NCBI RefSeq assembly: GCF_003129485.1
Contig: NZ_QFFG01000002.1
Span: 620,001 to 684,000, forward strand
DNA: 64,000 nucleotides
Direction of reading: 5' to 3'
Origin: Polaribacter aquimarinus
GTDB taxonomy: Bacteria > Bacteroidota > Bacteroidia > Flavobacteriales > Flavobacteriaceae
A model generated the notes under the pieces. That model ran no database searches and was not told where the DNA came from. It saw nothing but the letters and a program-made list of their open reading frames with translations. The number at the start of each line of letters is the position of its first letter. Within the stretch, counting starts at the first letter, position 1. Both the position numbers and the translations under genes were made by a program. Shown here in pieces: positions 1 through 64,000 of the stretch.

Positions 1-47
1 AAATGACTTTTTTTCATTTTGGAACGGGTTTTGTCATTCCTTTTTTA

Positions 48-55
48 TAAGTTTG
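48..55 (+). promoter_or_regulatory. -7 promoter element before DUF3108 gene
   Basis: TAAGTTTG matches the Bacteroidota -7 consensus TAnnTTTG exactly. It ends 8 nt before the ATG at 63, so transcription would begin almost at the start codon. No TTTG lies at the usual spacing of about 19 nt; the nearest (30-33) is only 14 nt away. The match is seen; its use as a promoter is inferred. Confidence 0.4.
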
Positions 56-62
56 ATTTTTT

Positions 63-833
63 ATGAAAAAGACGATTATTTTAGTGTTTAGCTTATTTCT
101 TTTGACAACGACCCTTAGTCAAGAAAAAGAACAAGCTTTTAAAAGTGGAGAATGGTTACGCTATAAGATGAGCTATAGTGGTTTTTTAAGAGCTGGAACC
201 GCAATTTTAGAAGTTGAAGAAATAGCTTATAATGGCAAAAAAGTTTATCATACTAAAGGTACTGGTTGGACAACTGGTATGATAAAATGGTTTTTTAAAG
301 TAGATGATAAATACGAAAGTTATTTTGATAAAGACACTATAAAACCTTATTTATTTAAAAGAAAAATTGATGAAGGAGGTTACAAAAAACATAGAATAAC
401 TTCTTTTAATTACGAGTATAATAAGGCCTATGTACAAGATTTTACCGAACAAAAAGACACTTCTGTTACTTTTAAGAATGTACAAGATATGTTGTCTTCT
501 TTTTATTATTTGAGAAATAAAAATGTAAAAGGAATGAAAAAAGGAGAAGAAATAGCAATCGATATGTTTATGGATTCTAAAGTATATCCTTTTAAATTAA
601 GGTTTTTAGGTAGACAAATATTAAAAACTAAATTTGGCAAAATAAAAACGATGCTATTTAGACCTTTAGTGCAATCTGGTAGAGTTTTTAAAGCACAAGA
701 AAGTGTTACGTTATGGATTACAGATGATGCTAATAAAATTCCAGTTAAAATGAAAGCAGATTTGGCAGTAGGTTCTCTTAGAGCAGAATTAGAAGCTTAT
801 AAAGGTTTAGCAAATCCTTTTCTAAAAAAATAA
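63..833 (+). CDS. DUF3108 domain-containing protein
   Basis: Predicted secreted or periplasmic protein of 256 aa. Residues 1-19 form a Sec signal peptide (MKK, a hydrophobic run, then SQE). The rest is one beta-rich domain beginning GEWLRYKMSYSGFLRAG, which is characteristic of DUF3108, followed by segments with many aromatic and basic residues. No catalytic motif is visible and the family's molecular role is unknown. It is followed 100 bp downstream by an M23 peptidase lipoprotein and pgi on the same strand, so a cell-envelope role is plausible but only inferred from position. The ATG sits directly after a -7 box. Confidence 0.85.
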   Translation: MKKTIILVFSLFLLTTTLSQEKEQAFKSGEWLRYKMSYSGFLRAGTAILEVEEIAYNGKKVYHTKGTGWTTGMIKWFFKVDDKYESYFDKDTIKPYLFKRKIDEGGYKKHRITSFNYEYNKAYVQDFTEQKDTSVTFKNVQDMLSSFYYLRNKNVKGMKKGEEIAIDMFMDSKVYPFKLRFLGRQILKTKFGKIKTMLFRPLVQSGRVFKAQESVTLWITDDANKIPVKMKADLAVGSLRAELEAYKGLANPFLKK

Positions 834-900
834 AAAGGCTTTAACGAAACCGTTATCGAAACTTCATCAATATTGCTTCATTAAAAATCAATTTTATTTG

Positions 901-908
901 TACTTTTG
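901..908 (+). promoter_or_regulatory. -7 promoter element before M23 peptidase gene
   Basis: TACTTTTG matches TAnnTTTG exactly and ends 25 nt before the TTG start at 934. TTG at 873-875 is a poor -33 candidate (25 nt spacing). It suggests that the peptidase gene, probably with pgi behind it, has its own promoter. Confidence 0.45.
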
Positions 909-933
909 AGAAGTTTAATTAAAGGCTAACTTC

Positions 934-2199
934 TTGAAAAAAATAGTATTACTTCTTGTTTTATTAACAACCTTTTCTACATGCAAAAAAGAAGAGGTAA
1001 AAACCATACACAAAATAGAAGAAAAGCCTAAGCCTGTTATTAAATATGGATACAATTTAGATAAATTTAAAGTAATTCAAGACACCATAAAAAAAGGTGA
1101 AAGTTTTGGAATTATTTTAGATAGACACCATGTTTTTTATCCTAAGATTAATAAAATTACATCAAGTGTTAAAGAAATTTTTGATGTAAGAAGAGTAAGA
1201 GCAGGAAGGCCTTATACAATTCTAGCCTCTAAAGACTCAACAGAAACAGCACAAGTTTTTATATATAACCACGATAGAATTAATGCAACCATATTAGATT
1301 TTAAAGATTCTTTAATAACTGCCCAAAGATTTAAGGAACCTATAAAAACTGTTGAAAGAATTATTGAAGGGAAAATTTATTCTAATCTCTCCAACACTAT
1401 GGATAGTTTACACTTAAATCCTAATTTAACTTGGGCGGTTGCAGACATTTATGCATGGACTTTAGATTTTTATAAACTACAAAAAGGAGATTCATTTAAA
1501 TTAGTTTTTGAAGAAAAATATATAAAAGATTCCCTTTTTGCTGGTTATGGAGATATTAAATCAGCAGTATTTAAACATAAAGGAAAAGACTTGTATGCAT
1601 TTCGTTTTATACCAGATACCATTAAAGGCATTCCAGAGTATTACGATGAAGAGGGTAATATGTTACGTAGTCAATTTTTAAAAGCCCCAATAAAATTTAG
1701 GTATAGAGTATCTTCTAGATATAATTTAAGAAGAAGAATAGCCTATTATGGTAATAGAGTAAGACCACATAGAGGAACCGATTTTGCAGCTAACATTGGT
1801 ACACCAATTATAGCTACAGCTAGTGGAACAGTTACTGAATCTGCAAGAAGAGGTGGTAATGGTAACTATGTAAAAATTAAGCACAATAGCACTTATTCTA
1901 CTCAGTATTTACATATGAAAAGACGTAAAGTAAAAAGAGGTCAATATGTAAAACAAGGAGAAGTTATTGGTTGGGTTGGAATGACTGGAAATACAGGCGG
2001 TCCCCATGTATGTTACCGTTTTTGGAAACATGGAAAACAAGTAGATCCATTTAAGCAAAAATTACCTTCTGCAAAACCTTTAAAGAAAAGTATAAAACCA
2101 AGATATTTAGAGTTTATCAAAACTCTTAAGTATCAATTAGATCATAAACAACTTCCTGTCACAGCACCAGAAGTGATAGAAACTATAGCACAAAATTAA
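934..2199 (+). CDS. M23 family metallopeptidase, lipoprotein
   Basis: Peptidoglycan endopeptidase of the LytM/M23 type, 421 aa, probably anchored to a membrane facing the periplasm. The N-terminus is a lipoprotein signal with the lipobox Cys at residue 17 (TFSTC). Residues about 270-375 carry the M23 fold: HRGTD gives His279 and Asp283, LHM gives His327, and GPHVC gives His358 and Cys360. The usual motif at the last site is HxH, so the second His (a zinc ligand in LytM) is Cys here; I recall HVC as common in flavobacterial homologues. The start is TTG at 934; no ATG gives an intact signal peptide. It is 5 nt upstream of pgi, so the two are probably co-transcribed. Confidence 0.9.
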
Positions 2200-2204
2200 A
2201 GAAA

Positions 2205-3773
2205 ATGGCTCTTAAAAACATCAACCCAACTAAAACAGCAGCTTGGTCAGCACTAACAAATCATTTTAATAATGTTCAAAACATTAACATAAAAGATTTG
2301 TATAAAGATACTGATAGGCAAAAAGATTTTTCAATTCAATTTGATGATTTATTAGTAGATTTTTCAAAAAACAGAATTACAAAAGAAACAATTAATTTAT
2401 TAGTAGATCTTGCAAAAGATATAGATTTAAAAGATGCTATTGAAAAACAATTTACCGGAGAAACAATTAACGTTACAGAAGGAAGAGCAGTGTTGCACAC
2501 CGCTTTAAGAAGTACTTCTGAAGAGCCAGTTTTGATTGATGGTAAAGACATTAAACCTAAAATTCAGTCTACATTAAGAAAAATCAGAAGTTTTTCTAAC
2601 AAAGTAATTTCTGGTAAATGGAAAGGATATACAGGGAAATCAATTACTGATGTTGTAAATATTGGTATTGGAGGTTCAGATTTAGGACCAGATATGGTAG
2701 TAGAATCATTACAATTTTATAAAAATCAATTAAATACACATTTTGTTTCTAATGTTGATGGAGATCACGTATCTGAAGTGATTAAAAAGTTAGACCCAGA
2801 AACGACCTTGTTTGTTATAGTTTCAAAAACATTTACAACTCAAGAAACAATTTCGAACGCAGAAACCATAAAAAACTGGTTTTTAAAATCTGCTACTATT
2901 TTTGATATACCAAAACACTTTGTTGCAGTTTCTACAAATTTAGAAGCTGTAGATAGTTTTGGTATCGATAAAAAGAATGTTTTTCCAATGTGGAATTGGG
3001 TTGGTGGGCGTTTCTCACTTTGGTCTGCTGTTGGTTTATCAATTTCTTTATCTGTAGGATTTGATAATTATAAAGCGCTTTTAGAAGGAGCTGAAGAAAT
3101 GGATATTCATTTTAGAAATGAAAATTTTGAAAATAACATTCCGGTAATTTTAGCTTTGTTAAGTGTTTGGTATAATAATTTTTACAATGCTGAAACCGAA
3201 GCTGTTTTACCTTATTCTCAATATTTAAAAAAGCTTCCAGATTATTTACAACAAGCCATTATGGAGAGTAATGGTAAAGGAGTAGATAGAAATGGAGATA
3301 AAATTGAATATCAGACCGGAACCATAGTGTGGGGTAGTACAGGAACTAATATGCAACATGCTTTTATGCAATTAGTTCATCAAGGAACCAAATTAATACC
3401 AGCTGATTTTATTGGTTACAAAGAATCTTTATATGGTTTAGAAGATCATCATAAAAAACTAATGGCAAACTATTATGGTCAAATGGATGCTCTGGCTTTT
3501 GGTAAAACAAAAGAAGAAGTACATTTAGAATTAAAATTTTCTGGAGATGAGGATAAAATTAATCAATTATTACCATTCAAAGTTTTTGAAGGAAATAGAC
3601 CAAGCAATGCTATACTTTTTGATAAATTAACACCAAAGTCTTTAGGGAAATTAATCGCTTTATATGAGCATAAAATTTACACTCAAGGAATTTTATGGAA
3701 TATATATAGTTATGATCAATTTGGAGTAGAATTAGGTAAAGAATTGGCTAATAAGTTGTTGAAAAATCAATAA
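2205..3773 (+). CDS. pgi: Glucose-6-phosphate isomerase
   Basis: Cytosolic enzyme interconverting glucose-6-phosphate and fructose-6-phosphate in glycolysis and gluconeogenesis. The 522 aa length is typical. Seen are the sugar-phosphate loop ([13 protein letters not shown], about residues 151-163), the phosphate-binding SKTFTTQET segment, [12 protein letters not shown] and the C-terminal family signature [11 protein letters not shown]. It begins 5 nt after the peptidase gene. A 217-bp AT-rich gap follows; it has no clear terminator and leads into the TonB receptor gene. Confidence 0.98.
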
Positions 3774-3990
3774 AATAAATTATTGATAATAAAACTCTCA
3801 AAATTTTAACTTTTTAATAACTTTTGTTAATAAACTTGTTAATATATAATAGGTTCATTTTCAGATGATAACTGTTATTTTATTTACTTTTCAATGTCTT
3901 AATTTCTTGTTAAATATTAACATTAAATTAACATTATAACTCTGTAAAAAAATCAATTTTGCAGAACATTTAATAACATAAATTCAAATA

Positions 3991-6567
3991 ATGAAAAATT
4001 TTAAAAACTTATTATTTGTGGCATTACTTTTTGTATCTGCCGCTGTTTTAGGACAAACTAAAATTACTGGTAAAGTAGTTGATGAAACAAATCAACCTTT
4101 ACCTGGAGCTAGTGTTGTTGTAAAAGGAACAACTAACGGAACATCAACCGATTTTGATGGAAATTTTGTATTAAAAACCAACAAAAGTTCAGGAACTGTG
4201 GTAGTTTCTTTTATTGGTTATAAATCAATGGAAGTTTCTTTTTCTTCTGCAAAAACTAACTTAGGCACTATTAAATTAGCAGAAGATAGTGGGGTTTTAG
4301 ATGAAATTGTTGTTACTGCAACTTCATTTGCAATAGATAGAAAAACTCCTGTTGCTGTTTCTACTATTAAGGCAACAGACATCGAAAGAAAATTAGGATC
4401 TCAAGAATTTCCTGAGATTTTAAAATCTACACCAGGTGTATATGCTACTAAATCTGGAGGTGGATTTGGAGATGGTCGTATTAATTTACGTGGATTTAAT
4501 TCAGAAAATGTTGCTGTTATGATTAACGGAGTTCCTGTTAATGATATGGAAAACGGAAGAGTTTATTGGTCTAACTGGGCTGGTTTATCAGATGTAACAT
4601 CTGCTATGCAGGTTCAAAGAGGTTTAGGAGCTGCTAAAGTTGCTGTACCTTCTATTGGTGGTACAATTAATATTTTATCAAAAACTTCTGATGTTGAAAA
4701 AGGTGGTAATATAATAGCTGCAACTGGTAATGATGGTTACCAAAAATACGGATTTACATTATCTACAGGATTAATGGATAATGGTTTAGCTGCTACTGTC
4801 TCTTTTGCTAAAATTTCTGGAGAAGGATATGTTGATGGAACTCAATTTAATGGGTTTAATTATTTTATAAACTTTTCAAAAGAGTTAAATGATAACCATA
4901 AACTATCTTTTACAAGTTTTGGAGCTCCGCAAAGACACGGACAAAGACAAAATAGAAGCACAATTTCTACTTACAGAAATGCTGAATCTGGAATTCGTTT
5001 TAACCCAGATTGGGGTTATAAAAATGGACAAGTAACTCATATAGAAGATAACTTTTACCACAAATCACAAACTTCTTTAAACCATTATTGGACAATTAGT
5101 GATGTTACTTCTTTATCAACAGCAGCTTATGTTTCTTATGGAACAGGTGGTGGTGGTGGTACTGCCGGAACTAACAGAGATTTATTTAATGTTAGGTTAG
5201 GAGGGTCAGATCAACCTGTAGATTTAGATAATATCGTAAATATAAATAAAGCTAATGGTGCTTTAGGATCTGAAGCAATTTTAAGAGCTTCGAGAAATGA
5301 TCATGAGTGGTATGGAGTTTTATCAACTTTTAAAACAGAAATAACAGATGAAATTAGTTTAATTGCTGGTTTAGATTGGAGAACTTATACCGGAAAACAC
5401 TTTAGAGAAGTAACCGATTTATTAGGAGGTCAATATTTCTTAGATGTTGATAGTAGAGGAAACCCAAATAATGTAAACAATCCTAATGCACCATTAAGAG
5501 TTGGAGATAAAATGGGGTATAACAATGATGGAAAAGTAGGTTGGTTAGGATTCTTTGGTCAAGTAGAATATGCTACTGAAGACTTTGATGCTTTTATTTC
5601 TACATCTTTACAAAGAAGTTCTTACCAAAGAATTGATTATTTCCAATATGATTTAAGTACTCAAGCTGGTAGAGATTTAGCAACAACAGACAAAGTTAAA
5701 CTTAATGGATATAGTATTAAAGGTGGAGCTAACTATAGATTAGATGATGTTCAAAACGTATTTGCTAACATTGGATATTTTGAAAGACCAGCTAATTTTG
5801 ATGCAGTTTTTCAAAATTTTAATAACGAAGATGTAAATCCAAATGCAGAAAACGAGAAAATTTTTAGTTTAGAGTTAGGGTATGGTGTTAGAGGTGAAAA
5901 ATTTGCAGCTAATATAAACTTATATAGAACAGAGTGGAATGATAGAACTTTTACAAGAGGAGTTTCAGCTGACCCAAGTATTCCTGGTTCTGAAGATTTT
6001 ACTGCAAACTTAACTGGAGTAAATGCATTACATCAAGGTGTGGAATTTGATTTTACATACAGACCAACTGATAACTTAAACTTTACAGGAATGTTATCTT
6101 TAGGAGATTGGAGATGGAATAACGATTTAATAGACCAACCTCTTTTTGATGAAAATCAAAATCAAAGAGGAACTATTTCTTTACCTATAGACGGGTTAAG
6201 AGTTTCTGATGCAGCACAAACAACTGCGGCTTTAGGGATGTTGTATAAGTTTTGGGACAGAACTTCTATAACTTTTGATTACAATTATTTTGCAGATTTA
6301 TATTCTCAAATTAATGTTTTAGATTACGCTTCAAGTGGTCCAATAACTACAAGACCTGGAGATACTTGGAAAGCTCCAAATTATAGCACTGTTGATGCAA
6401 GTTTGCGTCACGGTTTTAAATTTGGTAACTTTGATACTACTGTAACATTTCGTGTGAATAACCTTTTAGACACAGAATATATTGCAGATGCTTTAAATGC
6501 AGCAGACCCATTAGTATGGTTTGGGTTTGGGAGAACGTTTAGTTTAGATGTAAAAATTAAATTTTAA
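3991..6567 (+). CDS. TonB-dependent receptor with carboxypeptidase-like N-terminal domain
   Basis: Outer-membrane active transporter of 858 aa; the substrate is unknown. In order: signal peptide (about 1-21, cleaved after LGQ), carboxypeptidase-D regulatory-like domain (about 23-105, with LPGASVVVKGT and FDGNF), TonB box-like LDEIVVTA, plug (about 115-230, with NLRGFNSENVAVMINGVPVND), then a beta-barrel ending in the aromatic strand FSLDVKIKF. It is shorter than typical SusC (about 1000 aa) and no SusD follows. Instead a repeat lipoprotein starts 12 nt downstream. The plug segment GRVYWSNWAGL is closely mirrored in the receptor at 29126-31885, so the two belong to one subfamily. Confidence 0.93.
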   Translation: MKNFKNLLFVALLFVSAAVLGQTKITGKVVDETNQPLPGASVVVKGTTNGTSTDFDGNFVLKTNKSSGTVVVSFIGYKSMEVSFSSAKTNLGTIKLAEDSGVLDEIVVTATSFAIDRKTPVAVSTIKATDIERKLGSQEFPEILKSTPGVYATKSGGGFGDGRINLRGFNSENVAVMINGVPVNDMENGRVYWSNWAGLSDVTSAMQVQRGLGAAKVAVPSIGGTINILSKTSDVEKGGNIIAATGNDGYQKYGFTLSTGLMDNGLAATVSFAKISGEGYVDGTQFNGFNYFINFSKELNDNHKLSFTSFGAPQRHGQRQNRSTISTYRNAESGIRFNPDWGYKNGQVTHIEDNFYHKSQTSLNHYWTISDVTSLSTAAYVSYGTGGGGGTAGTNRDLFNVRLGGSDQPVDLDNIVNINKANGALGSEAILRASRNDHEWYGVLSTFKTEITDEISLIAGLDWRTYTGKHFREVTDLLGGQYFLDVDSRGNPNNVNNPNAPLRVGDKMGYNNDGKVGWLGFFGQVEYATEDFDAFISTSLQRSSYQRIDYFQYDLSTQAGRDLATTDKVKLNGYSIKGGANYRLDDVQNVFANIGYFERPANFDAVFQNFNNEDVNPNAENEKIFSLELGYGVRGEKFAANINLYRTEWNDRTFTRGVSADPSIPGSEDFTANLTGVNALHQGVEFDFTYRPTDNLNFTGMLSLGDWRWNNDLIDQPLFDENQNQRGTISLPIDGLRVSDAAQTTAALGMLYKFWDRTSITFDYNYFADLYSQINVLDYASSGPITTRPGDTWKAPNYSTVDASLRHGFKFGNFDTTVTFRVNNLLDTEYIADALNAADPLVWFGFGRTFSLDVKIKF

Positions 6568-6579
6568 AAAATAAAAAAA

Positions 6580-7695
6580 ATGAAAAAATTATTTTATTCA
6601 TTCGTAATACTTTCTTTGGTGTTTACATCTTGTAACCCAATGGAAGATATATACAGCGAACTTGATGCTGTTGAAACTGTAATTTCTGGAGAAGCGGAAA
6701 TAACTTTAACAGATGATGATTATGATGCTTTAGATTTAGGTTTCGGAAACTTTAGCTCAGAAGATGATGCGAAACAAATGTTACCAAGCTTTTTATCAAA
6801 AAAATACCCTACTTGGGGTAAAGAATCTTTAGCTTCGGTTACTTTTAAGTTGTACAATCCGAAAAGAGATGAAAAAAGTTTGGCAGTTTACGAAGTTGAT
6901 GCTGCAGATTATACAGCACAAGGCGGTAATGTAGCAAGGTTTGGAAACTTTTCTAGTTATAATGATATTGTAGCTTTCTTAAATACTAAGTATCCAAGTG
7001 CTGAAAATAGACTTCTTGTTTCTTTAACGTATAAATATTATAACGGAGCTAGTGTAGTAGAATTAAACAATGGATTTATCAATAATAGTGGTACATGGGA
7101 AATGTCAACGGGTATAACAGATGATGAATATACTTCAATGGGAGAATCAAGAGCACAATTCTCTTTTGAAGATGAAGCTTTAGCTAAAATACCTGTATTT
7201 TTAAAAGATAGGTTTAAATATGAGAGCAAAGTTGCGGGAGATATTGAAGGAATTATGTATAAATTATACGTAACTGATACTCAAGATGTCGATGGTGATG
7301 GTAGAACAGATGATAGAACTGTATATAGTTTTGTAGCTTTCTTTATTTATGATGGAGTAAACTGGACTAAATATAATAACGTAATAGATCAAACTATTAA
7401 GTTTGGACATGATGGGACTAATTGGGTTCCCGATAATACTATCAAGTACACATTAACTGCAGCAGACTATGCTTTAGTTGGTAATGATAGATACGGAAAC
7501 TTCGATGTTAGATCGGGAAGAGATGAAGAAACCGTTGAAGCACGTGTAGCAAAAATTAATACTATTTTGTTAAATAATTTTCCTAATGATGCAGAGGGAC
7601 AAAAATACCTTGTAAGTTATAATATTTATAACGGTGCAAATGGTGTATGGACTATGGCTGTCATTAAAACAGGAGGAGAATACGTTCTTCAATAG
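6580..7695 (+). CDS. Predicted surface lipoprotein with four diverged internal repeats
   Basis: Lipoprotein of 371 aa (lipobox Cys18, FTSC) that I cannot place in a named family. The mature part holds four copies of a unit of about 50-60 residues at roughly 41-93, 104-155, 178-230 and 290-352. Each opens with a [LI]T-x-[DA]-[DE]-Y-like motif (LTDDDY, VDAADY, ITDDEY, LTAADY). Three have GNF or a close variant, then comes a helix with FL or LL and often KYP, and the unit closes with a strand such as FKLYN, YKYYNG, YKLYV or YNIYNG. DVDGDGRTDD at 236-245 resembles a calcium-binding loop. The position directly behind a TonB receptor suggests an extracellular substrate-capturing partner in place of SusD. 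A terminator follows. Confidence 0.8.
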   Translation: MKKLFYSFVILSLVFTSCNPMEDIYSELDAVETVISGEAEITLTDDDYDALDLGFGNFSSEDDAKQMLPSFLSKKYPTWGKESLASVTFKLYNPKRDEKSLAVYEVDAADYTAQGGNVARFGNFSSYNDIVAFLNTKYPSAENRLLVSLTYKYYNGASVVELNNGFINNSGTWEMSTGITDDEYTSMGESRAQFSFEDEALAKIPVFLKDRFKYESKVAGDIEGIMYKLYVTDTQDVDGDGRTDDRTVYSFVAFFIYDGVNWTKYNNVIDQTIKFGHDGTNWVPDNTIKYTLTAADYALVGNDRYGNFDVRSGRDEETVEARVAKINTILLNNFPNDAEGQKYLVSYNIYNGANGVWTMAVIKTGGEYVLQ

Positions 7696-7717
7696 TATAA
7701 AGTCTTTTTAAATTTTT

Positions 7718-7747
7718 AAAAAACCACCTTAATCTAGGTGGTTTTTT
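7718..7747 (+). terminator. Rho-independent terminator after receptor/lipoprotein operon
   Basis: A 12-bp stem (AAAAAACCACCT with its complement) and a 6-nt loop run into a T-run, 22 nt after the lipoprotein stop. It closes the 3991-7695 transcription unit. Confidence 0.85.
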
Positions 7748-7789
7748 TATACTTAAAATTGTAACTTTACCGCCTAAACTAACTATATT

Positions 7790-8212
7790 ATGAAAGACAT
7801 TCATTCCTATTGGGCATATCTTGTTTTAGCAATTTTAATTTTTACAGTTGTTAATGCTATTATTGGATTAACTCAAAAAAAAGAATTTACAGATAAAGAT
7901 TTAAGAGTAGGATTATTTACTTTAATTGTTTCTCATATTCAATTATTAATTGGTCTAGGTTGGTACTTTATGTCACCTTGGTACAAAGCTCTAAAATCTG
8001 GTGCAGGAGATGTAATGGGAGATAAAACGGCAAGATTATTAGCGGTAGAGCATCCAATAATGATGATTTTAGCAATTATATTAATAACCATAGGATGGTC
8101 TAAACACAAAAAGAAGACAGAGGATTCAGCAAAATTTAAAACATTTGTAATCTTTTATGGATTGGCATTGGTTTTAATTTTATCAAGAATCCCTTGGAAT
8201 AACTGGTTTTAA
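7790..8212 (+). CDS. Four-helix inner-membrane protein, cytochrome b-like
   Basis: Integral membrane protein of 140 aa with four predicted helices (about 7-27, 40-62, 84-103, 117-135). Histidines sit at the start of helix 2 (SHIQLLIGLGWYF) and helix 3 (VEHPIMMI), a spacing that could ligate haem. Homologues in flavobacteria are, as I recall, often labelled cytochrome B without experimental support. It ends 3 nt before the acyltransferase gene and probably shares its transcript with it, so it may serve the envelope-lipid cluster. The function is unknown. Confidence 0.7.
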   Translation: MKDIHSYWAYLVLAILIFTVVNAIIGLTQKKEFTDKDLRVGLFTLIVSHIQLLIGLGWYFMSPWYKALKSGAGDVMGDKTARLLAVEHPIMMILAIILITIGWSKHKKKTEDSAKFKTFVIFYGLALVLILSRIPWNNWF

Positions 8213-8215
8213 GAA

Positions 8216-8944
8216 ATGAAAATTTTAAGCTACATATTATCACCAATCTTTGCATTGGTGTTTTTTTTATTCTTAGTCATTTTTCATCCATTACAATGGA
8301 TAAGTTTAAATATCTTTGGTAGAGCAGCACATCATAAAGTAATTGATGTTTTAAACTTTTTCTTAGTAAAATCGATGTTGATCATTGGTGTTCCTGTTAG
8401 ATTAATTAACAAGCATAAATTACCAGAAAACACAACCTTAATTTTTGTTGCAAATCATCAATCAACTTTTGATATTCCTCCAATTGGATGGTTTTTTCGA
8501 AAACATAAACCAAAATTTGTAGCAAAAATCGAATTAGGTAAAGGTATACCAAGTGTTTCTTTTAATTTAAGAAATGGAGGAGCAGCTCTTATTAACAGAA
8601 AAGATCCTAAACAAGCAATAGGAGAATTGGTTGAGTTTTCAAAAAGAATTCATAAAAACAAATGGGGAGCTATTATTTTCCCAGAAGGTACAAGAAGTAG
8701 AAATGGAAAACCCAAAAAATTTTCCTCAAATGGATTAAAAGTAATTACAAAGTTCAATAAAGACGGATATGTTGTACCTTTAACGATAAATAATTCTTGG
8801 AAAGTTTTTAAATATGGAAAATTCCCAATGGGAATTGGTAGTCCAATGATAATTACAACTCACGAGCCAATCAAAATTGATTCTTTACCCTTTGAAGAAT
8901 TGCTAGAAAAGACTGAAAAAGTCATTACAGAACACATAAAATAA
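8216..8944 (+). CDS. 1-acyl-sn-glycerol-3-phosphate acyltransferase (PlsC-like)
   Basis: Membrane-associated acyltransferase of 242 aa. It is expected to transfer an acyl chain to lysophosphatidic acid, the second step of phospholipid synthesis. An N-terminal hydrophobic segment (about 5-25) is followed by the catalytic NHQSTFD block (His81, Asp86; the HX4D motif) and the substrate motif FPEGTRSR (about 155-162). The next gene, 5 nt on, encodes an acyl-ACP desaturase, which supports a fatty-acid/phospholipid role. A related acceptor cannot be excluded. Confidence 0.9.
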   Translation: MKILSYILSPIFALVFFLFLVIFHPLQWISLNIFGRAAHHKVIDVLNFFLVKSMLIIGVPVRLINKHKLPENTTLIFVANHQSTFDIPPIGWFFRKHKPKFVAKIELGKGIPSVSFNLRNGGAALINRKDPKQAIGELVEFSKRIHKNKWGAIIFPEGTRSRNGKPKKFSSNGLKVITKFNKDGYVVPLTINNSWKVFKYGKFPMGIGSPMIITTHEPIKIDSLPFEELLEKTEKVITEHIK

Positions 8945-8949
8945 ACATC

Positions 8950-9933
8950 ATGTCGATAAAAAATATTAGGATTGAAGTAATGCAGACTTTAGAAAAGAAC
9001 ATGCAACACTTCGTAGATAAATATTTAATTACACCAGAAAAAGTTTGGCAACCCACAGATTTTTTGCCAAATTCTCAGAAAGATTCTTTTATATCTGAAG
9101 TAGAAGAAATTAGAGAATTATCTAAAGAATTACACGATGACTTTTGGATTGTTTTAGTAGGAGACACCATTACTGAAGAAGCCTTACCAACATACGAATC
9201 TTGGCTTTTGGATTTAGACGGAGTTTCTCAAGATCCAGACAATAGTTGGGCAAAATGGGTAAGAACCTGGACCGCTGAAGAAAACAGACATGGAGATGTG
9301 TTAAACAAATATTTATATTTATCCGGTCGTGTAAATATGCGTGAAGTAGAAATTTCTACACAGCATTTAATAGCAGATGGTTTTGATATTGGTACATCAA
9401 CTGATCCTTATAAAAACTTTGTATATACTAGTTTTCAAGAATTAGCTACCTATATTTCTCATAATAATGTGGCTAAAATTGCCCGTAAAAAAGGTCATAA
9501 AGCCTTAGCAAAAATGTCAAAAATTATTGCAGGTGATGAGATGCGCCACCATAAAGCATATACCGATTTTGTTAGAGAAATTTTTAAAATTGATCCAAGC
9601 GAAATGATGTTGGCTTTTCATCATATGATGAAACATAAAATTGTAATGCCCGCAATGCATTTAAGGGAATCTTTTGATGCCAAAGGAACCTTGTTTGATG
9701 ATTTTTCTGCCGTTGCTCAAAGATTAGGAGTTTACACTGGTTTTGACTATGTAGATATCTTAAAGAAGTTAAATTCAGCTTGGGAAATAGATAAGATTAC
9801 CAACCTTACTCCTGAAGCTGAAAAAGCACGTGATTTTTTAATGAAATTACCAGAAAGAATGTATAGAATTACAGAAAGAATTGTAGTTCCAGATACTGAT
9901 TTTAAGTTTAAATGGATGTTACAACCAAGCTAA
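8950..9933 (+). CDS. Acyl-ACP desaturase (fatty acid desaturase 2 family)
   Basis: Soluble di-iron enzyme of 327 aa that introduces a double bond into acyl-ACP. Both iron-binding signatures of the ferritin-like fold are intact: EENRHGD (Glu110, His114) and GDEMRHH (Glu197, His200). The length matches plant-type stearoyl-ACP desaturase minus its transit peptide. It lies directly behind the PlsC-like gene, so unsaturated acyl chains are probably made and used from one transcript, plausibly for membrane fluidity in the cold (inference). Confidence 0.93.
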   Translation: MSIKNIRIEVMQTLEKNMQHFVDKYLITPEKVWQPTDFLPNSQKDSFISEVEEIRELSKELHDDFWIVLVGDTITEEALPTYESWLLDLDGVSQDPDNSWAKWVRTWTAEENRHGDVLNKYLYLSGRVNMREVEISTQHLIADGFDIGTSTDPYKNFVYTSFQELATYISHNNVAKIARKKGHKALAKMSKIIAGDEMRHHKAYTDFVREIFKIDPSEMMLAFHHMMKHKIVMPAMHLRESFDAKGTLFDDFSAVAQRLGVYTGFDYVDILKKLNSAWEIDKITNLTPEAEKARDFLMKLPERMYRITERIVVPDTDFKFKWMLQPS

Positions 9934-9949
9934 ATGGTTTGGTACTAAC

Positions 9950-10372
9950 ATGAAAATAAAATTCTTATTTTTTACGATTTGTTTGCTGGTTTTGACCTCT
10001 TGTGGAGCTTCAAAAATTAAAGAAATTCAAGTATTAAAATTAGCAGAAACTTCTAAAAGTTGGAATGGTGATGAATTACCTAACTACCCAAAAGGGAAAC
10101 CAAAAGTTACGGTTTTAAAAATTATAATTCCACCTAAAACAAAATTACATAAGCATTATCATCCTGTTATAAATTCAGGTATTTTGTTAAAAGGTGAACT
10201 CAAAGTAGTGGATATTAACAACAATGTATTGATCTTAAAAGAAGGAGATGTTATTGTAGAATTGGTAAATAAAATTCACTACGGAATTAACGAAAAAAAC
10301 AAACCTGTAGAAATTGTAGTTTTTTACGCAGGTGCAGTAGATATTCCTATTACAGTGTTGGCTAAAGAATAA
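9950..10372 (+). CDS. Cupin-domain lipoprotein
   Basis: Lipoprotein of 140 aa (lipobox Cys18, LTSC) with one small cupin barrel. The metal-binding cluster H-K-H-Y-H (His67, 69, 71) and a later His in the KIHYGI segment fit the two cupin motifs. Enzymatic activity cannot be told from the sequence. It is 16 nt downstream of the desaturase gene and converges on the amidase gene with a 3-nt gap. Confidence 0.8.
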   Translation: MKIKFLFFTICLLVLTSCGASKIKEIQVLKLAETSKSWNGDELPNYPKGKPKVTVLKIIIPPKTKLHKHYHPVINSGILLKGELKVVDINNNVLILKEGDVIVELVNKIHYGINEKNKPVEIVVFYAGAVDIPITVLAKE

Positions 10373-10375
10373 TTC

Positions 10376-11152
10376 TTAGAGAATTTTAAAAACATCTTTA
10401 TCATTCAAAAACCCTAGTTTTTCCCGTATTTTATTTTGTTGAGGTTTATTTAAAATAGCTTTAATTATACCTATTTTGTTGTTTTCTAAAGAAGAAACCT
10501 CTTCACCCAAATAATCAACAATTAAAGAATTACCAGAATACTCGTAATTGTTAGCATCTTTACCTGTTCTATTTACTCCAATAACATAAGTCATATTTTC
10601 TATGGCACGTGCTTTTAAAAGAGTGTCCCAAGCTTTTATTCTAGCCACTGGCCAATTAGCCATATAAATTAATAAATCGTAATTTTCTCTGTTTCTTGCC
10701 CAAACAGGAAAACGCAAATCATAGCAAATTAACGGACAAATTTTCCATCCTTTATATGTTACTATCAATTTATGAGTTCCAGAATTATAGACTTTATCTT
10801 CTCCAGCCAAAGTAAACGAATGTCTTTTGTCATAAGTTTCAATTTTTCCTGAAGGATGCACAAAAACAAAACGATTGTAATAGTTGTTGTTCTCAGCAAT
10901 TACAAGACTTCCACAAATGGCAAAACTATGTTTCTGCGTCATTTTTTTCATCCAAGAAACGGATTTTCCATTCATTTTTTCAGCAACTTTTTCAGGATGC
11001 ATTGTAAAACCAGTGGTAAACATTTCTGGTAAAATTACTAAATCAACATTTTTAAGCAAGTTGATTTGATGCTCAAAAAAAGTAATATTTTTTTCTGAAT
11101 CTTCCCAAGCTAAATCAGCTTGAATTCCAACTACGTTTAATTCGTTTTGCAT
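10376..11152 (-). CDS. Nitrilase-family amidohydrolase, omega-amidase-like
   Basis: Cytosolic carbon-nitrogen hydrolase of 258 aa. The catalytic triad is visible: Glu43 (LPEMF), Lys109 (TYDKRHSF) and Cys143 (ICYDLRFPVW). The size and YDKRHSF/CYDLRFP context resemble YafV/Nit2-type omega-amidases, which hydrolyse 2-oxoglutaramate, but the substrate is not proven. I chose the ATG at 11152; an in-frame TTG lies immediately before it. It is divergent from the AddB-like gene across an 80-bp gap. Confidence 0.9.
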   Translation of the reverse strand: MQNELNVVGIQADLAWEDSEKNITFFEHQINLLKNVDLVILPEMFTTGFTMHPEKVAEKMNGKSVSWMKKMTQKHSFAICGSLVIAENNNYYNRFVFVHPSGKIETYDKRHSFTLAGEDKVYNSGTHKLIVTYKGWKICPLICYDLRFPVWARNRENYDLLIYMANWPVARIKAWDTLLKARAIENMTYVIGVNRTGKDANNYEYSGNSLIVDYLGEEVSSLENNKIGIIKAILNKPQQNKIREKLGFLNDKDVFKIL

Positions 11153-11231
11153 CAAAAAATAATTTATGGATTAAAGATATATAAAAGTAAGTTTTTGTAA
11201 TTTAGAAATTCCAACTGATTCAAAAAAATTG

Positions 11232-13970
11232 ATGCAATCTTTCATTTCAGAAACTTTAGATGCTATTTTAAAAACGACAACTTCTTTTGAAGATGTGGTT
11301 TTAATACTGCCTTCACAAAGAGCAAAAGTATTTGTAAAACAAACAATAAAAGATAAAATTTCTGTTGGATTTTTACCTGAAATTGTAAATATAGAGCAGT
11401 TTATCAATCAGATTTCTGGAATAGAAAAAGCAGATAATATTCAGTTACTGTTTCATTTTTATACCATTTATAAAAATATAGAAAAAGATCCTGTAACTTT
11501 TGATGTATTCGCTTCTTGGGCAATTACAGTTATACAAGATTTTAATGAAATAGATCAACATTTAGTCAATACCAAAGAGATTTTTGTTTATTTAAGAGAT
11601 ATTCAGCGTTTAAAAAAGTGGTCTGTAAAAGGAGAGTTTAAAGAAACTGAATTAATGAAAGACCATTATTCTTTTTTAGAAAAATTGAATAACTTTTACA
11701 ATCCATTTTACACCTTTTTAAAAGAAAAAGGGATTGGATATCAAGGTTTAATTTATAGAGAATCTTATCAAAAAATTGATGCTTTTTTAGAAAATAATTC
11801 AAACAAAAAATTCTTTTTTATTGGTTTTAATGCTTTAAATAAAGCAGAAGAATTCTTATTTCAAAAAGTGTTAGAAACGGGAAATTCTGATATTTTTTGG
11901 GATATAGATATTGCATTTTTTAAGTCCAATCATCAAGCAGGTACATTCATAAGAAAGTACAAAACTGAATGGAGGTTTTATGAAAAAAACGATTTAAAAA
12001 CCTTAGGAAGCTCTTTTAATGAAACTAAAAAAATTGAACTCATTGGAGCTTCAAAAAACACTACCCAAGTTAAATATGCAGGTGAGATTTTAGAAAAATT
12101 CGATGATTTTAGTAATACTGCGCTGGTTTTGGCTGATGAAACGTTGCTGCCAATTACCTTAAATTCATTACCTAAAAACATCAATGCCATTAATATTACA
12201 ATGGGATATCCTTTAAAAGATGTACCTACAACAAGTTTGATTTTTGCTGTTTTTCAGTTGTTTATTTCTCAAGAAAAGCTACAGAAAACAGTTGTAAACG
12301 AATTCTATTATAAAGATGTTATTCGCTTTTTAAAACATCAATCAATTTTCAATCTCTTGCCGAATATTGCTGTTTTTTCTGATGAAGTTGCCAAACAAAA
12401 TCAAACCTTTATTAATACAGCATATTTGCATCCATTTTTAAAAGATCTTAAAAAGGATTTAAAAGAAACGATAATTTCTATTTTTTCTCCTTTTGTATCT
12501 GTAGATGAATTTTTAGACAGAATTTTATCACTCATCAATATATTAAAAGAAGATGTTAGCGAGTTAGAAAAAGAATATTTGTTTCGATTCTACACAGCTT
12601 TTAATCAACTAAAGTCATTACAAAAAGAGTATCAATATTTCCCAGATTTAAAAACCTTAGCACAATTTTTTAGACAATTAATTTCTTCAGAAAGTTTATC
12701 TTTTCAAGGAGAACCGTTAAGAGGTTTGCAATTAATGGGAATGTTAGAAACGCGTGTTTTAGATTTCGAAAACATCATTTTAGTTTCAACCAATGAAGGT
12801 GTTTTGCCAGCAAATTCACAACAAAACTCTTTCATTCCTTTTGATGTAAAATTAGAATTTGGTTTGCCTACTTATAGAGAAAAAGATGCAATTTTTTCTT
12901 ATCACTTTTTTAGATTGTTACAAAGAGCCAAAAATGTTTTTATCATTTACAATACAGAACACGATGTTTTTGGAAGCGGAGAAAAAAGCCGATTTGTAAC
13001 ACAATTAGAAATGATGAGGACAGATATTGTTCAGAAAATTATTTCTCCAAAAGTGGTTGCAGAAAATATAACATTGAAAGAAATAAAGAAAGATAAACGT
13101 GTTTTAGAAAGCTTGAAAACATTAGCAGAAAAAGGAATTTCACCTTCAGCGTTAACCAATTATTTGCACAACCCAATTGCTTTTTACAAGCAGAAAGTTT
13201 TAAAGTTAAAAGAGTTTGAAGATGTAGAAGAAACAGTTGCGTATAATACTTTAGGAACTGTTGTTCACAATACTCTAGATGAATTGTATGCTGCATTTAT
13301 CGGTCAATATTTAAAGGTTGAAGACATTGATGCAATGAAAAATCAAACCAAAAAATTGGTGACAAAGTATTTTAAAGAAGAATTTAAAAACGGTGATTTA
13401 TCTACAGGAAGAAATCGTCTAATTTTTGAAGTTGCCAATCGATTTGTGATTAATTTTTTAAATCAAGAAAAGGAGTTGTTAAGTGATAAAAATAATCAAC
13501 TAAAAATTATTGCGACAGAAGAAAATTTAGCTACAGAAATCGAGATAGACGGAATTGATTTTCCTATAAAAATTCACGGTCAAGTAGATAGAGTTGATGA
13601 ATTGAATGGTGTTTTAAGAATCATCGATTACAAAACAGGAATGGTAAGTAGTTCTAATTTAAGAGTTCCCAACTTTGAGGATTTACGTGATGATAAACAT
13701 CACAAAGCGATTCAAGTTTTGCTGTATGCTTATATTTACTCAAAAACAAAAAACTATAATTTTACAAAACCTTTAGAAGCCGGAATTTATTCGTTCAAAA
13801 ATTTAAATAACGGTTTTTTATCAGTCAATTTTTCATCCAATTACAGAAAACCAGATTTAGAGATAAACCAAGAAAGATTAGACAGTTTTATTGAGGAAAT
13901 AAAGAATTACATCAAAGAAATTTACGATTTAGAAATCCCTTTTTTGGAGCCTGCTGATTTAAAATATTAA
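11232..13970 (+). CDS. AddB-like PD-(D/E)XK nuclease family protein
   Basis: Large protein (912 aa) resembling the B subunit of AddAB-type helicase-nucleases used in double-strand-break repair. The N-terminal helicase-like region starts DVVLILPSQRAKVFVKQTI, where a P-loop would lie, but no GKT is present, so that domain is probably not an active ATPase. The C-terminal nuclease domain is intact: His679 (GTVVHNTLDEL), Asp786 (GQVDRVD), and Asp799 and Lys801 (IDYKTG). No cysteines flank it in the AddB iron-sulfur pattern. The AddA/RecB-type helicase partner is not in this window. The ATG at 11232 follows an in-frame TTG. Confidence 0.87.
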   Translation: MQSFISETLDAILKTTTSFEDVVLILPSQRAKVFVKQTIKDKISVGFLPEIVNIEQFINQISGIEKADNIQLLFHFYTIYKNIEKDPVTFDVFASWAITVIQDFNEIDQHLVNTKEIFVYLRDIQRLKKWSVKGEFKETELMKDHYSFLEKLNNFYNPFYTFLKEKGIGYQGLIYRESYQKIDAFLENNSNKKFFFIGFNALNKAEEFLFQKVLETGNSDIFWDIDIAFFKSNHQAGTFIRKYKTEWRFYEKNDLKTLGSSFNETKKIELIGASKNTTQVKYAGEILEKFDDFSNTALVLADETLLPITLNSLPKNINAINITMGYPLKDVPTTSLIFAVFQLFISQEKLQKTVVNEFYYKDVIRFLKHQSIFNLLPNIAVFSDEVAKQNQTFINTAYLHPFLKDLKKDLKETIISIFSPFVSVDEFLDRILSLINILKEDVSELEKEYLFRFYTAFNQLKSLQKEYQYFPDLKTLAQFFRQLISSESLSFQGEPLRGLQLMGMLETRVLDFENIILVSTNEGVLPANSQQNSFIPFDVKLEFGLPTYREKDAIFSYHFFRLLQRAKNVFIIYNTEHDVFGSGEKSRFVTQLEMMRTDIVQKIISPKVVAENITLKEIKKDKRVLESLKTLAEKGISPSALTNYLHNPIAFYKQKVLKLKEFEDVEETVAYNTLGTVVHNTLDELYAAFIGQYLKVEDIDAMKNQTKKLVTKYFKEEFKNGDLSTGRNRLIFEVANRFVINFLNQEKELLSDKNNQLKIIATEENLATEIEIDGIDFPIKIHGQVDRVDELNGVLRIIDYKTGMVSSSNLRVPNFEDLRDDKHHKAIQVLLYAYIYSKTKNYNFTKPLEAGIYSFKNLNNGFLSVNFSSNYRKPDLEINQERLDSFIEEIKNYIKEIYDLEIPFLEPADLKY

Positions 13971-13992
13971 TTATTTCATTATCTTTATAACT

Positions 13993-14223
13993 ATGAAAGA
14001 AAACTACAATCCTATTGTAATTCAATATTCTGAAACCGATAAAGAATCGAAAAGTGTAAAACTAATGTCTATTTTTTTGATGTTAATTTTTGCATTTGTT
14101 CCTTTAGCAGAAATTGTGACAGATTTAGATTATAATACAATATCTCATTTTTCAAAATATACCTGTATTGTAGGTTATGATTTTTCTTTTGGAGAAGTTT
14201 TAACTTTCAAACCTATATACTAG
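13993..14223 (+). CDS. Hypothetical small membrane protein
   Basis: 76 aa, not recognised. One hydrophobic helix (about 24-42, KLMSIFLMLIFAFVPLAEI) follows a charged N-terminus; the tail has two cysteines at most and no motif. It begins 22 nt after the AddB-like gene and ends in a repeat-bearing gap before a convergent Usp gene. It could be a real small protein or a decayed fragment; coding is likely but not certain. Confidence 0.5.
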   Translation: MKENYNPIVIQYSETDKESKSVKLMSIFLMLIFAFVPLAEIVTDLDYNTISHFSKYTCIVGYDFSFGEVLTFKPIY

Positions 14224-14277
14224 ATTATTTTGTTATTTCAAACGAAATGAAATGAAGTTGAGAAATCTCAAAATAAT
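14224..14277. repeat. Degenerate structured intergenic repeat between convergent genes
   Basis: Perfect 9-bp arms (ATTATTTTG at 14224-14232 and its complement at 14269-14277) enclose a purine-rich core with ACGAAATGAAATGAAG and a small TTGAG-AAAT-CTCAA hairpin. The core resembles a repeat I recall as common between flavobacterial genes (TTTCGAACGAA...GAGAAATCTC). It fills the whole gap between two convergent genes and could act as a two-way terminator. Confidence 0.6.
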
Positions 14278-14286
14278 TTTACAAAA

Positions 14287-15078
14287 CTATTTTCCTTTTA
14301 AAATCAACAAAGGCTTAGAAGTATGAAACTCTTCTTTTAAAATGGTGTTCTTTTCCCAAAGCTTAGTAAAGAATCCGCGTTTGCGTCTAAAAACACAAAG
14401 CATATCAGGATTATGCGTTTTAAAGTGCTCTAAAACTCCTTGAAAAGTAGTGGCGTTTTCAGTAGTAGTAAACGTAGTTTGTAATTCAATTAAATCTTGA
14501 CTTAATACCAAATCTTCTTCTGTATAACCAGCAGTTTTCACCAATAACAAATTGACTTCTGGGTTAAACTTTTTTACAATTTTTTGTAAAGGATTTAATG
14601 CAGTTTTACTTTTTAGAATTCCAGATTTAAAAGCCAATAATACATTTTGTATAGCTTCATAGTTGTACCCAGGAGGAACACATAACGCAGGTATATTTGT
14701 TTTTTTTACCAAACTTCCAGCTGTACTGCCTAAGAAAACTTCTTCCTTTATAGAGTTGCTCTTAGAGTTTACAATAATTAAGTCTATACCTAATTCTTGG
14801 TCAATAGCTTCAACACTTTCTACCACACTTCCTTTTGCAGAAATTAATTTAACTTCAACATTTTTAGTATCAACAGCATTTACCATTGTACGCAAATATA
14901 AATTGGTTTCACGTTCAATAATAGCATCAACATTTATCATTGTCCCAGCTTTAGATTTTGCTTTATAAGCTCTAAAAACATAAACATTAGCTTCAATGTC
15001 AGCTGCAAAATCAATGGCATATTGCAAAGTATTTTGAGCAGCTTCAGTAGATCCAATAGGTACTAAGATATTTTTCAT
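14287..15078 (-). CDS. Universal stress protein, two-domain
   Basis: Cytosolic UspA-family protein of 263 aa with two tandem Usp folds (about 1-140 and 145-263). The first keeps the opening MKNILVPIGSTEAAQNTL and a nucleotide-loop-like GSTAGSLVKKTNIPALCV; the second lacks a clear glycine loop. Its role is a stress response through an unknown mechanism. It is divergent from the MATE gene, with a -7 box at 15099-15106 on its own strand. A second Usp lies at 36858-37685. Confidence 0.88.
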   Translation of the reverse strand: MKNILVPIGSTEAAQNTLQYAIDFAADIEANVYVFRAYKAKSKAGTMINVDAIIERETNLYLRTMVNAVDTKNVEVKLISAKGSVVESVEAIDQELGIDLIIVNSKSNSIKEEVFLGSTAGSLVKKTNIPALCVPPGYNYEAIQNVLLAFKSGILKSKTALNPLQKIVKKFNPEVNLLLVKTAGYTEEDLVLSQDLIELQTTFTTTENATTFQGVLEHFKTHNPDMLCVFRRKRGFFTKLWEKNTILKEEFHTSKPLLILKGK

Positions 15079-15098
15079 TACAGCGAATTTAGTCGCTG

Positions 15099-15106
15099 CA
15101 AAGTTA
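15099..15106 (-). promoter_or_regulatory. -7 promoter element of the Usp gene
   Basis: On the minus strand this reads TAACTTTG, an exact TAnnTTTG match, 20 nt upstream of the ATG at 15078. No matching -33 TTTG is at standard spacing. A short inverted repeat (AGCGA/TCGCT) at 15082-15097 would lie in the 5' leader. Confidence 0.45.
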
Positions 15107-15150
15107 GTTATTTTTCACTGATTTGGCTCTTTTCTCATTTTTTAGATGTG

Positions 15151-15158
15151 TACATTTG
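15151..15158 (+). promoter_or_regulatory. -7 promoter element of the MATE gene
   Basis: TACATTTG is an exact TAnnTTTG match. It decides the start of the MATE gene: the open frame extends upstream to 15123, but transcription from this box would begin near 15162, leaving the TTG at 15174 as the first usable start. Confidence 0.5.
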
Positions 15159-15173
15159 CAAAAAACATTTTTT

Positions 15174-16508
15174 TTGAACACAAAGATTAGCTTAAAAAGC
15201 ATTAATAAGTTAGCAATTCCTGCTTTAATTGCGGGTATTGCTGAACCTTTATTATCTATTACTGATACTGCAATTATTGGTAATATTGATGAAAATGCGA
15301 CTGAGAGTTTAGCTGCGGTAGGAATTGTAGGTGCCTTTATTTCGATGTTAATTTGGGTTTTTGGTCAAATTAGAAGCGCAATCTCTTCCATTGTATCTCA
15401 ATATTTAGGTGCCAATAAATTGGATGAAATAAAAACGTTACCTGCGCAAGCCATTGCTATTGTAGTTTTTGGAAGTTTATTGGTTTTGGCAATTTCTTAT
15501 CCTTTTGCAGAACAAATATTTCGATTTTATAATGCTTCTGGTGATATCTTAAACTACTGTATCACTTATTTCAAAATTAGAATTTTTGGATTTCCTTTTT
15601 CGCTCTTTGTATTTGCGGTTTTCGGAACTTTTAGAGGTTTACAAAATACTTATTACCCAATGATTATTGCAATTATTGGCGCGTTGTTAAATATTGTATT
15701 AGATATCATTTTTGTGTATGGAATAGAAGGTGTTCTTCCTGCAATGAATATAGAAGGAGCAGCTTATGCAAGTGTTATTGCGCAAATTACAATGGCAATA
15801 ATAGCGGTAGTTTTGTTGTTGAAAAAAACATCCATTTCACTAAAAATTGCCTTACCTTTTCATAAAGAAATTCCTACTTTATTAGGAATGATTGGAAATC
15901 TTTTTGTGAGAACAATCGCTTTAAATACGGCTTTGTATTTTGCAACGGCTTACGCAACAGATTATGGGGCGGAATATATTGCAGCTTATACTATTGGTAT
16001 AAATATTTGGTTATTGGGCGCTTTTATGATTGATGGTTATTCAAGTGCAGGTAACATTTTATCAGGAAAATTATTGGGCGCTAAAGATTATAAAACTTTG
16101 GTTGAATTGAGTAAAAAACTTTTCAAGTACGGAATCATTACAGGTAGTATTATTGCTTTAACAGGATTTATTTTTCACGATTTCATCGGACAAATTTTCA
16201 CAAAAGAACCTGAAGTTTTAAAACAATTTAATGCTGTTTTTTGGCTTGTTTTACTAACACAACCCATTAGTGCCATCACGTTTATTTTTGATGGAATGTT
16301 TAAAGGAATGGGAAAAATGAAGTATTTAAGAAACCTTTTAATTCTTTCTACAGGATTGGTTTTTATCCCAACGTTGTTATTTTTTGATTATTTAGATTTA
16401 AAACTAACAGCAATCTGGATTGCTTTCACACTTTGGATTTTAGCACGTGGTTTGCCACTGGTTTTTAAATTTAGAAGAGAATTTTTGCCATTGATAAAGA
16501 ATGATTAA
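15174..16508 (+). CDS. MATE family efflux transporter
   Basis: Inner-membrane cation-coupled drug/sodium antiporter of the MATE family, about 444 aa, with twelve predicted helices in two six-helix halves. After the start the protein reads MNTKISLKSINKLAIPALI, and LSITDTAIIGN is the typical MATE N-terminal block. I chose the TTG at 15174 because a -7 box at 15151-15158 lies inside the longer frame and homologues, as I recall, begin at this point; no ATG is available. The substrate is unknown. Confidence 0.9.
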   Translation: MNTKISLKSINKLAIPALIAGIAEPLLSITDTAIIGNIDENATESLAAVGIVGAFISMLIWVFGQIRSAISSIVSQYLGANKLDEIKTLPAQAIAIVVFGSLLVLAISYPFAEQIFRFYNASGDILNYCITYFKIRIFGFPFSLFVFAVFGTFRGLQNTYYPMIIAIIGALLNIVLDIIFVYGIEGVLPAMNIEGAAYASVIAQITMAIIAVVLLLKKTSISLKIALPFHKEIPTLLGMIGNLFVRTIALNTALYFATAYATDYGAEYIAAYTIGINIWLLGAFMIDGYSSAGNILSGKLLGAKDYKTLVELSKKLFKYGIITGSIIALTGFIFHDFIGQIFTKEPEVLKQFNAVFWLVLLTQPISAITFIFDGMFKGMGKMKYLRNLLILSTGLVFIPTLLFFDYLDLKLTAIWIAFTLWILARGLPLVFKFRREFLPLIKND

Positions 16509-16510
16509 AA

Positions 16511-16566
16511 TTGTTGTCAGTTCGAGTGTTTTTTTGAAGAATGAAGAAAAAAGTATCGAGAACTAT
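16511..16566. repeat. Degenerate intergenic inverted repeat
   Basis: GTCAGTTCGAGTG with a T-run is mirrored by an A-run and TATCGAGAACT, forming an imperfect hairpin over about 16519-16564. The pattern GTCAGTTCGAG...TATCGAGAACT resembles a short repeat I recall in many flavobacterial intergenic spaces. It lies between the MATE and crotonase genes and may terminate the former. Confidence 0.6.
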
Positions 16567-16602
16567 TAAGAATTAAATCCTATTTTTACAAAAAGAACGT
16601 TT

Positions 16603-17367
16603 ATGACCTCAAGACAAAACGGAAGTTTATATACCCATATTCAAAATAAAATTGCAACGATAGAATTCGGTCATCCAGCCAGTAATTCGTTTCCAAGTGA
16701 ATTGTTAGAAAGACTGCAAAAAGAACTAATTTCTGTAGGACAAAAGGATGCAATTTCTGTAATTATTTTAAAATCTGAAGGTGATAGAGCTTTTTGTGCT
16801 GGTGCATCTTTTGATGAATTAGTAGCTATTTCTAATTTAGAAGAAGGTAAACAATTTTTCTCAGGTTTTGCCAATGTAATCAACGCAATGCGAACTTGTG
16901 GAAAGTTAATTATTGGTAGAATTCAAGGAAAAACTGTGGGTGGTGGAGTTGGTTTAGCAGCAGCTTGCGATTATGTCTTGGCAACAGAACACGCATCTAT
17001 AAAATTATCAGAATTTACCATCGGAATTGGGCCTTTTGTGATAGAACCAGCTGTGTCAAGAAAAATAGGAATTGCTGGTACAGCAGAATTAACATTAGAT
17101 GCAACCAACTGGAAAAATGCCTATTGGGCAAAGGAAAAAGGGTTATATGCTAAAGTTTTTGAAACTCAAAAAGAGTTGGATGAGGAAGTGCAAATTTTAG
17201 CTGAAAAATTAGCTTCTTATAATCCTGATGCTTTATTAGAAATGAAAAAAGCGCTATGGAAAGGTACCCAAAATTGGAATGATTTATTAGCGGAAAGAGC
17301 TGCTGTTTCTGGTGAATTGGTTTTGTCTGATTTCACTAAAAAAGCCTTATCAAAATTTAAAAAGTAA
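16603..17367 (+). CDS. Enoyl-CoA hydratase/isomerase family protein
   Basis: Crotonase-fold enzyme of 254 aa acting on an acyl-CoA. Oxyanion-hole segments are present: FCAGASFDEL (about 64-73) and GGGVGLAAACD (113-123). The first hydratase glutamate (E144 in rat hydratase, in GGGCELA) is Gly117 here, while the second is kept at Glu137 (LSEFTIG). One-acid crotonases are often isomerases or other variants, so simple hydration is uncertain. It is 3 nt upstream of the MOSC gene. Confidence 0.83.
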   Translation: MTSRQNGSLYTHIQNKIATIEFGHPASNSFPSELLERLQKELISVGQKDAISVIILKSEGDRAFCAGASFDELVAISNLEEGKQFFSGFANVINAMRTCGKLIIGRIQGKTVGGGVGLAAACDYVLATEHASIKLSEFTIGIGPFVIEPAVSRKIGIAGTAELTLDATNWKNAYWAKEKGLYAKVFETQKELDEEVQILAEKLASYNPDALLEMKKALWKGTQNWNDLLAERAAVSGELVLSDFTKKALSKFKK

Positions 17368-17370
17368 ACT

Positions 17371-17928
17371 GTGAAAATTATTGCTACAAATATTGGAGAA
17401 CGTAAAAAAATTGACTGGAAAGGAAAGAAAATTGAAACAGGTATTTTTAAATATCCAGTAAGTTCTCCCATTTTTTTAGATGCTGAAGATGTAAAAGGTG
17501 ATGCCATTTGTGATAGAGAAAATCACGGAGGAATTTTACAAGCAGTATATGCGTATTCTCTAAAACATTACGATTATTTTAAAAATCTGCATCCAGAGGT
17601 AAATTTCGAAATGGGAATTTTTGGTGAAAACTTAACCATTGATGATTTTGATGAAACTAAAATACATCAAGGTGATACTTTTAAAGTGGGCGAAACTATT
17701 TTAGAAGCTACAGTGCAAAGAAATCCCTGTTATAAATTAGGAATCCGTTTTAACAATATGAAAATTGTAAAGCAATTCTGGAATACCACTTTCTGCGGAG
17801 TTTATTTTAAAGTTTTACAAACTGGTTTTGTGAAAACAGGAGACGAATTTATCAAAATTAAATCTTGTTCAGAAAACCCAACCATTGCTGAATTATATGT
17901 TGCTAAAAGAGTTGCAAAAGGGGTGTAG
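17371..17928 (+). CDS. MOSC domain-containing protein
   Basis: 185 aa protein with a MOSC fold, related to the C-terminal domain of molybdenum-cofactor sulfurase and to YiiM. The conserved cysteine is Cys120 in QRNPCYKLG, and DRENHGG with GIFGENLTI are family blocks. Its likely role is molybdenum-cofactor sulfur chemistry or molybdoenzyme-dependent detoxification. It uses a GTG start 3 nt after the crotonase gene. Confidence 0.87.
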   Translation: MKIIATNIGERKKIDWKGKKIETGIFKYPVSSPIFLDAEDVKGDAICDRENHGGILQAVYAYSLKHYDYFKNLHPEVNFEMGIFGENLTIDDFDETKIHQGDTFKVGETILEATVQRNPCYKLGIRFNNMKIVKQFWNTTFCGVYFKVLQTGFVKTGDEFIKIKSCSENPTIAELYVAKRVAKGV

Positions 17929-17934
17929 TTGATT

Positions 17935-18321
17935 ATGAAAATTGAAAAGTATAGGAATTACTCTATTTTACTTTATATCCTAGCACTTATGCTTCCAATG
18001 TTCATTGGTGCTTGGTTATTTTTAGGTTTATTTGGCTTATTAGTAGGTTGGATGGGATTATTAGAACCAATAATAGGTTTACCTTGGCTGGCAAATGTTT
18101 TATATTTTATTAATTTATATTTTAAGAAATGGAGATTAAAAATAAGGATATTGATTTCTATTGCAACGATAGTTTTTGGCTTATTTGCAATAGGTATTAG
18201 AAGTGTTCCTCGAGATGAAGGTGGAGGTATAACTGAAGTTTTTGTAGGTTTTGGTTTTTTAATTTGGATGATGAGTTTTGTTTTTCTTTTGATCTCACAA
18301 ATTAGAGAAAATCAAAATTAA
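17935..18321 (+). CDS. Hypothetical four-helix membrane protein
   Basis: 128 aa, not recognised. Hydrophobic segments are near residues 10-45 (two helices around a Gly-rich turn), 68-85 and 100-122, and the N-terminus is positively charged. I chose the ATG at 17935 over an in-frame TTG 6 nt earlier. It follows the MOSC gene closely and its stop overlaps the convergent sigma-factor gene by 4 nt (shared TTAA). Confidence 0.65.
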   Translation: MKIEKYRNYSILLYILALMLPMFIGAWLFLGLFGLLVGWMGLLEPIIGLPWLANVLYFINLYFKKWRLKIRILISIATIVFGLFAIGIRSVPRDEGGGITEVFVGFGFLIWMMSFVFLLISQIRENQN

Positions 18322-19556
18322 TTCTTGAACATCCTTTTCTTCTTCTCCAAAAACTCCTTTTCTAATTTATTTGTCACTTTTTCTAAAGCCAAATCAATAG
18401 CTTTTAAAGCTTCTTTTTTGTTGTTTGTTTTATTAAAATAATCTGCTTTAGCACCGTAAAAAAGATAAGCACGTTGTGCTAAATCATCAGGGTTTATTTG
18501 CTCAAAATAATAATTTGCTTTTATATAATTTTCACTCTGTAAGCAAACAACAGCCATTGTTAAAAGGTAAGAAGGAGTAGGATTCAATTGGTATAAACAT
18601 TTGTACCAGTCTAAAATCTTATCCCAATTGGTTTGTTCAAAACTGGGCGCTTTTATGTGTTCGCCAACAATAGCGGCTTCATAATGATATCTTGAAAAAT
18701 TTTCGGTTTCAACAGCTTTATTCATCATTGCATTGCCTAATTGAATTAAAGGAAAAGACCATTTGTTTCTGTCTTGAGTTTTTAAATCTAACAACTCATT
18801 TTCTGTATTTATTTTGGCATCTAGTCTTGCAGAATGAAAACACATTAATGCAAACAATGCATAAACATCAGAAGTTTTTGTGTACTTGTTTTTGAGTAGC
18901 ATTTTACACAGTCTAATAGCTTCTCCACACAATTCCTTCTGAATTAAAATGTCTTTTTTGTTTGAGTGAAAACCTTCGTTAAAAATCAAATAAATAACAT
19001 TTAACACACTTTCAATTCGCTCTGGAAGTTCATTTCCTTGGGGAATTTTAAAAGCCAAATTTTTAGTTTTGATTACTTTTCTTGCTCTTAGTAATCTTTT
19101 TTTGATGGTTTCTTCTTTGGTTAATAAAGCGGATGCGATTTCTTTTGCACTAAATCCAGAAATGGTTTTTAAGGCAAATGCAATTTGATCTTTGAGCTCT
19201 AATTTTGGATGACAAGCCGTAAAAATCATCCGAAGTTGAGCGTCTTCAATTTCACTGTCTAAAAAAAGATCATTTATAGCAATGGTTTGTGTGCCATTTT
19301 TAAGTTCGGGTAAGTGTTTGTGTGTTGTTTTTAGTTTTCTAAAAATATCTAAAACCCTGTTTTTTGCAGCTTGCGTTAACCAAGCTTCTGGGTTTTCTGG
19401 TTGTTGTTTTCGCCAAGAAATACTTGCTTTTAAAAACGTATCTTGAACAGCATCTTCGATAATTTCTAAATTAGAAAGTCCAAAAATGCGTGTTAAAACA
19501 GAGACCATCTTTCCACTATGATGGCGAAAAAGATGGTCTATGAGTTTTGTTTCCAT
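18318..19556 (-). CDS. ECF sigma factor with C-terminal TPR-like extension (ECF42 type)
   Basis: Alternative sigma factor of 412 aa, about twice the length of a minimal ECF. Region 2 spans about 1-75 (AVQDTFLKASISWRKQQPEN), region 4 about 105-165 (ISGFSAKEIASALLTKEET). The C-terminal half is helical, contains LNVIYLIFNEGF, and ends in TPR-like repeats, as described for ECF42. No anti-sigma gene is adjacent; in ECF42 the extension is thought to control activity. It is translationally coupled to the upstream YCII gene through a TAATG overlap. Confidence 0.88.
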   Translation of the reverse strand: METKLIDHLFRHHSGKMVSVLTRIFGLSNLEIIEDAVQDTFLKASISWRKQQPENPEAWLTQAAKNRVLDIFRKLKTTHKHLPELKNGTQTIAINDLFLDSEIEDAQLRMIFTACHPKLELKDQIAFALKTISGFSAKEIASALLTKEETIKKRLLRARKVIKTKNLAFKIPQGNELPERIESVLNVIYLIFNEGFHSNKKDILIQKELCGEAIRLCKMLLKNKYTKTSDVYALFALMCFHSARLDAKINTENELLDLKTQDRNKWSFPLIQLGNAMMNKAVETENFSRYHYEAAIVGEHIKAPSFEQTNWDKILDWYKCLYQLNPTPSYLLTMAVVCLQSENYIKANYYFEQINPDDLAQRAYLFYGAKADYFNKTNNKKEALKAIDLALEKVTNKLEKEFLEKKKRMFKN

Positions 19557-19903
19557 TATCTGTCAAAAACCATTATTTCACGGATTTCTACAGTTCCTCC
19601 TAAATCATAATCAGGAAAATCTTTGGCAATTTCTTGTACTGCATCAAAATCTTTGGCTTCAACAGTATAATAACCACCCACAATTTCTTTTACTTCCGCA
19701 GATGTTAAGTCAGTAACAACTCTGTCTTTGCCAGCTACTCGTCTAATTTGTGGAGTTAAAGCTTCACCACCTTTTAAAATTCCTGCTTCTCCCATTTTGT
19801 TTCCCCAAGCAAACCATTTTCCCATTCTTGCTTGCATTTCTTCTGGAGAAAGTCCTAAATCAGTGTAATCTGCACCAATAAAAATCATCATAAATTGTTT
19901 CAT
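19556..19903 (-). CDS. YCII-related (DGPF-family) protein, partner of ECF42
   Basis: Small alpha/beta protein of 115 aa with the dimeric ferredoxin-like YCII fold, MKQFMMIFIG at the N-terminus and LGGTVEIREIM at the C-terminus. Genes of this family are typical neighbours and targets of ECF42 sigma factors. The eponymous DGPF motif is missing: where it is expected the sequence reads VTDLTSAEVKEIVGGYY. The function is unknown. Its stop overlaps the sigma-factor start by one base, and a candidate ECF42 promoter lies upstream. Confidence 0.87.
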   Translation of the reverse strand: MKQFMMIFIGADYTDLGLSPEEMQARMGKWFAWGNKMGEAGILKGGEALTPQIRRVAGKDRVVTDLTSAEVKEIVGGYYTVEAKDFDAVQEIAKDFPDYDLGGTVEIREIMVFDR

Positions 19904-19934
19904 AATCTAAAGTTTTTAAGTTTTATACTCTTAA

Positions 19935-19962
19935 GACGTTTGCCAAAATTAAAAAGGGGACA
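19935..19962 (-). promoter_or_regulatory. Candidate ECF42-type autoregulated promoter
   Basis: On the minus strand: TGTCCC (19962-19957), an 18-nt spacer, then CGTC (19938-19935), 32 nt before the YCII start. From memory, ECF42 promoters have TGTCGA at -35 and CGA/TC at -10, so four of six -35 bases and a -10 match are present. Elements seen; regulation inferred. Confidence 0.4.
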
Positions 19963-19977
19963 CTTTTTTTGAGAAAA

Positions 19978-21120
19978 TTATACTTTTGCCTCTTTTTTAT
20001 GCAAAAAACGAGTTAATTTCATAGATAAATCTAACAAAATAATTTTTCCATTTCCATTTCTTTCAATGTGATATATGGCTTCATTCAATTCTTTTTCAAT
20101 ATCTAAAATATTTCCAGAATGAACAAATGGTGCAAATTTAGACAAGTCAAAACCAGATTTGGTTTCCATAAAAACCAAGTTGTCAGATTTATAATTCAGT
20201 AACAATGCCTGTCTAAAAAATTGTAAACAATAATCTAAAAAACGTTTTTGAGTTTCACGTCCGGTTTTAGCAATCGTATCAGACCAAGAGATTAATTGTT
20301 GTACAACAGCAGCATTTCCCTTAGCTCTAAAGGCAGTTCTTATCCAAGCCACAAACCATTCCTGGAAAATCAAATCGTCAGCATCATTTTGTAATAAATG
20401 TAAGGCTTTGTTAAAATTTCCTTCTGCTTGATGTGCAATTTTAGAAGCTTCATTGTCATTTACTTGATGATTTACCACCAAAGTATTGGCAATATCCTGA
20501 TCACTTAAAGCAGGAAAATGTAAAGCTTGACAACGAGATTTTATCGTGTTGATAATCTGCTCTTCGTTTTCGGTAATTAATAAAAAAACTGTTTTGCTTG
20601 GAGGTTCTTCAATCAGTTTTAACAATTTATTTGCGGAAGCAATATTCATTTTTTCTGCCATCCAAATAATCATCACTTTAAAACCACCTTCGTAGCTTTT
20701 TAGTTTTAATTTTTTTACTATTTCTTCAGCTTCATCAACTCCAATAATTCCTTGTTTATTTTCAACTCCAATATGTTGTAACCAGTTAAATAAACTTCCA
20801 TAAGGTTGTGTGTTAATAAATGTTCTCCAATCTTCTAAAAACAAACTACTAACAGGGTGTTTTTTTACATTTTCATTAGCTGTAACAGGAAAAGCAAAAT
20901 GCAAATCAGGATGTTGCAATTTGTCACATTTTAAATTACAAACTTCAACATTATCAGAAAAATGACACAGTAAAAATTGCGCATAAGCAATTGCCATTGG
21001 CAGGGTTCCACATCCTTCTTTACCTACAAATAGTTGTGCGTGTGGAATTCTGCCATTTTCAGCAGATTTTATCAAATGTTTTTTAATATGTTCTTGACCT
21101 ACAATTTGTTTGAAAAGCAT
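19978..21120 (-). CDS. holB: DNA polymerase III subunit delta prime
   Basis: Clamp-loader subunit of 380 aa that helps load the sliding clamp at the replication fork. The AAA+-like N-domain has a degenerate P-loop, GKEGCGTL (33-40), lacking the Lys, as expected for non-hydrolysing delta prime. Cys52, Cys61 and Cys65 mark the zinc module. IEEPPSKTVFLL and the sensor-like region follow. I place the start at the ATG at 21120: the frame extends 9 codons further upstream from a TTG, but that stretch contains a -7 box. Confidence 0.9.
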   Translation of the reverse strand: MLFKQIVGQEHIKKHLIKSAENGRIPHAQLFVGKEGCGTLPMAIAYAQFLLCHFSDNVEVCNLKCDKLQHPDLHFAFPVTANENVKKHPVSSLFLEDWRTFINTQPYGSLFNWLQHIGVENKQGIIGVDEAEEIVKKLKLKSYEGGFKVMIIWMAEKMNIASANKLLKLIEEPPSKTVFLLITENEEQIINTIKSRCQALHFPALSDQDIANTLVVNHQVNDNEASKIAHQAEGNFNKALHLLQNDADDLIFQEWFVAWIRTAFRAKGNAAVVQQLISWSDTIAKTGRETQKRFLDYCLQFFRQALLLNYKSDNLVFMETKSGFDLSKFAPFVHSGNILDIEKELNEAIYHIERNGNGKIILLDLSMKLTRFLHKKEAKV

Positions 21121-21123
21121 GAG

Positions 21124-21131
21124 CAAAAGTA
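21124..21131 (-). promoter_or_regulatory. -7 promoter element abutting holB start
   Basis: Minus strand TACTTTTG, exact TAnnTTTG match, only 3 nt from the ATG at 21120, so a transcript from it would be leaderless. No -33 element at proper spacing. Confidence 0.4.
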
Positions 21132-21332
21132 CAAGATTTTTTTTCAATTAAAATTATTAATGCTTTAAATGAAATAAAAATTTTGGACTAACGAAGTGGT
21201 TACTGAGGTTAAACTAATTTAATATTTTTCATCATTAAAATTTAGTTTTTACCGAAGAAATATAAGCGAATATTTACGCAAACGTTATATTAACTTTTAG
21301 GTTTTCAAACCAAAAAAAAGTAAATAAATCGG

Positions 21333-21340
21333 TATTTTTG
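21333..21340 (+). promoter_or_regulatory. -7 promoter element of pgk
   Basis: TATTTTTG is an exact TAnnTTTG match. It ends 21 nt before the ATG at 21362 and overlaps an in-frame upstream TTG (21338), which argues against that TTG as start. No good -33 element is seen. Confidence 0.5.
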
Positions 21341-21361
21341 TTGAAAATAGAATTCAAAAAA

Positions 21362-22549
21362 ATGAAAACACTAAAAGATTTTAACTTCAAAAATAAAAAA
21401 GCATTAATTCGTGTAGATTTTAATGTACCTTTAAATGATCAATTAGAGGTTACTGATGCTACTAGAATTCAAGCTGCAAAATCAACAATAATTGATATTT
21501 TAGAACAAGGTGGAAGCTGTATTTTAATGTCGCATTTAGGGCGTCCAAAAGGATTTCAAGATCAATTTTCTTTAGGAAACATCGTTAAGAAAGCAACTGA
21601 TATTTTGGGTGTAAATGTAAAATTTGTATCTGATTGTATTGGAGATAAAGTAGAAGAAGCTGTTGCAAACTTAGAATCAGGTGAAATATTATTGTTAGAA
21701 AACTTACGTTTTTATGATGAAGAGAAAAAAGGTGATGTTGCTTTTGCTGAAAAGTTATCTAAATTAGGTGATATTTATGTAAATGATGCTTTTGGAACTG
21801 CACATAGAGCGCATGCATCAACTACAATTGTTGCACAATTTTTTCCAGAGAACAAGTGTTTTGGAAACTTATTAGCTAAAGAAATAATAAGTATAGATAA
21901 AGTGTTGAACAATTCAGATAAACCTGTATTGGCAATCTTAGGTGGCGCAAAAGTATCATCTAAAATAACTGTAATAGAAAACATTTTAGACAAAGTAGAT
22001 CATTTGATTATTGGTGGAGGGATGAGTTTTACCTTCATTAAAGCGCAAGGAGGAAAAATTGGAAATTCAATTTGTGAAGACGATAAACAAGAATTAGCTT
22101 TAGATATTTTAAAGCAAGCCAAAGAAAAAGGAGTTCAAGTCCATATTCCTGTAGATGTAATTGCTGCTGACGATTTTAGTAATGATGCAAATACACAAGT
22201 TTGTGATATCAATAATATTCCTGATGGATGGGAAGGAGTTGATGCTGGTCCAAAATCTCAAGAAATTTTTGATAAAGTAGTAAATGAATCCAAAACAATT
22301 CTTTGGAATGGACCTTTAGGTGTTTTCGAAATGGAATCTTTTGCGGGAGGAACAATTGCTTTGGGTCATTCTATTGACAAAGCTACTAAAAATGGAGCAT
22401 TTTCTTTAGTTGGTGGAGGTGATTCTGTTGCAGCTGTAAAACAATTCGGATTTGCTGATAAAGTGAGTTATGTTTCTACTGGAGGTGGCGCAATGTTGGA
22501 GAGTCTAGAAGGTAAAACCTTACCAGGTATTGAAGCAATTTTGAAATAG
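21362..22549 (+). CDS. pgk: Phosphoglycerate kinase
   Basis: Cytosolic glycolytic enzyme, 395 aa, transferring phosphate between 1,3-bisphosphoglycerate and ADP. Seen are RVDFNVPL near the N-terminus, SHLGRPKG, the [13 protein letters not shown] block, the hinge [10 protein letters not shown], and the nucleotide loops WNGPLGVFE and [11 protein letters not shown] chose the ATG at 21362; an in-frame TTG at 21338 lies within the promoter. It is monocistronic, followed by two hairpins. Confidence 0.97.
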
Positions 22550-22557
22550 AACTTTAT

Positions 22558-22583
22558 TTATTGAACAATTTTTGGTTCAATAA
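22558..22583 (+). terminator. Hairpin after pgk
   Basis: A 9-bp perfect stem (TTATTGAAC with its complement) has an 8-nt loop, 8 nt after the pgk stop. No strong T-run follows, so it may stabilise the mRNA end rather than terminate alone. Confidence 0.45.
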
Positions 22584-22611
22584 TTATAGTTTTACATAAT
22601 AGTATTTTTTT

Positions 22612-22650
22612 ATAAGCGTATAATTTAAAAAATTATACGCTTATTGTTTT
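22612..22650. terminator. Long AT-rich hairpin, probable terminator
   Basis: A 14-bp perfect stem (ATAAGCGTATAATT) with a 5-nt loop is flanked by a T-run on the left and TGTTTT on the right, so it could terminate in both directions. It is 63 nt after pgk. Confidence 0.7.
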
Positions 22651-22729
22651 AAATATGAATAAGTTTTAATTTCGTTGTTAGGTCTAGAATAGTTACACGA
22701 TTAAGCAAATAAAAATAAGCATTAAATAA

Positions 22730-23770
22730 ATGAAATATACAAAGCTACCTAATACTGATATTAAAGTTTCTAAAATTTGTTTAGGGACAATGACTTGGGG
22801 AAACCAAAATACAGAAGCAGAGGGTCATCAACAAATGGATTACGCTTTAGAACAAGGAGTAAACTTTTTTGATGTTGCAGAACTGTATCCTGTTCCTGCA
22901 AATGCAGAAACTTATGGTGATACTGAACGTATTATAGGAACTTGGTTAAAAAAAACTGGAAATAGAGATAAAGTTGTTTTGGCAAGTAAAATTGCTGGAG
23001 GTGGAGATTATACTGCTCATATAAGAAAAGGAGGTCTTAACAAAAAGAATATCTTAGAAGCTATAGAAAGTAGTTTGCAAAGATTACAGACAGACTATAT
23101 CGATTTGTACCAATTGCATTGGCCAAATAGGGGTGTAAATGTATTTGGAACAAGAGATTTTCCAACAAGCACCGCAAGTAGTGAAGCTGAAAATTATGAG
23201 GAAATTTTAGAAACCCTCAACAGTTTAGTACAACAAGGAAAAATTAGAACTTATGGTTTGTCTAATGAAACTCCTTGGGGAACTATGAAATATTTAGAAG
23301 CTTGTAAAAAATTAGATGTGGCTAAACCGGTTACTATCCAAAATTCATATTCCTTAATTCATAGAGGATATGAAGTAGGGATGAGTGAAGTTTCTATGAG
23401 AGAAAATATTGGCTTGTTAGCCTATTCTCCTTTAGCACAAGGTGTTTTATCTGGTAAGTATTTAGATGGAAATAGTCCTGAAGGCTCAAGAGGAAATTTA
23501 TTTCCGCGATTTATAGCACGTTATATGGGAGATGGTTCTTTAAGTGCAGTTAGAAAGTATGAAGCAATTGCAAAAAAAAATCGAATTTCATTATCTGAGT
23601 TATCATTAGCGTTCATTAATCAGTTACCATTTGTAACTAGTAATATTATTGGCGCTACAAAAATGGATCAATTGAGAGAAAATATTGGAAGTATTCATAT
23701 TAATTTATCTGATGAAACTTTAAAAGAAATTGAAGCTATACATACTGAAATTCCTAATCCTGCACCCTAG
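22730..23770 (+). CDS. Aldo/keto reductase, Tas-like
   Basis: NADPH-dependent oxidoreductase with a TIM barrel, 346 aa, the same length as E. coli Tas. The AKR tetrad is visible: Asp48, Tyr53, Lys87 and His130. Tas-like features include FFDVAELYPVP, LYQLHWPNRGVNVFG, and a C-terminal GATKMDQLRENI coenzyme site. The physiological substrate is unknown. A bidirectional terminator separates it from the convergent lipoprotein gene. Confidence 0.93.
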   Translation: MKYTKLPNTDIKVSKICLGTMTWGNQNTEAEGHQQMDYALEQGVNFFDVAELYPVPANAETYGDTERIIGTWLKKTGNRDKVVLASKIAGGGDYTAHIRKGGLNKKNILEAIESSLQRLQTDYIDLYQLHWPNRGVNVFGTRDFPTSTASSEAENYEEILETLNSLVQQGKIRTYGLSNETPWGTMKYLEACKKLDVAKPVTIQNSYSLIHRGYEVGMSEVSMRENIGLLAYSPLAQGVLSGKYLDGNSPEGSRGNLFPRFIARYMGDGSLSAVRKYEAIAKKNRISLSELSLAFINQLPFVTSNIIGATKMDQLRENIGSIHINLSDETLKEIEAIHTEIPNPAP

Positions 23771-23803
23771 TTTAGAGGGTAGTTATTCAGTATGCATTCA
23801 AAA

Positions 23804-23838
23804 AAAACTCCGAAGTAAATAATTTACTTCGGAGTTTT
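23804..23838. terminator. Bidirectional terminator between convergent genes
   Basis: A perfect palindrome, AAAACTCCGAAGTAAAT on the left and its complement on the right around a single central A, has A-run and T-run flanks. It serves the aldo/keto reductase gene (+) and the DUF6370 gene (-). Confidence 0.88.
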
Positions 23839-23848
23839 ATGTTTTACT

Positions 23849-24160
23849 CTATTTAGCGTTATCCAACTTTAAAGAACTCGCTAGAAATCTTCCATCTTTT
23901 ACAACTCCAGTAATTTCTCCTTTTCTGATTACGTTGCAAAAACCTATTTTCTCATCATGTGCATCACCAAAATCATCAATATTAAAACCGTCTACAAAAT
24001 AGGCTTTATCATCAAAACGAACTGCTAAACTACAACCAGATTCTGAGTCTAAATCGAACTTGCATTGGCCACAAGATAGTTCTGCAGTTTGTGTCATTTC
24101 TTTTTTATTAGAACAAGCAACTACAATAATTAGTACAAATACGAATATTATTTTTTTCAT
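23849..24160 (-). CDS. Small Cys-rich lipoprotein, DUF6370-like
   Basis: 103 aa lipoprotein (lipobox Cys16, VVAC). The mature part has Cys30 and Cys33 (CGQC), Cys43 and Cys75 plus FVDGFNIDDFGDAH, a pattern I recall from DUF6370. The paired cysteines and Asp/His suggest a metal site or disulfides. The function is unknown. A six-unit heptamer array lies 29 nt upstream of its start. Confidence 0.72.
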   Translation of the reverse strand: MKKIIFVFVLIIVVACSNKKEMTQTAELSCGQCKFDLDSESGCSLAVRFDDKAYFVDGFNIDDFGDAHDEKIGFCNVIRKGEITGVVKDGRFLASSLKLDNAK

Positions 24161-24189
24161 AATTAGTTATTTATTTTTCTAAAATTTAT

Positions 24190-24231
24190 TCAAACTTCAA
24201 ACTTCAAACTTCAAACTTCCAACTTCCAACT
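24190..24231. repeat. Heptamer tandem array (6 units)
   Basis: Four copies of TCAAACT are followed by two of TCCAACT, with no interruption, in the gap between the glnS stop and the DUF6370 start. On the minus strand each unit reads AGTTTGA, which includes TTTG, the Bacteroidota -33 sequence. Confidence 0.9.
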
Positions 24232-24239
24232 GAGACTAC

Positions 24240-25928
24240 CTATTTTTTCGAACTCCAAGAATCACGCAAGCCAACAGTTTTATTAAATACTAAACTTTTT
24301 TTAGTTGAATCATCATCCACGTTAAAATATCCTAAACGTTGAAACTGAAAGCGATCACCAATTTTTGCGGTTTGTAAACTTGGTTCCACAAAAGCATTGA
24401 TTATTTCTAAAGAATTCGGATTTAAAAACTCCATATAATCCTTGTCTTTATGTGAGTCTGGTGCTTCATCTAGAAACAATCTATCATAAGCTCTCACTTC
24501 TGCTTTTACTGCATGTTTAACAGAAACCCAATGCAAAGTACCTTTAACTTTACGTTTGCTTTCTTCTGTTCCACTTCCAGATTTTGTTAATGGATCATAA
24601 GTACATTGAATTTCAGTAATATTCCCATTTTCATCTTTAGTACAACTATTAGCAGTAATAAAGTATGCATTTTTTAAACGAACTTCTTTCCCTAATTTTA
24701 ATCGGAAAAACTTCTTATTAGCTTCTTCTCTAAAGTCTTCGCGCTCAATATAAATCTCTCTAGAAAAAGGAACTTCTCTACTTCCAAATCCTTCTTCATA
24801 ATCATTATAGTTGGCATCTAAAATTTCCTCTTTATCTTCAGGATAATTGGTAATTACCACTTTTACAGGATCTAAAACACCCATAACTCTTGGGGCATTC
24901 TTATTTAAATCCTCTCTGATTTTAAACTCTAAAAGAGCTACATCAATCACGTTTTCACGCTTAGAAACTCCAACAGTTTCAACAAAACTTCTAATAGCAG
25001 CAGGTGTATAACCACGTCTTCTTAAACCAGAAATTGTAGGCATTCTTGGGTCATCCCAACCAGAAACAATGTTTTCTTCTACTAATTTAAGCAACTTACG
25101 TTTACTCATTATAGTGTAACTTAAGTTCAAACGAGAAAACTCACGTTGTTTTGGTGTTAAAGGATATTCAGAAGAACTGTATGTAAATACATTATCACGA
25201 AACCAATTGTACAATTCTCTATGAGGTTTAAATTCTAAAGAACACAAAGAATGAGATATTTGTTCAATATAATCACTTTCACCATGCGTCCAATCATACA
25301 TTGGGTAAATGCACCAATCATCACCAGTTCTATGATGCGATTTGTACATAATTCTATACATCAAAGGGTCACGCATCAACATATTTGGAGATGTCATGTC
25401 AATTTTTGCACGCAATGTATGTTCACCTTCTTTAAACTTTCCGTCTTTCATTCCTTGAAATAATTCCAAGTTTTCTTCCACACTTCTATCTCTAAAAGGG
25501 CTATTAGTTCCTACTTCAGTTGGCGTTCCTTTTTGAATACGCATTTCTTCTGAAGTTTGAGAATCTACATACGCTTTTCCATCTTTAATCAATAAAACTG
25601 CCCAGTTATATAATTGCTGAAAATAATCTGAAGAATAACATTCGTTTGCCCAAGTATAGCCTAACCAAGCAATATCTCTCTTAATAGCATCTACATATTC
25701 TTGTTCTTCTTTTGCAGGATTTGTATCGTCAAAACGTAAGTTTACAGGTGCGTTGTATTTTTCACCCAAACCAAAACTAATTCCAATAGCTTTGGTATGT
25801 CCAATATGCAAATATCCATTTGGTTCTGGTGGAAATCTAAAACGCAAATCATCTTTTGGCATTCCGTTAGCCAAATCATCCTCTATAATATGCTCTATAA
25901 AATTGAGCGATTTATTTTCTTCAGACAT
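24240..25928 (-). CDS. glnS: Glutaminyl-tRNA synthetase
   Basis: Class I aminoacyl-tRNA synthetase charging tRNA-Gln, 562 aa. Class motifs are intact: PPEPNGYLHIGH (HIGH at 41-44) and MSKRKL (KMSKS equivalent, near residue 273). It is followed by the GlnRS anticodon-binding beta-barrels, with RLGYFNVDDDS near the end. GlnRS rather than GluRS is indicated by FDDTNPAKEEQEYV and the double beta-barrel length. A -7 box lies 26 nt upstream. It is a single gene. Confidence 0.97.
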   Translation of the reverse strand: MSEENKSLNFIEHIIEDDLANGMPKDDLRFRFPPEPNGYLHIGHTKAIGISFGLGEKYNAPVNLRFDDTNPAKEEQEYVDAIKRDIAWLGYTWANECYSSDYFQQLYNWAVLLIKDGKAYVDSQTSEEMRIQKGTPTEVGTNSPFRDRSVEENLELFQGMKDGKFKEGEHTLRAKIDMTSPNMLMRDPLMYRIMYKSHHRTGDDWCIYPMYDWTHGESDYIEQISHSLCSLEFKPHRELYNWFRDNVFTYSSSEYPLTPKQREFSRLNLSYTIMSKRKLLKLVEENIVSGWDDPRMPTISGLRRRGYTPAAIRSFVETVGVSKRENVIDVALLEFKIREDLNKNAPRVMGVLDPVKVVITNYPEDKEEILDANYNDYEEGFGSREVPFSREIYIEREDFREEANKKFFRLKLGKEVRLKNAYFITANSCTKDENGNITEIQCTYDPLTKSGSGTEESKRKVKGTLHWVSVKHAVKAEVRAYDRLFLDEAPDSHKDKDYMEFLNPNSLEIINAFVEPSLQTAKIGDRFQFQRLGYFNVDDDSTKKSLVFNKTVGLRDSWSSKK

Positions 25929-25954
25929 CTTTTTTATTACAAAAAATTAAGACA

Positions 25955-25962
25955 CAAAATTA
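25955..25962 (-). promoter_or_regulatory. -7 promoter element of glnS
   Basis: Minus strand TAATTTTG, exact TAnnTTTG match, 26 nt upstream of the glnS ATG. No -33 element at standard distance. Confidence 0.45.
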
Positions 25963-26040
25963 CGTAAAATATTATACAGCTATTCCCTAACTTGTAACAA
26001 AAATGGGATTTCAGCATCTAATAAATAAACAACACAAACT

Positions 26041-26256
26041 ATGAGCGATCAAATAAGAAATTATACCTGCCCAAAATGCAATTGCAAAACTTATAAATTA
26101 GGCCAAATGCGAGCAACAGGAGGTACATTATCTAAAATTTTTGATATCCAGAACCAAAAATTTACTAGTGTAACTTGCGAGCGATGTACTTACACAGAAT
26201 TCTATAAAACAAAAACAAGTGCAATAAGTAACGTGTTCGACTTTTTTACAAATTAG
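26041..26256 (+). CDS. Zinc-ribbon protein (DUF2082-like)
   Basis: 71 aa small protein with two zinc knuckles: Cys10/Cys13 (CPKC) and Cys46/Cys49 (CERC). LGQMRATGG between them is typical of the predicted nucleic-acid-binding Zn-ribbon family (DUF2082). The precise role is unknown. A 185-bp gap with a structured repeat follows. Confidence 0.82.
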   Translation: MSDQIRNYTCPKCNCKTYKLGQMRATGGTLSKIFDIQNQKFTSVTCERCTYTEFYKTKTSAISNVFDFFTN

Positions 26257-26280
26257 ACAAAATATTGAGCTTGCCGAAAT

Positions 26281-26376
26281 ATGGGCGTTCCCTTGCAGGT
26301 CGTGCTTTCTGTTTTATCCCTGAAACAAGTTCAGGGGATGCCACTGCAATCACTAACGCGGGTATATTTACCCGTT
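26281..26376. repeat. Structured, G+C-richer intergenic element with nested stems
   Basis: Four complementary pairs nest or follow in order: GCGTT (26285-26289) with AACGC (26355-26359), TTGCAG (26293-26298) with CTGCAA (26344-26349), CCCTGAA (26318-26324) with TTCAGGG (26330-26336), and a trailing hairpin CGGGTA-TATT-TACCCG (26359-26374). The G+C content is clearly above its surroundings. It resembles intergenic repeats I recall from other Bacteroidota (GGGCGTT...AATC...AACGCGGG). No protein is encoded. Confidence 0.7.
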
Positions 26377-26417
26377 AAAGTTTTCTAAAAGGAAGTTTTA
26401 GTACTTATTTATTGTCG

Positions 26418-26425
26418 TATTTTTG
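26418..26425 (+). promoter_or_regulatory. -7 promoter element of VOC gene
   Basis: TATTTTTG, exact TAnnTTTG match, 16 nt upstream of the ATG at 26442. It lies within a longer open frame from a TTG at 26412 and so argues for the ATG start. Confidence 0.45.
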
Positions 26426-26441
26426 CAATATTATTATAAGT

Positions 26442-26828
26442 ATGGCTTCTTTTTTATTAAATCACATAGCGCTCTCTGTAAAAAATGTTGATGTATCTGT
26501 TGCATTCTATCAAAAAGTATTTCAATTTGAAGAAATAGAAAATACCGCATCCAACTCTAAAACAAGATGGTTGTCACTTGGAGAGGGAAAGCAATTACAT
26601 TTAATTCCTCGTCCAAATTTAGAAGTAACCACAAATAAAGCAGTTCATTTTGCTTTGTCTACTTCAAATTTAGAAGAATTCGTAAAACATCTTATCAATC
26701 TAAAAATTGAATATTCAGATTGGACAAATACGATAAAAAAAGATTATGTTCGAAAAGACGGAATTCATCAATGCTATTTTCAAGACCCAGATGGATATTG
26801 GATTGAAGTAAATAATGCAGGGTCTTAA
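26442..26828 (+). CDS. VOC family protein (glyoxalase-like)
   Basis: 128 aa vicinal-oxygen-chelate protein with two beta-alpha-beta-beta-beta modules. Metal-ligand candidates are His in LNHIALSV, His in AVHFALS and Glu in GYWIEVNN; FQDPDGYWIEV is the usual C-terminal block. It may be a glyoxalase, dioxygenase or isomerase; the substrate is not evident. I chose the ATG at 26442 because the -7 box precedes it. Confidence 0.88.
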   Translation: MASFLLNHIALSVKNVDVSVAFYQKVFQFEEIENTASNSKTRWLSLGEGKQLHLIPRPNLEVTTNKAVHFALSTSNLEEFVKHLINLKIEYSDWTNTIKKDYVRKDGIHQCYFQDPDGYWIEVNNAGS

Positions 26829-26837
26829 AAACAATAA

Positions 26838-26845
26838 TAAATTTG
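26838..26845 (+). promoter_or_regulatory. -7 promoter element abutting DUF2452 start
   Basis: TAAATTTG, exact TAnnTTTG match, ends 6 nt before the ATG at 26852, which implies a nearly leaderless transcript if used. Confidence 0.35.
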
Positions 26846-26851
26846 TATTCA

Positions 26852-27277
26852 ATGAAAAATGATAAGAAAAAACCAGATTTAGTTGTTTTTAATGAGGAAA
26901 GCCAAAAATATGATGCAGCTTTAAAACCTTATGGAACATCCGCGAGTTCTCCAGTAATAAAACCACTGAATACAGCAAGCTGGAAAAACGATGGCATTCA
27001 TCGTGTAAACAAACAACTAAAATCTAAGTTTGATGAGGTTAAAAAAGAATACGAAGCTTTGATGGAAAAGTTTCAGTATAACGATTTAATTTACAATGCA
27101 AAATTCAGTTTCGAACCCATTTTTGGCGAAAATTATCATTTGTATAATAACAAAAATAACGAACCGTTTTTATCGATTATTGCTCCAGACCAATGTAGTT
27201 TTGAGTATTTAGGATCTTTTAGGTTAAATACAGATAAAATGTGGGAAAAGATTGAAGAAACATCAAATCAAGAATAA
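26852..27277 (+). CDS. DUF2452 domain-containing protein
   Basis: 141 aa soluble protein. The opening PDLVVFNEESQKYDAALKPYG and central NDGIHRVNKQLKSKFDEVK are typical of DUF2452, a family of unknown function. The C-terminal half has an alternating beta pattern ending FRLNTDKMWEKIEE. An in-frame TTG lies 9 nt upstream of the chosen ATG. It is 3 nt before folB, so the two are probably co-transcribed. Confidence 0.82.
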   Translation: MKNDKKKPDLVVFNEESQKYDAALKPYGTSASSPVIKPLNTASWKNDGIHRVNKQLKSKFDEVKKEYEALMEKFQYNDLIYNAKFSFEPIFGENYHLYNNKNNEPFLSIIAPDQCSFEYLGSFRLNTDKMWEKIEETSNQE

Positions 27278-27280
27278 TAA

Positions 27281-27637
27281 ATGGGAAAAATACAAGTAAA
27301 TAATATAAAATTATATGCTTTTCATGGCTGTTTAGAAGAAGAATCAAAAATTGGTTCTTGGTATAGAGTTGATGTTGAGGTGAAAGCAGATTTAAAAAAA
27401 TCGGCAAGAACAGATGAGTTAGTTGATACCGTAGATTATGTGCATTTAAATCATATTGTAAAAGAAGAAATGGCAATTCGTTCTAAATTATTAGAGGAAG
27501 TGGCACAACGTATTTTAAATCGTTTTTTTCAAGAACTCAGAATGATTAGAAGAGCAAGAGTTTCTGTGGCTAAAATAAATCCACCGATAGGTGGAAATGT
27601 TGAAGAAGTTGTTATAATTCTCACAAAAAAGCGATAA
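27281..27637 (+). CDS. folB: Dihydroneopterin aldolase
   Basis: Folate-pathway enzyme, 118 aa, converting 7,8-dihydroneopterin to 6-hydroxymethyl-dihydropterin and glycolaldehyde. Active-site residues are recognisable: the AFHGCLEEE loop (E19-E21), Tyr53 (VDYVHL), Glu72/73 (LLEEVAQRI) and Lys98 (VSVAKINPP). The other folate genes are not nearby. Confidence 0.94.
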   Translation: MGKIQVNNIKLYAFHGCLEEESKIGSWYRVDVEVKADLKKSARTDELVDTVDYVHLNHIVKEEMAIRSKLLEEVAQRILNRFFQELRMIRRARVSVAKINPPIGGNVEEVVIILTKKR

Positions 27638-27649
27638 GCTTAAAAAATA

Positions 27650-27680
27650 CTTGCTAAAGTTGTAAATTTGCTTAAATTTG
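27650..27680 (+). promoter_or_regulatory. Promoter of tRNA-Cys
   Basis: CTTG at 27650-27653 (-33 region), a 19-nt spacer and TAAATTTG at 27673-27680. A second TAAATTTG lies 10 nt upstream at 27663-27670. The expected start is near 27685, just before the tRNA at 27694. Confidence 0.7.
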
Positions 27681-27693
27681 CAATCCTTTAAAA

Positions 27694-27764
27694 GGTGTCG
27701 TGGCCGAGTGGCTAGGCAGTGGTCTGCAACACCATCTACAGCGGTTCGAATCCGCTCGACACCT
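27694..27764 (+). tRNA. tRNA-Cys (anticodon GCA)
   Basis: A full cloverleaf can be drawn: acceptor GGTGTCG/CGACACC, a D arm with GGCTAGGC, an anticodon loop CTGCAAC giving GCA, a T arm AGCGG-TTCGAAT-CCGCT, and discriminator T as in other tRNA-Cys. CCA is not encoded. It is flanked by its own promoter and terminator. Confidence 0.97.
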
Positions 27765-27773
27765 CAATAAAAC

Positions 27774-27810
27774 AAACCTTTAACTTATTAAGTTAAAGGT
27801 TTCTGTTTTT
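27774..27810 (+). terminator. Terminator of tRNA-Cys
   Basis: A palindrome AAACCTTTAACTTA / complement around one central T is followed by CTGTTTTT. About 135 bp of AT-rich sequence without further features separate it from the next gene's stop. Confidence 0.9.
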
Positions 27811-27945
27811 AACGACTAACTTATAAAGCATTTATTTTAAAGGTTAAAAAAACAATGATTGGAATTCTCAAAAGTTAAAAAAAATTATTATCTGAAAATC
27901 ATTAAACTATAATGTTATTTGATGAGGTAACAAAATATTTGAAAT

Positions 27946-29001
27946 TTATTTCTTCTCTTTAATTAAATATAAATAAACTGGGTAATGATCAGAATACCCA
28001 CCAGTATAAGATCCATTAGAAAAACTTCTAAATGGATACCCTTTATACTTTCCTCTCTTTGTTGTTAAGAACCTTTTATTAAAAATCATTGCTTTGTACA
28101 TTTTATAAGAAGAAAATTCTTTTTCTCCTTTATCTAATAATGGAGAAGAAAGTATAATTTGATCGAATAAGTTTATTTTATCTCTATATTTTAAAGTGTT
28201 AAAACCTCTTCGAAACATGTCTTCATATGGGTTATACAAGTCATCTTTATTTATATTTTTCTTTTTGCTTTTCGTATTTAAAACCTTTTTAAAACTAGAA
28301 TTTATAGGGTCGTCATTAAAGTCTCCCATAATTAAAATTTTAGCATCAGAATTCTGTTCTCTAATTTGCTTTATAATTTTTGTGTTTTGGTATGCGGCTT
28401 TTTCACGATTAGGTCTGCTTGCCTTTTCACCTCCTCTTCTAGAAGGCCAATGATTTACAATAAAATGTATTAATTCATCATCTAAATAACCTGAAACTAA
28501 TAATTGATCTCTTGTGAAGATTTTTATATTATTTACATATATATTAGGATTGAAAACTTCATGATAGATGGGTTTAAAATATCTTTTCTGATACAATAAA
28601 GCAACATCAATTCCTCTTTTATCTGGAGAGTCGTAATGTATAATGCCATAGTTTTTTGTTGCCAAATGTTTAGAGTTTACCAAATCTTCTAAAACATTTA
28701 AATTTTCAATTTCAGAAACCCCAATTATTGCAGGACTTGTGTTTGCTTTCTCTAGCCCTATTTGGGCTATTACGCTTCCCAATTTATCAATTTTATCCCA
28801 ATAAACTTTGGATTTGTTTGACTTAAGCTCCATTATTGGACTAGCTTCATCATTTTTATTGACATCATTTATGGTATCAAAAAGGTTTTCAAGATTGTAA
28901 AAAGCAACTGTTCTTATGGCAAATTTTTTTGAGTTCTTTTGGGAGCATCCCCAAAAAACATTTAACAAAACGAAAGCTAGTACTAATAAAATCTTTTTCA
29001 T
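27946..29001 (-). CDS. Endonuclease/exonuclease/phosphatase-family lipoprotein
   Basis: Predicted lipoprotein of 351 aa (MKKILLVLAFVLLNVFWGC, lipobox Cys about 19) with a DNase I-like fold. Family motifs in order: NLENLFDT, GVSEIEN, FIVNHWPSRRGG, IMGDFNDDP and YSDHYPVYLYL. It is probably a surface or periplasmic nuclease or phosphodiesterase. I chose the ATG at 29001 because it gives a clean lipoprotein signal; the frame extends 14 codons upstream. It is divergent from a TonB receptor (125 bp), suggesting joint function. Confidence 0.9.
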   Translation of the reverse strand: MKKILLVLAFVLLNVFWGCSQKNSKKFAIRTVAFYNLENLFDTINDVNKNDEASPIMELKSNKSKVYWDKIDKLGSVIAQIGLEKANTSPAIIGVSEIENLNVLEDLVNSKHLATKNYGIIHYDSPDKRGIDVALLYQKRYFKPIYHEVFNPNIYVNNIKIFTRDQLLVSGYLDDELIHFIVNHWPSRRGGEKASRPNREKAAYQNTKIIKQIREQNSDAKILIMGDFNDDPINSSFKKVLNTKSKKKNINKDDLYNPYEDMFRRGFNTLKYRDKINLFDQIILSSPLLDKGEKEFSSYKMYKAMIFNKRFLTTKRGKYKGYPFRSFSNGSYTGGYSDHYPVYLYLIKEKK

Positions 29002-29125
29002 ATCATTTCTATTGTTATAGTATAGTCGAAGCAATAAAAACAAAGATATAAAAACAAATAATTTAGCGTGGTCTTTTTAAATTAATTAAAAATGTGTAGT
29101 TTTATAGAGCTAGAAAAAGAAAATT

Positions 29126-31885
29126 ATGAAAAAGAATATGTTATTTACATGTATTCTGCTATGCTTATATTTGAGTATAAATAGTCAAAATACGGTAAAA
29201 GGAATTGTCGCCGATAGTAAATCTAAAAGGCCTCTCACAAATGTTTTTGTAAGTATAAAAAACAATCAACACCAAATCGTTACTTCAGAAAATGGTGTTT
29301 TTTTCTTAAAAAATATAAAAAATGGCAGTTTAGTACTTCAAATTAAACTCACGGGTTATGAAACGCAAAATTTGCAATTAGATTTTTCAGGAAAACCTAT
29401 AGATTTAGGCATTATATACTTATTTAAAGATATTACAGAAGACTTGGATTTAAGTTTAATTACCATTACAGATGATGAGTTAAACAATGATGCAAGTACT
29501 GCTGATAATATTTCAGGATTGTTACAAGCTTCTCGTGATGTATTTTTAAGAAGTGCCGCTTTTGAGTTTAGTTCTTCATTTTTTAGGGTTAAAGGTTTAG
29601 ATTCCAGTAATGGAAAAGTTTTAATTAATGGTATTGAAATGAATAAACTTTCAGATGGAAGAGCCCAATGGAGCAACTGGGGAGGTTTAAACGACATTTT
29701 AAGAAATCAAGAACTTAGTAATGGTTTAGCACCTTCTCATTACACTTTTGGAGGTGTTTTAGGTTCTACTAACATAAATACCAGAGCTTCAGAACAAAGT
29801 CCAGGAGCTAGAATTTCATACTCATCGTCTAACAGAAGTTATGTTCATAGACTTATGACTACCTATTCTACTGGAGTTTTAAAAAAGGGTTGGTCTTTTT
29901 CGTTTTCTGGAAGTAAAAGATTAGGCGTTGAGGGTTTTAATGAAGGAACAACCTATAATGCCTATTCCTTATTTGCTTCTGTGGATAAAAAAATAAACAG
30001 AAGACATAGTTTAAGTTTTTCAGGGTTTTTTACACCAAATAGAAGAGGTAAATCTTCACCCAACACCCAAGAAGTATTCGATTTAAAAGGAATTACATAC
30101 AATGATTATTGGGGTTTTTTAAATGGGCGTAAAACAAACGCAAGAATAAAAGAAGTATCAGAACCTATTTTAATGTTAAATCATTATTGGAATTTATCTG
30201 AAAAAACAAATTTTCAAACCAATATAGCCTATCAGTTTGGAAAAATAGGGAATAGTAGAATTGATTTTAATGGAGGTGCTAATCCAAGTCCTACTTATTA
30301 TCAATATTTACCAAGTTTCGAAGTAAGAAATAATGATTTAGCTGAGGCTTATTTATTGCAACAAAGATTTATAAAAGAGGGTCAGATAGATTGGAATAAT
30401 ATTTTTGATGCAAATGTAACTAATAAAGAAGTTGGAAATAATAATGCTTATGTCTTGTATGAGGATAGAACTGATGACAAACAACTAACGATTAATACCA
30501 TATTGAATATAGAAATAAATGATAATATAACTCTAAGCGGAAAAATAGAATATAGAAGATTAAGGTCTAATGCTTTTGCTAAAGTTATCGATTTATTGGG
30601 TGGCTCAGGGTATTTAGATATAAACCCTTTTGCAGAAAAAACATCTTTAATCGATAAACAGCAAAATAACTTAATAAATCCTAATAGGGTGGTAGAAGTT
30701 GGCCAAAAATTTAAATATAATTACAATGTAAACTCAAGTATTTCAAATGCTTTTTTACAAGCTCAGTTTAATTACAATAAAGTAGATTTTTATTCGGCTT
30801 TTAGTGTATCTCGGACAAGTCATCAAAGAGAGGGTTTATATAAAAATGGAAGATTTGAAAATAATTCTTTAGGGGAGTCGAAAAAATTAAGCTTCACTAA
30901 TTTTGGATTAAAAGGAGGTTTAACTTACAAGATAACAGGGCGACATTTAATAAATGCTAATATTGGATATTTAAATAATGCACCAACCGTTAAAAACTCA
31001 TTTTCTAACATAAGAGAGAATAATAATACTGTAGATAATTTACAAAGCGAAAAAACATTTACATCAGATTTAAGCTATATCCTCAGAAGTCCATTAATTA
31101 CATCAAAGTTAACAACTTACTATATTTCTATTAGAGATGCTACGGAAATTTCCTTCTATTTCGCAGATGGAGTTGGAGGAGATAATACTGCATTTGTACA
31201 GGAAATTCTTAACGGAATAAACAAAAAACATATTGGATTTGAACTCGGAATCGAGGCAAAAATTACACCTACAATTAAATTAAAAGGAGTAACTTCAATA
31301 GGACAATTTACTTATGATAATAATCCTAATTTATATTTAACTTCAGATGTAGCTGGTGTAGGTGGTTTTGACGAAAATTTTAGGTCAAAAGATTATATAG
31401 CATTACTTAAAAATTTTAAAGTTGCTTCTGGACCACAGACTGCTTATTCTGTAGGTTTTGAATATAGGGATCCCGATTATTGGTGGGTTGGAGCTACAGT
31501 AAATTTTTTTGCAAATACTTACATAGATTTAGCTCCATTAAACAGATCTTCTCATTTTTATGAGGATGCAGATGGATTATCATTTAATGATTATGATACT
31601 GTTTTAGCTAGAGAATTATTGCAACAAGAAAAGTTTGATAATTACAGGGTAGTAAATTTAGTTGGAGGTAAATCTTGGAAAATAGGAGATAAGTATGTGA
31701 GTGTTTTTGCTACCATTAATAATTTATTTGGTGAAGAATATAAGTCTGGTGGATTTGAGCAAGGTAGAAATGCAAACTATAGACAATTAAGAGATGATAA
31801 TGCTTTAGAAACTCCTGTTTTTGGAAACCGATATTGGTATGGTAGAGGTGCAACCTACTTTTTAAATATAAATTTAAGATTTTAA
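29126..31885 (+). CDS. TonB-dependent receptor, partner of DUF5689 lipoprotein
   Basis: Outer-membrane transporter of 919 aa. Signal peptide about 1-20, carboxypeptidase-regulatory-like domain about 22-105, plug about 115-235 (FRVKGLDSSNGKVLINGIEMN, QWSNWGGL), then a long barrel ending YFLNINLRF. The plug is clearly related to that of the 3991-6567 receptor. The TonB box is poorly conserved. The DUF5689 gene starts 15 nt downstream and a secreted nuclease gene is divergent, so the substrate may derive from nucleic acids (inference). Confidence 0.92.
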   Translation: MKKNMLFTCILLCLYLSINSQNTVKGIVADSKSKRPLTNVFVSIKNNQHQIVTSENGVFFLKNIKNGSLVLQIKLTGYETQNLQLDFSGKPIDLGIIYLFKDITEDLDLSLITITDDELNNDASTADNISGLLQASRDVFLRSAAFEFSSSFFRVKGLDSSNGKVLINGIEMNKLSDGRAQWSNWGGLNDILRNQELSNGLAPSHYTFGGVLGSTNINTRASEQSPGARISYSSSNRSYVHRLMTTYSTGVLKKGWSFSFSGSKRLGVEGFNEGTTYNAYSLFASVDKKINRRHSLSFSGFFTPNRRGKSSPNTQEVFDLKGITYNDYWGFLNGRKTNARIKEVSEPILMLNHYWNLSEKTNFQTNIAYQFGKIGNSRIDFNGGANPSPTYYQYLPSFEVRNNDLAEAYLLQQRFIKEGQIDWNNIFDANVTNKEVGNNNAYVLYEDRTDDKQLTINTILNIEINDNITLSGKIEYRRLRSNAFAKVIDLLGGSGYLDINPFAEKTSLIDKQQNNLINPNRVVEVGQKFKYNYNVNSSISNAFLQAQFNYNKVDFYSAFSVSRTSHQREGLYKNGRFENNSLGESKKLSFTNFGLKGGLTYKITGRHLINANIGYLNNAPTVKNSFSNIRENNNTVDNLQSEKTFTSDLSYILRSPLITSKLTTYYISIRDATEISFYFADGVGGDNTAFVQEILNGINKKHIGFELGIEAKITPTIKLKGVTSIGQFTYDNNPNLYLTSDVAGVGGFDENFRSKDYIALLKNFKVASGPQTAYSVGFEYRDPDYWWVGATVNFFANTYIDLAPLNRSSHFYEDADGLSFNDYDTVLARELLQQEKFDNYRVVNLVGGKSWKIGDKYVSVFATINNLFGEEYKSGGFEQGRNANYRQLRDDNALETPVFGNRYWYGRGATYFLNINLRF

Positions 31886-31900
31886 AAAAAGAAAAATGAT

Positions 31901-33325
31901 ATGAAAACGAATAAAATACTATTGTTGTTTATAGTCTTTATTATCTGTATTTCTCAATATTCTTGTGTAGAAGATGGGAACTTTGATATTCCACAAAAAA
32001 AAGAAGATCAAGAAAACTATAGTTTAATATTGCTTAAAGACAGTATTGATGATAATTTAATTGAGTTGAAATCCATTAGCGATTTAAAATCACTTTATAT
32101 TTCAGGAAGCCTTCCAGTAAAAATTACATCTAATATTGTGGTTAAAGGCTATGTAGTTTCCTCTGATAAAGAAGGAAACTATTTTAAAGAATTTTATATG
32201 CAAGATCAAGCAGTGAATCCAACTGCAGGAATTAAAGTTGCTTTAAACTTAAATAAAATTTGCAATAAGTATAATTTTGGAAGAGAAGTATATATTAGGC
32301 TAAAAAACCTTTATTTAGGCGAAACAAACTTTGGTGATGGAATTACTACCATTGGTGGTAAAATAAAGTTAACAGATAATAAAGAAATTGAAAGTATTGC
32401 TATAAATAAAGAAAAAAATCATCTTTATCGTTCAGAAATAACAGAAATCATTGTTCCAAAAGTAATAACAATGGTTGCCGTTAATAATGCTGCGAATATT
32501 GGAATGTTTGTAAAAATTAAGGATGTATTTTTCTCTGGATATACAAAAGGTAAATCATATACAGATCCAACAGAAGACTTTGATACCAAGCGTAAAATTG
32601 AAACTTGTCAGGGGTTAGGTCTTGTAGGTTCTTTTTTAGAAACAAGTTCATTTTCTAGTTTTGCCAATAATAGTTTACCAGAAGGTGGTGGCGAACTTAG
32701 TGCTGTTATTTCTAAAGATTTTTCAGGGGATTTTTTTGTTTTAGTGTTAAATGATATTTTGGATGTAAATATGAATGATGACAGATGTACCCCACTTTCT
32801 ATTTCAGATTTTTCGACTATATTATTAGATGAAGATTTTGAAAATACTTCTGGAAGAATTAGTATTTCCGGATGGACTAATTATATAGAAAAAGGCACAA
32901 AATCTTGGAGGTCATATATAGATGCAAATTCTAATAGTAGAGCAGCCCGAATAGGTTCTTTTCTTTCTAGAAATGATAGTACAATTTCTTGGCTAATTAC
33001 TAAAAGTATCAATTTAGAAACCACAAATCAAGAATTTTTATCATTTGAAACATCGAGTAGCTTCTTTGATAACAGTAATTTAGAAGTTTTGATTTCAACA
33101 AATTGGGATGGTAAAGAAACCAATATAACTAATGCAACATGGGAAACTTTACCCGCTAGAATTGTTAATGAGTCTGATAATCATGAAAATTTCGTGAATT
33201 CGACTTTTATAGATTTATCTAAGTATAAAGGAAATGCATACATTGCTTTTAAATATATAGGTAGTGGTAACGAGCATTATGACGGTACTTACGAACTAGA
33301 TAATATCATTATTAGAGCTAAATAA
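31901..33325 (+). CDS. DUF5689 domain lipoprotein
   Basis: 474 aa lipoprotein (lipobox Cys22, QYSC). The N-terminal half (about 60-290) fits DUF5689, an OB-fold-like domain (ITSNIVVKGYVVSSDKEGNYF, KEFYMQDQ). The C-terminal part (about 305-474) looks like a jelly-roll of the choice-of-anchor type (LLDEDFENTSG, GWTNYIEKGTKSW, ending YELDNIIIRAK). It is likely a surface-exposed binding partner of the upstream TonB receptor. Confidence 0.85.
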   Translation: MKTNKILLLFIVFIICISQYSCVEDGNFDIPQKKEDQENYSLILLKDSIDDNLIELKSISDLKSLYISGSLPVKITSNIVVKGYVVSSDKEGNYFKEFYMQDQAVNPTAGIKVALNLNKICNKYNFGREVYIRLKNLYLGETNFGDGITTIGGKIKLTDNKEIESIAINKEKNHLYRSEITEIIVPKVITMVAVNNAANIGMFVKIKDVFFSGYTKGKSYTDPTEDFDTKRKIETCQGLGLVGSFLETSSFSSFANNSLPEGGGELSAVISKDFSGDFFVLVLNDILDVNMNDDRCTPLSISDFSTILLDEDFENTSGRISISGWTNYIEKGTKSWRSYIDANSNSRAARIGSFLSRNDSTISWLITKSINLETTNQEFLSFETSSSFFDNSNLEVLISTNWDGKETNITNATWETLPARIVNESDNHENFVNSTFIDLSKYKGNAYIAFKYIGSGNEHYDGTYELDNIIIRAK

Positions 33326-33364
33326 AAGTGAAAAATATTAAAGAAACTTTTCTATTTTTACAAT

Positions 33365-33766
33365 ATGAAAAAAATTGAACACATTGGTATTGCAGTTAAA
33401 GATTTAGAGAAATCTAATGCGTTATTTGCATCTCTCTTTGGAAAAGAACATTACAAAATTGAAGAGGTCATTTCAGAAGGTGTAAAAACATCATTTTTTA
33501 AATCTGGCCCCAATAAAATAGAGTTACTACAAGCCACAAACTCTAAAAGCCCAATAGCAAAATTTATTGAAAAAAAAGGAGAAGGAATTCATCATGTAGC
33601 TTTTGCAGTATCAGATATTAAAAAGGAAATAAAAAGACTAAAAAAGGAAGGTTTTACAGTTTTAAATGATGTGCCTAAAAAAGGAGCTGATAATAAATTA
33701 GTAGCTTTTTTGCATCCTAAAACTACAAATGGTGTTTTAGTAGAGTTGTGTCAAGAAATCGATTAG
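33365..33766 (+). CDS. mce: Methylmalonyl-CoA epimerase
   Basis: 133 aa VOC-fold enzyme interconverting (R)- and (S)-methylmalonyl-CoA. Blocks seen: KIEHIGIAVKDLEKS (His6), GEGIHHVAFAVSDI and VLVELCQEID; the His and Glu metal ligands are in place. Methylmalonyl-CoA mutase is not in this window. Confidence 0.92.
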   Translation: MKKIEHIGIAVKDLEKSNALFASLFGKEHYKIEEVISEGVKTSFFKSGPNKIELLQATNSKSPIAKFIEKKGEGIHHVAFAVSDIKKEIKRLKKEGFTVLNDVPKKGADNKLVAFLHPKTTNGVLVELCQEID

Positions 33767-33840
33767 TTAAAATACTGCTAAGGGTTACTCTCAACTAAAT
33801 CCTAATTATTATCTTGCAGCTTTTAACAAAATAGTTTTTA

Positions 33841-34719
33841 ATGTCATCAAAATTTGATTCTTATCAAAAAAGGCGCTTACAATCTTCTTACATTTCTGTT
33901 GTAATTAGTATTGCTTTGGTTCTTTTTATGGTTGGTGTTTTAGCTCTAGTATTGTTAAAATCTAAAAAAGTAGCGAATCATTTTAAAGAAAAAGTAGCGA
34001 TGACTTTGTTTTTAAAAGACGAAGTTAATAATGAAAAAATATATGCTTTTAAAGAATCTTTAAAAAAAGAAGCTTTCTCGAAGAAAGTACTATACATAAG
34101 CAAAGAAAATGCTGCAAAACAATATAGTAAAGAAATAGGAGAAGATTTTTTGCAATTTTTAGGTAAAAACCCTTTAAAAAACGGAATAGATATTTATTTA
34201 AATGCTGATGCTGTAACCCCAGAAAAAATGCAAAAACTTGAAACTAAGTTTTTAAAAAACGCTTACGTTGCTGAAGTTTCTTACGATAAACCTTTAATAG
34301 AGCTACTAACAAAAAATATTAAAAGGATTAGTTTTTGGCTTTTAGTGTTAAGTGGTTTTTTTGCTTTTGTTGCCATGATTTTAATAAATAGCTCAATTCG
34401 ACTTTCTATATACTCGAAAAGATTTAACATTAAAACAATGCAAATGGTTGGTGCAACAAAAAGCTTTATTAGAAAACCTTTTATTTGGCAAAGCATAAAA
34501 TTAGGATTTTTAGGTGCTGTAATTGCTCTTTTAGGTATTGGAGTAATTATATTTTATGTAGATAAATATATTCCTTCATTAGAATTAATTAAAGATTACA
34601 TTTCTTTAAGTTATTTAGTAGGGGGTGTTTTAGTATCAGCATTTATAATTACATGGTTAAGTACATTTTTTGCTACACAACGATTTTTAAATTTACAAAC
34701 TGACGAACTTTATTACTAA
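33841..34719 (+). CDS. ftsX: Cell division protein FtsX
   Basis: Inner-membrane ABC-type permease subunit, 292 aa, that with FtsE controls peptidoglycan hydrolases at the septum. There is one N-terminal helix (about 18-40), an extracytoplasmic domain (about 45-165) and three C-terminal helices. FNIKTMQMVGATKSFIRKPF is the FtsX coupling segment. ftsE is not adjacent. It starts a compact run with DUF3098, uppP and truB (gaps 0-5 nt). Confidence 0.94.
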   Translation: MSSKFDSYQKRRLQSSYISVVISIALVLFMVGVLALVLLKSKKVANHFKEKVAMTLFLKDEVNNEKIYAFKESLKKEAFSKKVLYISKENAAKQYSKEIGEDFLQFLGKNPLKNGIDIYLNADAVTPEKMQKLETKFLKNAYVAEVSYDKPLIELLTKNIKRISFWLLVLSGFFAFVAMILINSSIRLSIYSKRFNIKTMQMVGATKSFIRKPFIWQSIKLGFLGAVIALLGIGVIIFYVDKYIPSLELIKDYISLSYLVGGVLVSAFIITWLSTFFATQRFLNLQTDELYY

Positions 34720-34724
34720 TAAAT

Positions 34725-34967
34725 ATGGAGAAAGATAATATCCAAAAACCAGAATTTTTATTTGGAAAAAAGAACTATATCGTTATGATTATAGGAATAT
34801 TTGTAATTGCATTAGGATTTATTTTTATGGCAGGTGGCGGAAGTGATAATCCTGAGGTTTTTAACGAAGAAATTTACAATTGGCAAAGAATTCGACTGGC
34901 CCCAACTTTAGTTATTATTGGTTTAGGAATCGAAATTTATGCAATTCTTTTAAACCCTAAAAAGTAA
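34725..34967 (+). CDS. DUF3098 domain-containing membrane protein
   Basis: 80 aa with two helices (about 18-37 and 57-75) and a FLFGKKNYIVMIIGIFVIALGF opening split by charged residues, typical of DUF3098. The function is unknown; the conserved place between ftsX and uppP suggests an envelope role. Confidence 0.87.
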   Translation: MEKDNIQKPEFLFGKKNYIVMIIGIFVIALGFIFMAGGGSDNPEVFNEEIYNWQRIRLAPTLVIIGLGIEIYAILLNPKK

Positions 34968-35762
34968 ATGGATATTTTAGAAGCAATTATTTTAGGGATT
35001 ATTCAGGGTTTAACAGAGTTTTTACCAGTTTCTTCAAGCGGTCATTTAGAATTAGTGAAAGCAATTCTTGGTGACACTTCTGTACCAGAAGAAAGTTTAA
35101 CTTTTACTGTAGTTTTACACTTTGCAACAGCTTTAAGTACACTTGTTATTTTTAGAAAAGAAGTTGGTGAAATTTTAAAAGGATTATTACAATTTAAATG
35201 GAATAATGAGTTCAAGTTTTCTTTAAAAATTGTAATCTCTATGATTCCAGCTGTGTTTGTAGGCTTACTCTTTGAAGAACAATTAGAATCTTTTTTTGGT
35301 GGAAAAATTCTCTTAGTAGGTGCAATGTTGTTGGTAACTGCTCTTTTGTTATTACTCGCAGATAAAGCAAAAAACACTAATAAGGAAGTTTCATATTGGA
35401 ATGCTGTTATTATTGGTGTTTCGCAAGCAATTGCGATGTTACCAGGGATTTCTAGATCTGGAGCCACAATTTCTACATCAGTTTTATTGGGAATAGATAG
35501 AACTAGATCTGCTCGTTTTTCTTTTTTAATGGTAGTTCCATTAATTTTTGGTAAAATTGGGAAAGATGTTTTAAGTGGAGACTTAAATTTTCAATCCTCT
35601 GAAATGATACCAATTTCAGCAGGTTTCATTGCTGCATTTCTTGCGGGAATATTGGCTTGTAAATGGATGATTGCTTTGGTTAAAAAAAGTAAATTATCGT
35701 ACTTCTCAATTTACTGTGCAGTTGTAGGTTGCATTGCAATTGGATATGCTCTTTTAAACTAA
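34968..35762 (+). CDS. uppP: Undecaprenyl-diphosphatase
   Basis: Integral membrane phosphatase of 264 aa (UppP/BacA family) that recycles undecaprenyl pyrophosphate for peptidoglycan synthesis. Both signatures are intact: GLTEFLPVSSSGH (14-26) and PGISRSGATIS (near 158). Eight helices are predicted. It starts right after the DUF3098 stop (TAAATG) and ends 3 nt before truB. Confidence 0.96.
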   Translation: MDILEAIILGIIQGLTEFLPVSSSGHLELVKAILGDTSVPEESLTFTVVLHFATALSTLVIFRKEVGEILKGLLQFKWNNEFKFSLKIVISMIPAVFVGLLFEEQLESFFGGKILLVGAMLLVTALLLLLADKAKNTNKEVSYWNAVIIGVSQAIAMLPGISRSGATISTSVLLGIDRTRSARFSFLMVVPLIFGKIGKDVLSGDLNFQSSEMIPISAGFIAAFLAGILACKWMIALVKKSKLSYFSIYCAVVGCIAIGYALLN

Positions 35763-35765
35763 TTT

Positions 35766-36452
35766 ATGGCTCTTGAAGATTACCTAAATGGTCAAGTTTT
35801 TTTGATTGATAAACCTTTAAAATGGACTTCTTTTCAGGTTGTTAATAAATTGCGTTGGCATATAAAAAAGCACTTTGAAATTAAAAAAATTAAGGTTGGT
35901 CATGCAGGTACTTTAGATCCTTTGGCAACAGGATTATTAATAATTTGTACAGGAAAAGAAACCAAACAAATAAATACGTATCAAGGGCAAATAAAAGAGT
36001 ATACGGGTACTTTTATAATTGGAGCTACAACACCCAGTTACGATCTCGAAACTCAAATTAATCAGACATTTGCAACTGAACATATTACAGAAACATTATT
36101 ACATAAAACTACGAAAGATTTTATTGGAGATATTCAGCAGAAACCACCCATTTTTTCGGCAATTAAAAAAGATGGAAAACGTTTGTACGAATTGGCAAGA
36201 AAAGGTGAAACTACTGAAATAAAATCGAGAAATGTAACTATTTCTCAATTTGAGATTACAAAAATAAATTTACCTGAAGTTGAGTTTAGGGTTGTTTGTA
36301 GTAAAGGAACATATATTCGATCTTTAGCCTATGACTTTGGATTAGCATTAAACTCTGGTGCTCACCTATCAGAATTAAGAAGAACCAAGATTGGAGATTT
36401 TTCTGTTAAAAAAGCAATTTCAATTGAGAATTTTATAAATAGGTTACAATAA
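35766..36452 (+). CDS. truB: tRNA pseudouridine(55) synthase
   Basis: Makes pseudouridine at position 55 in the T loop of tRNAs. The 228 aa length is that of the short bacterial form. Catalytic Asp51 lies in HAGTLDPLATGLL, followed by QKPPIFSAIKKDGKRLYELAR and CSKGTYIRSLAYDFG. There is no C-terminal PUA domain. It is the last gene of the ftsX run. Confidence 0.95.
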   Translation: MALEDYLNGQVFLIDKPLKWTSFQVVNKLRWHIKKHFEIKKIKVGHAGTLDPLATGLLIICTGKETKQINTYQGQIKEYTGTFIIGATTPSYDLETQINQTFATEHITETLLHKTTKDFIGDIQQKPPIFSAIKKDGKRLYELARKGETTEIKSRNVTISQFEITKINLPEVEFRVVCSKGTYIRSLAYDFGLALNSGAHLSELRRTKIGDFSVKKAISIENFINRLQ

Positions 36453-36483
36453 AAAAGGTTTTTTTTAAGAAATTACTATACCT

Positions 36484-36855
36484 TTATTTTTTACGCAAAA
36501 TCTTCTCCATTTTTCTTCCTTTTGCTAATTCATCAATTAACTTTTCCATTTGTCTGCATTGTTTATATAATTCAAATTCATCTTCTATTTCCTCAATTCG
36601 ATAACCACAAACAACCCCTTTAATCATGTCTGCGTTAGGGTTTATTTTTGCTTTCTCAAAAAACATTTTAAAAGTTACTTTCTCTTCGATAAGTGATTGT
36701 AATTCATTTTCGCTATAACCAGTAAACCATTCAATTACTTGATGAAACTCTTTCTTTGTTCTACCATGTTTTTCTAATCTATTCCAATAATGAGGGTAAA
36801 TAGAAGCAAATATCATATTAGCAACTTTTTCGTTTTTTTCAGTTGTAACTTTCAT
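36484..36855 (-). CDS. DUF2200 domain-containing protein
   Basis: 123 aa helical protein. FASIYPHYWNRLEKHGRTK and EWFTGYS are typical of DUF2200, a family of unknown function. It starts 2 nt after the Usp gene on the same strand, so both are probably one transcript. Confidence 0.85.
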   Translation of the reverse strand: MKVTTEKNEKVANMIFASIYPHYWNRLEKHGRTKKEFHQVIEWFTGYSENELQSLIEEKVTFKMFFEKAKINPNADMIKGVVCGYRIEEIEDEFELYKQCRQMEKLIDELAKGRKMEKILRKK

Positions 36856-36857
36856 TT

Positions 36858-37685
36858 TTAAACTTTTATAGTTAGCATAGGTTTTAAAGCATTTTTAGAT
36901 AGGTTTTTAGTAACACTTCCTGTAAACAAATGAGCAATTCCACTTCTACCATGTGTAGCCATCGCAATTAAATTTGCATTTACTTCTTTAGAAAAATTTA
37001 GAATACCTTTTTCAACAGAAACATCTCCATATATATGTATTTTTCGATTAGAAAGCTCAAAATCAGAAATAAAATCTTTTATTTTTTGTTTTGCTTCTAC
37101 AGTACTAACAAAATGAGATGGAGTATTTACTTTTAACAAGTGAATTCTACTATTAAATACAGATGCGAAATCTAAAAACTTTCTAAAAACTTCTTTGTTT
37201 TCTGCTTTAAAGTTAGAAGCGAAAACCAAACGTTTTAGCTTAAACTTTTTACTGTCTTTTTTTACCACTAAAACAGGTCTTTGAGAGCTGCGTACTACTT
37301 TTTCGGTATTAGAACCTATAATGATTTCTTCAAATTCAGAATGACCCTTGTAACCCATAATAATTAAATCTGCATCTATTTTATCAGCGTATTTTTGAAT
37401 TCCTTCGAAAGGATTGTTTAGCTTGATAATGTATTTTACAGCAATAGATTCATCAAAAAAAGAATCTTTAAATGTTAATACTTTTTCTCTAACCTTTCTT
37501 AAATACAACATGCTTTCAGGAATACTAAATCTACTTCCTGCTCCCATATCTATAACACCTTTTGGAAGTTCTATTAAATGAATTAAATAAATTGTTGCAT
37601 TTGTTTTTTTTGCAATTTGTGCAGCCATTTTTGCTGCATATTCAGATGGTTTTGAAAAATCTATAGGAACTAAAATATTCTTCAT
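36858..37685 (-). CDS. Universal stress protein, two-domain
   Basis: 275 aa with two tandem Usp domains. Domain 1 (about 1-145) has MKNILVPIDFSKPSEYAAK and GYKGHSEFEEIIIGSNTEKVV; domain 2 (about 150-275) has THGRSGIAHLFTGSVTKNL. Both glycine loops fit the ATP-binding type better than the paralogue at 14287-15078. Stress-related; partners unknown. Confidence 0.93.
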   Translation of the reverse strand: MKNILVPIDFSKPSEYAAKMAAQIAKKTNATIYLIHLIELPKGVIDMGAGSRFSIPESMLYLRKVREKVLTFKDSFFDESIAVKYIIKLNNPFEGIQKYADKIDADLIIMGYKGHSEFEEIIIGSNTEKVVRSSQRPVLVVKKDSKKFKLKRLVFASNFKAENKEVFRKFLDFASVFNSRIHLLKVNTPSHFVSTVEAKQKIKDFISDFELSNRKIHIYGDVSVEKGILNFSKEVNANLIAMATHGRSGIAHLFTGSVTKNLSKNALKPMLTIKV

Positions 37686-37752
37686 TATACAAAAATTTAG
37701 AAATTAACAACTGTGTATCTAAAGTTACAAAAAATAAATGACATCAACATAG

Positions 37753-37783
37753 TTTGGTAAATACTAAAGAATTCGTATATTTG
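37753..37783 (+). promoter_or_regulatory. Consensus promoter of rimP-nusA-infB
   Basis: TTTG (37753-37756), 19-nt spacer, TATATTTG (37776-37783): both Bacteroidota elements at standard spacing, the best promoter in the window. The predicted start is near 37787-37790. Confidence 0.85.
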
Positions 37784-37802
37784 CACCGAAAAATAGGAAT
37801 AA

Positions 37803-37823
37803 ATGACAGAGAAGGGGACTTAA
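37803..37823 (+). CDS. Putative six-residue leader peptide upstream of rimP
   Basis: ATG ACA GAG AAG GGG ACT TAA encodes Met-Thr-Glu-Lys-Gly-Thr and stop. It starts about 13-16 nt after the predicted transcription start, behind an A-rich stretch like other starts here. Codons 4-6 form the 5' arm of a terminator hairpin and the stop lies in its loop. The reading frame is seen; translation is inferred. Confidence 0.4.
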   Translation: MTEKGT

Positions 37824-37850
37824 AAGTCCCCTCTTTTTATACTTTTTTTT
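37811..37850 (+). terminator. Leader terminator/attenuator hairpin before rimP
   Basis: GGGGACT (37814-37820), loop TAAA, AGTCCCC (37825-37831), followed by TCTTTTT and a second run of eight T at 37843-37850. It lies between promoter and rimP start (37858), so it can only act as an attenuator or processing site for the operon's own transcript. Confidence 0.75.
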
Positions 37851-37857
37851 AAGGTTT

Positions 37858-38322
37858 ATGAAGCAGGAAAATAGGGTAAAAGATTTAGTAGAAGAAGCAT
37901 TAGCTTTGAATGATTCGTTATTTTTAATAGATTTATCTATTTCAACAAATAATAAAATTCAGGTTACAGTAGATGGAGATAATGGAGTTCCATTAAGCGA
38001 ATGTATAAGAATTAGTAGAAATGTTGAGCACAATTTAGATAGAGAAGAAGAAGATTTCTCTTTAGAAGTAACAACACCAGACATTTCTCACCCTCTAAAA
38101 GAAAAAAGACAGTACAAAAAGAATATCAATAGAATCTTAAAAGTTAAAACTTCAGAAGAAGAATTTGAAGGGACTTTAGTAGAAGTAGATAATGCCAAAA
38201 TTGTACTAAATTGGAAAGCAAGAGAGCCAAAACCTATAGGTAAAGGTAAAGTTACTGTGCAAAAAACAGCAACTATAGCGTATAAAGATATTAAAGAAGC
38301 AAAAGTGAAGATTGTATTTTAA
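37858..38322 (+). CDS. rimP: Ribosome maturation factor RimP
   Basis: 154 aa cytosolic factor needed for maturation of the 30S subunit. The N-domain has VDGDNGVPLSECIRISRNVE and the C-domain EVTTPDISHPLKEKRQYKKNINR, both typical (flavobacteria have TPDISHPL where others have SPGLDRPL). First gene of rimP-nusA-infB, preceded by a leader hairpin. Confidence 0.95.
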   Translation: MKQENRVKDLVEEALALNDSLFLIDLSISTNNKIQVTVDGDNGVPLSECIRISRNVEHNLDREEEDFSLEVTTPDISHPLKEKRQYKKNINRILKVKTSEEEFEGTLVEVDNAKIVLNWKAREPKPIGKGKVTVQKTATIAYKDIKEAKVKIVF

Positions 38323-38334
38323 GTAAAAAATGTA

Positions 38335-39591
38335 ATGGAGAATATAGCATTAATTGATTCGTTTTCAGAATTTAAAGATAATAAAAGCATAGACAGAGTA
38401 ACATTAATGTCTATTTTAGAAGAAGTATTTAGAGCTGCCTTAAAACGTAAATTTGGGTCTGATGATAATTTTGATATCATTATTAACCCAGATAAAGGAG
38501 ATTTAGAAATTTGGAGAAATAGAGTTGTAGTTGCAGATGGTTTTTCTGAAGATGATAATGAAGAAATTGAATTAAGTGAGGCAAGAAAAATTGAGCCAGA
38601 TTTTGAAATTGGCGAAGATGTTTCTGAAGAAGTAAAACTAATCGATTTAGGAAGGAGAGCTATTTTGGCTTTACGTCAGAACTTAATTTCTAAAATTTAC
38701 GAGCACGATAGTACTAACATCTTTAAACAATTTAAAGATTTAGAAGGTGATTTATATAGCGCAGAAGTGCACCATATCCGACATAATGCAATCATTTTAT
38801 TAGATGATGAAGGAAATGAAATTGTATTGCCGAAAAGCGAACAAATTCGTTCAGACTTCTTTAGAAAAGGCGATTCTGTAAGAGGCGTTATAAAATCTGT
38901 AGAATTAAGAGGAAATAAACCAGCGATAATCTTATCGAGAACTTCGCCTTTATTTTTAAATAAATTATTTGAACAAGAAATTCCTGAAGTTTTCGACGGT
39001 TTAATAACTGTGGAAGGCGTAGCAAGAATTCCTGGAGAAAAAGCAAAAGTTGCCGTAGATTCATATGATGATAGAATAGACCCTGTAGGAGCTTGTGTTG
39101 GAGTAAAAGGGTCAAGAATTCATGGTATTGTTCGTGAGTTAGGTAACGAAAACATAGATGTAATCAATTATACTAAAAACGAGCAATTGTTTATTTCAAG
39201 AGCGTTAAGTCCTGCAAAAGTGACTTCAATGGAAATTGAAATGTATGAAGAAGAAAAAAATGGTAAAAAAGGACGTGTAAGTGTACTTTTAAAACCAGAA
39301 GAAGTTTCTAAGGCAATTGGTAGAGGTGGTGTAAATATTCGTTTAGCAAGTGAGTTAACTGGTTATGAAATTGATGTTCAAAGAGAAGGTATAGAAGAAG
39401 AAGATGTAGAATTAACAGAATTTATCGATGAAATCGAAGATTGGGTTATCACTGAATTCAAAAAAATTGGTTTAGACACGGCAAGAAGTGTATTAGAAAC
39501 TTCTGTAGCAGAATTGGTAAAAAGAACTGATTTAGAAGAAGAAACCATTATAGATGTTCAGAGAATTCTTAAAGAAGAATTTGAAGACTAA
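38335..39591 (+). CDS. nusA: Transcription elongation/termination factor NusA
   Basis: RNA polymerase-binding factor of 418 aa. N-terminal domain about 1-130, S1 domain about 135-205 (GDLYSAEVHHIRHNAIIL), then two KH domains about 210-345 (VGACVGVKGSRIHGIV, ISKAIGRGGVNIRLA). The C-terminal acidic repeats of E. coli NusA are reduced. It is 12 nt after rimP. NusA affects hairpin pausing and could sense the operon's own leader (inference). Confidence 0.96.
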   Translation: MENIALIDSFSEFKDNKSIDRVTLMSILEEVFRAALKRKFGSDDNFDIIINPDKGDLEIWRNRVVVADGFSEDDNEEIELSEARKIEPDFEIGEDVSEEVKLIDLGRRAILALRQNLISKIYEHDSTNIFKQFKDLEGDLYSAEVHHIRHNAIILLDDEGNEIVLPKSEQIRSDFFRKGDSVRGVIKSVELRGNKPAIILSRTSPLFLNKLFEQEIPEVFDGLITVEGVARIPGEKAKVAVDSYDDRIDPVGACVGVKGSRIHGIVRELGNENIDVINYTKNEQLFISRALSPAKVTSMEIEMYEEEKNGKKGRVSVLLKPEEVSKAIGRGGVNIRLASELTGYEIDVQREGIEEEDVELTEFIDEIEDWVITEFKKIGLDTARSVLETSVAELVKRTDLEEETIIDVQRILKEEFED

Positions 39592-39650
39592 GTTATAGCG
39601 ATAGTAAAGTAAAAAGTAGATTTTTACAAGTAATAAGTTAAATAAAATAT

Positions 39651-42470
39651 ATGTCTGTAGGCAAAACAATGAGGCTTAATAAAGTTTTAAGAGAGTTAAA
39701 TATTTCTCTTGATAGAGCTGTCGAGTACTTAGCGGATAAAGGTCACGAAATAGAAGCGAGACCTACCACTAAAATTACTGACGAGGTTTATCAAGTGTTA
39801 CTTGACGGCTTTGAAACAGATGCAAATAAAAAAGCTGCATCTAAAGAAGTTGGAGAAGAAAAGCGTAAAGAGAAAGAAGCAATTCGATTAGCAGCAGAAG
39901 CCAAGTTAGAAGAGAAAAGAGCAGCAGAAGCTAAAAAGGAAGAGGTTTTAAAAGCCAAAGCAGATAAATTAGAGTTTAAAACTATTGGTAAAATCGACAT
40001 TGATAGCGTTGGTAAAAAACCTGCTAGTAAAGCTGAAGAAGTAAAAGAGGTTAAAGAAGAGCCAAAAGAAGTAATAGAAGAAACTAAGGAAGTAATTGAA
40101 GAACCTAAAAAAGTAGAACCTCCTATAGTGGAAGCTAAGGCACCTAAGTTAGAAGGTCTAAAGGTTGTTAAAACAATTGCTCCTGAGAAAAAAGAAACTC
40201 CTAAAACCGAAGTAAAACCAGAGATTAAGAAAGAAGTACCAAAAGTAGAAGAAAAGAAAGAAGAGGTTACCCCAGAGAATGCAGAAGCAATTAAAACTCA
40301 GTATAAAAAACTAGATGGTCCTAACTTTACAGGTAAGAAAATTGATTTAAAACAATTTGAAAAACCTAAAAAGAAGAAAGAAGAGAAAAAGGAAACGGCT
40401 AAAACTTCTGATACTAAAAGAAAACGTAAAAGAATTAGCAAATCTGGCGGCTCAGGTGCAGCTAATAATAATAGAGGTAACCAAAACAGCAGAGGTGGTC
40501 AAGGAAATAGAGGAGGATTCAATAGAGGAAGAGGAAACCAAAGACCTACTGTTAAAAAAGAAGAGCCAACAGAAGCAGAAATCCAAAAGCAAGTAAGAGA
40601 AACGCTTGAGAAATTACAAGGGAAATCTTCGAAAGGTAAAGGAGCAAAATACAGAAGAAGCAAAAGAGATGCCCATAGAGAGCAATCAGAAGCTGAACTA
40701 GAAGCACAAGCATTAGATAACAAAATCTTAAAAGTAACAGAATTTGTTACTGTAAGTGAGGTTGCTACAATGATGGGGGTTCCTGTTACAGATATTATTT
40801 CTTCTTGCATGATGTTAGGAATGATGGTAACTATGAATCAGCGTTTAGATGCAGAAACATTAGTTATTGTTGCTGAAGAATTCAATTATAAAGTAGAGTT
40901 TATCGGTGCCGAAGTAGAAGAATCTATTGAAGAGATAGAAGATAAACCAGAAGATTTAGTAAATCGTGCGCCAATTATTACTGTGATGGGTCACGTAGAT
41001 CATGGAAAAACTTCTTTGTTAGATTACGTTAGAAATGCTAATATAGTTGATGGGGAAAGTGGAGGAATTACACAACATATTGGAGCGTATTCTGTAAATG
41101 TAGGAGATCAAAAAATTGCATTTTTAGATACACCAGGTCACGAAGCCTTTACAGCAATGCGTGCACGAGGTGCGCAAGTAACCGATTTAGTAATTATTGT
41201 TGCTGCTGCAGATGACGATGTAATGCCACAAACAAAAGAGGCAATTTCTCACGCACAGGCTGCTGGAGTTCCTATTATATTTGCAATTAACAAGATAGAC
41301 AAACCAAATGCGAATCCAGATAATGTAAAAACGCAACTTTCTTCGATGAATTTATTGATAGAAGAATGGGGTGGTAACATTCAATCGCAAGATATTTCTG
41401 CAAAAACGGGTCAAGGAATTGATGAGTTGTTAGAAAAGGTTTTATTAGAAGCCGAAGTTTTAGAACTAAAAGCTAATCCTAATAAAAATGCAGTTGGCGC
41501 AGTTGTTGAAGCACAGTTAGATAAAGGTAGAGGTTATGTAACCACAATCTTAGTGCAAGCAGGTACTTTAAGAATAGGTGATTATATCTTAGCTGGTAAA
41601 AACAGTGGTAAGGTAAAAGCAATGTTTGATGATAAAGGAAACAAATTAAAAGTTGCTGGACCATCAACACCAGTTTCTATCTTAGGTTTAGATGGAGCGC
41701 CACAAGCAGGTGATAAGTTTATCGTTTTTGATGACGAAAGAGAAGCAAAACAAATTGCAACAAAACGTTCTCAATTACAACGTGAGCAATCTGTTAGAAC
41801 TCAGAAAACATTAACGCTAGATGAAATCGGACGTAGAATTGCGTTAGGAGACTTTAAAGAGTTAAATATCATCCTAAAAGGAGATGTAGATGGTTCTGTA
41901 GAAGCATTAACCAACTCATTCCAGAAATTATCAACAGAAGAAATTCAAGTAAATATTTTGCATAAAGGTGTAGGAGCCATTACAGAAAGTGATGTATTAT
42001 TAGCTACTGCTTCTGATGCGATTATTGTTGGTTTTAATGTTCGACCGCAAGGAAATGCAAGAGCCGTTGCAGATAGAGAAGAGGTAGATATTAGAACATA
42101 TTCTATTATTTATGACGCCATTAATGACTTGAAAGATGCGATGGAAGGAATGTTATCCCCAGAAATGAAAGAGGAAGTTTCTGGTAATGTAGAAATTAGA
42201 GAAGTTTATAAAATTTCTAAAGTGGGTAACATTGCAGGTTGTATGGTAATGTCTGGTAAAATCTTTAGAGATTCTAAAATTCGAATAATTAGAGACGGAA
42301 TTGTGGTTCACGATGGATTACTATCATCATTAAAACGTTTTAAAGATGATGTGAAAGAAGTGGCAAAAGGTTATGATTGTGGACTTCAAATTAAGAATTA
42401 TAATGACATTGAACAAGGAGATGTTATTGAAGCTTATAAAGAAGTTGCCGTTAAAAAGAAGTTAAAATAA
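39651..42470 (+). CDS. infB: Translation initiation factor IF-2
   Basis: GTPase delivering initiator tRNA to the 30S subunit, 939 aa. A small N-terminal IF2 domain ([21 protein letters not shown]) is followed by a Lys/Glu/Pro-rich linker (about 60-260), an Arg/Gly/Asn-rich stretch (266-298 with [10 protein letters not shown] and RGRGNQ), the IF2-N domain, the G domain (GHVDHGKT at 447-454, DTPGHE, NKID) and C-terminal domains. It starts at 39651; a second in-frame ATG lies 6 codons later. A strong terminator follows. Confidence 0.97.
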
Positions 42471-42485
42471 TTAATATTTAATAAA

Positions 42486-42525
42486 ATGAAAAAGCCGAAA
42501 TTCAGAAGAATTTCGGCTTTTTCAT
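42486..42525 (+). terminator. Rho-independent terminator of rimP-nusA-infB
   Basis: A 17-bp stem around AAAAAGCCGAAATT with a 6-nt loop CAGAAG and T-rich 3' arm, 15 nt after the infB stop. The symmetrical A/T flanks also allow it to serve the convergent SPOR gene. Confidence 0.93.
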
Positions 42526-42553
42526 GTAAAAATATTTTTTAGATTTTGAATAG

Positions 42554-42922
42554 TTATTTTCCCATAGGAACAACTATTATTCCAGAAAACTTTTCTTGAA
42601 ACTTAATCAAATCTTTATCGGCTTCTAATTTAGTTTTATAATTACCCACCTGAACTTTCCACTCAGGAGCTCTATAAACTAATTTAATCTCATTATTTGG
42701 AAATTCAATTCTAAATCGAGCTCTAAACTTTCTTGCTTTTTGCTCATTTCCATTATATAATTGAATTCTATATCCAAATCCGTGCTTTTTGTTAAAAGCT
42801 CTTTTTTTTGCAATTAAATCTTTAATTTCTTTGGTAGATACTGTTTTGTCTTGAGCATAAGAATTTAGACTAAGAATACAGATTAAAAGTGTTAGAGAAA
42901 TTAGTTTAAAATTTTTTTTCAT
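42554..42922 (-). CDS. SPOR domain-containing protein
   Basis: Secreted/periplasmic protein of 122 aa: signal peptide about 1-23 (SLNSYAQ), short linker, then a SPOR domain (about 45-122; GFGYRIQLYNGNEQKARKF, EWKVQVGNYKTKLEADKDL). SPOR domains bind denuded glycan strands at septal peptidoglycan. It is divergent from the act operon. Confidence 0.9.
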   Translation of the reverse strand: MKKNFKLISLTLLICILSLNSYAQDKTVSTKEIKDLIAKKRAFNKKHGFGYRIQLYNGNEQKARKFRARFRIEFPNNEIKLVYRAPEWKVQVGNYKTKLEADKDLIKFQEKFSGIIVVPMGK

Positions 42923-42938
42923 GATTATTTGTTTCCTA

Positions 42939-42946
42939 CAAAAGTA
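42939..42946 (-). promoter_or_regulatory. -7 promoter element of SPOR gene
   Basis: Minus strand TACTTTTG, exact TAnnTTTG match, 16 nt upstream of the ATG at 42922. Confidence 0.45.
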
Positions 42947-43046
42947 ACGAGTAGATATAAAAAAAATTGACCCTACCTCTTATTTAGAATAGTTATAAAT
43001 TAATATTTAACATTCTTTTCCTTTTTCAAGATATAGCAATATGTAG

Positions 43047-43054
43047 TACTTTTG
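43047..43054 (+). promoter_or_regulatory. -7 promoter element of act-cox operon
   Basis: TACTTTTG, exact TAnnTTTG match, 61 nt upstream of the actA start. A T-run (43022-43026) sits where a -33 element is expected but lacks G. The 5' leader would be about 58 nt. Confidence 0.5.
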
Positions 43055-43115
43055 TAAAACGAAAAAAAATGACTTTTATCATTTTAATTTAGATATTTTT
43101 AAACAAAGTTTAAAT

Positions 43116-44417
43116 ATGAAAAGTGTAGAATTGCACAGTAGATTAGCCAAAATACTTCGTATAAGTCTTACAGTCCTCTTGTTTTTTGCTTTTAGCACAT
43201 CTTCTTTTTCTCAAGAAATAGATGAAGCTCGTCAGAAAGAAGGTAAAAAATTATTTAAATCTCTATGTGCTTCTTGTCATAAGCTAGATAAGAAATTAAT
43301 TGGACCAGCATTAGCAGGTGTAGAGCAGCGAAGAGAAAATGATTGGTTAAAAGCTTGGATAAAAAACAATGCAGAGTTAAGAGCCTCAGGTGATGCAGAT
43401 GCTATTGCAATTTTTGAAGAGTATAAAGGCTCTCCAATGACAGCATTCCCTCAGTTAACGGATAAAAATGTCGATGATATTTTATATTATACCACTGTTG
43501 GTGAGTTAAAAAAGAAAGAAGTTGTAGCTGATAATGCTACGGGGAATACTGGTTCTAAAGGTAGTGCACCAGAGTGGTTAATCTATATTTTAGCCGCGGC
43601 TATAGTTGTTGCTTTTTTAATGATTGCAAGTTTACTAAAACAAGTAAGTGAGTTAAAAGGTAATAAAAGAGAAACTTCAAATGTTAAAAGAGATTTACAA
43701 GAGCTTTGGGAGGGTTTAAAACAAAATACCTTCTTAAAAGTGTTGTCGACTATTCTTTTATTGTTGATTGGTGCTTACGTAGTTTTTGGAACTTTATTTA
43801 AAGTTGGTGTCGATGAGGGTTATCAGCCTATTCAGCCTATTGCATTTTCACACAAAATTCACGCCGGAGATAATAAAATTGATTGTCAATATTGTCACTC
43901 ATCTGCAAAGCATAGTAAAACTTCTGGTATTCCATCAGTAAATGTATGTATGAATTGTCATAAAAATATTTCTGAGGTTGCTGAAGAGACTGTTGTAGAT
44001 ATGGGAGACGGTTATATTTTAGGAAAAGAAGAGCTAGACTTAGAGATTGCTAAAGTTTATAAAGCAGCTGGTTGGGATGCTGATAATTTAGAATATACAG
44101 GTAAAACTGCACCTATTAAATGGGTAAGAGTTCATAATTTACCAGATTTTGTATATTTCAATCACTCTCAACACGTAACTGTTGCAGGGTTAAAATGTCA
44201 GAAATGCCACGGCCCTGTCGAAGAGATGGAAGAATTGTATCAACACTCTCCATTAACAATGGGCTGGTGTATAGATTGTCATAAAGAAACTAAAGTGAAC
44301 TTAAAAGGTAATGAGTATTACAAGAAAATTCACGAAGATCTAGCAAAGAAGTATAATGTAGATCAAGTTACCATTGCGCAATTAGGTGGTAAAGAGTGTG
44401 GTAAGTGTCACTATTAA
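43116..44417 (+). CDS. actA: Alternative complex III subunit ActA, multihaem cytochrome c with extra N-terminal haem domain
   Basis: Periplasmic electron-carrying subunit of the quinol:cytochrome c oxidoreductase ACIII, 433 aa. Six CxxCH haem sites are visible: 51-55, 257-261, 278-282, 361-365, 385-389 and 428-432. Residues about 37-130 form a class I cytochrome c domain (LCASCHKLDKKLIGPAL, with Met in SPMTAFPQL), joined by a helix (about 153-175) and a second helix (about 208-228) to the usual pentahaem part. The extra N-terminal haem is a fusion relative to the pentahaem core. First gene of an eight-gene operon. Confidence 0.93.
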   Translation: MKSVELHSRLAKILRISLTVLLFFAFSTSSFSQEIDEARQKEGKKLFKSLCASCHKLDKKLIGPALAGVEQRRENDWLKAWIKNNAELRASGDADAIAIFEEYKGSPMTAFPQLTDKNVDDILYYTTVGELKKKEVVADNATGNTGSKGSAPEWLIYILAAAIVVAFLMIASLLKQVSELKGNKRETSNVKRDLQELWEGLKQNTFLKVLSTILLLLIGAYVVFGTLFKVGVDEGYQPIQPIAFSHKIHAGDNKIDCQYCHSSAKHSKTSGIPSVNVCMNCHKNISEVAEETVVDMGDGYILGKEELDLEIAKVYKAAGWDADNLEYTGKTAPIKWVRVHNLPDFVYFNHSQHVTVAGLKCQKCHGPVEEMEELYQHSPLTMGWCIDCHKETKVNLKGNEYYKKIHEDLAKKYNVDQVTIAQLGGKECGKCHY

Positions 44418-44456
44418 TTAAAGAAGAAAGATAGTTTTATGTTAAAGGTAAGCGCC

Positions 44457-44484
44457 AAAAACTAAAAACTAAAAACTAATAACT
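44457..44484. repeat. Heptamer tandem array before actB (4 units)
   Basis: Three copies of AAAAACT and one AATAACT run without interruption and end 8 nt before the actB ATG (44493). They lie inside the operon in its widest gap (75 nt), within the presumed ribosome-binding zone. Confidence 0.85.
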
Positions 44485-44492
44485 ATAAATAA

Positions 44493-47400
44493 ATGGCTTC
44501 AAACAAAAAATACTGGAAAAGTGTTGAGGAACTAAAAGATAGTTCTATTGTTGAAACGTTGAGTAAAAACGAGTTTGTAGAAGAAATTCCTACAGATCAG
44601 TTTTTAGGTGATAAAGAAACGTTAGAGAACTCTTCTACATCTCGTAGAGATTTCTTAAAATATGTTGGATTCACTACTGCTGCTGCATCTTTAGCTGCTT
44701 GTGAAGGTCCAGTAAGAAAGTCTATTCCTTATGTAGTAAAACCAGATGATGTAACACTAGGAGTTGCAGATTGGTATGCTACTTCTATGGCAGATGGTTA
44801 CGATTTTGCAAACGTGTTGGTTAAAACGCGCGAAGGTCGTCCAATTCAAATTATGCCAAATAAAGAAGCTAACGGAACAACAAGTGCAAGAGTGCAAGCA
44901 GCTGTTCTTTCTTTATATGATGAAAAATTACGTTTAAAAAAACCTACCAAAGAAGGTGCTGAAATTTCTTGGGTAGATGCAGATAAGCAAATAGGTACAA
45001 AATTAAACGAACTAAAAGAAGCAAATAAACCAGTTGTTTTATTAACAGGAACAATGGCAAGTCCTTCTACTGATAAAATTGTTGAAGAATTTATTGCTGC
45101 AAATCCTAATGTAAAACACGTTATTTATGATGCGGTTTCAGAATCTGGTGCTGCTGATGCTTTTAAGGCAATGTATGGTAAACGTGCATTACCAAACTAT
45201 CATTTAGACAAAGCAAAAACAATTGTTTCTTTTGGAGCAGATTTTTTAGGTGATTTCCACGGAGGATTTGAAAAATCTTACATAAATGGAAGAAAGCCAG
45301 AAACTGGATCAATGTCTTACCACGTTCAGTTTGAAAGCAATATGTCTTTAACTGGAGCTAATGCTGATAAGAGGGTGGTTGTAAAACCTTCTGATCAAGT
45401 ATTTGCATTAATCAATTTATACAATGCAATTACGGGAAGTACTGTAGCTTCAAAATCAACTCCTGTTGATGCTGATGTAAAGAAAATGGCAACGGAATTA
45501 AAGAAAGCTGGTTCTAAAGGTGTTGTTTTAACAGGATTGAATGATAAAAATGCTCAAATAATTGCTTTAGCAATTAACAAAGCATTAAATAGTGAAATTA
45601 TTGACACTGTAAATACATTAAATATCCGTCAAGGAAATGATGCAGAAGTTGCTCAATTAGTTTCGGATATGAAAGCAGGTAAAATTGCAGGATTAATTTC
45701 TTACAATGTAGACCCTGTTTATTCTTTATCTAATGCATCAGACTTTTCTGATGGATTGAAAAAATTAGAATTATCAGTAGCATTATCAACAGAAAACAAT
45801 GCCACTGTAAATGCTTCTAATTTTGCATTACCAACTCCACATTTCTTAGAATCTTGGGGAGACACTCAATTTGATGAAGTTACTTATGGTTTAATGCAAC
45901 CTACAATTCAGCCTTTATTTAATACACGTCAAGTTCAAGATACGTTATTAAAATGGTCTGGAAATTCTACAAAATATTACGATTATTTAAAAGCCTTTGC
46001 TTCTGCGAATGTTTTAAACGGTAGTTCTTGGAATACTGCGTTACACAATGGATTCTTTACCAAAGAAGTTGTAGAAAATACAGATTTTGTATTTGATACT
46101 TTAGAGGTGATTTCTGATGTAGCAGCTAAATTGTCAAGTTCGGCAAATAAAGCATCAGGTTTTGAATTAAACCTATATACTAAAACTGGTTTAGGTGATG
46201 GTAAGCAAGCAAACAATCCTTGGTTACAAGAATTCCCTGATCCAATTACAAGAGCTTCTTGGGACAATTACTTAACAATGTCTATTGCAGATGCAAAAGA
46301 GTTAGGTTTTGCAAACCCTGTAAAAGATAATGGAGCTATTGATGGTGATTATGCAAAAGTAACTGTAAACGGAGTTTCTGTTACAGTGCCAGTAATGATT
46401 CAACCAGGACAAGCAAAAGGTTCTGTAGGATTAGCTGTTGGTTTTGGAAAAACTTTTGGGTTAAAAGAAGAAATGCAAGTGGGTGTTAATGCTTACCCTT
46501 TATATAAAGGAGGTAATAATATTCAATATGGAGTTACTATAGAAAAAGTATCAGGAACGCATCAATTTGCTTGTACTCAGGTACAAAAAACTATTGCAGG
46601 TCGTCACGATATCTTAAAAGTTGCTTCTTTAAAAGAATTTAAAACTGTAGATCCTAAAGATCATAAAAATGGTTGGAATAAACCGGCTTATGTTTCTTAC
46701 GACCATAATGAAGTAGAAGCAAATACTATCGATTTATGGGATGAACACAACAGAGAAGTTGGTCATCACTTTAATTTATCTATAGATTTAACTTCTTGTA
46801 CAGGTTGTGGTGCTTGTGTGGTTGCTTGTCATGCAGAAAATAATGTGCCAGTTGTAGGTAAAAAAGAAGTTAGAGTTGGTAGAGATATGCACTGGTTGCG
46901 TATTGATAGATATTATTCTTCTGAAGTGGAAACTAGAGAAGAAGCTAAAGAGTTAGGATTAAGTAGAGGTGAAATGTATGAAGCATTAGAAACTGAAGCA
47001 GAAAATCCTGAGGTTACTTTCCAACCAATGATGTGTCAGCACTGTAATCACGCTCCTTGTGAGACTGTTTGTCCAGTTGCAGCAACATCACATGGTCGTC
47101 AAGGTCAAAACCAAATGGCATACAACAGATGTGTTGGTACAAGATATTGTGCAAACAACTGTCCTTATAGAGTTCGTCGTTTTAACTGGTTTAATTATGC
47201 AAATAATAACGAGTTTGACTTCAATATGAATAACGAATACGGTAAGATGGTGTTAAATCCAGATGTAGTAGTTCGTTCTAGAGGAGTTATGGAAAAATGT
47301 TCTATGTGTATTCAAATGACACAAGCAACAATTTTAAAAGCGAAGAAAGAAGGAAGAGCTGTAAATACAGATGAGTTTGAAACAGCTTGTTCATCAGCTT

Positions 47401-47558
47401 GTACAACAGGTGCTATGGTTTTTGGTGATATTAATAACAAGAAAGACCAAGTTGCATCATTAGTAGAGGATAAAAGAGCTTACGGCGTGTTAGATTACTT
47501 ACAGACAAAACCGAATGTAATCTATCAGGTTAAAGTTAAAAATACAAACGAAGCGTAA
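44493..47558 (+). CDS. actB: Alternative complex III subunit ActB, molybdopterin-oxidoreductase-like iron-sulfur protein
   Basis: 1021 aa periplasmic subunit. A TAT-like motif (STSRRDFLKYVG) leads into a lipobox (SLAAC, about residue 70). The middle (about 80-740) resembles the large MopB subunit but no cofactor-binding Cys is evident, as known for ActB. The C-terminal part (about 765-960) has ferredoxin-type clusters: SCTGCGACVVAC, CQHCNHAPCETVC, CVGTRYCANNCPYRV and CSMC...CSSAC. It passes electrons within ACIII. Confidence 0.95.
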   Translation: MASNKKYWKSVEELKDSSIVETLSKNEFVEEIPTDQFLGDKETLENSSTSRRDFLKYVGFTTAAASLAACEGPVRKSIPYVVKPDDVTLGVADWYATSMADGYDFANVLVKTREGRPIQIMPNKEANGTTSARVQAAVLSLYDEKLRLKKPTKEGAEISWVDADKQIGTKLNELKEANKPVVLLTGTMASPSTDKIVEEFIAANPNVKHVIYDAVSESGAADAFKAMYGKRALPNYHLDKAKTIVSFGADFLGDFHGGFEKSYINGRKPETGSMSYHVQFESNMSLTGANADKRVVVKPSDQVFALINLYNAITGSTVASKSTPVDADVKKMATELKKAGSKGVVLTGLNDKNAQIIALAINKALNSEIIDTVNTLNIRQGNDAEVAQLVSDMKAGKIAGLISYNVDPVYSLSNASDFSDGLKKLELSVALSTENNATVNASNFALPTPHFLESWGDTQFDEVTYGLMQPTIQPLFNTRQVQDTLLKWSGNSTKYYDYLKAFASANVLNGSSWNTALHNGFFTKEVVENTDFVFDTLEVISDVAAKLSSSANKASGFELNLYTKTGLGDGKQANNPWLQEFPDPITRASWDNYLTMSIADAKELGFANPVKDNGAIDGDYAKVTVNGVSVTVPVMIQPGQAKGSVGLAVGFGKTFGLKEEMQVGVNAYPLYKGGNNIQYGVTIEKVSGTHQFACTQVQKTIAGRHDILKVASLKEFKTVDPKDHKNGWNKPAYVSYDHNEVEANTIDLWDEHNREVGHHFNLSIDLTSCTGCGACVVACHAENNVPVVGKKEVRVGRDMHWLRIDRYYSSEVETREEAKELGLSRGEMYEALETEAENPEVTFQPMMCQHCNHAPCETVCPVAATSHGRQGQNQMAYNRCVGTRYCANNCPYRVRRFNWFNYANNNEFDFNMNNEYGKMVLNPDVVVRSRGVMEKCSMCIQMTQATILKAKKEGRAVNTDEFETACSSACTTGAMVFGDINNKKDQVASLVEDKRAYGVLDYLQTKPNVIYQVKVKNTNEA

Positions 47559-47579
47559 TTAAAAATTAAGATATAGAAT

Positions 47580-49034
47580 ATGTCTCATTACGAAGCACCC
47601 ATAAGGGAACCTTTAGTATTAGGTGATAAAAGTTATCACGATATTACCGAAGACATTGCAAAACCTATAGAAGGAAAAGCAAATAAGAATTGGTACATGG
47701 CGTTTTATATTTCTTTAGCAGCAATGCTTTGGGGATTTGGATGTATCTTTTACACAGTTGGAACCGGTATTGGAGTTTGGGGATTAAGCAAGAACATTGG
47801 ATGGGCTTGGGATATCACTAACTTTGTATGGTGGGTAGGTATTGGTCACGCAGGAACATTGATTTCTGCTGTACTTTTATTATTCCGTCAAAAATGGAGA
47901 ATGGCAATTAACCGTTCTGCAGAAGCAATGACAATTTTTGCCGTTTTTCAAGCAGGATTGTTCCCAATTATTCACATGGGACGTCCATGGAATGGTTACT
48001 GGGTATTGCCAATTCCAAATCAATTTGGATCATTGTGGGTAAACTTTAACTCACCATTATTATGGGATGTATTTGCAATCTCAACATATTTATCTGTATC
48101 ATTAGTTTTTTGGTGGACAGGTTTGTTACCTGATTTTGCAATGATTAGAGATAGAGCAGTAAAACCTTTCCAAAAGAAAATATATGCATTGTTAAGTTTT
48201 GGTTGGTCTGGTAGAGCTAAAGATTGGCAACGTTTTGAAGAAGTTTCTCTAGTATTAGCAGGTTTAGCAACACCATTAGTACTTTCTGTACATACAATTG
48301 TATCTATGGACTTTGCTACATCTATCAATCCAGGTTGGCACTCAACAATTTTCCCACCTTATTTCGTTGCTGGAGCAATCTTTTCAGGATTTGCAATGGT
48401 ACAAACGTTATTAGGTATTATGCGTAAGGTTACAAATATGGAAGAATATATTACACGTTTGCACGTGGAGTATATGAACATTGTAATCATCTTAACAGGA
48501 GGTATAGTAGCTGTAGCATATGCAACAGAATTCTTTATTGCTTGGTATACAGGATCCCCTTATGAAAACTACACATACTTATCTGTAGGAGCTGCAACAG
48601 GTCCTTATGCTTGGGCATTCTATTCATTATTATTCTTTAACATTTTAACACCCCAGTTATTATGGATTAAGAAAATTAGAAGAAGCTTTATATGGTCTTT
48701 CATCATCTCAATATTTATTAATATTGGTATGTGGTTCGAGCGTTTTGATATCATCGCAATTGTATTAAGTAAAGGTCATTTACCATCTACTTGGTGGCGT
48801 TTTGAGCCAACATTTGTAGACGTTGGTATTTTTATTGGTACTATAGGATTCTTCTTTGTGTTATTCTTATTATATGCAAGAACATTCCCTGTTATCGCAC
48901 AAGCGGAAGTAAAAACAATATTAAAGTCTTCAGGTGAGTTTTACAAGAAGAGAAGAGAACAAGGTATACCAACTAAACCTGCTATTAAAGTAGCTAAAAA
49001 AGAAGGTAAATCAGATAAAAAAGATAAAGAATAA
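47580..49034 (+). CDS. actC: Alternative complex III subunit ActC (NrfD-like)
   Basis: Polytopic membrane protein of 484 aa from the NrfD/PsrC family with about ten helices; it contributes the quinol site of ACIII. Conserved segments include GIGHAGTLISAVLLLFRQKWR and FWWTGLLPD. The cytoplasmic tail is lysine-rich (AKKEGKSDKKDKE). It starts 21 nt after actB. Confidence 0.95.
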   Translation: MSHYEAPIREPLVLGDKSYHDITEDIAKPIEGKANKNWYMAFYISLAAMLWGFGCIFYTVGTGIGVWGLSKNIGWAWDITNFVWWVGIGHAGTLISAVLLLFRQKWRMAINRSAEAMTIFAVFQAGLFPIIHMGRPWNGYWVLPIPNQFGSLWVNFNSPLLWDVFAISTYLSVSLVFWWTGLLPDFAMIRDRAVKPFQKKIYALLSFGWSGRAKDWQRFEEVSLVLAGLATPLVLSVHTIVSMDFATSINPGWHSTIFPPYFVAGAIFSGFAMVQTLLGIMRKVTNMEEYITRLHVEYMNIVIILTGGIVAVAYATEFFIAWYTGSPYENYTYLSVGAATGPYAWAFYSLLFFNILTPQLLWIKKIRRSFIWSFIISIFINIGMWFERFDIIAIVLSKGHLPSTWWRFEPTFVDVGIFIGTIGFFFVLFLLYARTFPVIAQAEVKTILKSSGEFYKKRREQGIPTKPAIKVAKKEGKSDKKDKE

Positions 49035-49036
49035 TT

Positions 49037-49564
49037 ATGGAATCATCGAAAGTTATTCACGCGTTTTATAATGATGACGAAATCCTAATGGATGCCGTAA
49101 AAGCTGTGAAAGCAGAACATCATCATATTGAAGAAGTATTTTGTCCTTTCCCAGTTCACGGTTTAGATAAAGCTATGGGATTAGCACCAACAAGATTAGC
49201 AATTACTGCTTTTATGTATGGTATTACTGGTTTATCTGTTGCTATTTGGATGACCAATTATATGATGATTCAAGATTGGCCACAAGATATTGGGGGTAAA
49301 CCTAATTTTACTTGGTTTGCAAATATGCCAGCCTTTGTGCCAATTATGTTTGAATTAACAGTGTTTTTTGCAGCGCATCTAATGGTAATTACTTTTTATA
49401 TGAGAAGTAGAATTTGGCCATTTAAAGAAGCTGAAAACCCTGATCCTAGAACTACAGATGATCATTTTTTAATGGAAATACCTGTACATAATAATGAAGC
49501 TGAATTAACTGCTTTATTAGAAAAAACAGGAGCTGTAGAAATTAATGTAGTAGACAAGCACTAA
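49037..49564 (+). CDS. actD: Alternative complex III subunit ActD (DUF3341)
   Basis: 175 aa protein with two central helices (about 60-80 and 100-122) and a soluble N-terminus (FYNDDEILMDAVKAVK, CPFPVHGLDKAMGL) typical of DUF3341/ActD. A structural ACIII subunit. It starts 2 nt after actC. Confidence 0.94.
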   Translation: MESSKVIHAFYNDDEILMDAVKAVKAEHHHIEEVFCPFPVHGLDKAMGLAPTRLAITAFMYGITGLSVAIWMTNYMMIQDWPQDIGGKPNFTWFANMPAFVPIMFELTVFFAAHLMVITFYMRSRIWPFKEAENPDPRTTDDHFLMEIPVHNNEAELTALLEKTGAVEINVVDKH

Positions 49565-49574
49565 TATATAGATA

Positions 49575-50123
49575 ATGAAGAATTTTAAATTAATTATCGC
49601 CTTAGTAGTTTTTGCAAGTATTGTTTCTTGTAATAACAAAAGAACACCTCAGGTACAATATATGCCAGATATGTATGAGTCTGTACCTTATAATCCTAAT
49701 GGAGCAGATGGAATTAATAATGATCCTGTAAATTTAAAACCAGTTGGTGGTACTATTGCAAGAGGAGGTCATCCTGCTTATAATATTCCTGATACTAATG
49801 AAGGATATGAGTTAGCAAAAACAACGTTAACGAATCCTTTAGAAGCATCTGAAGAGAATTTAGAAAACGGGAAAAAAATGTACGATATCTATTGTGCATC
49901 TTGTCACGGAAAAAAAGGTGATGGAAATGGAGTTTTATCTCAAAGAGAAAAATTTTCAGGGATTCCTAACTATAAAGATAGAGAGATAACTGCAGGAAGC
50001 ATTTACCACGTTATTATGCACGGTAAAAACTTAATGGGTTCTCATGCATCTCAAATAACGTACACAGAACGTTGGCAGATAGTACAATACGTAGAGAAAT
50101 TACGTACAGATTTAGCAAAATAA
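49575..50123 (+). CDS. actE: Alternative complex III subunit ActE, monohaem cytochrome c lipoprotein
   Basis: 182 aa lipoprotein (lipobox Cys19, IVSC) with one haem site, CASCH (about 111-115), and a downstream axial Met candidate in GKNLMGSHASQI. It passes electrons from ACIII towards the oxidase. Conserved N-terminal YMPDMYESVPYNP is typical of ActE. Confidence 0.94.
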   Translation: MKNFKLIIALVVFASIVSCNNKRTPQVQYMPDMYESVPYNPNGADGINNDPVNLKPVGGTIARGGHPAYNIPDTNEGYELAKTTLTNPLEASEENLENGKKMYDIYCASCHGKKGDGNGVLSQREKFSGIPNYKDREITAGSIYHVIMHGKNLMGSHASQITYTERWQIVQYVEKLRTDLAK

Positions 50124-50149
50124 TTACAAAAAGATAGAATACGAAAGAT

Positions 50150-51583
50150 ATGTATCAATTCTCAGGTAAATTAAAAACATTCTCATTAGCGCTAATTTTA
50201 TTAGGAGCTATAGGAATTGCATTTAGCTTTTGGTCAGCTCCAAAAACCGTTGAACAAGCTAAAGATATTATAGCAAAACAAGCTTCTCATGGAGACAGTC
50301 ATGGTACTTCTCATGGTGAGGTTAAAAAAGAGGCTCATAAAATAGACGGAAATGATCATCACAATTCTGATGATAAACATCATTCTGATACAGAAAATGC
50401 TCACGGAGACCATCACGATTCCGCTCACGATGAACATGTTTTTCATCAATTGAAAAATAAACCTTGGTCAGCTTTATATGTATCGTTATTTTTCTTTTTA
50501 GGAATTTCTTTATTAGTCTTAGCATTTTACGCTGCCCAAAGAGTTGCACAATCAGGTTGGTCCGTTGTTTTGTTTAGAGTAATGGAAGCAATTACTGCTA
50601 ATTTAGTGCCAACATCTATTATAATGTTATTTGTTGTTTTTGCTGCTGTTATGCACTGGAATCATATGTTTCCTTGGATGGAACCAGGTACTTTTGATCC
50701 AACAAGCGAAAAATATGATGCTATCGTTGATGGTAAATCTTGGTGGATGAATGTTCCAGGTTGGGCTATTAGAAGTGTTGTTTATTTACTACTTTGGAAT
50801 GTTTATAGATGGATGATTCGAAAAAATTCTATAAAAGAAGATACTGCTAATGATGGGGGAAAAACATTTAAGTTTAATTATAATTCTTCTGTAGTTTTCA
50901 TTTTTATTTTTATGATTACAGAATCTATGATGTCTTGGGATTGGATTATGGGATTAGATCCACACTGGTTCTCTACATTATTTGGCTGGTATGTTTTAGC
51001 AAGTTTATTAGTAAGTGCTTTAACTGTAATAGCATTTGTAACAATTTACTTACGTTCTAAAGGTGCATTACCTTCAGTAAATGATAGTCATATTCATGAT
51101 TTAGCGAAATTTATGTTTGGTTTTTCAGTATTTTGGACTTATTTATGGTTTGCTCAATTTATGTTAATTTGGTATGCAGATATTCCTGAAGAAACTACTT
51201 ATTTCGTAGCAAGATTTAACGAATACAAATTACCCTTCTTAGCAATGGTAGGTATGAACTTTGCATTCCCAATATTATTATTACTAAATAGTGATTTTAA
51301 GAGCATTCCTTGGTTTGTAATAATAGGAGGTTTAGTTATCCTAGCTGGACATTATGTAGATGTTTTTGTAATGGTGATGCCAGCAACAGTTGGAGCTCAA
51401 TGGTCATTTGGAATTCCTGAATTAAGTTCTTTATTGTTTTTCTTAGGAATCTTTATATATGCTACATTTAGTTCTTTTGCTAAAGCGAGCCCTATACCAA
51501 AAGGAAATCCATTCTTAGAGGAGAGTGAACATTTCCATTATTATAATATTGAACACAGAGGTGAATCATCAGATCATCATTAA
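50150..51583 (+). CDS. actF: Alternative complex III subunit ActF with His-rich loop
   Basis: 477 aa polytopic membrane protein related to ActC (NrfD-like), about ten helices. Between helix 1 (about 10-29) and helix 2 (about 106-126) lies a hydrophilic segment with 14 His in residues 47-99 (for example HGDSHGTSHG, DHHNSDDKHH). This looks metal-binding and is not part of the NrfD core. ActF is a structural and possibly proton-conducting subunit. It starts 26 nt after actE. Confidence 0.94.
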   Translation: MYQFSGKLKTFSLALILLGAIGIAFSFWSAPKTVEQAKDIIAKQASHGDSHGTSHGEVKKEAHKIDGNDHHNSDDKHHSDTENAHGDHHDSAHDEHVFHQLKNKPWSALYVSLFFFLGISLLVLAFYAAQRVAQSGWSVVLFRVMEAITANLVPTSIIMLFVVFAAVMHWNHMFPWMEPGTFDPTSEKYDAIVDGKSWWMNVPGWAIRSVVYLLLWNVYRWMIRKNSIKEDTANDGGKTFKFNYNSSVVFIFIFMITESMMSWDWIMGLDPHWFSTLFGWYVLASLLVSALTVIAFVTIYLRSKGALPSVNDSHIHDLAKFMFGFSVFWTYLWFAQFMLIWYADIPEETTYFVARFNEYKLPFLAMVGMNFAFPILLLLNSDFKSIPWFVIIGGLVILAGHYVDVFVMVMPATVGAQWSFGIPELSSLLFFLGIFIYATFSSFAKASPIPKGNPFLEESEHFHYYNIEHRGESSDHH

Positions 51584-51620
51584 TAAACGAATTGAATTAA
51601 ATAATTAAGACGAGATAAAT

Positions 51621-52628
51621 ATGCTAGCTCTATTTTATATTTTTATAGGTGTTGCAATTGGTGTGAGTTTTTGGCAAATTACCAGAATTCTAAATTTTAG
51701 AAGTGTAATAGCTACAGATGAAGACAATACAAAACAAGGTAAAAACGCCCTGTATTTTATGGCATTCTTATATGCAATAATGATTTATTGTTTAATCTTT
51801 ATGAATGTTATAATGTTACCAGAATCTGCTTCTATTGAAGGAGAACATGATGATAACCTTTTTAACATTACTTTTTGGTTAATTGGTATTGTACAATTTA
51901 TTATGCAATTCTTAATATTCTATTTTACTTTTAAATACAAAGGGAATAAAAATAGAAAAGCAAAATTTTATGCAGATAGTCATAAATTAGAAGCTATCTG
52001 GACAATTACACCAGCTGTAGTATTAGTTGTTTTAATTGGTTACGGATTATGGCAATGGAACAATGTAATGGATTTGTCCGATGCAGAAGACCCTATTGTA
52101 ATAGAAGTGTATTCTCAACAATTTAGATGGGACGCTCGTTATGCTGGTGAGGATAATACTCTTGGCTTAGGGAATGTTAATTACATCAAAGGACTTAACA
52201 CTATGGGTGTTGATATGAATGATAGAAATTCTCAAGACGATAAACAAGTTACTGAATTGTACTTGCCTAAAGGGAAAAAAATTCATTTTAAATTCCGTTC
52301 TCAAGACGTCTTACACTCTGCATATATGCCCCACTTTAGAGCGCAGATGAATTGTGTACCTGGTATGGTAACTGAATTTGGTTTTACACCTAAGTATACA
52401 ACAGAAGAAATGAGAGCGCTTCCAGAAGTTATTAATAAAACGAAAGGAATTAACAAAATAAGAAAAGCTAAAGGAGAAGATCCATATATATTTGACTATT
52501 TGTTATTATGTAACAAAATCTGTGGTGCTTCTCACTACAATATGCAAATGAAAATTACTGTTGTAGAGCAAGATGAGTACGATAAATGGATTGCAGAACA
52601 ACCTACTTTAGCCTCAGTTATTAAATAA
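51621..52628 (+). CDS. coxB: Cytochrome c oxidase subunit II
   Basis: 335 aa membrane protein with a C-terminal cupredoxin domain holding the dinuclear CuA centre. There is an N-terminal helix plus two further helices, then QFRWDARYAG, HSAYMPHF and CNKICGASHYNMQM with the paired Cys, His and Met ligands. No fused cytochrome c domain is present, which fits direct electron input from ACIII haems. Confidence 0.96.
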   Translation: MLALFYIFIGVAIGVSFWQITRILNFRSVIATDEDNTKQGKNALYFMAFLYAIMIYCLIFMNVIMLPESASIEGEHDDNLFNITFWLIGIVQFIMQFLIFYFTFKYKGNKNRKAKFYADSHKLEAIWTITPAVVLVVLIGYGLWQWNNVMDLSDAEDPIVIEVYSQQFRWDARYAGEDNTLGLGNVNYIKGLNTMGVDMNDRNSQDDKQVTELYLPKGKKIHFKFRSQDVLHSAYMPHFRAQMNCVPGMVTEFGFTPKYTTEEMRALPEVINKTKGINKIRKAKGEDPYIFDYLLLCNKICGASHYNMQMKITVVEQDEYDKWIAEQPTLASVIK

Positions 52629-52661
52629 TTATAATTAAAAGACACTACAAATAAAAAGATT

Positions 52662-54443
52662 ATGTCAGATCATCATCATAAAGAAACATTTGTAACAAAA
52701 TATATTTTTAGTCAGGACCATAAAATGATATCAAAGCAGTTTTTAGTAACTGGTATGATAATGGGAATCATTGGTGTGTTTATGTCTATGTTATTCCGTA
52801 TGCAAATTGCGTGGCCAGAAAAATCATTTTCAATTATTGAAGCATTTTTAGGTCCTCATCAAACAGATGGAGTTATGAATCCAGATATGTACTTAGCATT
52901 GGTAACAATTCACGGTACAATTATGGTATTCTTTGTATTAACAGCAGGACTAAGTGGTACTTTTTCTAACTTGTTAATTCCATTGCAAATTGGAGCAAGA
53001 GATATGGCTTCTGGTTTTTTGAATATGATTTCTTATTGGTTATTCTTCTTATCAAGTATAATCATGGTAATCTCTTTATTTGTTGAAGCAGGACCAGCGT
53101 CTGCAGGATGGACAATTTATCCTCCATTAAGTGCATTACCACAAGCAATTCCAGGATCTGGAGCAGGTATGACATTATGGTTAGTTTCTATGGCTATCTT
53201 TATTGCTTCTTCTTTAATTGGATCGTTAAACTATATCGTTACGATTTTCAACTTAAGAACTAAAGGAATGAAAATGACAAGATTGCCATTAACAATGTGG
53301 GCATTCTTTATCACTGCAATTATTGGTGTTGTTTCTTTCCCTGTATTATTATCTGCAGCATTATTATTAATTTTTGATAGAAGCTTTGGTACTTCATTTT
53401 ATTTGTCAGATATTTTTATTTCTGGAGAAGTATTACACTACCAAGGAGGATCTCCAGTATTATTTGAACACTTATTTTGGTTCTTAGGTCACCCAGAGGT
53501 ATATATTGTATTATTACCAGCTTTAGGTATTACATCAGAAATTATATCTACACATTCAAGAAAACCAATTTTTGGATATAGAGCAATGATTGGATCTATT
53601 ATGGCAATTGCATTTTTATCTACAATTGTTTGGGGTCACCATATGTTTATTTCAGGAATGAATCCTTTCTTAGGCTCTGTATTTACATTTACAACATTAT
53701 TAATTGCGATTCCTTCTGCAGTAAAAGCATTTAACTACATTACTACATTATGGAAAGGAAATCTCCAATTAAACCCAGCAATGTTATTCTCAATCGGATT
53801 AGTTTCTACGTTCGTAACAGGAGGTTTAACAGGATTAGTTTTAGGAGATTCTGCATTAGATATTAATATTCACGATACCTATTTTGTTGTGGCACACTTC
53901 CACTTAGTAATGGGTGTATCTGCAATTTTTGGAATGTATGCTGGTATTTATCACTGGTTTCCAAAAATGTATGGTAGAATGATGAATAAAACATTAGGTT
54001 ACTGGCACTTCTGGATTACAATTATCTGTGCTTACGGAGTATTTTGGCCAATGCACTTCATCGGTTTAGCTGGTTTACCTAGAAGGTATTATTCTAATAC
54101 AGCTTTTCCTATGTTTGATGATTTAGCTGATATTAATGTAGTTATTACAATATTTGCATTAGTTGGTGGTTTAGCACAAATTATATTTATTGCAAACTTC
54201 TTTATCTCAATTTACAGAGGAGCAAAAGCAACTCAAAACCCTTGGAATTCTAACACACTAGAGTGGACAACTCCAGTAGAACATATTCACGGAAATTGGC
54301 CAGGTAAGATACCCGAAGTACATAGATGGGCATATGACTACAGTAAGAAAGTAGACCCGAATGATGATGATAGTGATTATTTACATGGACAAGATTTTGT
54401 TTTACAAACAACACCTTTATTAGATGGAGAAGAACCATCATAA
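52662..54443 (+). CDS. coxA: Cytochrome c oxidase subunit I
   Basis: 593 aa catalytic subunit with about twelve helices. The haem-copper site is intact: GHPEVYIVLLP (CuB His and cross-linked Tyr, the type A pattern), VWGHHMF, and HDTYFVVAHFHLVMG with haem ligands. With coxB and ACIII it forms an aa3-type respiratory supercomplex. Subunits III and IV are not in the window. A terminator follows. Confidence 0.97.
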   Translation: MSDHHHKETFVTKYIFSQDHKMISKQFLVTGMIMGIIGVFMSMLFRMQIAWPEKSFSIIEAFLGPHQTDGVMNPDMYLALVTIHGTIMVFFVLTAGLSGTFSNLLIPLQIGARDMASGFLNMISYWLFFLSSIIMVISLFVEAGPASAGWTIYPPLSALPQAIPGSGAGMTLWLVSMAIFIASSLIGSLNYIVTIFNLRTKGMKMTRLPLTMWAFFITAIIGVVSFPVLLSAALLLIFDRSFGTSFYLSDIFISGEVLHYQGGSPVLFEHLFWFLGHPEVYIVLLPALGITSEIISTHSRKPIFGYRAMIGSIMAIAFLSTIVWGHHMFISGMNPFLGSVFTFTTLLIAIPSAVKAFNYITTLWKGNLQLNPAMLFSIGLVSTFVTGGLTGLVLGDSALDINIHDTYFVVAHFHLVMGVSAIFGMYAGIYHWFPKMYGRMMNKTLGYWHFWITIICAYGVFWPMHFIGLAGLPRRYYSNTAFPMFDDLADINVVITIFALVGGLAQIIFIANFFISIYRGAKATQNPWNSNTLEWTTPVEHIHGNWPGKIPEVHRWAYDYSKKVDPNDDDSDYLHGQDFVLQTTPLLDGEEPS

Positions 54444-54465
54444 ATAATTATTAAATTTATTTTAC

Positions 54466-54500
54466 AAAACCTTTCCAATAATTTGGAAAGGTTTTTGTTT
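54466..54500 (+). terminator. Terminator of act-cox operon
   Basis: A 13-bp stem (AAAACCTTTCCAA with its complement), a 4-nt loop and a T-rich tail, 23 nt after the coxA stop. It closes the eight-gene operon. Confidence 0.93.
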
Positions 54501-54553
54501 TTAAAAGAGTCATTTTGATTTGTTATATTAGCTTGTACTAACAAAATCAAAAA

Positions 54554-55738
54554 ATGGCTGTTTTAGATAAAATTCAAAAAAGTGTAAGCTTTTTATATAA
54601 ACTCTTCGATATAGAAGAAAAAAAAGAGTTGTCTATAATAGAAGAGGCTGAAGAAAAGATTCAATTACCCAATGAATATTTAGAGCGATTTACATTATAT
54701 CCAATTCAAAATAAAGAGTTTCTAAAAAATAGAAATGAAGAATTAAAAAGTTTAGAATTGGCCTATGAGAATTGGAAAATTATTAACTCACCACTTTTAG
54801 TAGTTGATGACCCAGGAGAAGGAGGAACTTCTTTATTACACGCAGGAACTTATATTTATCCGAATGCTAAAATTTTAGAAACAAATCAAGCTATAGATTC
54901 CTATAAAAAATTGATAGGTTTATTAACTAACACACTCAGAATTGAAGATGAATTTAAATCTTTTAAAGATTTAGAAAAGCATATTAACTCTACAGATGAG
55001 AAACACGTTATTGTTTTAGAAAATATAGAGCGCCTTTTTATAAGAAGAGTACGTGGATTTGATTTGTTAGAAGATTTTTTGTTGTTTTTGCATGCCACTA
55101 AATCTAAAATTTACTGGGTAATTTCTATTAATAAGTATTCTTTTTATTATTTAAATAGAGTAAAGTATTTTTCATCACATTTTCCATCAATCATTCATTT
55201 AAAACCCATTTTAAATGAACAGCTAAAAGCAGAAATTTTAGATAGAAATACTGGATATCAAATGGTATTTCTTAAACCTAATAAGATTTCAAAAAAGGCA
55301 GAAAAACAGTTAAAAAAAGCTACAAAAGAAGGAAGACAAGAAATACTAGAAAATTTGTTTTTTAAAAAAATGTTTTCCTTTTCTAAAGGAAATATTTCAA
55401 AGGCCATATTATATGCTAGAAATTCAGCTTATAACGTAAAAGATAAAGTAGTTTTTATAAAACCAATACAAATTAAGGTTTTAGATGATTTGTCATTAAA
55501 CGATTTATTTATTTTAGAAGCCATTTTTCAACATCGTTCTTTATCAATAAAAGAATTGAATATAGTATTAAGAAACTCAGATAGACAAAGTAGATTAAGT
55601 ATTGAAAAACTATTAGAAAAACAGTTGATAAGGCCAACATCAACAATCAATAAAAGAATAGAATATAGAGTTAATTTAATGTATTTAGATATTTTAAAAG
55701 ATTTATTAAGAGAACGGTTAAATAGAAATTTTAGATAA
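54554..55738 (+). CDS. AAA-like protein with degenerate nucleotide-binding motifs, paired with MscS
   Basis: 394 aa predicted cytosolic protein, not assigned to a named family. The middle has an AAA/STAND-like layout. At the P-loop position it reads DDPGEGGTSLL (85-95), lacking the Lys and first Gly. The Walker B-like strand is VIVLENIERLF (152-162), with Asp-Asp/Glu replaced by Glu-Asn. A sensor-1-like WVISINKYSF (188-197) follows. The last 80 residues look like a winged helix (LSIKELNIVLRNSDRQSRLSIEKLL). The mscS gene starts 1 nt downstream, so translational coupling is likely. Nucleotide binding, if any, should be weak. Confidence 0.8.
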   Translation: MAVLDKIQKSVSFLYKLFDIEEKKELSIIEEAEEKIQLPNEYLERFTLYPIQNKEFLKNRNEELKSLELAYENWKIINSPLLVVDDPGEGGTSLLHAGTYIYPNAKILETNQAIDSYKKLIGLLTNTLRIEDEFKSFKDLEKHINSTDEKHVIVLENIERLFIRRVRGFDLLEDFLLFLHATKSKIYWVISINKYSFYYLNRVKYFSSHFPSIIHLKPILNEQLKAEILDRNTGYQMVFLKPNKISKKAEKQLKKATKEGRQEILENLFFKKMFSFSKGNISKAILYARNSAYNVKDKVVFIKPIQIKVLDDLSLNDLFILEAIFQHRSLSIKELNIVLRNSDRQSRLSIEKLLEKQLIRPTSTINKRIEYRVNLMYLDILKDLLRERLNRNFR

Positions 55739-55739
55739 T

Positions 55740-56606
55740 ATGAAAAGAATTTTAAGCACAGTATTTTTCTTGACTGTTATTTCAAATTTTGCACAAGAAA
55801 AAACTGTAAATGATGTAAAGAACAATGTAGAAAACACCATTTCTACTGCAACGGATGTGGTTTCAATTACTAAAATATTAACTATAGTTGTTGTAATCAT
55901 TCTTACATGGGGTTTAATGAAACTTTTAGATTGGTTCTTTAAAAACTTAGTAAAAAACTTTAATAGACATCGATTAAAGATTTTAAGATTACAACCAATT
56001 ATTAAAATTTTAGTATGGACTTTAGCTATTTATACACTAATTATAACACTGTTTAATCCATCAGCAGAAGCAGTTTATGCTTTAATGGGTTCATCAGCTT
56101 TAGCGTTAGGTTTTGCATTACAAGACATTGTAAAGAATATCTTTGGAGGTTTACTAATCATCTTAGATAGACCTTTTCAGATTGGAGACAGAATAAACAT
56201 CAAAGGAAATTACGGAGAAGTAGTTAATATTGGTTTAAGAAATACCATTGTAAATACTTTGGATGATAATACAGTTACCATTCCAAATTCAGCAATAATT
56301 TCTGATAGTATTTCCAATGCAAATTCAGGTGCATTAGATTGTATGGTAGTTATTAATTTATGGCTGCCCATTAATGTTGATGTTACTCAAATCAGAAAAA
56401 TTGTAGAAGAAGCAGCAATTACATCAAGATATTTAAACATTGATAGACCAGTTACAATTTTGTTTTTTGATCATTTTGATGATCATGCAGCCACAAAAGT
56501 TGTGGTAAAAGCTTATGTTTTAGATGCGCGTTACGAAAAATTATTCGAAGGAGATGTTACAGAAACTTCGAAAAAAGCATTTATAGAAGTAGGTATTTAT
56601 AGTTAG
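55740..56606 (+). CDS. Mechanosensitive ion channel, MscS family
   Basis: 288 aa small MscS-type channel. There is a signal-peptide-like N-terminus (about 1-18, ISNFAQ), then two helices (about 45-68, 85-105) and the pore helix TM3 (about 113-145; SSALALGFALQDIVKNIFGG). The beta domain (DRPFQIGDRINIKG, NTIVNTLDDNTVTIPNS) and C-terminal cage complete it. It releases solutes under membrane tension. Tight coupling to the AAA-like gene suggests the pair works together. Confidence 0.92.
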   Translation: MKRILSTVFFLTVISNFAQEKTVNDVKNNVENTISTATDVVSITKILTIVVVIILTWGLMKLLDWFFKNLVKNFNRHRLKILRLQPIIKILVWTLAIYTLIITLFNPSAEAVYALMGSSALALGFALQDIVKNIFGGLLIILDRPFQIGDRINIKGNYGEVVNIGLRNTIVNTLDDNTVTIPNSAIISDSISNANSGALDCMVVINLWLPINVDVTQIRKIVEEAAITSRYLNIDRPVTILFFDHFDDHAATKVVVKAYVLDARYEKLFEGDVTETSKKAFIEVGIYS

Positions 56607-56659
56607 TATTACTGGTTTTTTGTGTAACAAAAGGTACAATAATGTAGCTTAAAATCAAT

Positions 56660-56667
56660 TATCTTTG
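56660..56667 (+). promoter_or_regulatory. -7 promoter element abutting ruvB start
   Basis: TATCTTTG, exact TAnnTTTG match, ends 5 nt before the ruvB ATG (56673), predicting a leaderless or nearly leaderless mRNA. No -33 element at standard spacing. Confidence 0.4.
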
Positions 56668-56672
56668 CATTT

Positions 56673-57695
56673 ATGAACGAAAATTTGAATCCTGAAAACG
56701 ATAATTATTCGAATGAAGAATTAGATCTAGAAAGAAAATTAAGACCACTTTCTTTCGATGATTTTACTGGACAAGATCAAGCTATTGATAACTTAAAAGT
56801 TTTTGTTCAAGCTGCAAATCAAAGAGATGAGGCCTTAGATCATACTCTTTTTCATGGACCTCCTGGTTTAGGAAAAACCACTTTAGCTCATATTTTAGCC
56901 AACGAATTACAAGTAGGAATAAAAGTAACTTCTGGGCCAGTTTTAGATAAGCCTGGAGATTTGGCGGGTTTATTGACAAATTTAGATGAAAGAGATGTAT
57001 TGTTTATAGACGAGATTCATCGTCTAAGTCCAATTGTAGAAGAGTATTTATATTCTGCAATGGAAGACTATAAAATTGATATTATGATTGAATCTGGACC
57101 AAATGCCAGAACAGTTCAAATCAATCTAGAACCTTTTACTTTAATTGGTGCAACAACACGTTCAGGGCTATTAACAGCTCCAATGAGAGCTCGTTTTGGA
57201 ATTAGTAGTAGATTACATTACTATAAAACAGATTTATTAACGACGATAATTCAAAGAAGCGCACACATTTTAAAGGTGCCTATTTCTATGGAAGCAGCAA
57301 TCGAAATAGCAGGTAGAAGTAGAGGAACACCAAGAATTGCAAATGCTTTGTTAAGAAGAGTTCGTGACTTTGCACAAATAAAAGGCGATGGAAAAATAAC
57401 CATTGACATTGCAAAATTTGCTTTAAAAGCATTGAATGTTGATGCTCATGGTTTGGATGAAATGGATAATAAAATTTTAGCGACCATAATAGATAAGTTT
57501 AAGGGAGGGCCAGTTGGATTAGGAACCATAGCAACAGCGGTTTCTGAAAACACAGAAACTATAGAAGAAGTTTATGAACCTTTTCTAATTCAGCAAGGTT
57601 TTATTATGCGAACACCAAGAGGAAGAGAAGTTACAGATTTAGCATACAGACATTTAGGAAGAATAAAAGGAACAAATCAAGGAGAGTTATTTTAA
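56673..57695 (+). CDS. ruvB: Holliday junction branch migration helicase RuvB
   Basis: 340 aa AAA+ motor that, with RuvA, drives branch migration of Holliday junctions. Walker A GPPGLGKT (62-69), Walker B FIDEIHRL (Asp113, Glu114), sensor 1 LIGATTRSG, arginine finger region APMRARFG, and the winged-helix domain with [14 protein letters not shown] are intact. Confidence 0.98.
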
Positions 57696-57733
57696 AAGGC
57701 TTAAAACACAAAGCTTAAGGCATATTGCTAAAA

Positions 57734-59461
57734 ATGAATATCAAAAAAATCATACCAATTTTAGAGTGGTTACCCAACTATAACACATTGCTTTTTAAAG
57801 GCGATTTAGTTGCGGGTATTACTGTTGGTATTATTTTAATTCCTCAAGGAATTGCATACGCCTTAATTGCAGGTTTACCCCCAATTTATGGATTGTATTG
57901 CGCGTTAGTGCCACAAGTAATGTATGCTATTTTTGGATCGTCAAGACAAGTAGCTATTGGTCCAGTAGCTATGGATTCTTTAATCGTAGCAACAGGCGTT
58001 TCTACTTTAGCTTTAACAGGTTCTGATAGTTATATTTCAATTGCAATTATTTTAGCAATGATGGTAGGAACCATTCAGTTTATTATGGGAATTTTTAGTT
58101 TGGGATTTATTGTAAATTTCCTGTCAAAACCCGTAATAACTGGGTTTACATCAGCTGTTGCCTTAATTATTGGCTTTAATCAATTTCGAAATTTGTTAGG
58201 TGTAGAGTTTATTCAAAGTGATCAGATTCAGTATGTTATAGAAGATATTTGGCATCAAATATCAGATTATAATTATCACACTACTTTCATAGGAATTGTA
58301 TCAGTAGTGGTGATTATTATTTTTAGAAAAATTAATAAAAAAATTCCTAATGCATTAATTGTAGTAATCATTGGAATTTTAATAATGAAGTATTTTGGGA
58401 AGTCTTTTGATGATGTAGATATTGTACGAGATATTCCATCAGGATTGCCAATTTTTGGAATTCCAGAATTTGATATTGATTTAATTAAAGAGTTATTACC
58501 AATTGCCTTGACGTTAGTAATGGTGGGTTATTTAGAAACGATTTCTATTGGTAAATCATTAGAATCAAAACAAGATGAATATAGAATTAGACCTAACCAA
58601 GAACTCATAGCTTTGGGTTTGGCAAATATGGTTGGATCATTGTTTAAGGCATATCCAAGTACGTCAAGTTTTTCACGTTCTGCAATTAATCAAGAAAGTG
58701 GTGCGAAAACAGGAATGGCTGCATTAATCTCTGTGGTTATGGTAGTTTTTACATTGTTATTTCTAACACCGTTATTTTACCACTTACCTAAAACAGTTTT
58801 AGCAGCAATTATTATTGTAGCTGTATTTGGATTGGTCAATTTTAAAGAAGCTGGATTTTTGTGGAAAGCTAACAAATTAGATTTTTGGTTAATGTTTGCC
58901 ACATTTTTGTCCACACTTTTGTTAGGAATTGAATATGGAATCATAGTTGGAGTAGGATTGTCATTAATCGTTTTAATTTTTAGAACTTCAAGACCTTATG
59001 TAGTTGAATTAGGAAAAGTACCGAACTCAAATTTTTATAGAAATAAAAGTCGATTTGAAGAGGTTATCATTGAAAATGATATTTTGGTATTTAGATTCGA
59101 TGCACAATTGTTTTATGCAAATTCAGGATATTTTAGAGATAGATTAGATGAAATGGCTGCAAAAAAAGGAAATGATTTAAAATTAATAGTCTTAGATGCA
59201 GAGAGTATTAACAGAGTAGATAGTACAGGGTTAGAAGTCTTAAAAGAACGAATTAAATATTATAAAAAAAGAGGAGTTATCTTTTATTTTGCAGGTGTAA
59301 AAGGACCAGTAAGAGACGATTTATTTAAGTGCGGTGTGCTATCTATTATTGATATCAATCATTTTTTTATGCGCGCAAATGATGCGGTTAAGTTTTACAA
59401 AACAGGAGACAGAGAGGAACAAAAAAAGTATGCAAAGTATATTCATCAAGCATACCAATAA
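57734..59461 (+). CDS. SulP family inorganic anion transporter with STAS domain
   Basis: 575 aa membrane transporter. SulP core of about 12-14 helices (residues 20-430; GIILIPQGIAYALIAGLPPIYGL split by conserved Gly/Pro; YPSTSSFSRSAIN) and a cytoplasmic STAS domain (about 440-560; LDAESINRVDSTGLEVL). Substrates of the family include sulfate and bicarbonate. I chose the ATG at 57734; an in-frame TTG lies 9 nt earlier. The persulfide dioxygenase gene 80 bp downstream suggests sulfite or sulfate as cargo (inference). Confidence 0.92.
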   Translation: MNIKKIIPILEWLPNYNTLLFKGDLVAGITVGIILIPQGIAYALIAGLPPIYGLYCALVPQVMYAIFGSSRQVAIGPVAMDSLIVATGVSTLALTGSDSYISIAIILAMMVGTIQFIMGIFSLGFIVNFLSKPVITGFTSAVALIIGFNQFRNLLGVEFIQSDQIQYVIEDIWHQISDYNYHTTFIGIVSVVVIIIFRKINKKIPNALIVVIIGILIMKYFGKSFDDVDIVRDIPSGLPIFGIPEFDIDLIKELLPIALTLVMVGYLETISIGKSLESKQDEYRIRPNQELIALGLANMVGSLFKAYPSTSSFSRSAINQESGAKTGMAALISVVMVVFTLLFLTPLFYHLPKTVLAAIIIVAVFGLVNFKEAGFLWKANKLDFWLMFATFLSTLLLGIEYGIIVGVGLSLIVLIFRTSRPYVVELGKVPNSNFYRNKSRFEEVIIENDILVFRFDAQLFYANSGYFRDRLDEMAAKKGNDLKLIVLDAESINRVDSTGLEVLKERIKYYKKRGVIFYFAGVKGPVRDDLFKCGVLSIIDINHFFMRANDAVKFYKTGDREEQKKYAKYIHQAYQ

Positions 59462-59541
59462 AAATTATAGACTGATAAATATCATATAGAAAATAACTTT
59501 TAAATGTTATTTTGATATGTTAAATAGATAAGAGAAATATA

Positions 59542-60948
59542 ATGATAATAGAACAAATTTACACAGGTTGTTTAGCACAAGGAGCTTACTATATTGAAAG
59601 TAATGGTGAAGTTGCAATTGTAGATCCATTAAGAGAAGTGCAAGATTATATTAATAGCGCTGATAAAAACAATGCTAAAATTAAATATATTTTTGAAACT
59701 CATTTTCATGCCGATTTTGTAAGCGGTCATGTAACTTTAGCAGAAAAAACAGGAGCAAAAATTGTATATGGTCCATCAGCAAAAACAAATTTTGAGGCTA
59801 TTATTGCAGAAGATAATCAAGTTTTTCATGTTGGTGATATCACAATAACTGTATTACACACACCTGGGCATACCATGGAGAGTTCTTGTTTTTTATTAAA
59901 GGATGAAAATGGAAAAGATCATGCACTATTTAGTGGAGATACCCTGTTTCTAGGTGATGTTGGACGTCCAGATTTAGCACAAAAAGGAGACATTACAGAA
60001 AAAGATTTGGCAGGTTTTTTATACGATAGTTTACGAGAAAAAGTAATGACTTTAGCAGATGACGTTATTGTATATCCGGCACATGGAGCCGGTTCTGCTT
60101 GTGGTAAAAATTTAAGCAAAGAAACTGTAGGGACGATTGGAGAACAAAAGAAAACCAATTACGCTTTAAGAGAAAATATGACCAAAGAGGAGTTTGTTAA
60201 AGAAGTTACAGACGGATTATTGCCACCTCCAGCATATTTTCCTTTAAATGTAAAACTAAATAAAGAAGGTTATAAAGATGTAGATGATGTTATTAAAGCT
60301 TCAGCAAAACCATTATCTGTAAAAGATTTCGAATTGATAGCTAACGAAACAGACGCTGTTATTTTAGATGTACGTCATCAATCAGAATTTGTAAAAGGTT
60401 TTATTCCGCAATCTATTTTTATAGGTATTGATGGTGGATTTGCACCTTGGGTTGGCGCATTAATTAAAGATATTAATCAACCTATTTTGTTAATTGCCCC
60501 AGAAGGAAGAGAGGAAGATACAATTACGCGTTTATCTAGAGTTGGATTTGATAATGTATTAGGATATTTAGAAGGAAGTTTTGAATCGTGGGAAAAATCA
60601 GGAAAAGAAGTTGATACGTTAGTGTCAGTTTCCGCTGATGTTTTAGAGCAAAAAATAAAAGTGAATAATCCTGTTTTTGATGTTCGAAAACCTGGAGAAT
60701 ATGCAAGCGAACACATAAAGGTTGCAGAAAGTACACCTTTAGATTTTTTAAATGAACATATTTCTGAGTTTCCAAAAAAAGAAGATTTTTACGTTCATTG
60801 TGCAGGTGGATATCGTTCAGTAATTGCAGCTTCTATATTAAAAGCAAGAGGGTTTCATAATGTAATTGATGTTGCTGGAGGTTATGCTGCAATTAGAAAA
60901 ACCAAAATAGAAAGAACTGATGCGGTTTGTCCATCTACTTTAAAATAA
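59542..60948 (+). CDS. MBL-fold persulfide dioxygenase-rhodanese fusion, CstB-like
   Basis: 468 aa cytosolic sulfur enzyme with three parts. The metallo-beta-lactamase domain (1-250) has persulfide dioxygenase iron ligands His54 (THFHADF), His110 (HTPGHTMES) and Asp133 (FSGDTLFLGDVGRPDL). A first rhodanese fold (about 265-360) has no Cys at the active loop (IAPEGREED). A second (about 370-468) has Cys420 (HCAGGYRS). This order matches S. aureus CstB, which oxidises persulfides to sulfite and thiosulfate. In the HxHxDH motif the last His is Phe59, fitting a single-iron site. Confidence 0.92.
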   Translation: MIIEQIYTGCLAQGAYYIESNGEVAIVDPLREVQDYINSADKNNAKIKYIFETHFHADFVSGHVTLAEKTGAKIVYGPSAKTNFEAIIAEDNQVFHVGDITITVLHTPGHTMESSCFLLKDENGKDHALFSGDTLFLGDVGRPDLAQKGDITEKDLAGFLYDSLREKVMTLADDVIVYPAHGAGSACGKNLSKETVGTIGEQKKTNYALRENMTKEEFVKEVTDGLLPPPAYFPLNVKLNKEGYKDVDDVIKASAKPLSVKDFELIANETDAVILDVRHQSEFVKGFIPQSIFIGIDGGFAPWVGALIKDINQPILLIAPEGREEDTITRLSRVGFDNVLGYLEGSFESWEKSGKEVDTLVSVSADVLEQKIKVNNPVFDVRKPGEYASEHIKVAESTPLDFLNEHISEFPKKEDFYVHCAGGYRSVIAASILKARGFHNVIDVAGGYAAIRKTKIERTDAVCPSTLK

Positions 60949-60952
60949 GAAA

Positions 60953-61318
60953 ATGAAAAATTGGATTTGTTTATTTTTTTTAAGCTTACTTTTTATCAAT
61001 TGTGGTCAAAAACAAGAAACAAAAACCATAACTACAATTGAATTGAAAGAATTACTTGCGAAAGAGAAAATACAATTAGTAGATGTAAGAACCTCAAAAG
61101 AAATTGCACAAGGAAGTATAAAATCAGCACTTTTTGTAAATTATTTTAATGCAGATTTTAGCACAAAAGCAGCGAATCAATTAAATAAAGAAAAACCAGT
61201 TTACCTTTTTTGTAGAACAGGGAATAGAAGCGGAAAAGCAGCCAAAATATTGCAAAAACAAGGTTTTAATGTGGTAAATGTTATAGGAGGTTATACAAAA
61301 TGGAAAACAGAAAATTAA
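60953..61318 (+). CDS. Rhodanese-like lipoprotein
   Basis: 121 aa lipoprotein (lipobox Cys17, FINC) with one rhodanese domain. Active-site Cys87 lies in FCRTGNRSG; VDVRTSKEIAQGSIKSAL is the typical N-terminal block. It is probably a periplasmic sulfur-transfer or sulfur-binding protein. It starts 4 nt after the CstB-like gene. Confidence 0.9.
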   Translation: MKNWICLFFLSLLFINCGQKQETKTITTIELKELLAKEKIQLVDVRTSKEIAQGSIKSALFVNYFNADFSTKAANQLNKEKPVYLFCRTGNRSGKAAKILQKQGFNVVNVIGGYTKWKTEN

Positions 61319-61323
61319 ATAAA

Positions 61324-61590
61324 ATGAAAACAGATATACAAATAGAAAATTTAAAATGTGGTGGTTGTGCTGCTACGATTAAAAAAGGAATTTCAGCTAT
61401 AAATGGCGTAAATGATATAGATATTAATGTAGAGAAATCTATAGTTTCTATAACATCAGAAAACGTAAACTTAGATGAAATAAAAAAGAAATTATCTCAG
61501 TTAGGTTATCCAGAAGTGGGAGATAAAAACACCTTAGTACATAAGGCAAAATCTTTTGTAAGTTGTGCTGTAGGTAGAATAGAATCATAA
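61324..61590 (+). CDS. Heavy-metal-associated domain protein
   Basis: 88 aa cytosolic protein with a ferredoxin-like HMA fold. The CGGC site (Cys12, Cys15 in LKCGGCAATIKKG) would bind Cu(I) or another soft metal; a further Cys is near the C-terminus (VSCAVGR). No P-type ATPase is adjacent. Start chosen at the ATG 61324, 5 nt after the rhodanese stop; an in-frame ATG at 61300 would overlap that gene. Confidence 0.88.
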   Translation: MKTDIQIENLKCGGCAATIKKGISAINGVNDIDINVEKSIVSITSENVNLDEIKKKLSQLGYPEVGDKNTLVHKAKSFVSCAVGRIES

Positions 61591-61619
61591 AAAAAGAGAG
61601 CAAGTTGCTCTCTTTTTTT
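61591..61619. terminator. Bidirectional terminator between convergent genes
   Basis: AAAAAGAGAGC, loop AAGTT, GCTCTC and a T-run. It ends both the sulfur/HMA operon (+) and the TonB receptor gene (-). Confidence 0.9.
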
Positions 61620-61636
61620 GCTATAATTTAAATTAT

Positions 61637-63979
61637 TTAAAACCTCAAAGTAATTCCTACTAAGAAATTTCTAGTGGCTTGCGGATAGTAACCAGCTCCA
61701 TCTACTGTAGTGGTTGTTCCAGGGTTAGACCAAGTGTCATCATACGTATAATAATAACCTCTGTCTAGATATTCTACATTGAAAATATTATTTACTAACG
61801 CAGTAAAGGTTATAGACTCAAAAATTTTGTTAGGTTTTATTTGATACACTATATTTAAATCACTTGTAATAAATGATTCTAAAACATCTGCAGAAGATAC
61901 ATAACTATTTAAGTTACTCAGATACTGTTGACTTACATATTTTGTTAAAAATGATAATTGAAAGTTATCCGATGGTGTAAAAATATACATGTTACCAACT
62001 ACTGTATTTGGTGAAAAAGACAGGTTAGTATTTCCTAAAAATACTAATTTATCATTTATAACTGTAACAAAATCTCTATTTCTATTTGTGCTAAATGCTA
62101 TATTAGGTCTAATAGTAAACTCATTAGATAATTTAATGTCTGCATCAATTTCTAAACCTAGTCTATAACTGCTACCAGAAGTTGCTCTTACTGGTTGTCC
62201 AACATTATCAATAGCACCAGTTAAAACCAATTGGTTGTCATAATCCATATAATAGATATTGGTGTTTATTTTAATATTTTCACTTTTTAAACGCCATCCT
62301 AATTCGTAATCAAACAAGGTTTCTGGTGTGGTAACTCCACCTTCAAAATCGTTTCTATTAGGTTCTCTATTAGCAACCGCAAAAGATGCATACAAATTGT
62401 TGTTTTCGTTTACATTATAGGTAAAACCTAATTTCGGATTAAAGAAATCGAAGTTTGCATCTACATCAATAGCATCTAAATCAGAGGTAATTCCTTTGGT
62501 TTGATAGTTTACAAAACGACCTTGTAAATCTAAATATCCAGATAATTTTTCACTGATTTCAAAATTGGCTTTTGCAAAGATTGAAAAGTCTGTTTTTTTA
62601 GCATCAGAAAAATAATAACGATCTCTAATATTTACATTAGGCGCTAAATCAGAACCCCAAATTACTTCTCCAAAATGATCTCCTGTATAATTAGAATAAG
62701 AGATTCCTGAAATGAAATTTACTTTGTCGTTTTTATAATTCGTGCTGAAATTCACTACATAAAAATCGTTGTCTAACCAACGTCTTACAATCACATCAGA
62801 ATTGTCTACAATTAAGTTGTTAAAATCAGCAGCAGATTCGCCAGCTTTATATTGCTCAAAGAAACCAGCACCTTTGGTGTAATTTAAACCTAAGTTGGTA
62901 GACCATTTGTCATTTAATTTTTCATTCCAGTGTAATTGATAATGATTTTGACCATAATCATCTACTTCATTGTCATAAGTATATGGATTTTGTCTTCTAT
63001 CAGTAGCTAATTGAGTGGCATCTAAACCAAACCAAGCTTGATAGGTTTTTTCTTTTCCACCAAAAGTGATGGCTTTGATTAACGTATTTTCATCAGTATA
63101 AGAACCTTGTAAAAAGTACGATTTTAAATCTGCAAAAGCTCTATCTACATAACCATCAGAATAAATATTAGACAAACGACCTGCAATTTCTATGTGGTCG
63201 TTAATTTTTCCTGTACTAAATTTTACGGTGTGTTTTCTTGTTCCAAAAGAACCAAAAGTGTTAGAGATTTCCCCAAAAGCTTCGTCAGAAACAGCATCCG
63301 TTAAAATGTTTAAACTTGCACCAAAAGCACCAGAACCATTTGTAGAGGTTCCAACTCCACGTTGTAATTGTAAGTTTTGCGTTGATGAAGCAAAATCACC
63401 TAAATTCACCCAAAAAGTTCCATGACTTTCTGCATCATTATAAGGAATTCCGTTTACAGTTACATTAATTCGCTCACCATTAGAACCACGTACATTCATA
63501 TACGTGTAACCGACTCCTGCACCAGCATCTGATGAAGAAACTACGTTTGGTAAATAGTTCATTAAAACAGGAATGTCTTGACCTAAATTACGTTTTGCAA
63601 TTTCTTTTTTTGATAAGTTAGAAAAAGTAACAGGAATATCTGCATTTACACGAACTGCAGAAACTAAAACTTCGTCTAAAACTGTAGATGAAGTGTTTAA
63701 TTGAATAACAAAATACTCGTCTTTTGTCATTTCAATTTTTTTAGAAATGGTTTTGTAACCAATAAAAGAAACTTCAATGGTAAAGGTTCCTTTTTTTAAC
63801 GGTAAACTAAATTCTCCTTTAAAACTAGAAGTAGTACCTTTTTTAATTTCTTTAGCCAAAATACTAGCTCCTGGTAAAGGTTCATTGTTTTTATCTACAA
63901 CTTTTCCTGAAAGTGTAAATGTCTGGGCGTTTGCAAGTATACTTACAAACAAGAATAAAAAAAATAGTATTTTTTTCAT
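61637..63979 (-). CDS. TonB-dependent receptor
   Basis: Outer-membrane transporter of 780 aa. Signal peptide 1-18 (LANAQ), carboxypeptidase-regulatory-like domain about 20-105 (VVDKNNEPLPGASILA), TonB-box-like LDEVLVSAVR, plug about 110-230 (NVRGSNGERINVTVNGIPYNDAESHGTFWVNLGD), barrel ending FLVGITLRF. The length and plug resemble iron or metal-chelate receptors more than SusC. No regulator or chelate-biosynthesis genes are seen in the window; the HMA gene is convergent. Confidence 0.93.
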   Translation of the reverse strand: MKKILFFLFLFVSILANAQTFTLSGKVVDKNNEPLPGASILAKEIKKGTTSSFKGEFSLPLKKGTFTIEVSFIGYKTISKKIEMTKDEYFVIQLNTSSTVLDEVLVSAVRVNADIPVTFSNLSKKEIAKRNLGQDIPVLMNYLPNVVSSSDAGAGVGYTYMNVRGSNGERINVTVNGIPYNDAESHGTFWVNLGDFASSTQNLQLQRGVGTSTNGSGAFGASLNILTDAVSDEAFGEISNTFGSFGTRKHTVKFSTGKINDHIEIAGRLSNIYSDGYVDRAFADLKSYFLQGSYTDENTLIKAITFGGKEKTYQAWFGLDATQLATDRRQNPYTYDNEVDDYGQNHYQLHWNEKLNDKWSTNLGLNYTKGAGFFEQYKAGESAADFNNLIVDNSDVIVRRWLDNDFYVVNFSTNYKNDKVNFISGISYSNYTGDHFGEVIWGSDLAPNVNIRDRYYFSDAKKTDFSIFAKANFEISEKLSGYLDLQGRFVNYQTKGITSDLDAIDVDANFDFFNPKLGFTYNVNENNNLYASFAVANREPNRNDFEGGVTTPETLFDYELGWRLKSENIKINTNIYYMDYDNQLVLTGAIDNVGQPVRATSGSSYRLGLEIDADIKLSNEFTIRPNIAFSTNRNRDFVTVINDKLVFLGNTNLSFSPNTVVGNMYIFTPSDNFQLSFLTKYVSQQYLSNLNSYVSSADVLESFITSDLNIVYQIKPNKIFESITFTALVNNIFNVEYLDRGYYYTYDDTWSNPGTTTTVDGAGYYPQATRNFLVGITLRF

Positions 63980-64000
63980 TTTAAAAATTTTAAAACGAAT

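Follow-up and report, generated by a model that had tools for sequence, protein, structure and literature searches.

A conserved terminator-like hairpin ahead of rimP-nusA-infB in Polaribacter aquimarinus and other Bacteroidota, probably an attenuator without a leader peptide

The rimP-nusA-infB operon of Polaribacter aquimarinus is preceded by a short leader containing a hairpin that is real, conserved and, judged from its sequence, functional-looking. We analysed this leader within a window of 64,000 nucleotides (the whole stretch under study, positions 620,001 to 684,000 of contig NZ_QFFG01000002.1) and compared it with the rimP leaders of related genomes. The hairpin is conserved, its junction with the U tract is under selection and it is specific to rimP, and it is accompanied by neither a conserved leader frame nor a conserved antiterminator. 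We consider it likely that the leader is a promoter-proximal intrinsic attenuator that works without a leader peptide and for which NusA is the most likely signal. The comparison thereby settles the nature of the hairpin and removes a leader-peptide account for which support was missing.

The promoter consensus of Bacteroidota is TTTG-N19-TAnnTTTG. On the forward strand, the sequence upstream of the hairpin reads as a perfect Bacteroidota sigma-A promoter, with the -33 element TTTG at 37753-37756 and the -7 element TATATTTG at 37776-37783 separated by 19 nt (TTTG-N19-TATATTTG); TAnnTTTG has been described as the -7 box (PMC9723704). The transcription start site is expected near 37789. From there an A/G-rich spacer of near-constant length (37789-37812) leads to the terminator hairpin AGGGGACT-TAAA-AGTCCCCT (37813-37832), identified by folding, conservation and covariation, and the hairpin is followed by the U tract CTTTTTATAC (37833-37842) and a second T run (37843-37850). 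A six-codon frame, MTEKGT* (37803-37823; ATG ACA GAG AAG GGG ACT TAA), begins with the ATG at 37803-37805 and ends with the TAA at 37821-37823, within the hairpin loop.

The operon lies downstream on the same strand. Its first gene, rimP (37858-38322), is an open reading frame with RimP homologues in 58 of 60 genomes of the genus; it is followed by the open reading frames of nusA (38335-39591), supported by a Pfam NusA_N match in this genome, and of infB (39651-42470), which encodes 939 amino acids and is named IF2 from its sequence. The gene 5' of the leader is in the opposite orientation, and the hairpin is therefore part of the rimP transcript. All the parts on which the original prediction was built, namely the promoter, the six-codon frame with its TAA in the loop, the hairpin, the T runs and the rimP-nusA-infB order, are present in the sequence. 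Both T runs were correctly placed before rimP, but the second is absent as a conserved feature in the relatives. Elsewhere in the window (26294-26367, reverse strand) we observed a match to the Rfam Flavo-1 RNA (RF01705; 43.2 bits, cut-off 42), a widespread motif of unknown function.

Folding of the leader (37789-37845) yields -16.9 kcal/mol (z = -2.9), and two of 200 shuffled sequences fold equally well. Across 400 kb of the same genome, 234 genes have upstream DNA that is mostly noncoding. A strong hairpin followed by a U tract precedes three of them, and rimP is alone among the 234 in having a promoter-like TAnnTTTG ahead of such a hairpin. We also scanned a collection of GTDB-species genomes with the pattern AGGGGACN{3,6}GTCCCCTCTTTTTATA. 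At least 118 stretches contain it, and the matches listed all come from Bacteroidota; among these 118 listed matches, every one lies directly upstream of rimP, 116 as established through an HMM-detected RimP and two, situated at locus ends, through a RimP-like frame that starts downstream and was read by eye. Within the genus, the exact pattern is present in 51 of 60 genomes, in 50 of them as a single copy, and a reversed control pattern had no match in the same 60 genomes. The sole second copy in these genomes, GGGGACTAAAAGTCCCCTTTTTTTAT (G027:C2:502480-502505, reverse strand), is located away from rimP.

The conservation of the element was assessed by locating RimP in 206 loci sampled from the genus, the family, the order and the phylum and by reading the DNA upstream (the hairpins of L062, L355 and L356 were assigned by eye from the sequence). 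Of the 59 congeneric leaders, 58 carry the promoter element TATATTTG ahead of the hairpin, and the remaining one carries TATCTTTG. Nearly all leaders of Flavobacteriaceae consist of GAGGGGAC or AAGGGGAC, a loop of 3-7 nt, GTCCCCTC and the U tract TTTTTATA, the last being retained in most of them. Unlike the second T run, the TTTTTATAC immediately 3' of the stem is conserved. At the family level, compensated changes occur at the same spot, GGGGAC/GTCCCC being replaced by GGGGGC/GCCCCC, GAGCGGAC/GTCCGCTC or GAAGGGGC/GCCCCTTC.

Other lineages of the order and the phylum retain the hairpin and the U tract with different stems (GAGGCACGC, AAGGCCTTC, TTTGGGGAGC, TGAGCGTC...GGCACTCG, ATAGCCCG and AGTGGGG). 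Most of the phylum's other families have a hairpin with a U tract ahead of rimP, a claim that is weaker for the GC-rich distant genomes, and a convincing hairpin is missing in L184 and L357. Among 48 distinct stems, the two arms pair in 273 of 288 cells vs 174 +/- 6 when the letters of the 3' arm are shuffled, an excess that is partly a product of having chosen this set as hairpins. The sequence comparison thus favours, as originally predicted, a terminator-like element that attenuates rimP-nusA-infB, since the hairpin is conserved, covarying and specific to rimP. A terminator placed a few dozen bases past the promoter of the NusA/IF2 operon in most sampled families of Bacteroidota, and recurring there with exchanged stems, supports attenuation as a widespread theme for this operon.

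Two further arrangements were seen among the sampled loci. Six leaders from the phylum outside the class (L177, L178, L180, L181, L182 and L201) have two tandem terminator-like hairpins before rimP, the first of which may be the end of the preceding gene or half of a double attenuator. In two small-genome members of the family, a tRNA-Gln gene lies near the rimP leader (L155, 636-710, forward; L151, 562-635, reverse). In L155 it is oriented towards rimP, no -7 box was found between the two, and the tRNA and the operon may be cotranscribed, by comparison with metY-rimP-nusA-infB of E. coli.

The geometry of the leader indicates what the hairpin is positioned against. In the genus, the distance from the -7 box to the stem is nearly constant (28.4 +/- 1.1 nt), whereas that from the stem to rimP drifts between 15 and 54 nt; the element is therefore set relative to RNA polymerase and not to the rimP start. 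Purines occupy the base just 5' of the stem in 39 of 158 distinct spacers, against a purine share of 70% within the spacer (nominal p = 5e-31, overstated since the leaders are related), and the T:C ratio at this base stays at background level. A purine at this position would be able to pair with the tract's first U, and its avoidance fits the needs of a terminator. Compared with 34 gene-end terminators of the same genome, the leader terminator lies on the low side in its U tract (longest U run of 5, 7 T of 11), and its hairpin reaches -12.8 kcal/mol vs a median of -11.0 kcal/mol. The deficit of the U tract relative to 3'-end terminators is only slight, and the hairpin is far from weak by this measure, so that the hallmark of NusA-dependent termination, a weak hairpin or interruptions in the distal U tract, is not clearly recognizable.

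According to our model, RNA polymerase leaving the rimP promoter would make about 45-55 nt of RNA before the hairpin folds; some of the complexes would then terminate at the U tract, and the others would proceed into rimP-nusA-infB. A helix that engages the 5' arm, as expected of an antiterminator, is present in 3 of 214 leaders vs about 4.7 expected in shuffles. With no ligand aptamer, antiterminator or conserved frame in the leader, the signal must act via the elongation complex. The obvious candidate is NusA, because it is encoded in the operon and because it feeds back on the same operon in E. coli and B. subtilis. Plentiful NusA would raise termination at the leader and so exert negative feedback on its own operon. 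Termination in vivo and the setting of its efficiency by NusA are steps that we infer. The NusA feedback of the original prediction is thereby retained as the best-supported form of control, by analogy with other bacteria. A more elaborate version, in which the stem, at a fixed distance of about 20-25 nt from the transcription start site across the family, forms a valve testing whether NusA has already joined the polymerase when sigma leaves (sigma-to-NusA exchange) and is tuned in Flavobacteriaceae by a sequence-specific contact with GGGGAC/GUCCCC, seems to us rather improbable.

The same attenuator might instead answer to another sensor that reads the GGGGAC/GUCCCC stem, such as RimP, IF2, NusG, an r-protein or an unknown RNA-binding protein, a possibility that we hold to be unlikely although credible. 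Within Flavobacteriaceae the stem is nearly invariant, beyond what a terminator needs, and this uniformity could point to a specific protein other than NusA as the reader; Naville and Gautheret made the same inference in their text (PMC2965389), and in B. subtilis such terminators are also acted on by NusG. Other members of the order and the phylum, however, carry the unrelated stems GAGGCACGC, AAGGCCTTC, TGAGCGTC and ATAGCCCG, and therefore no single sequence is read throughout.

An attenuator governed by NusA through the elongation complex also differs from the original prediction in leaving out the ribosome. That prediction had a ribosome on the six-codon frame mask the 5' arm and thus couple the operon to translation capacity, which the leaders of the relatives render very unlikely. 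The closest relative (L002) shares the ATG and the in-frame TAA in the loop with the present leader, a similar frame exists in L018, and an ATG between the transcription start site and the loop occurs in 51 of 59 congeneric leaders vs 26 in shuffles. The positions and frames of these ATGs nevertheless vary. A stop in the loop is present in 18 of the 59 congeneric leaders, in one of 74 leaders from other genera of the family (L117, in which the rimP start is uncertain) and in 3 of 41 further leaders of the order. Of 57 congeneric ATGs, 18 are in frame with a loop stop, vs 12.7 expected from random frames. In most of the other congeneric leaders with an ATG, the frame runs past the hairpin, overlaps rimP or fuses in frame to it. 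Moreover, five distinct congeneric leaders (L043, L050, L052, L053 and L057) have no ATG, GTG or TTG in the spacer.

The excess of ATGs in the genus might have indicated a genuine start codon, a reading that was rejected by a test on spacers from several genera. Of 158 distinct spacers preceding GAGGGGAC, 50 have an ATG wholly within the spacer vs 48.4 when shuffled, and ATGs at the stem base number 48 vs 45.2 expected from single positions. The latter, made of A, T and the fixed G of the stem, reach their observed rate because purines are avoided 5' of the stem. With a spacer of about 24 nt, a ribosome would have to load very quickly, and in f35, another family of the phylum, the stem lies 2-3 nt past the predicted transcription start site and therefore leaves no room for a leader frame. 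The absence of an alternative antiterminator pairing also speaks against attenuation by a leader peptide, although such a pairing would be unneeded if the ribosome itself blocked the arm. Start codon, frame and stop all vary among the relatives, and the comparison of the leaders gives the very outcome that the original prediction had named as fatal to it, a conserved hairpin with no conserved start codon or frame. The frame MTEKGT* is most likely fortuitous. In L004, L013, L023, L033, L039 and others, no stop separates rimP from an in-frame ATG upstream of the stem, so that an annotation of rimP might include extra N-terminal codons that run through the hairpin.

A hairpin acting on translation or RNA stability, by guarding the 5' end or by shaping the initiation region of rimP, is highly improbable. 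The stem does end 9-17 nt ahead of the rimP start in many species, and Flavobacteriia lack Shine-Dalgarno sequences (PMC9723704), but a stem-to-start distance that ranges over 15-54 nt in one genus with a fixed promoter-to-stem distance does not suit this role, and the conserved U tract and junction would be superfluous for a 5' cap hairpin. A palindromic DNA operator for a repressor acting downstream of the promoter is scarcely conceivable, for although the palindrome is near-perfect and at a constant distance from the promoter, its centre spacing shifts by single bases (loops of 3-7), the U tract always lies next to it, there is a single target gene and both arms change together into unrelated stems.

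The promoter-proximal attenuator that we favour has known counterparts in other bacteria. In the account of Naville and Gautheret (2010, PMC2965389), the rimP-leader is the most ubiquitous attenuator, with NusA as the best candidate for its control; it has a G-rich 5' arm, a C-rich 3' arm and a U stretch, possesses no antiterminator, is operon-specific and lies 4-130 nt from the start codon. The leader described here likewise places a terminator directly before rimP of rimP-nusA-infB, with AGGGGACT/AGTCCCCT followed by CTTTTTATA as G-rich arm, C-rich arm and U stretch, and it shares the lack of an antiterminator and the specificity to the operon (118 of 118 listed sites). Where the published core reads GGGc...gCCC, the present leader has GGGGAC...GUCCCC and several relatives have GGGGGC/GCCCCC. 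In ten leaders from distant lineages (L358, L359, L360, L366, L370, L371, L372 and L381-L383) the arms are reversed, 5' CCCG...CGGG 3', so that a G-rich 5' arm as in the published motif is not phylum-wide. The paper names Firmicutes and Gammaproteobacteria, and its main text contains no words starting with 'Bacteroid' or 'Flavobact' (PMC2965389).

The Rfam family RF01770 has no match in this genome and, among 14 control genomes, does match E. coli; a search of 161 nt containing the leader against Rfam with E values up to 10 likewise gave no match to a rimP family. The tandem terminator/antiterminator form of Gammaproteobacteria is absent here. The best reading is that the leader is a Bacteroidota member of the rimP-leader class that lies outside RF01770, a model blind to it that could usefully be complemented by one built for Bacteroidota. 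A structured 5' element at rimP, conserved in other genera of Flavobacteriaceae and with no Rfam hit, was reported in 2021 for Flavobacterium psychrophilum (PMC9723704); the main text of that report gives neither sequence nor mechanism, and the element is likely identical with this hairpin.

In E. coli, terminators t1 and t2 lie upstream of rimP in metY-rimP-nusA-infB, which is described as subject to NusA feedback (PMC6511841); the present leader resembles it in having a terminator upstream of rimP and, by inference, in the feedback. For B. subtilis, a review describes NusA-stimulated termination in the nusA leader and autoregulation of NusA (PMC12288461). Both there and here an intrinsic leader terminator limits, or would limit, transcription into nusA, but the dependence on NusA is demonstrated in B. 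subtilis and drawn by analogy here, and the leader of about 180 nt in B. subtilis (PMC2965389) contrasts with one of about 70 nt in P. aquimarinus, with the hairpin about 24 nt from the transcription start site. By this analogy, the leader probably works like the nusA attenuator of B. subtilis, with autoregulation by NusA, and its shortness is a practical advantage for studies of NusA-stimulated termination in bacteria other than Firmicutes.
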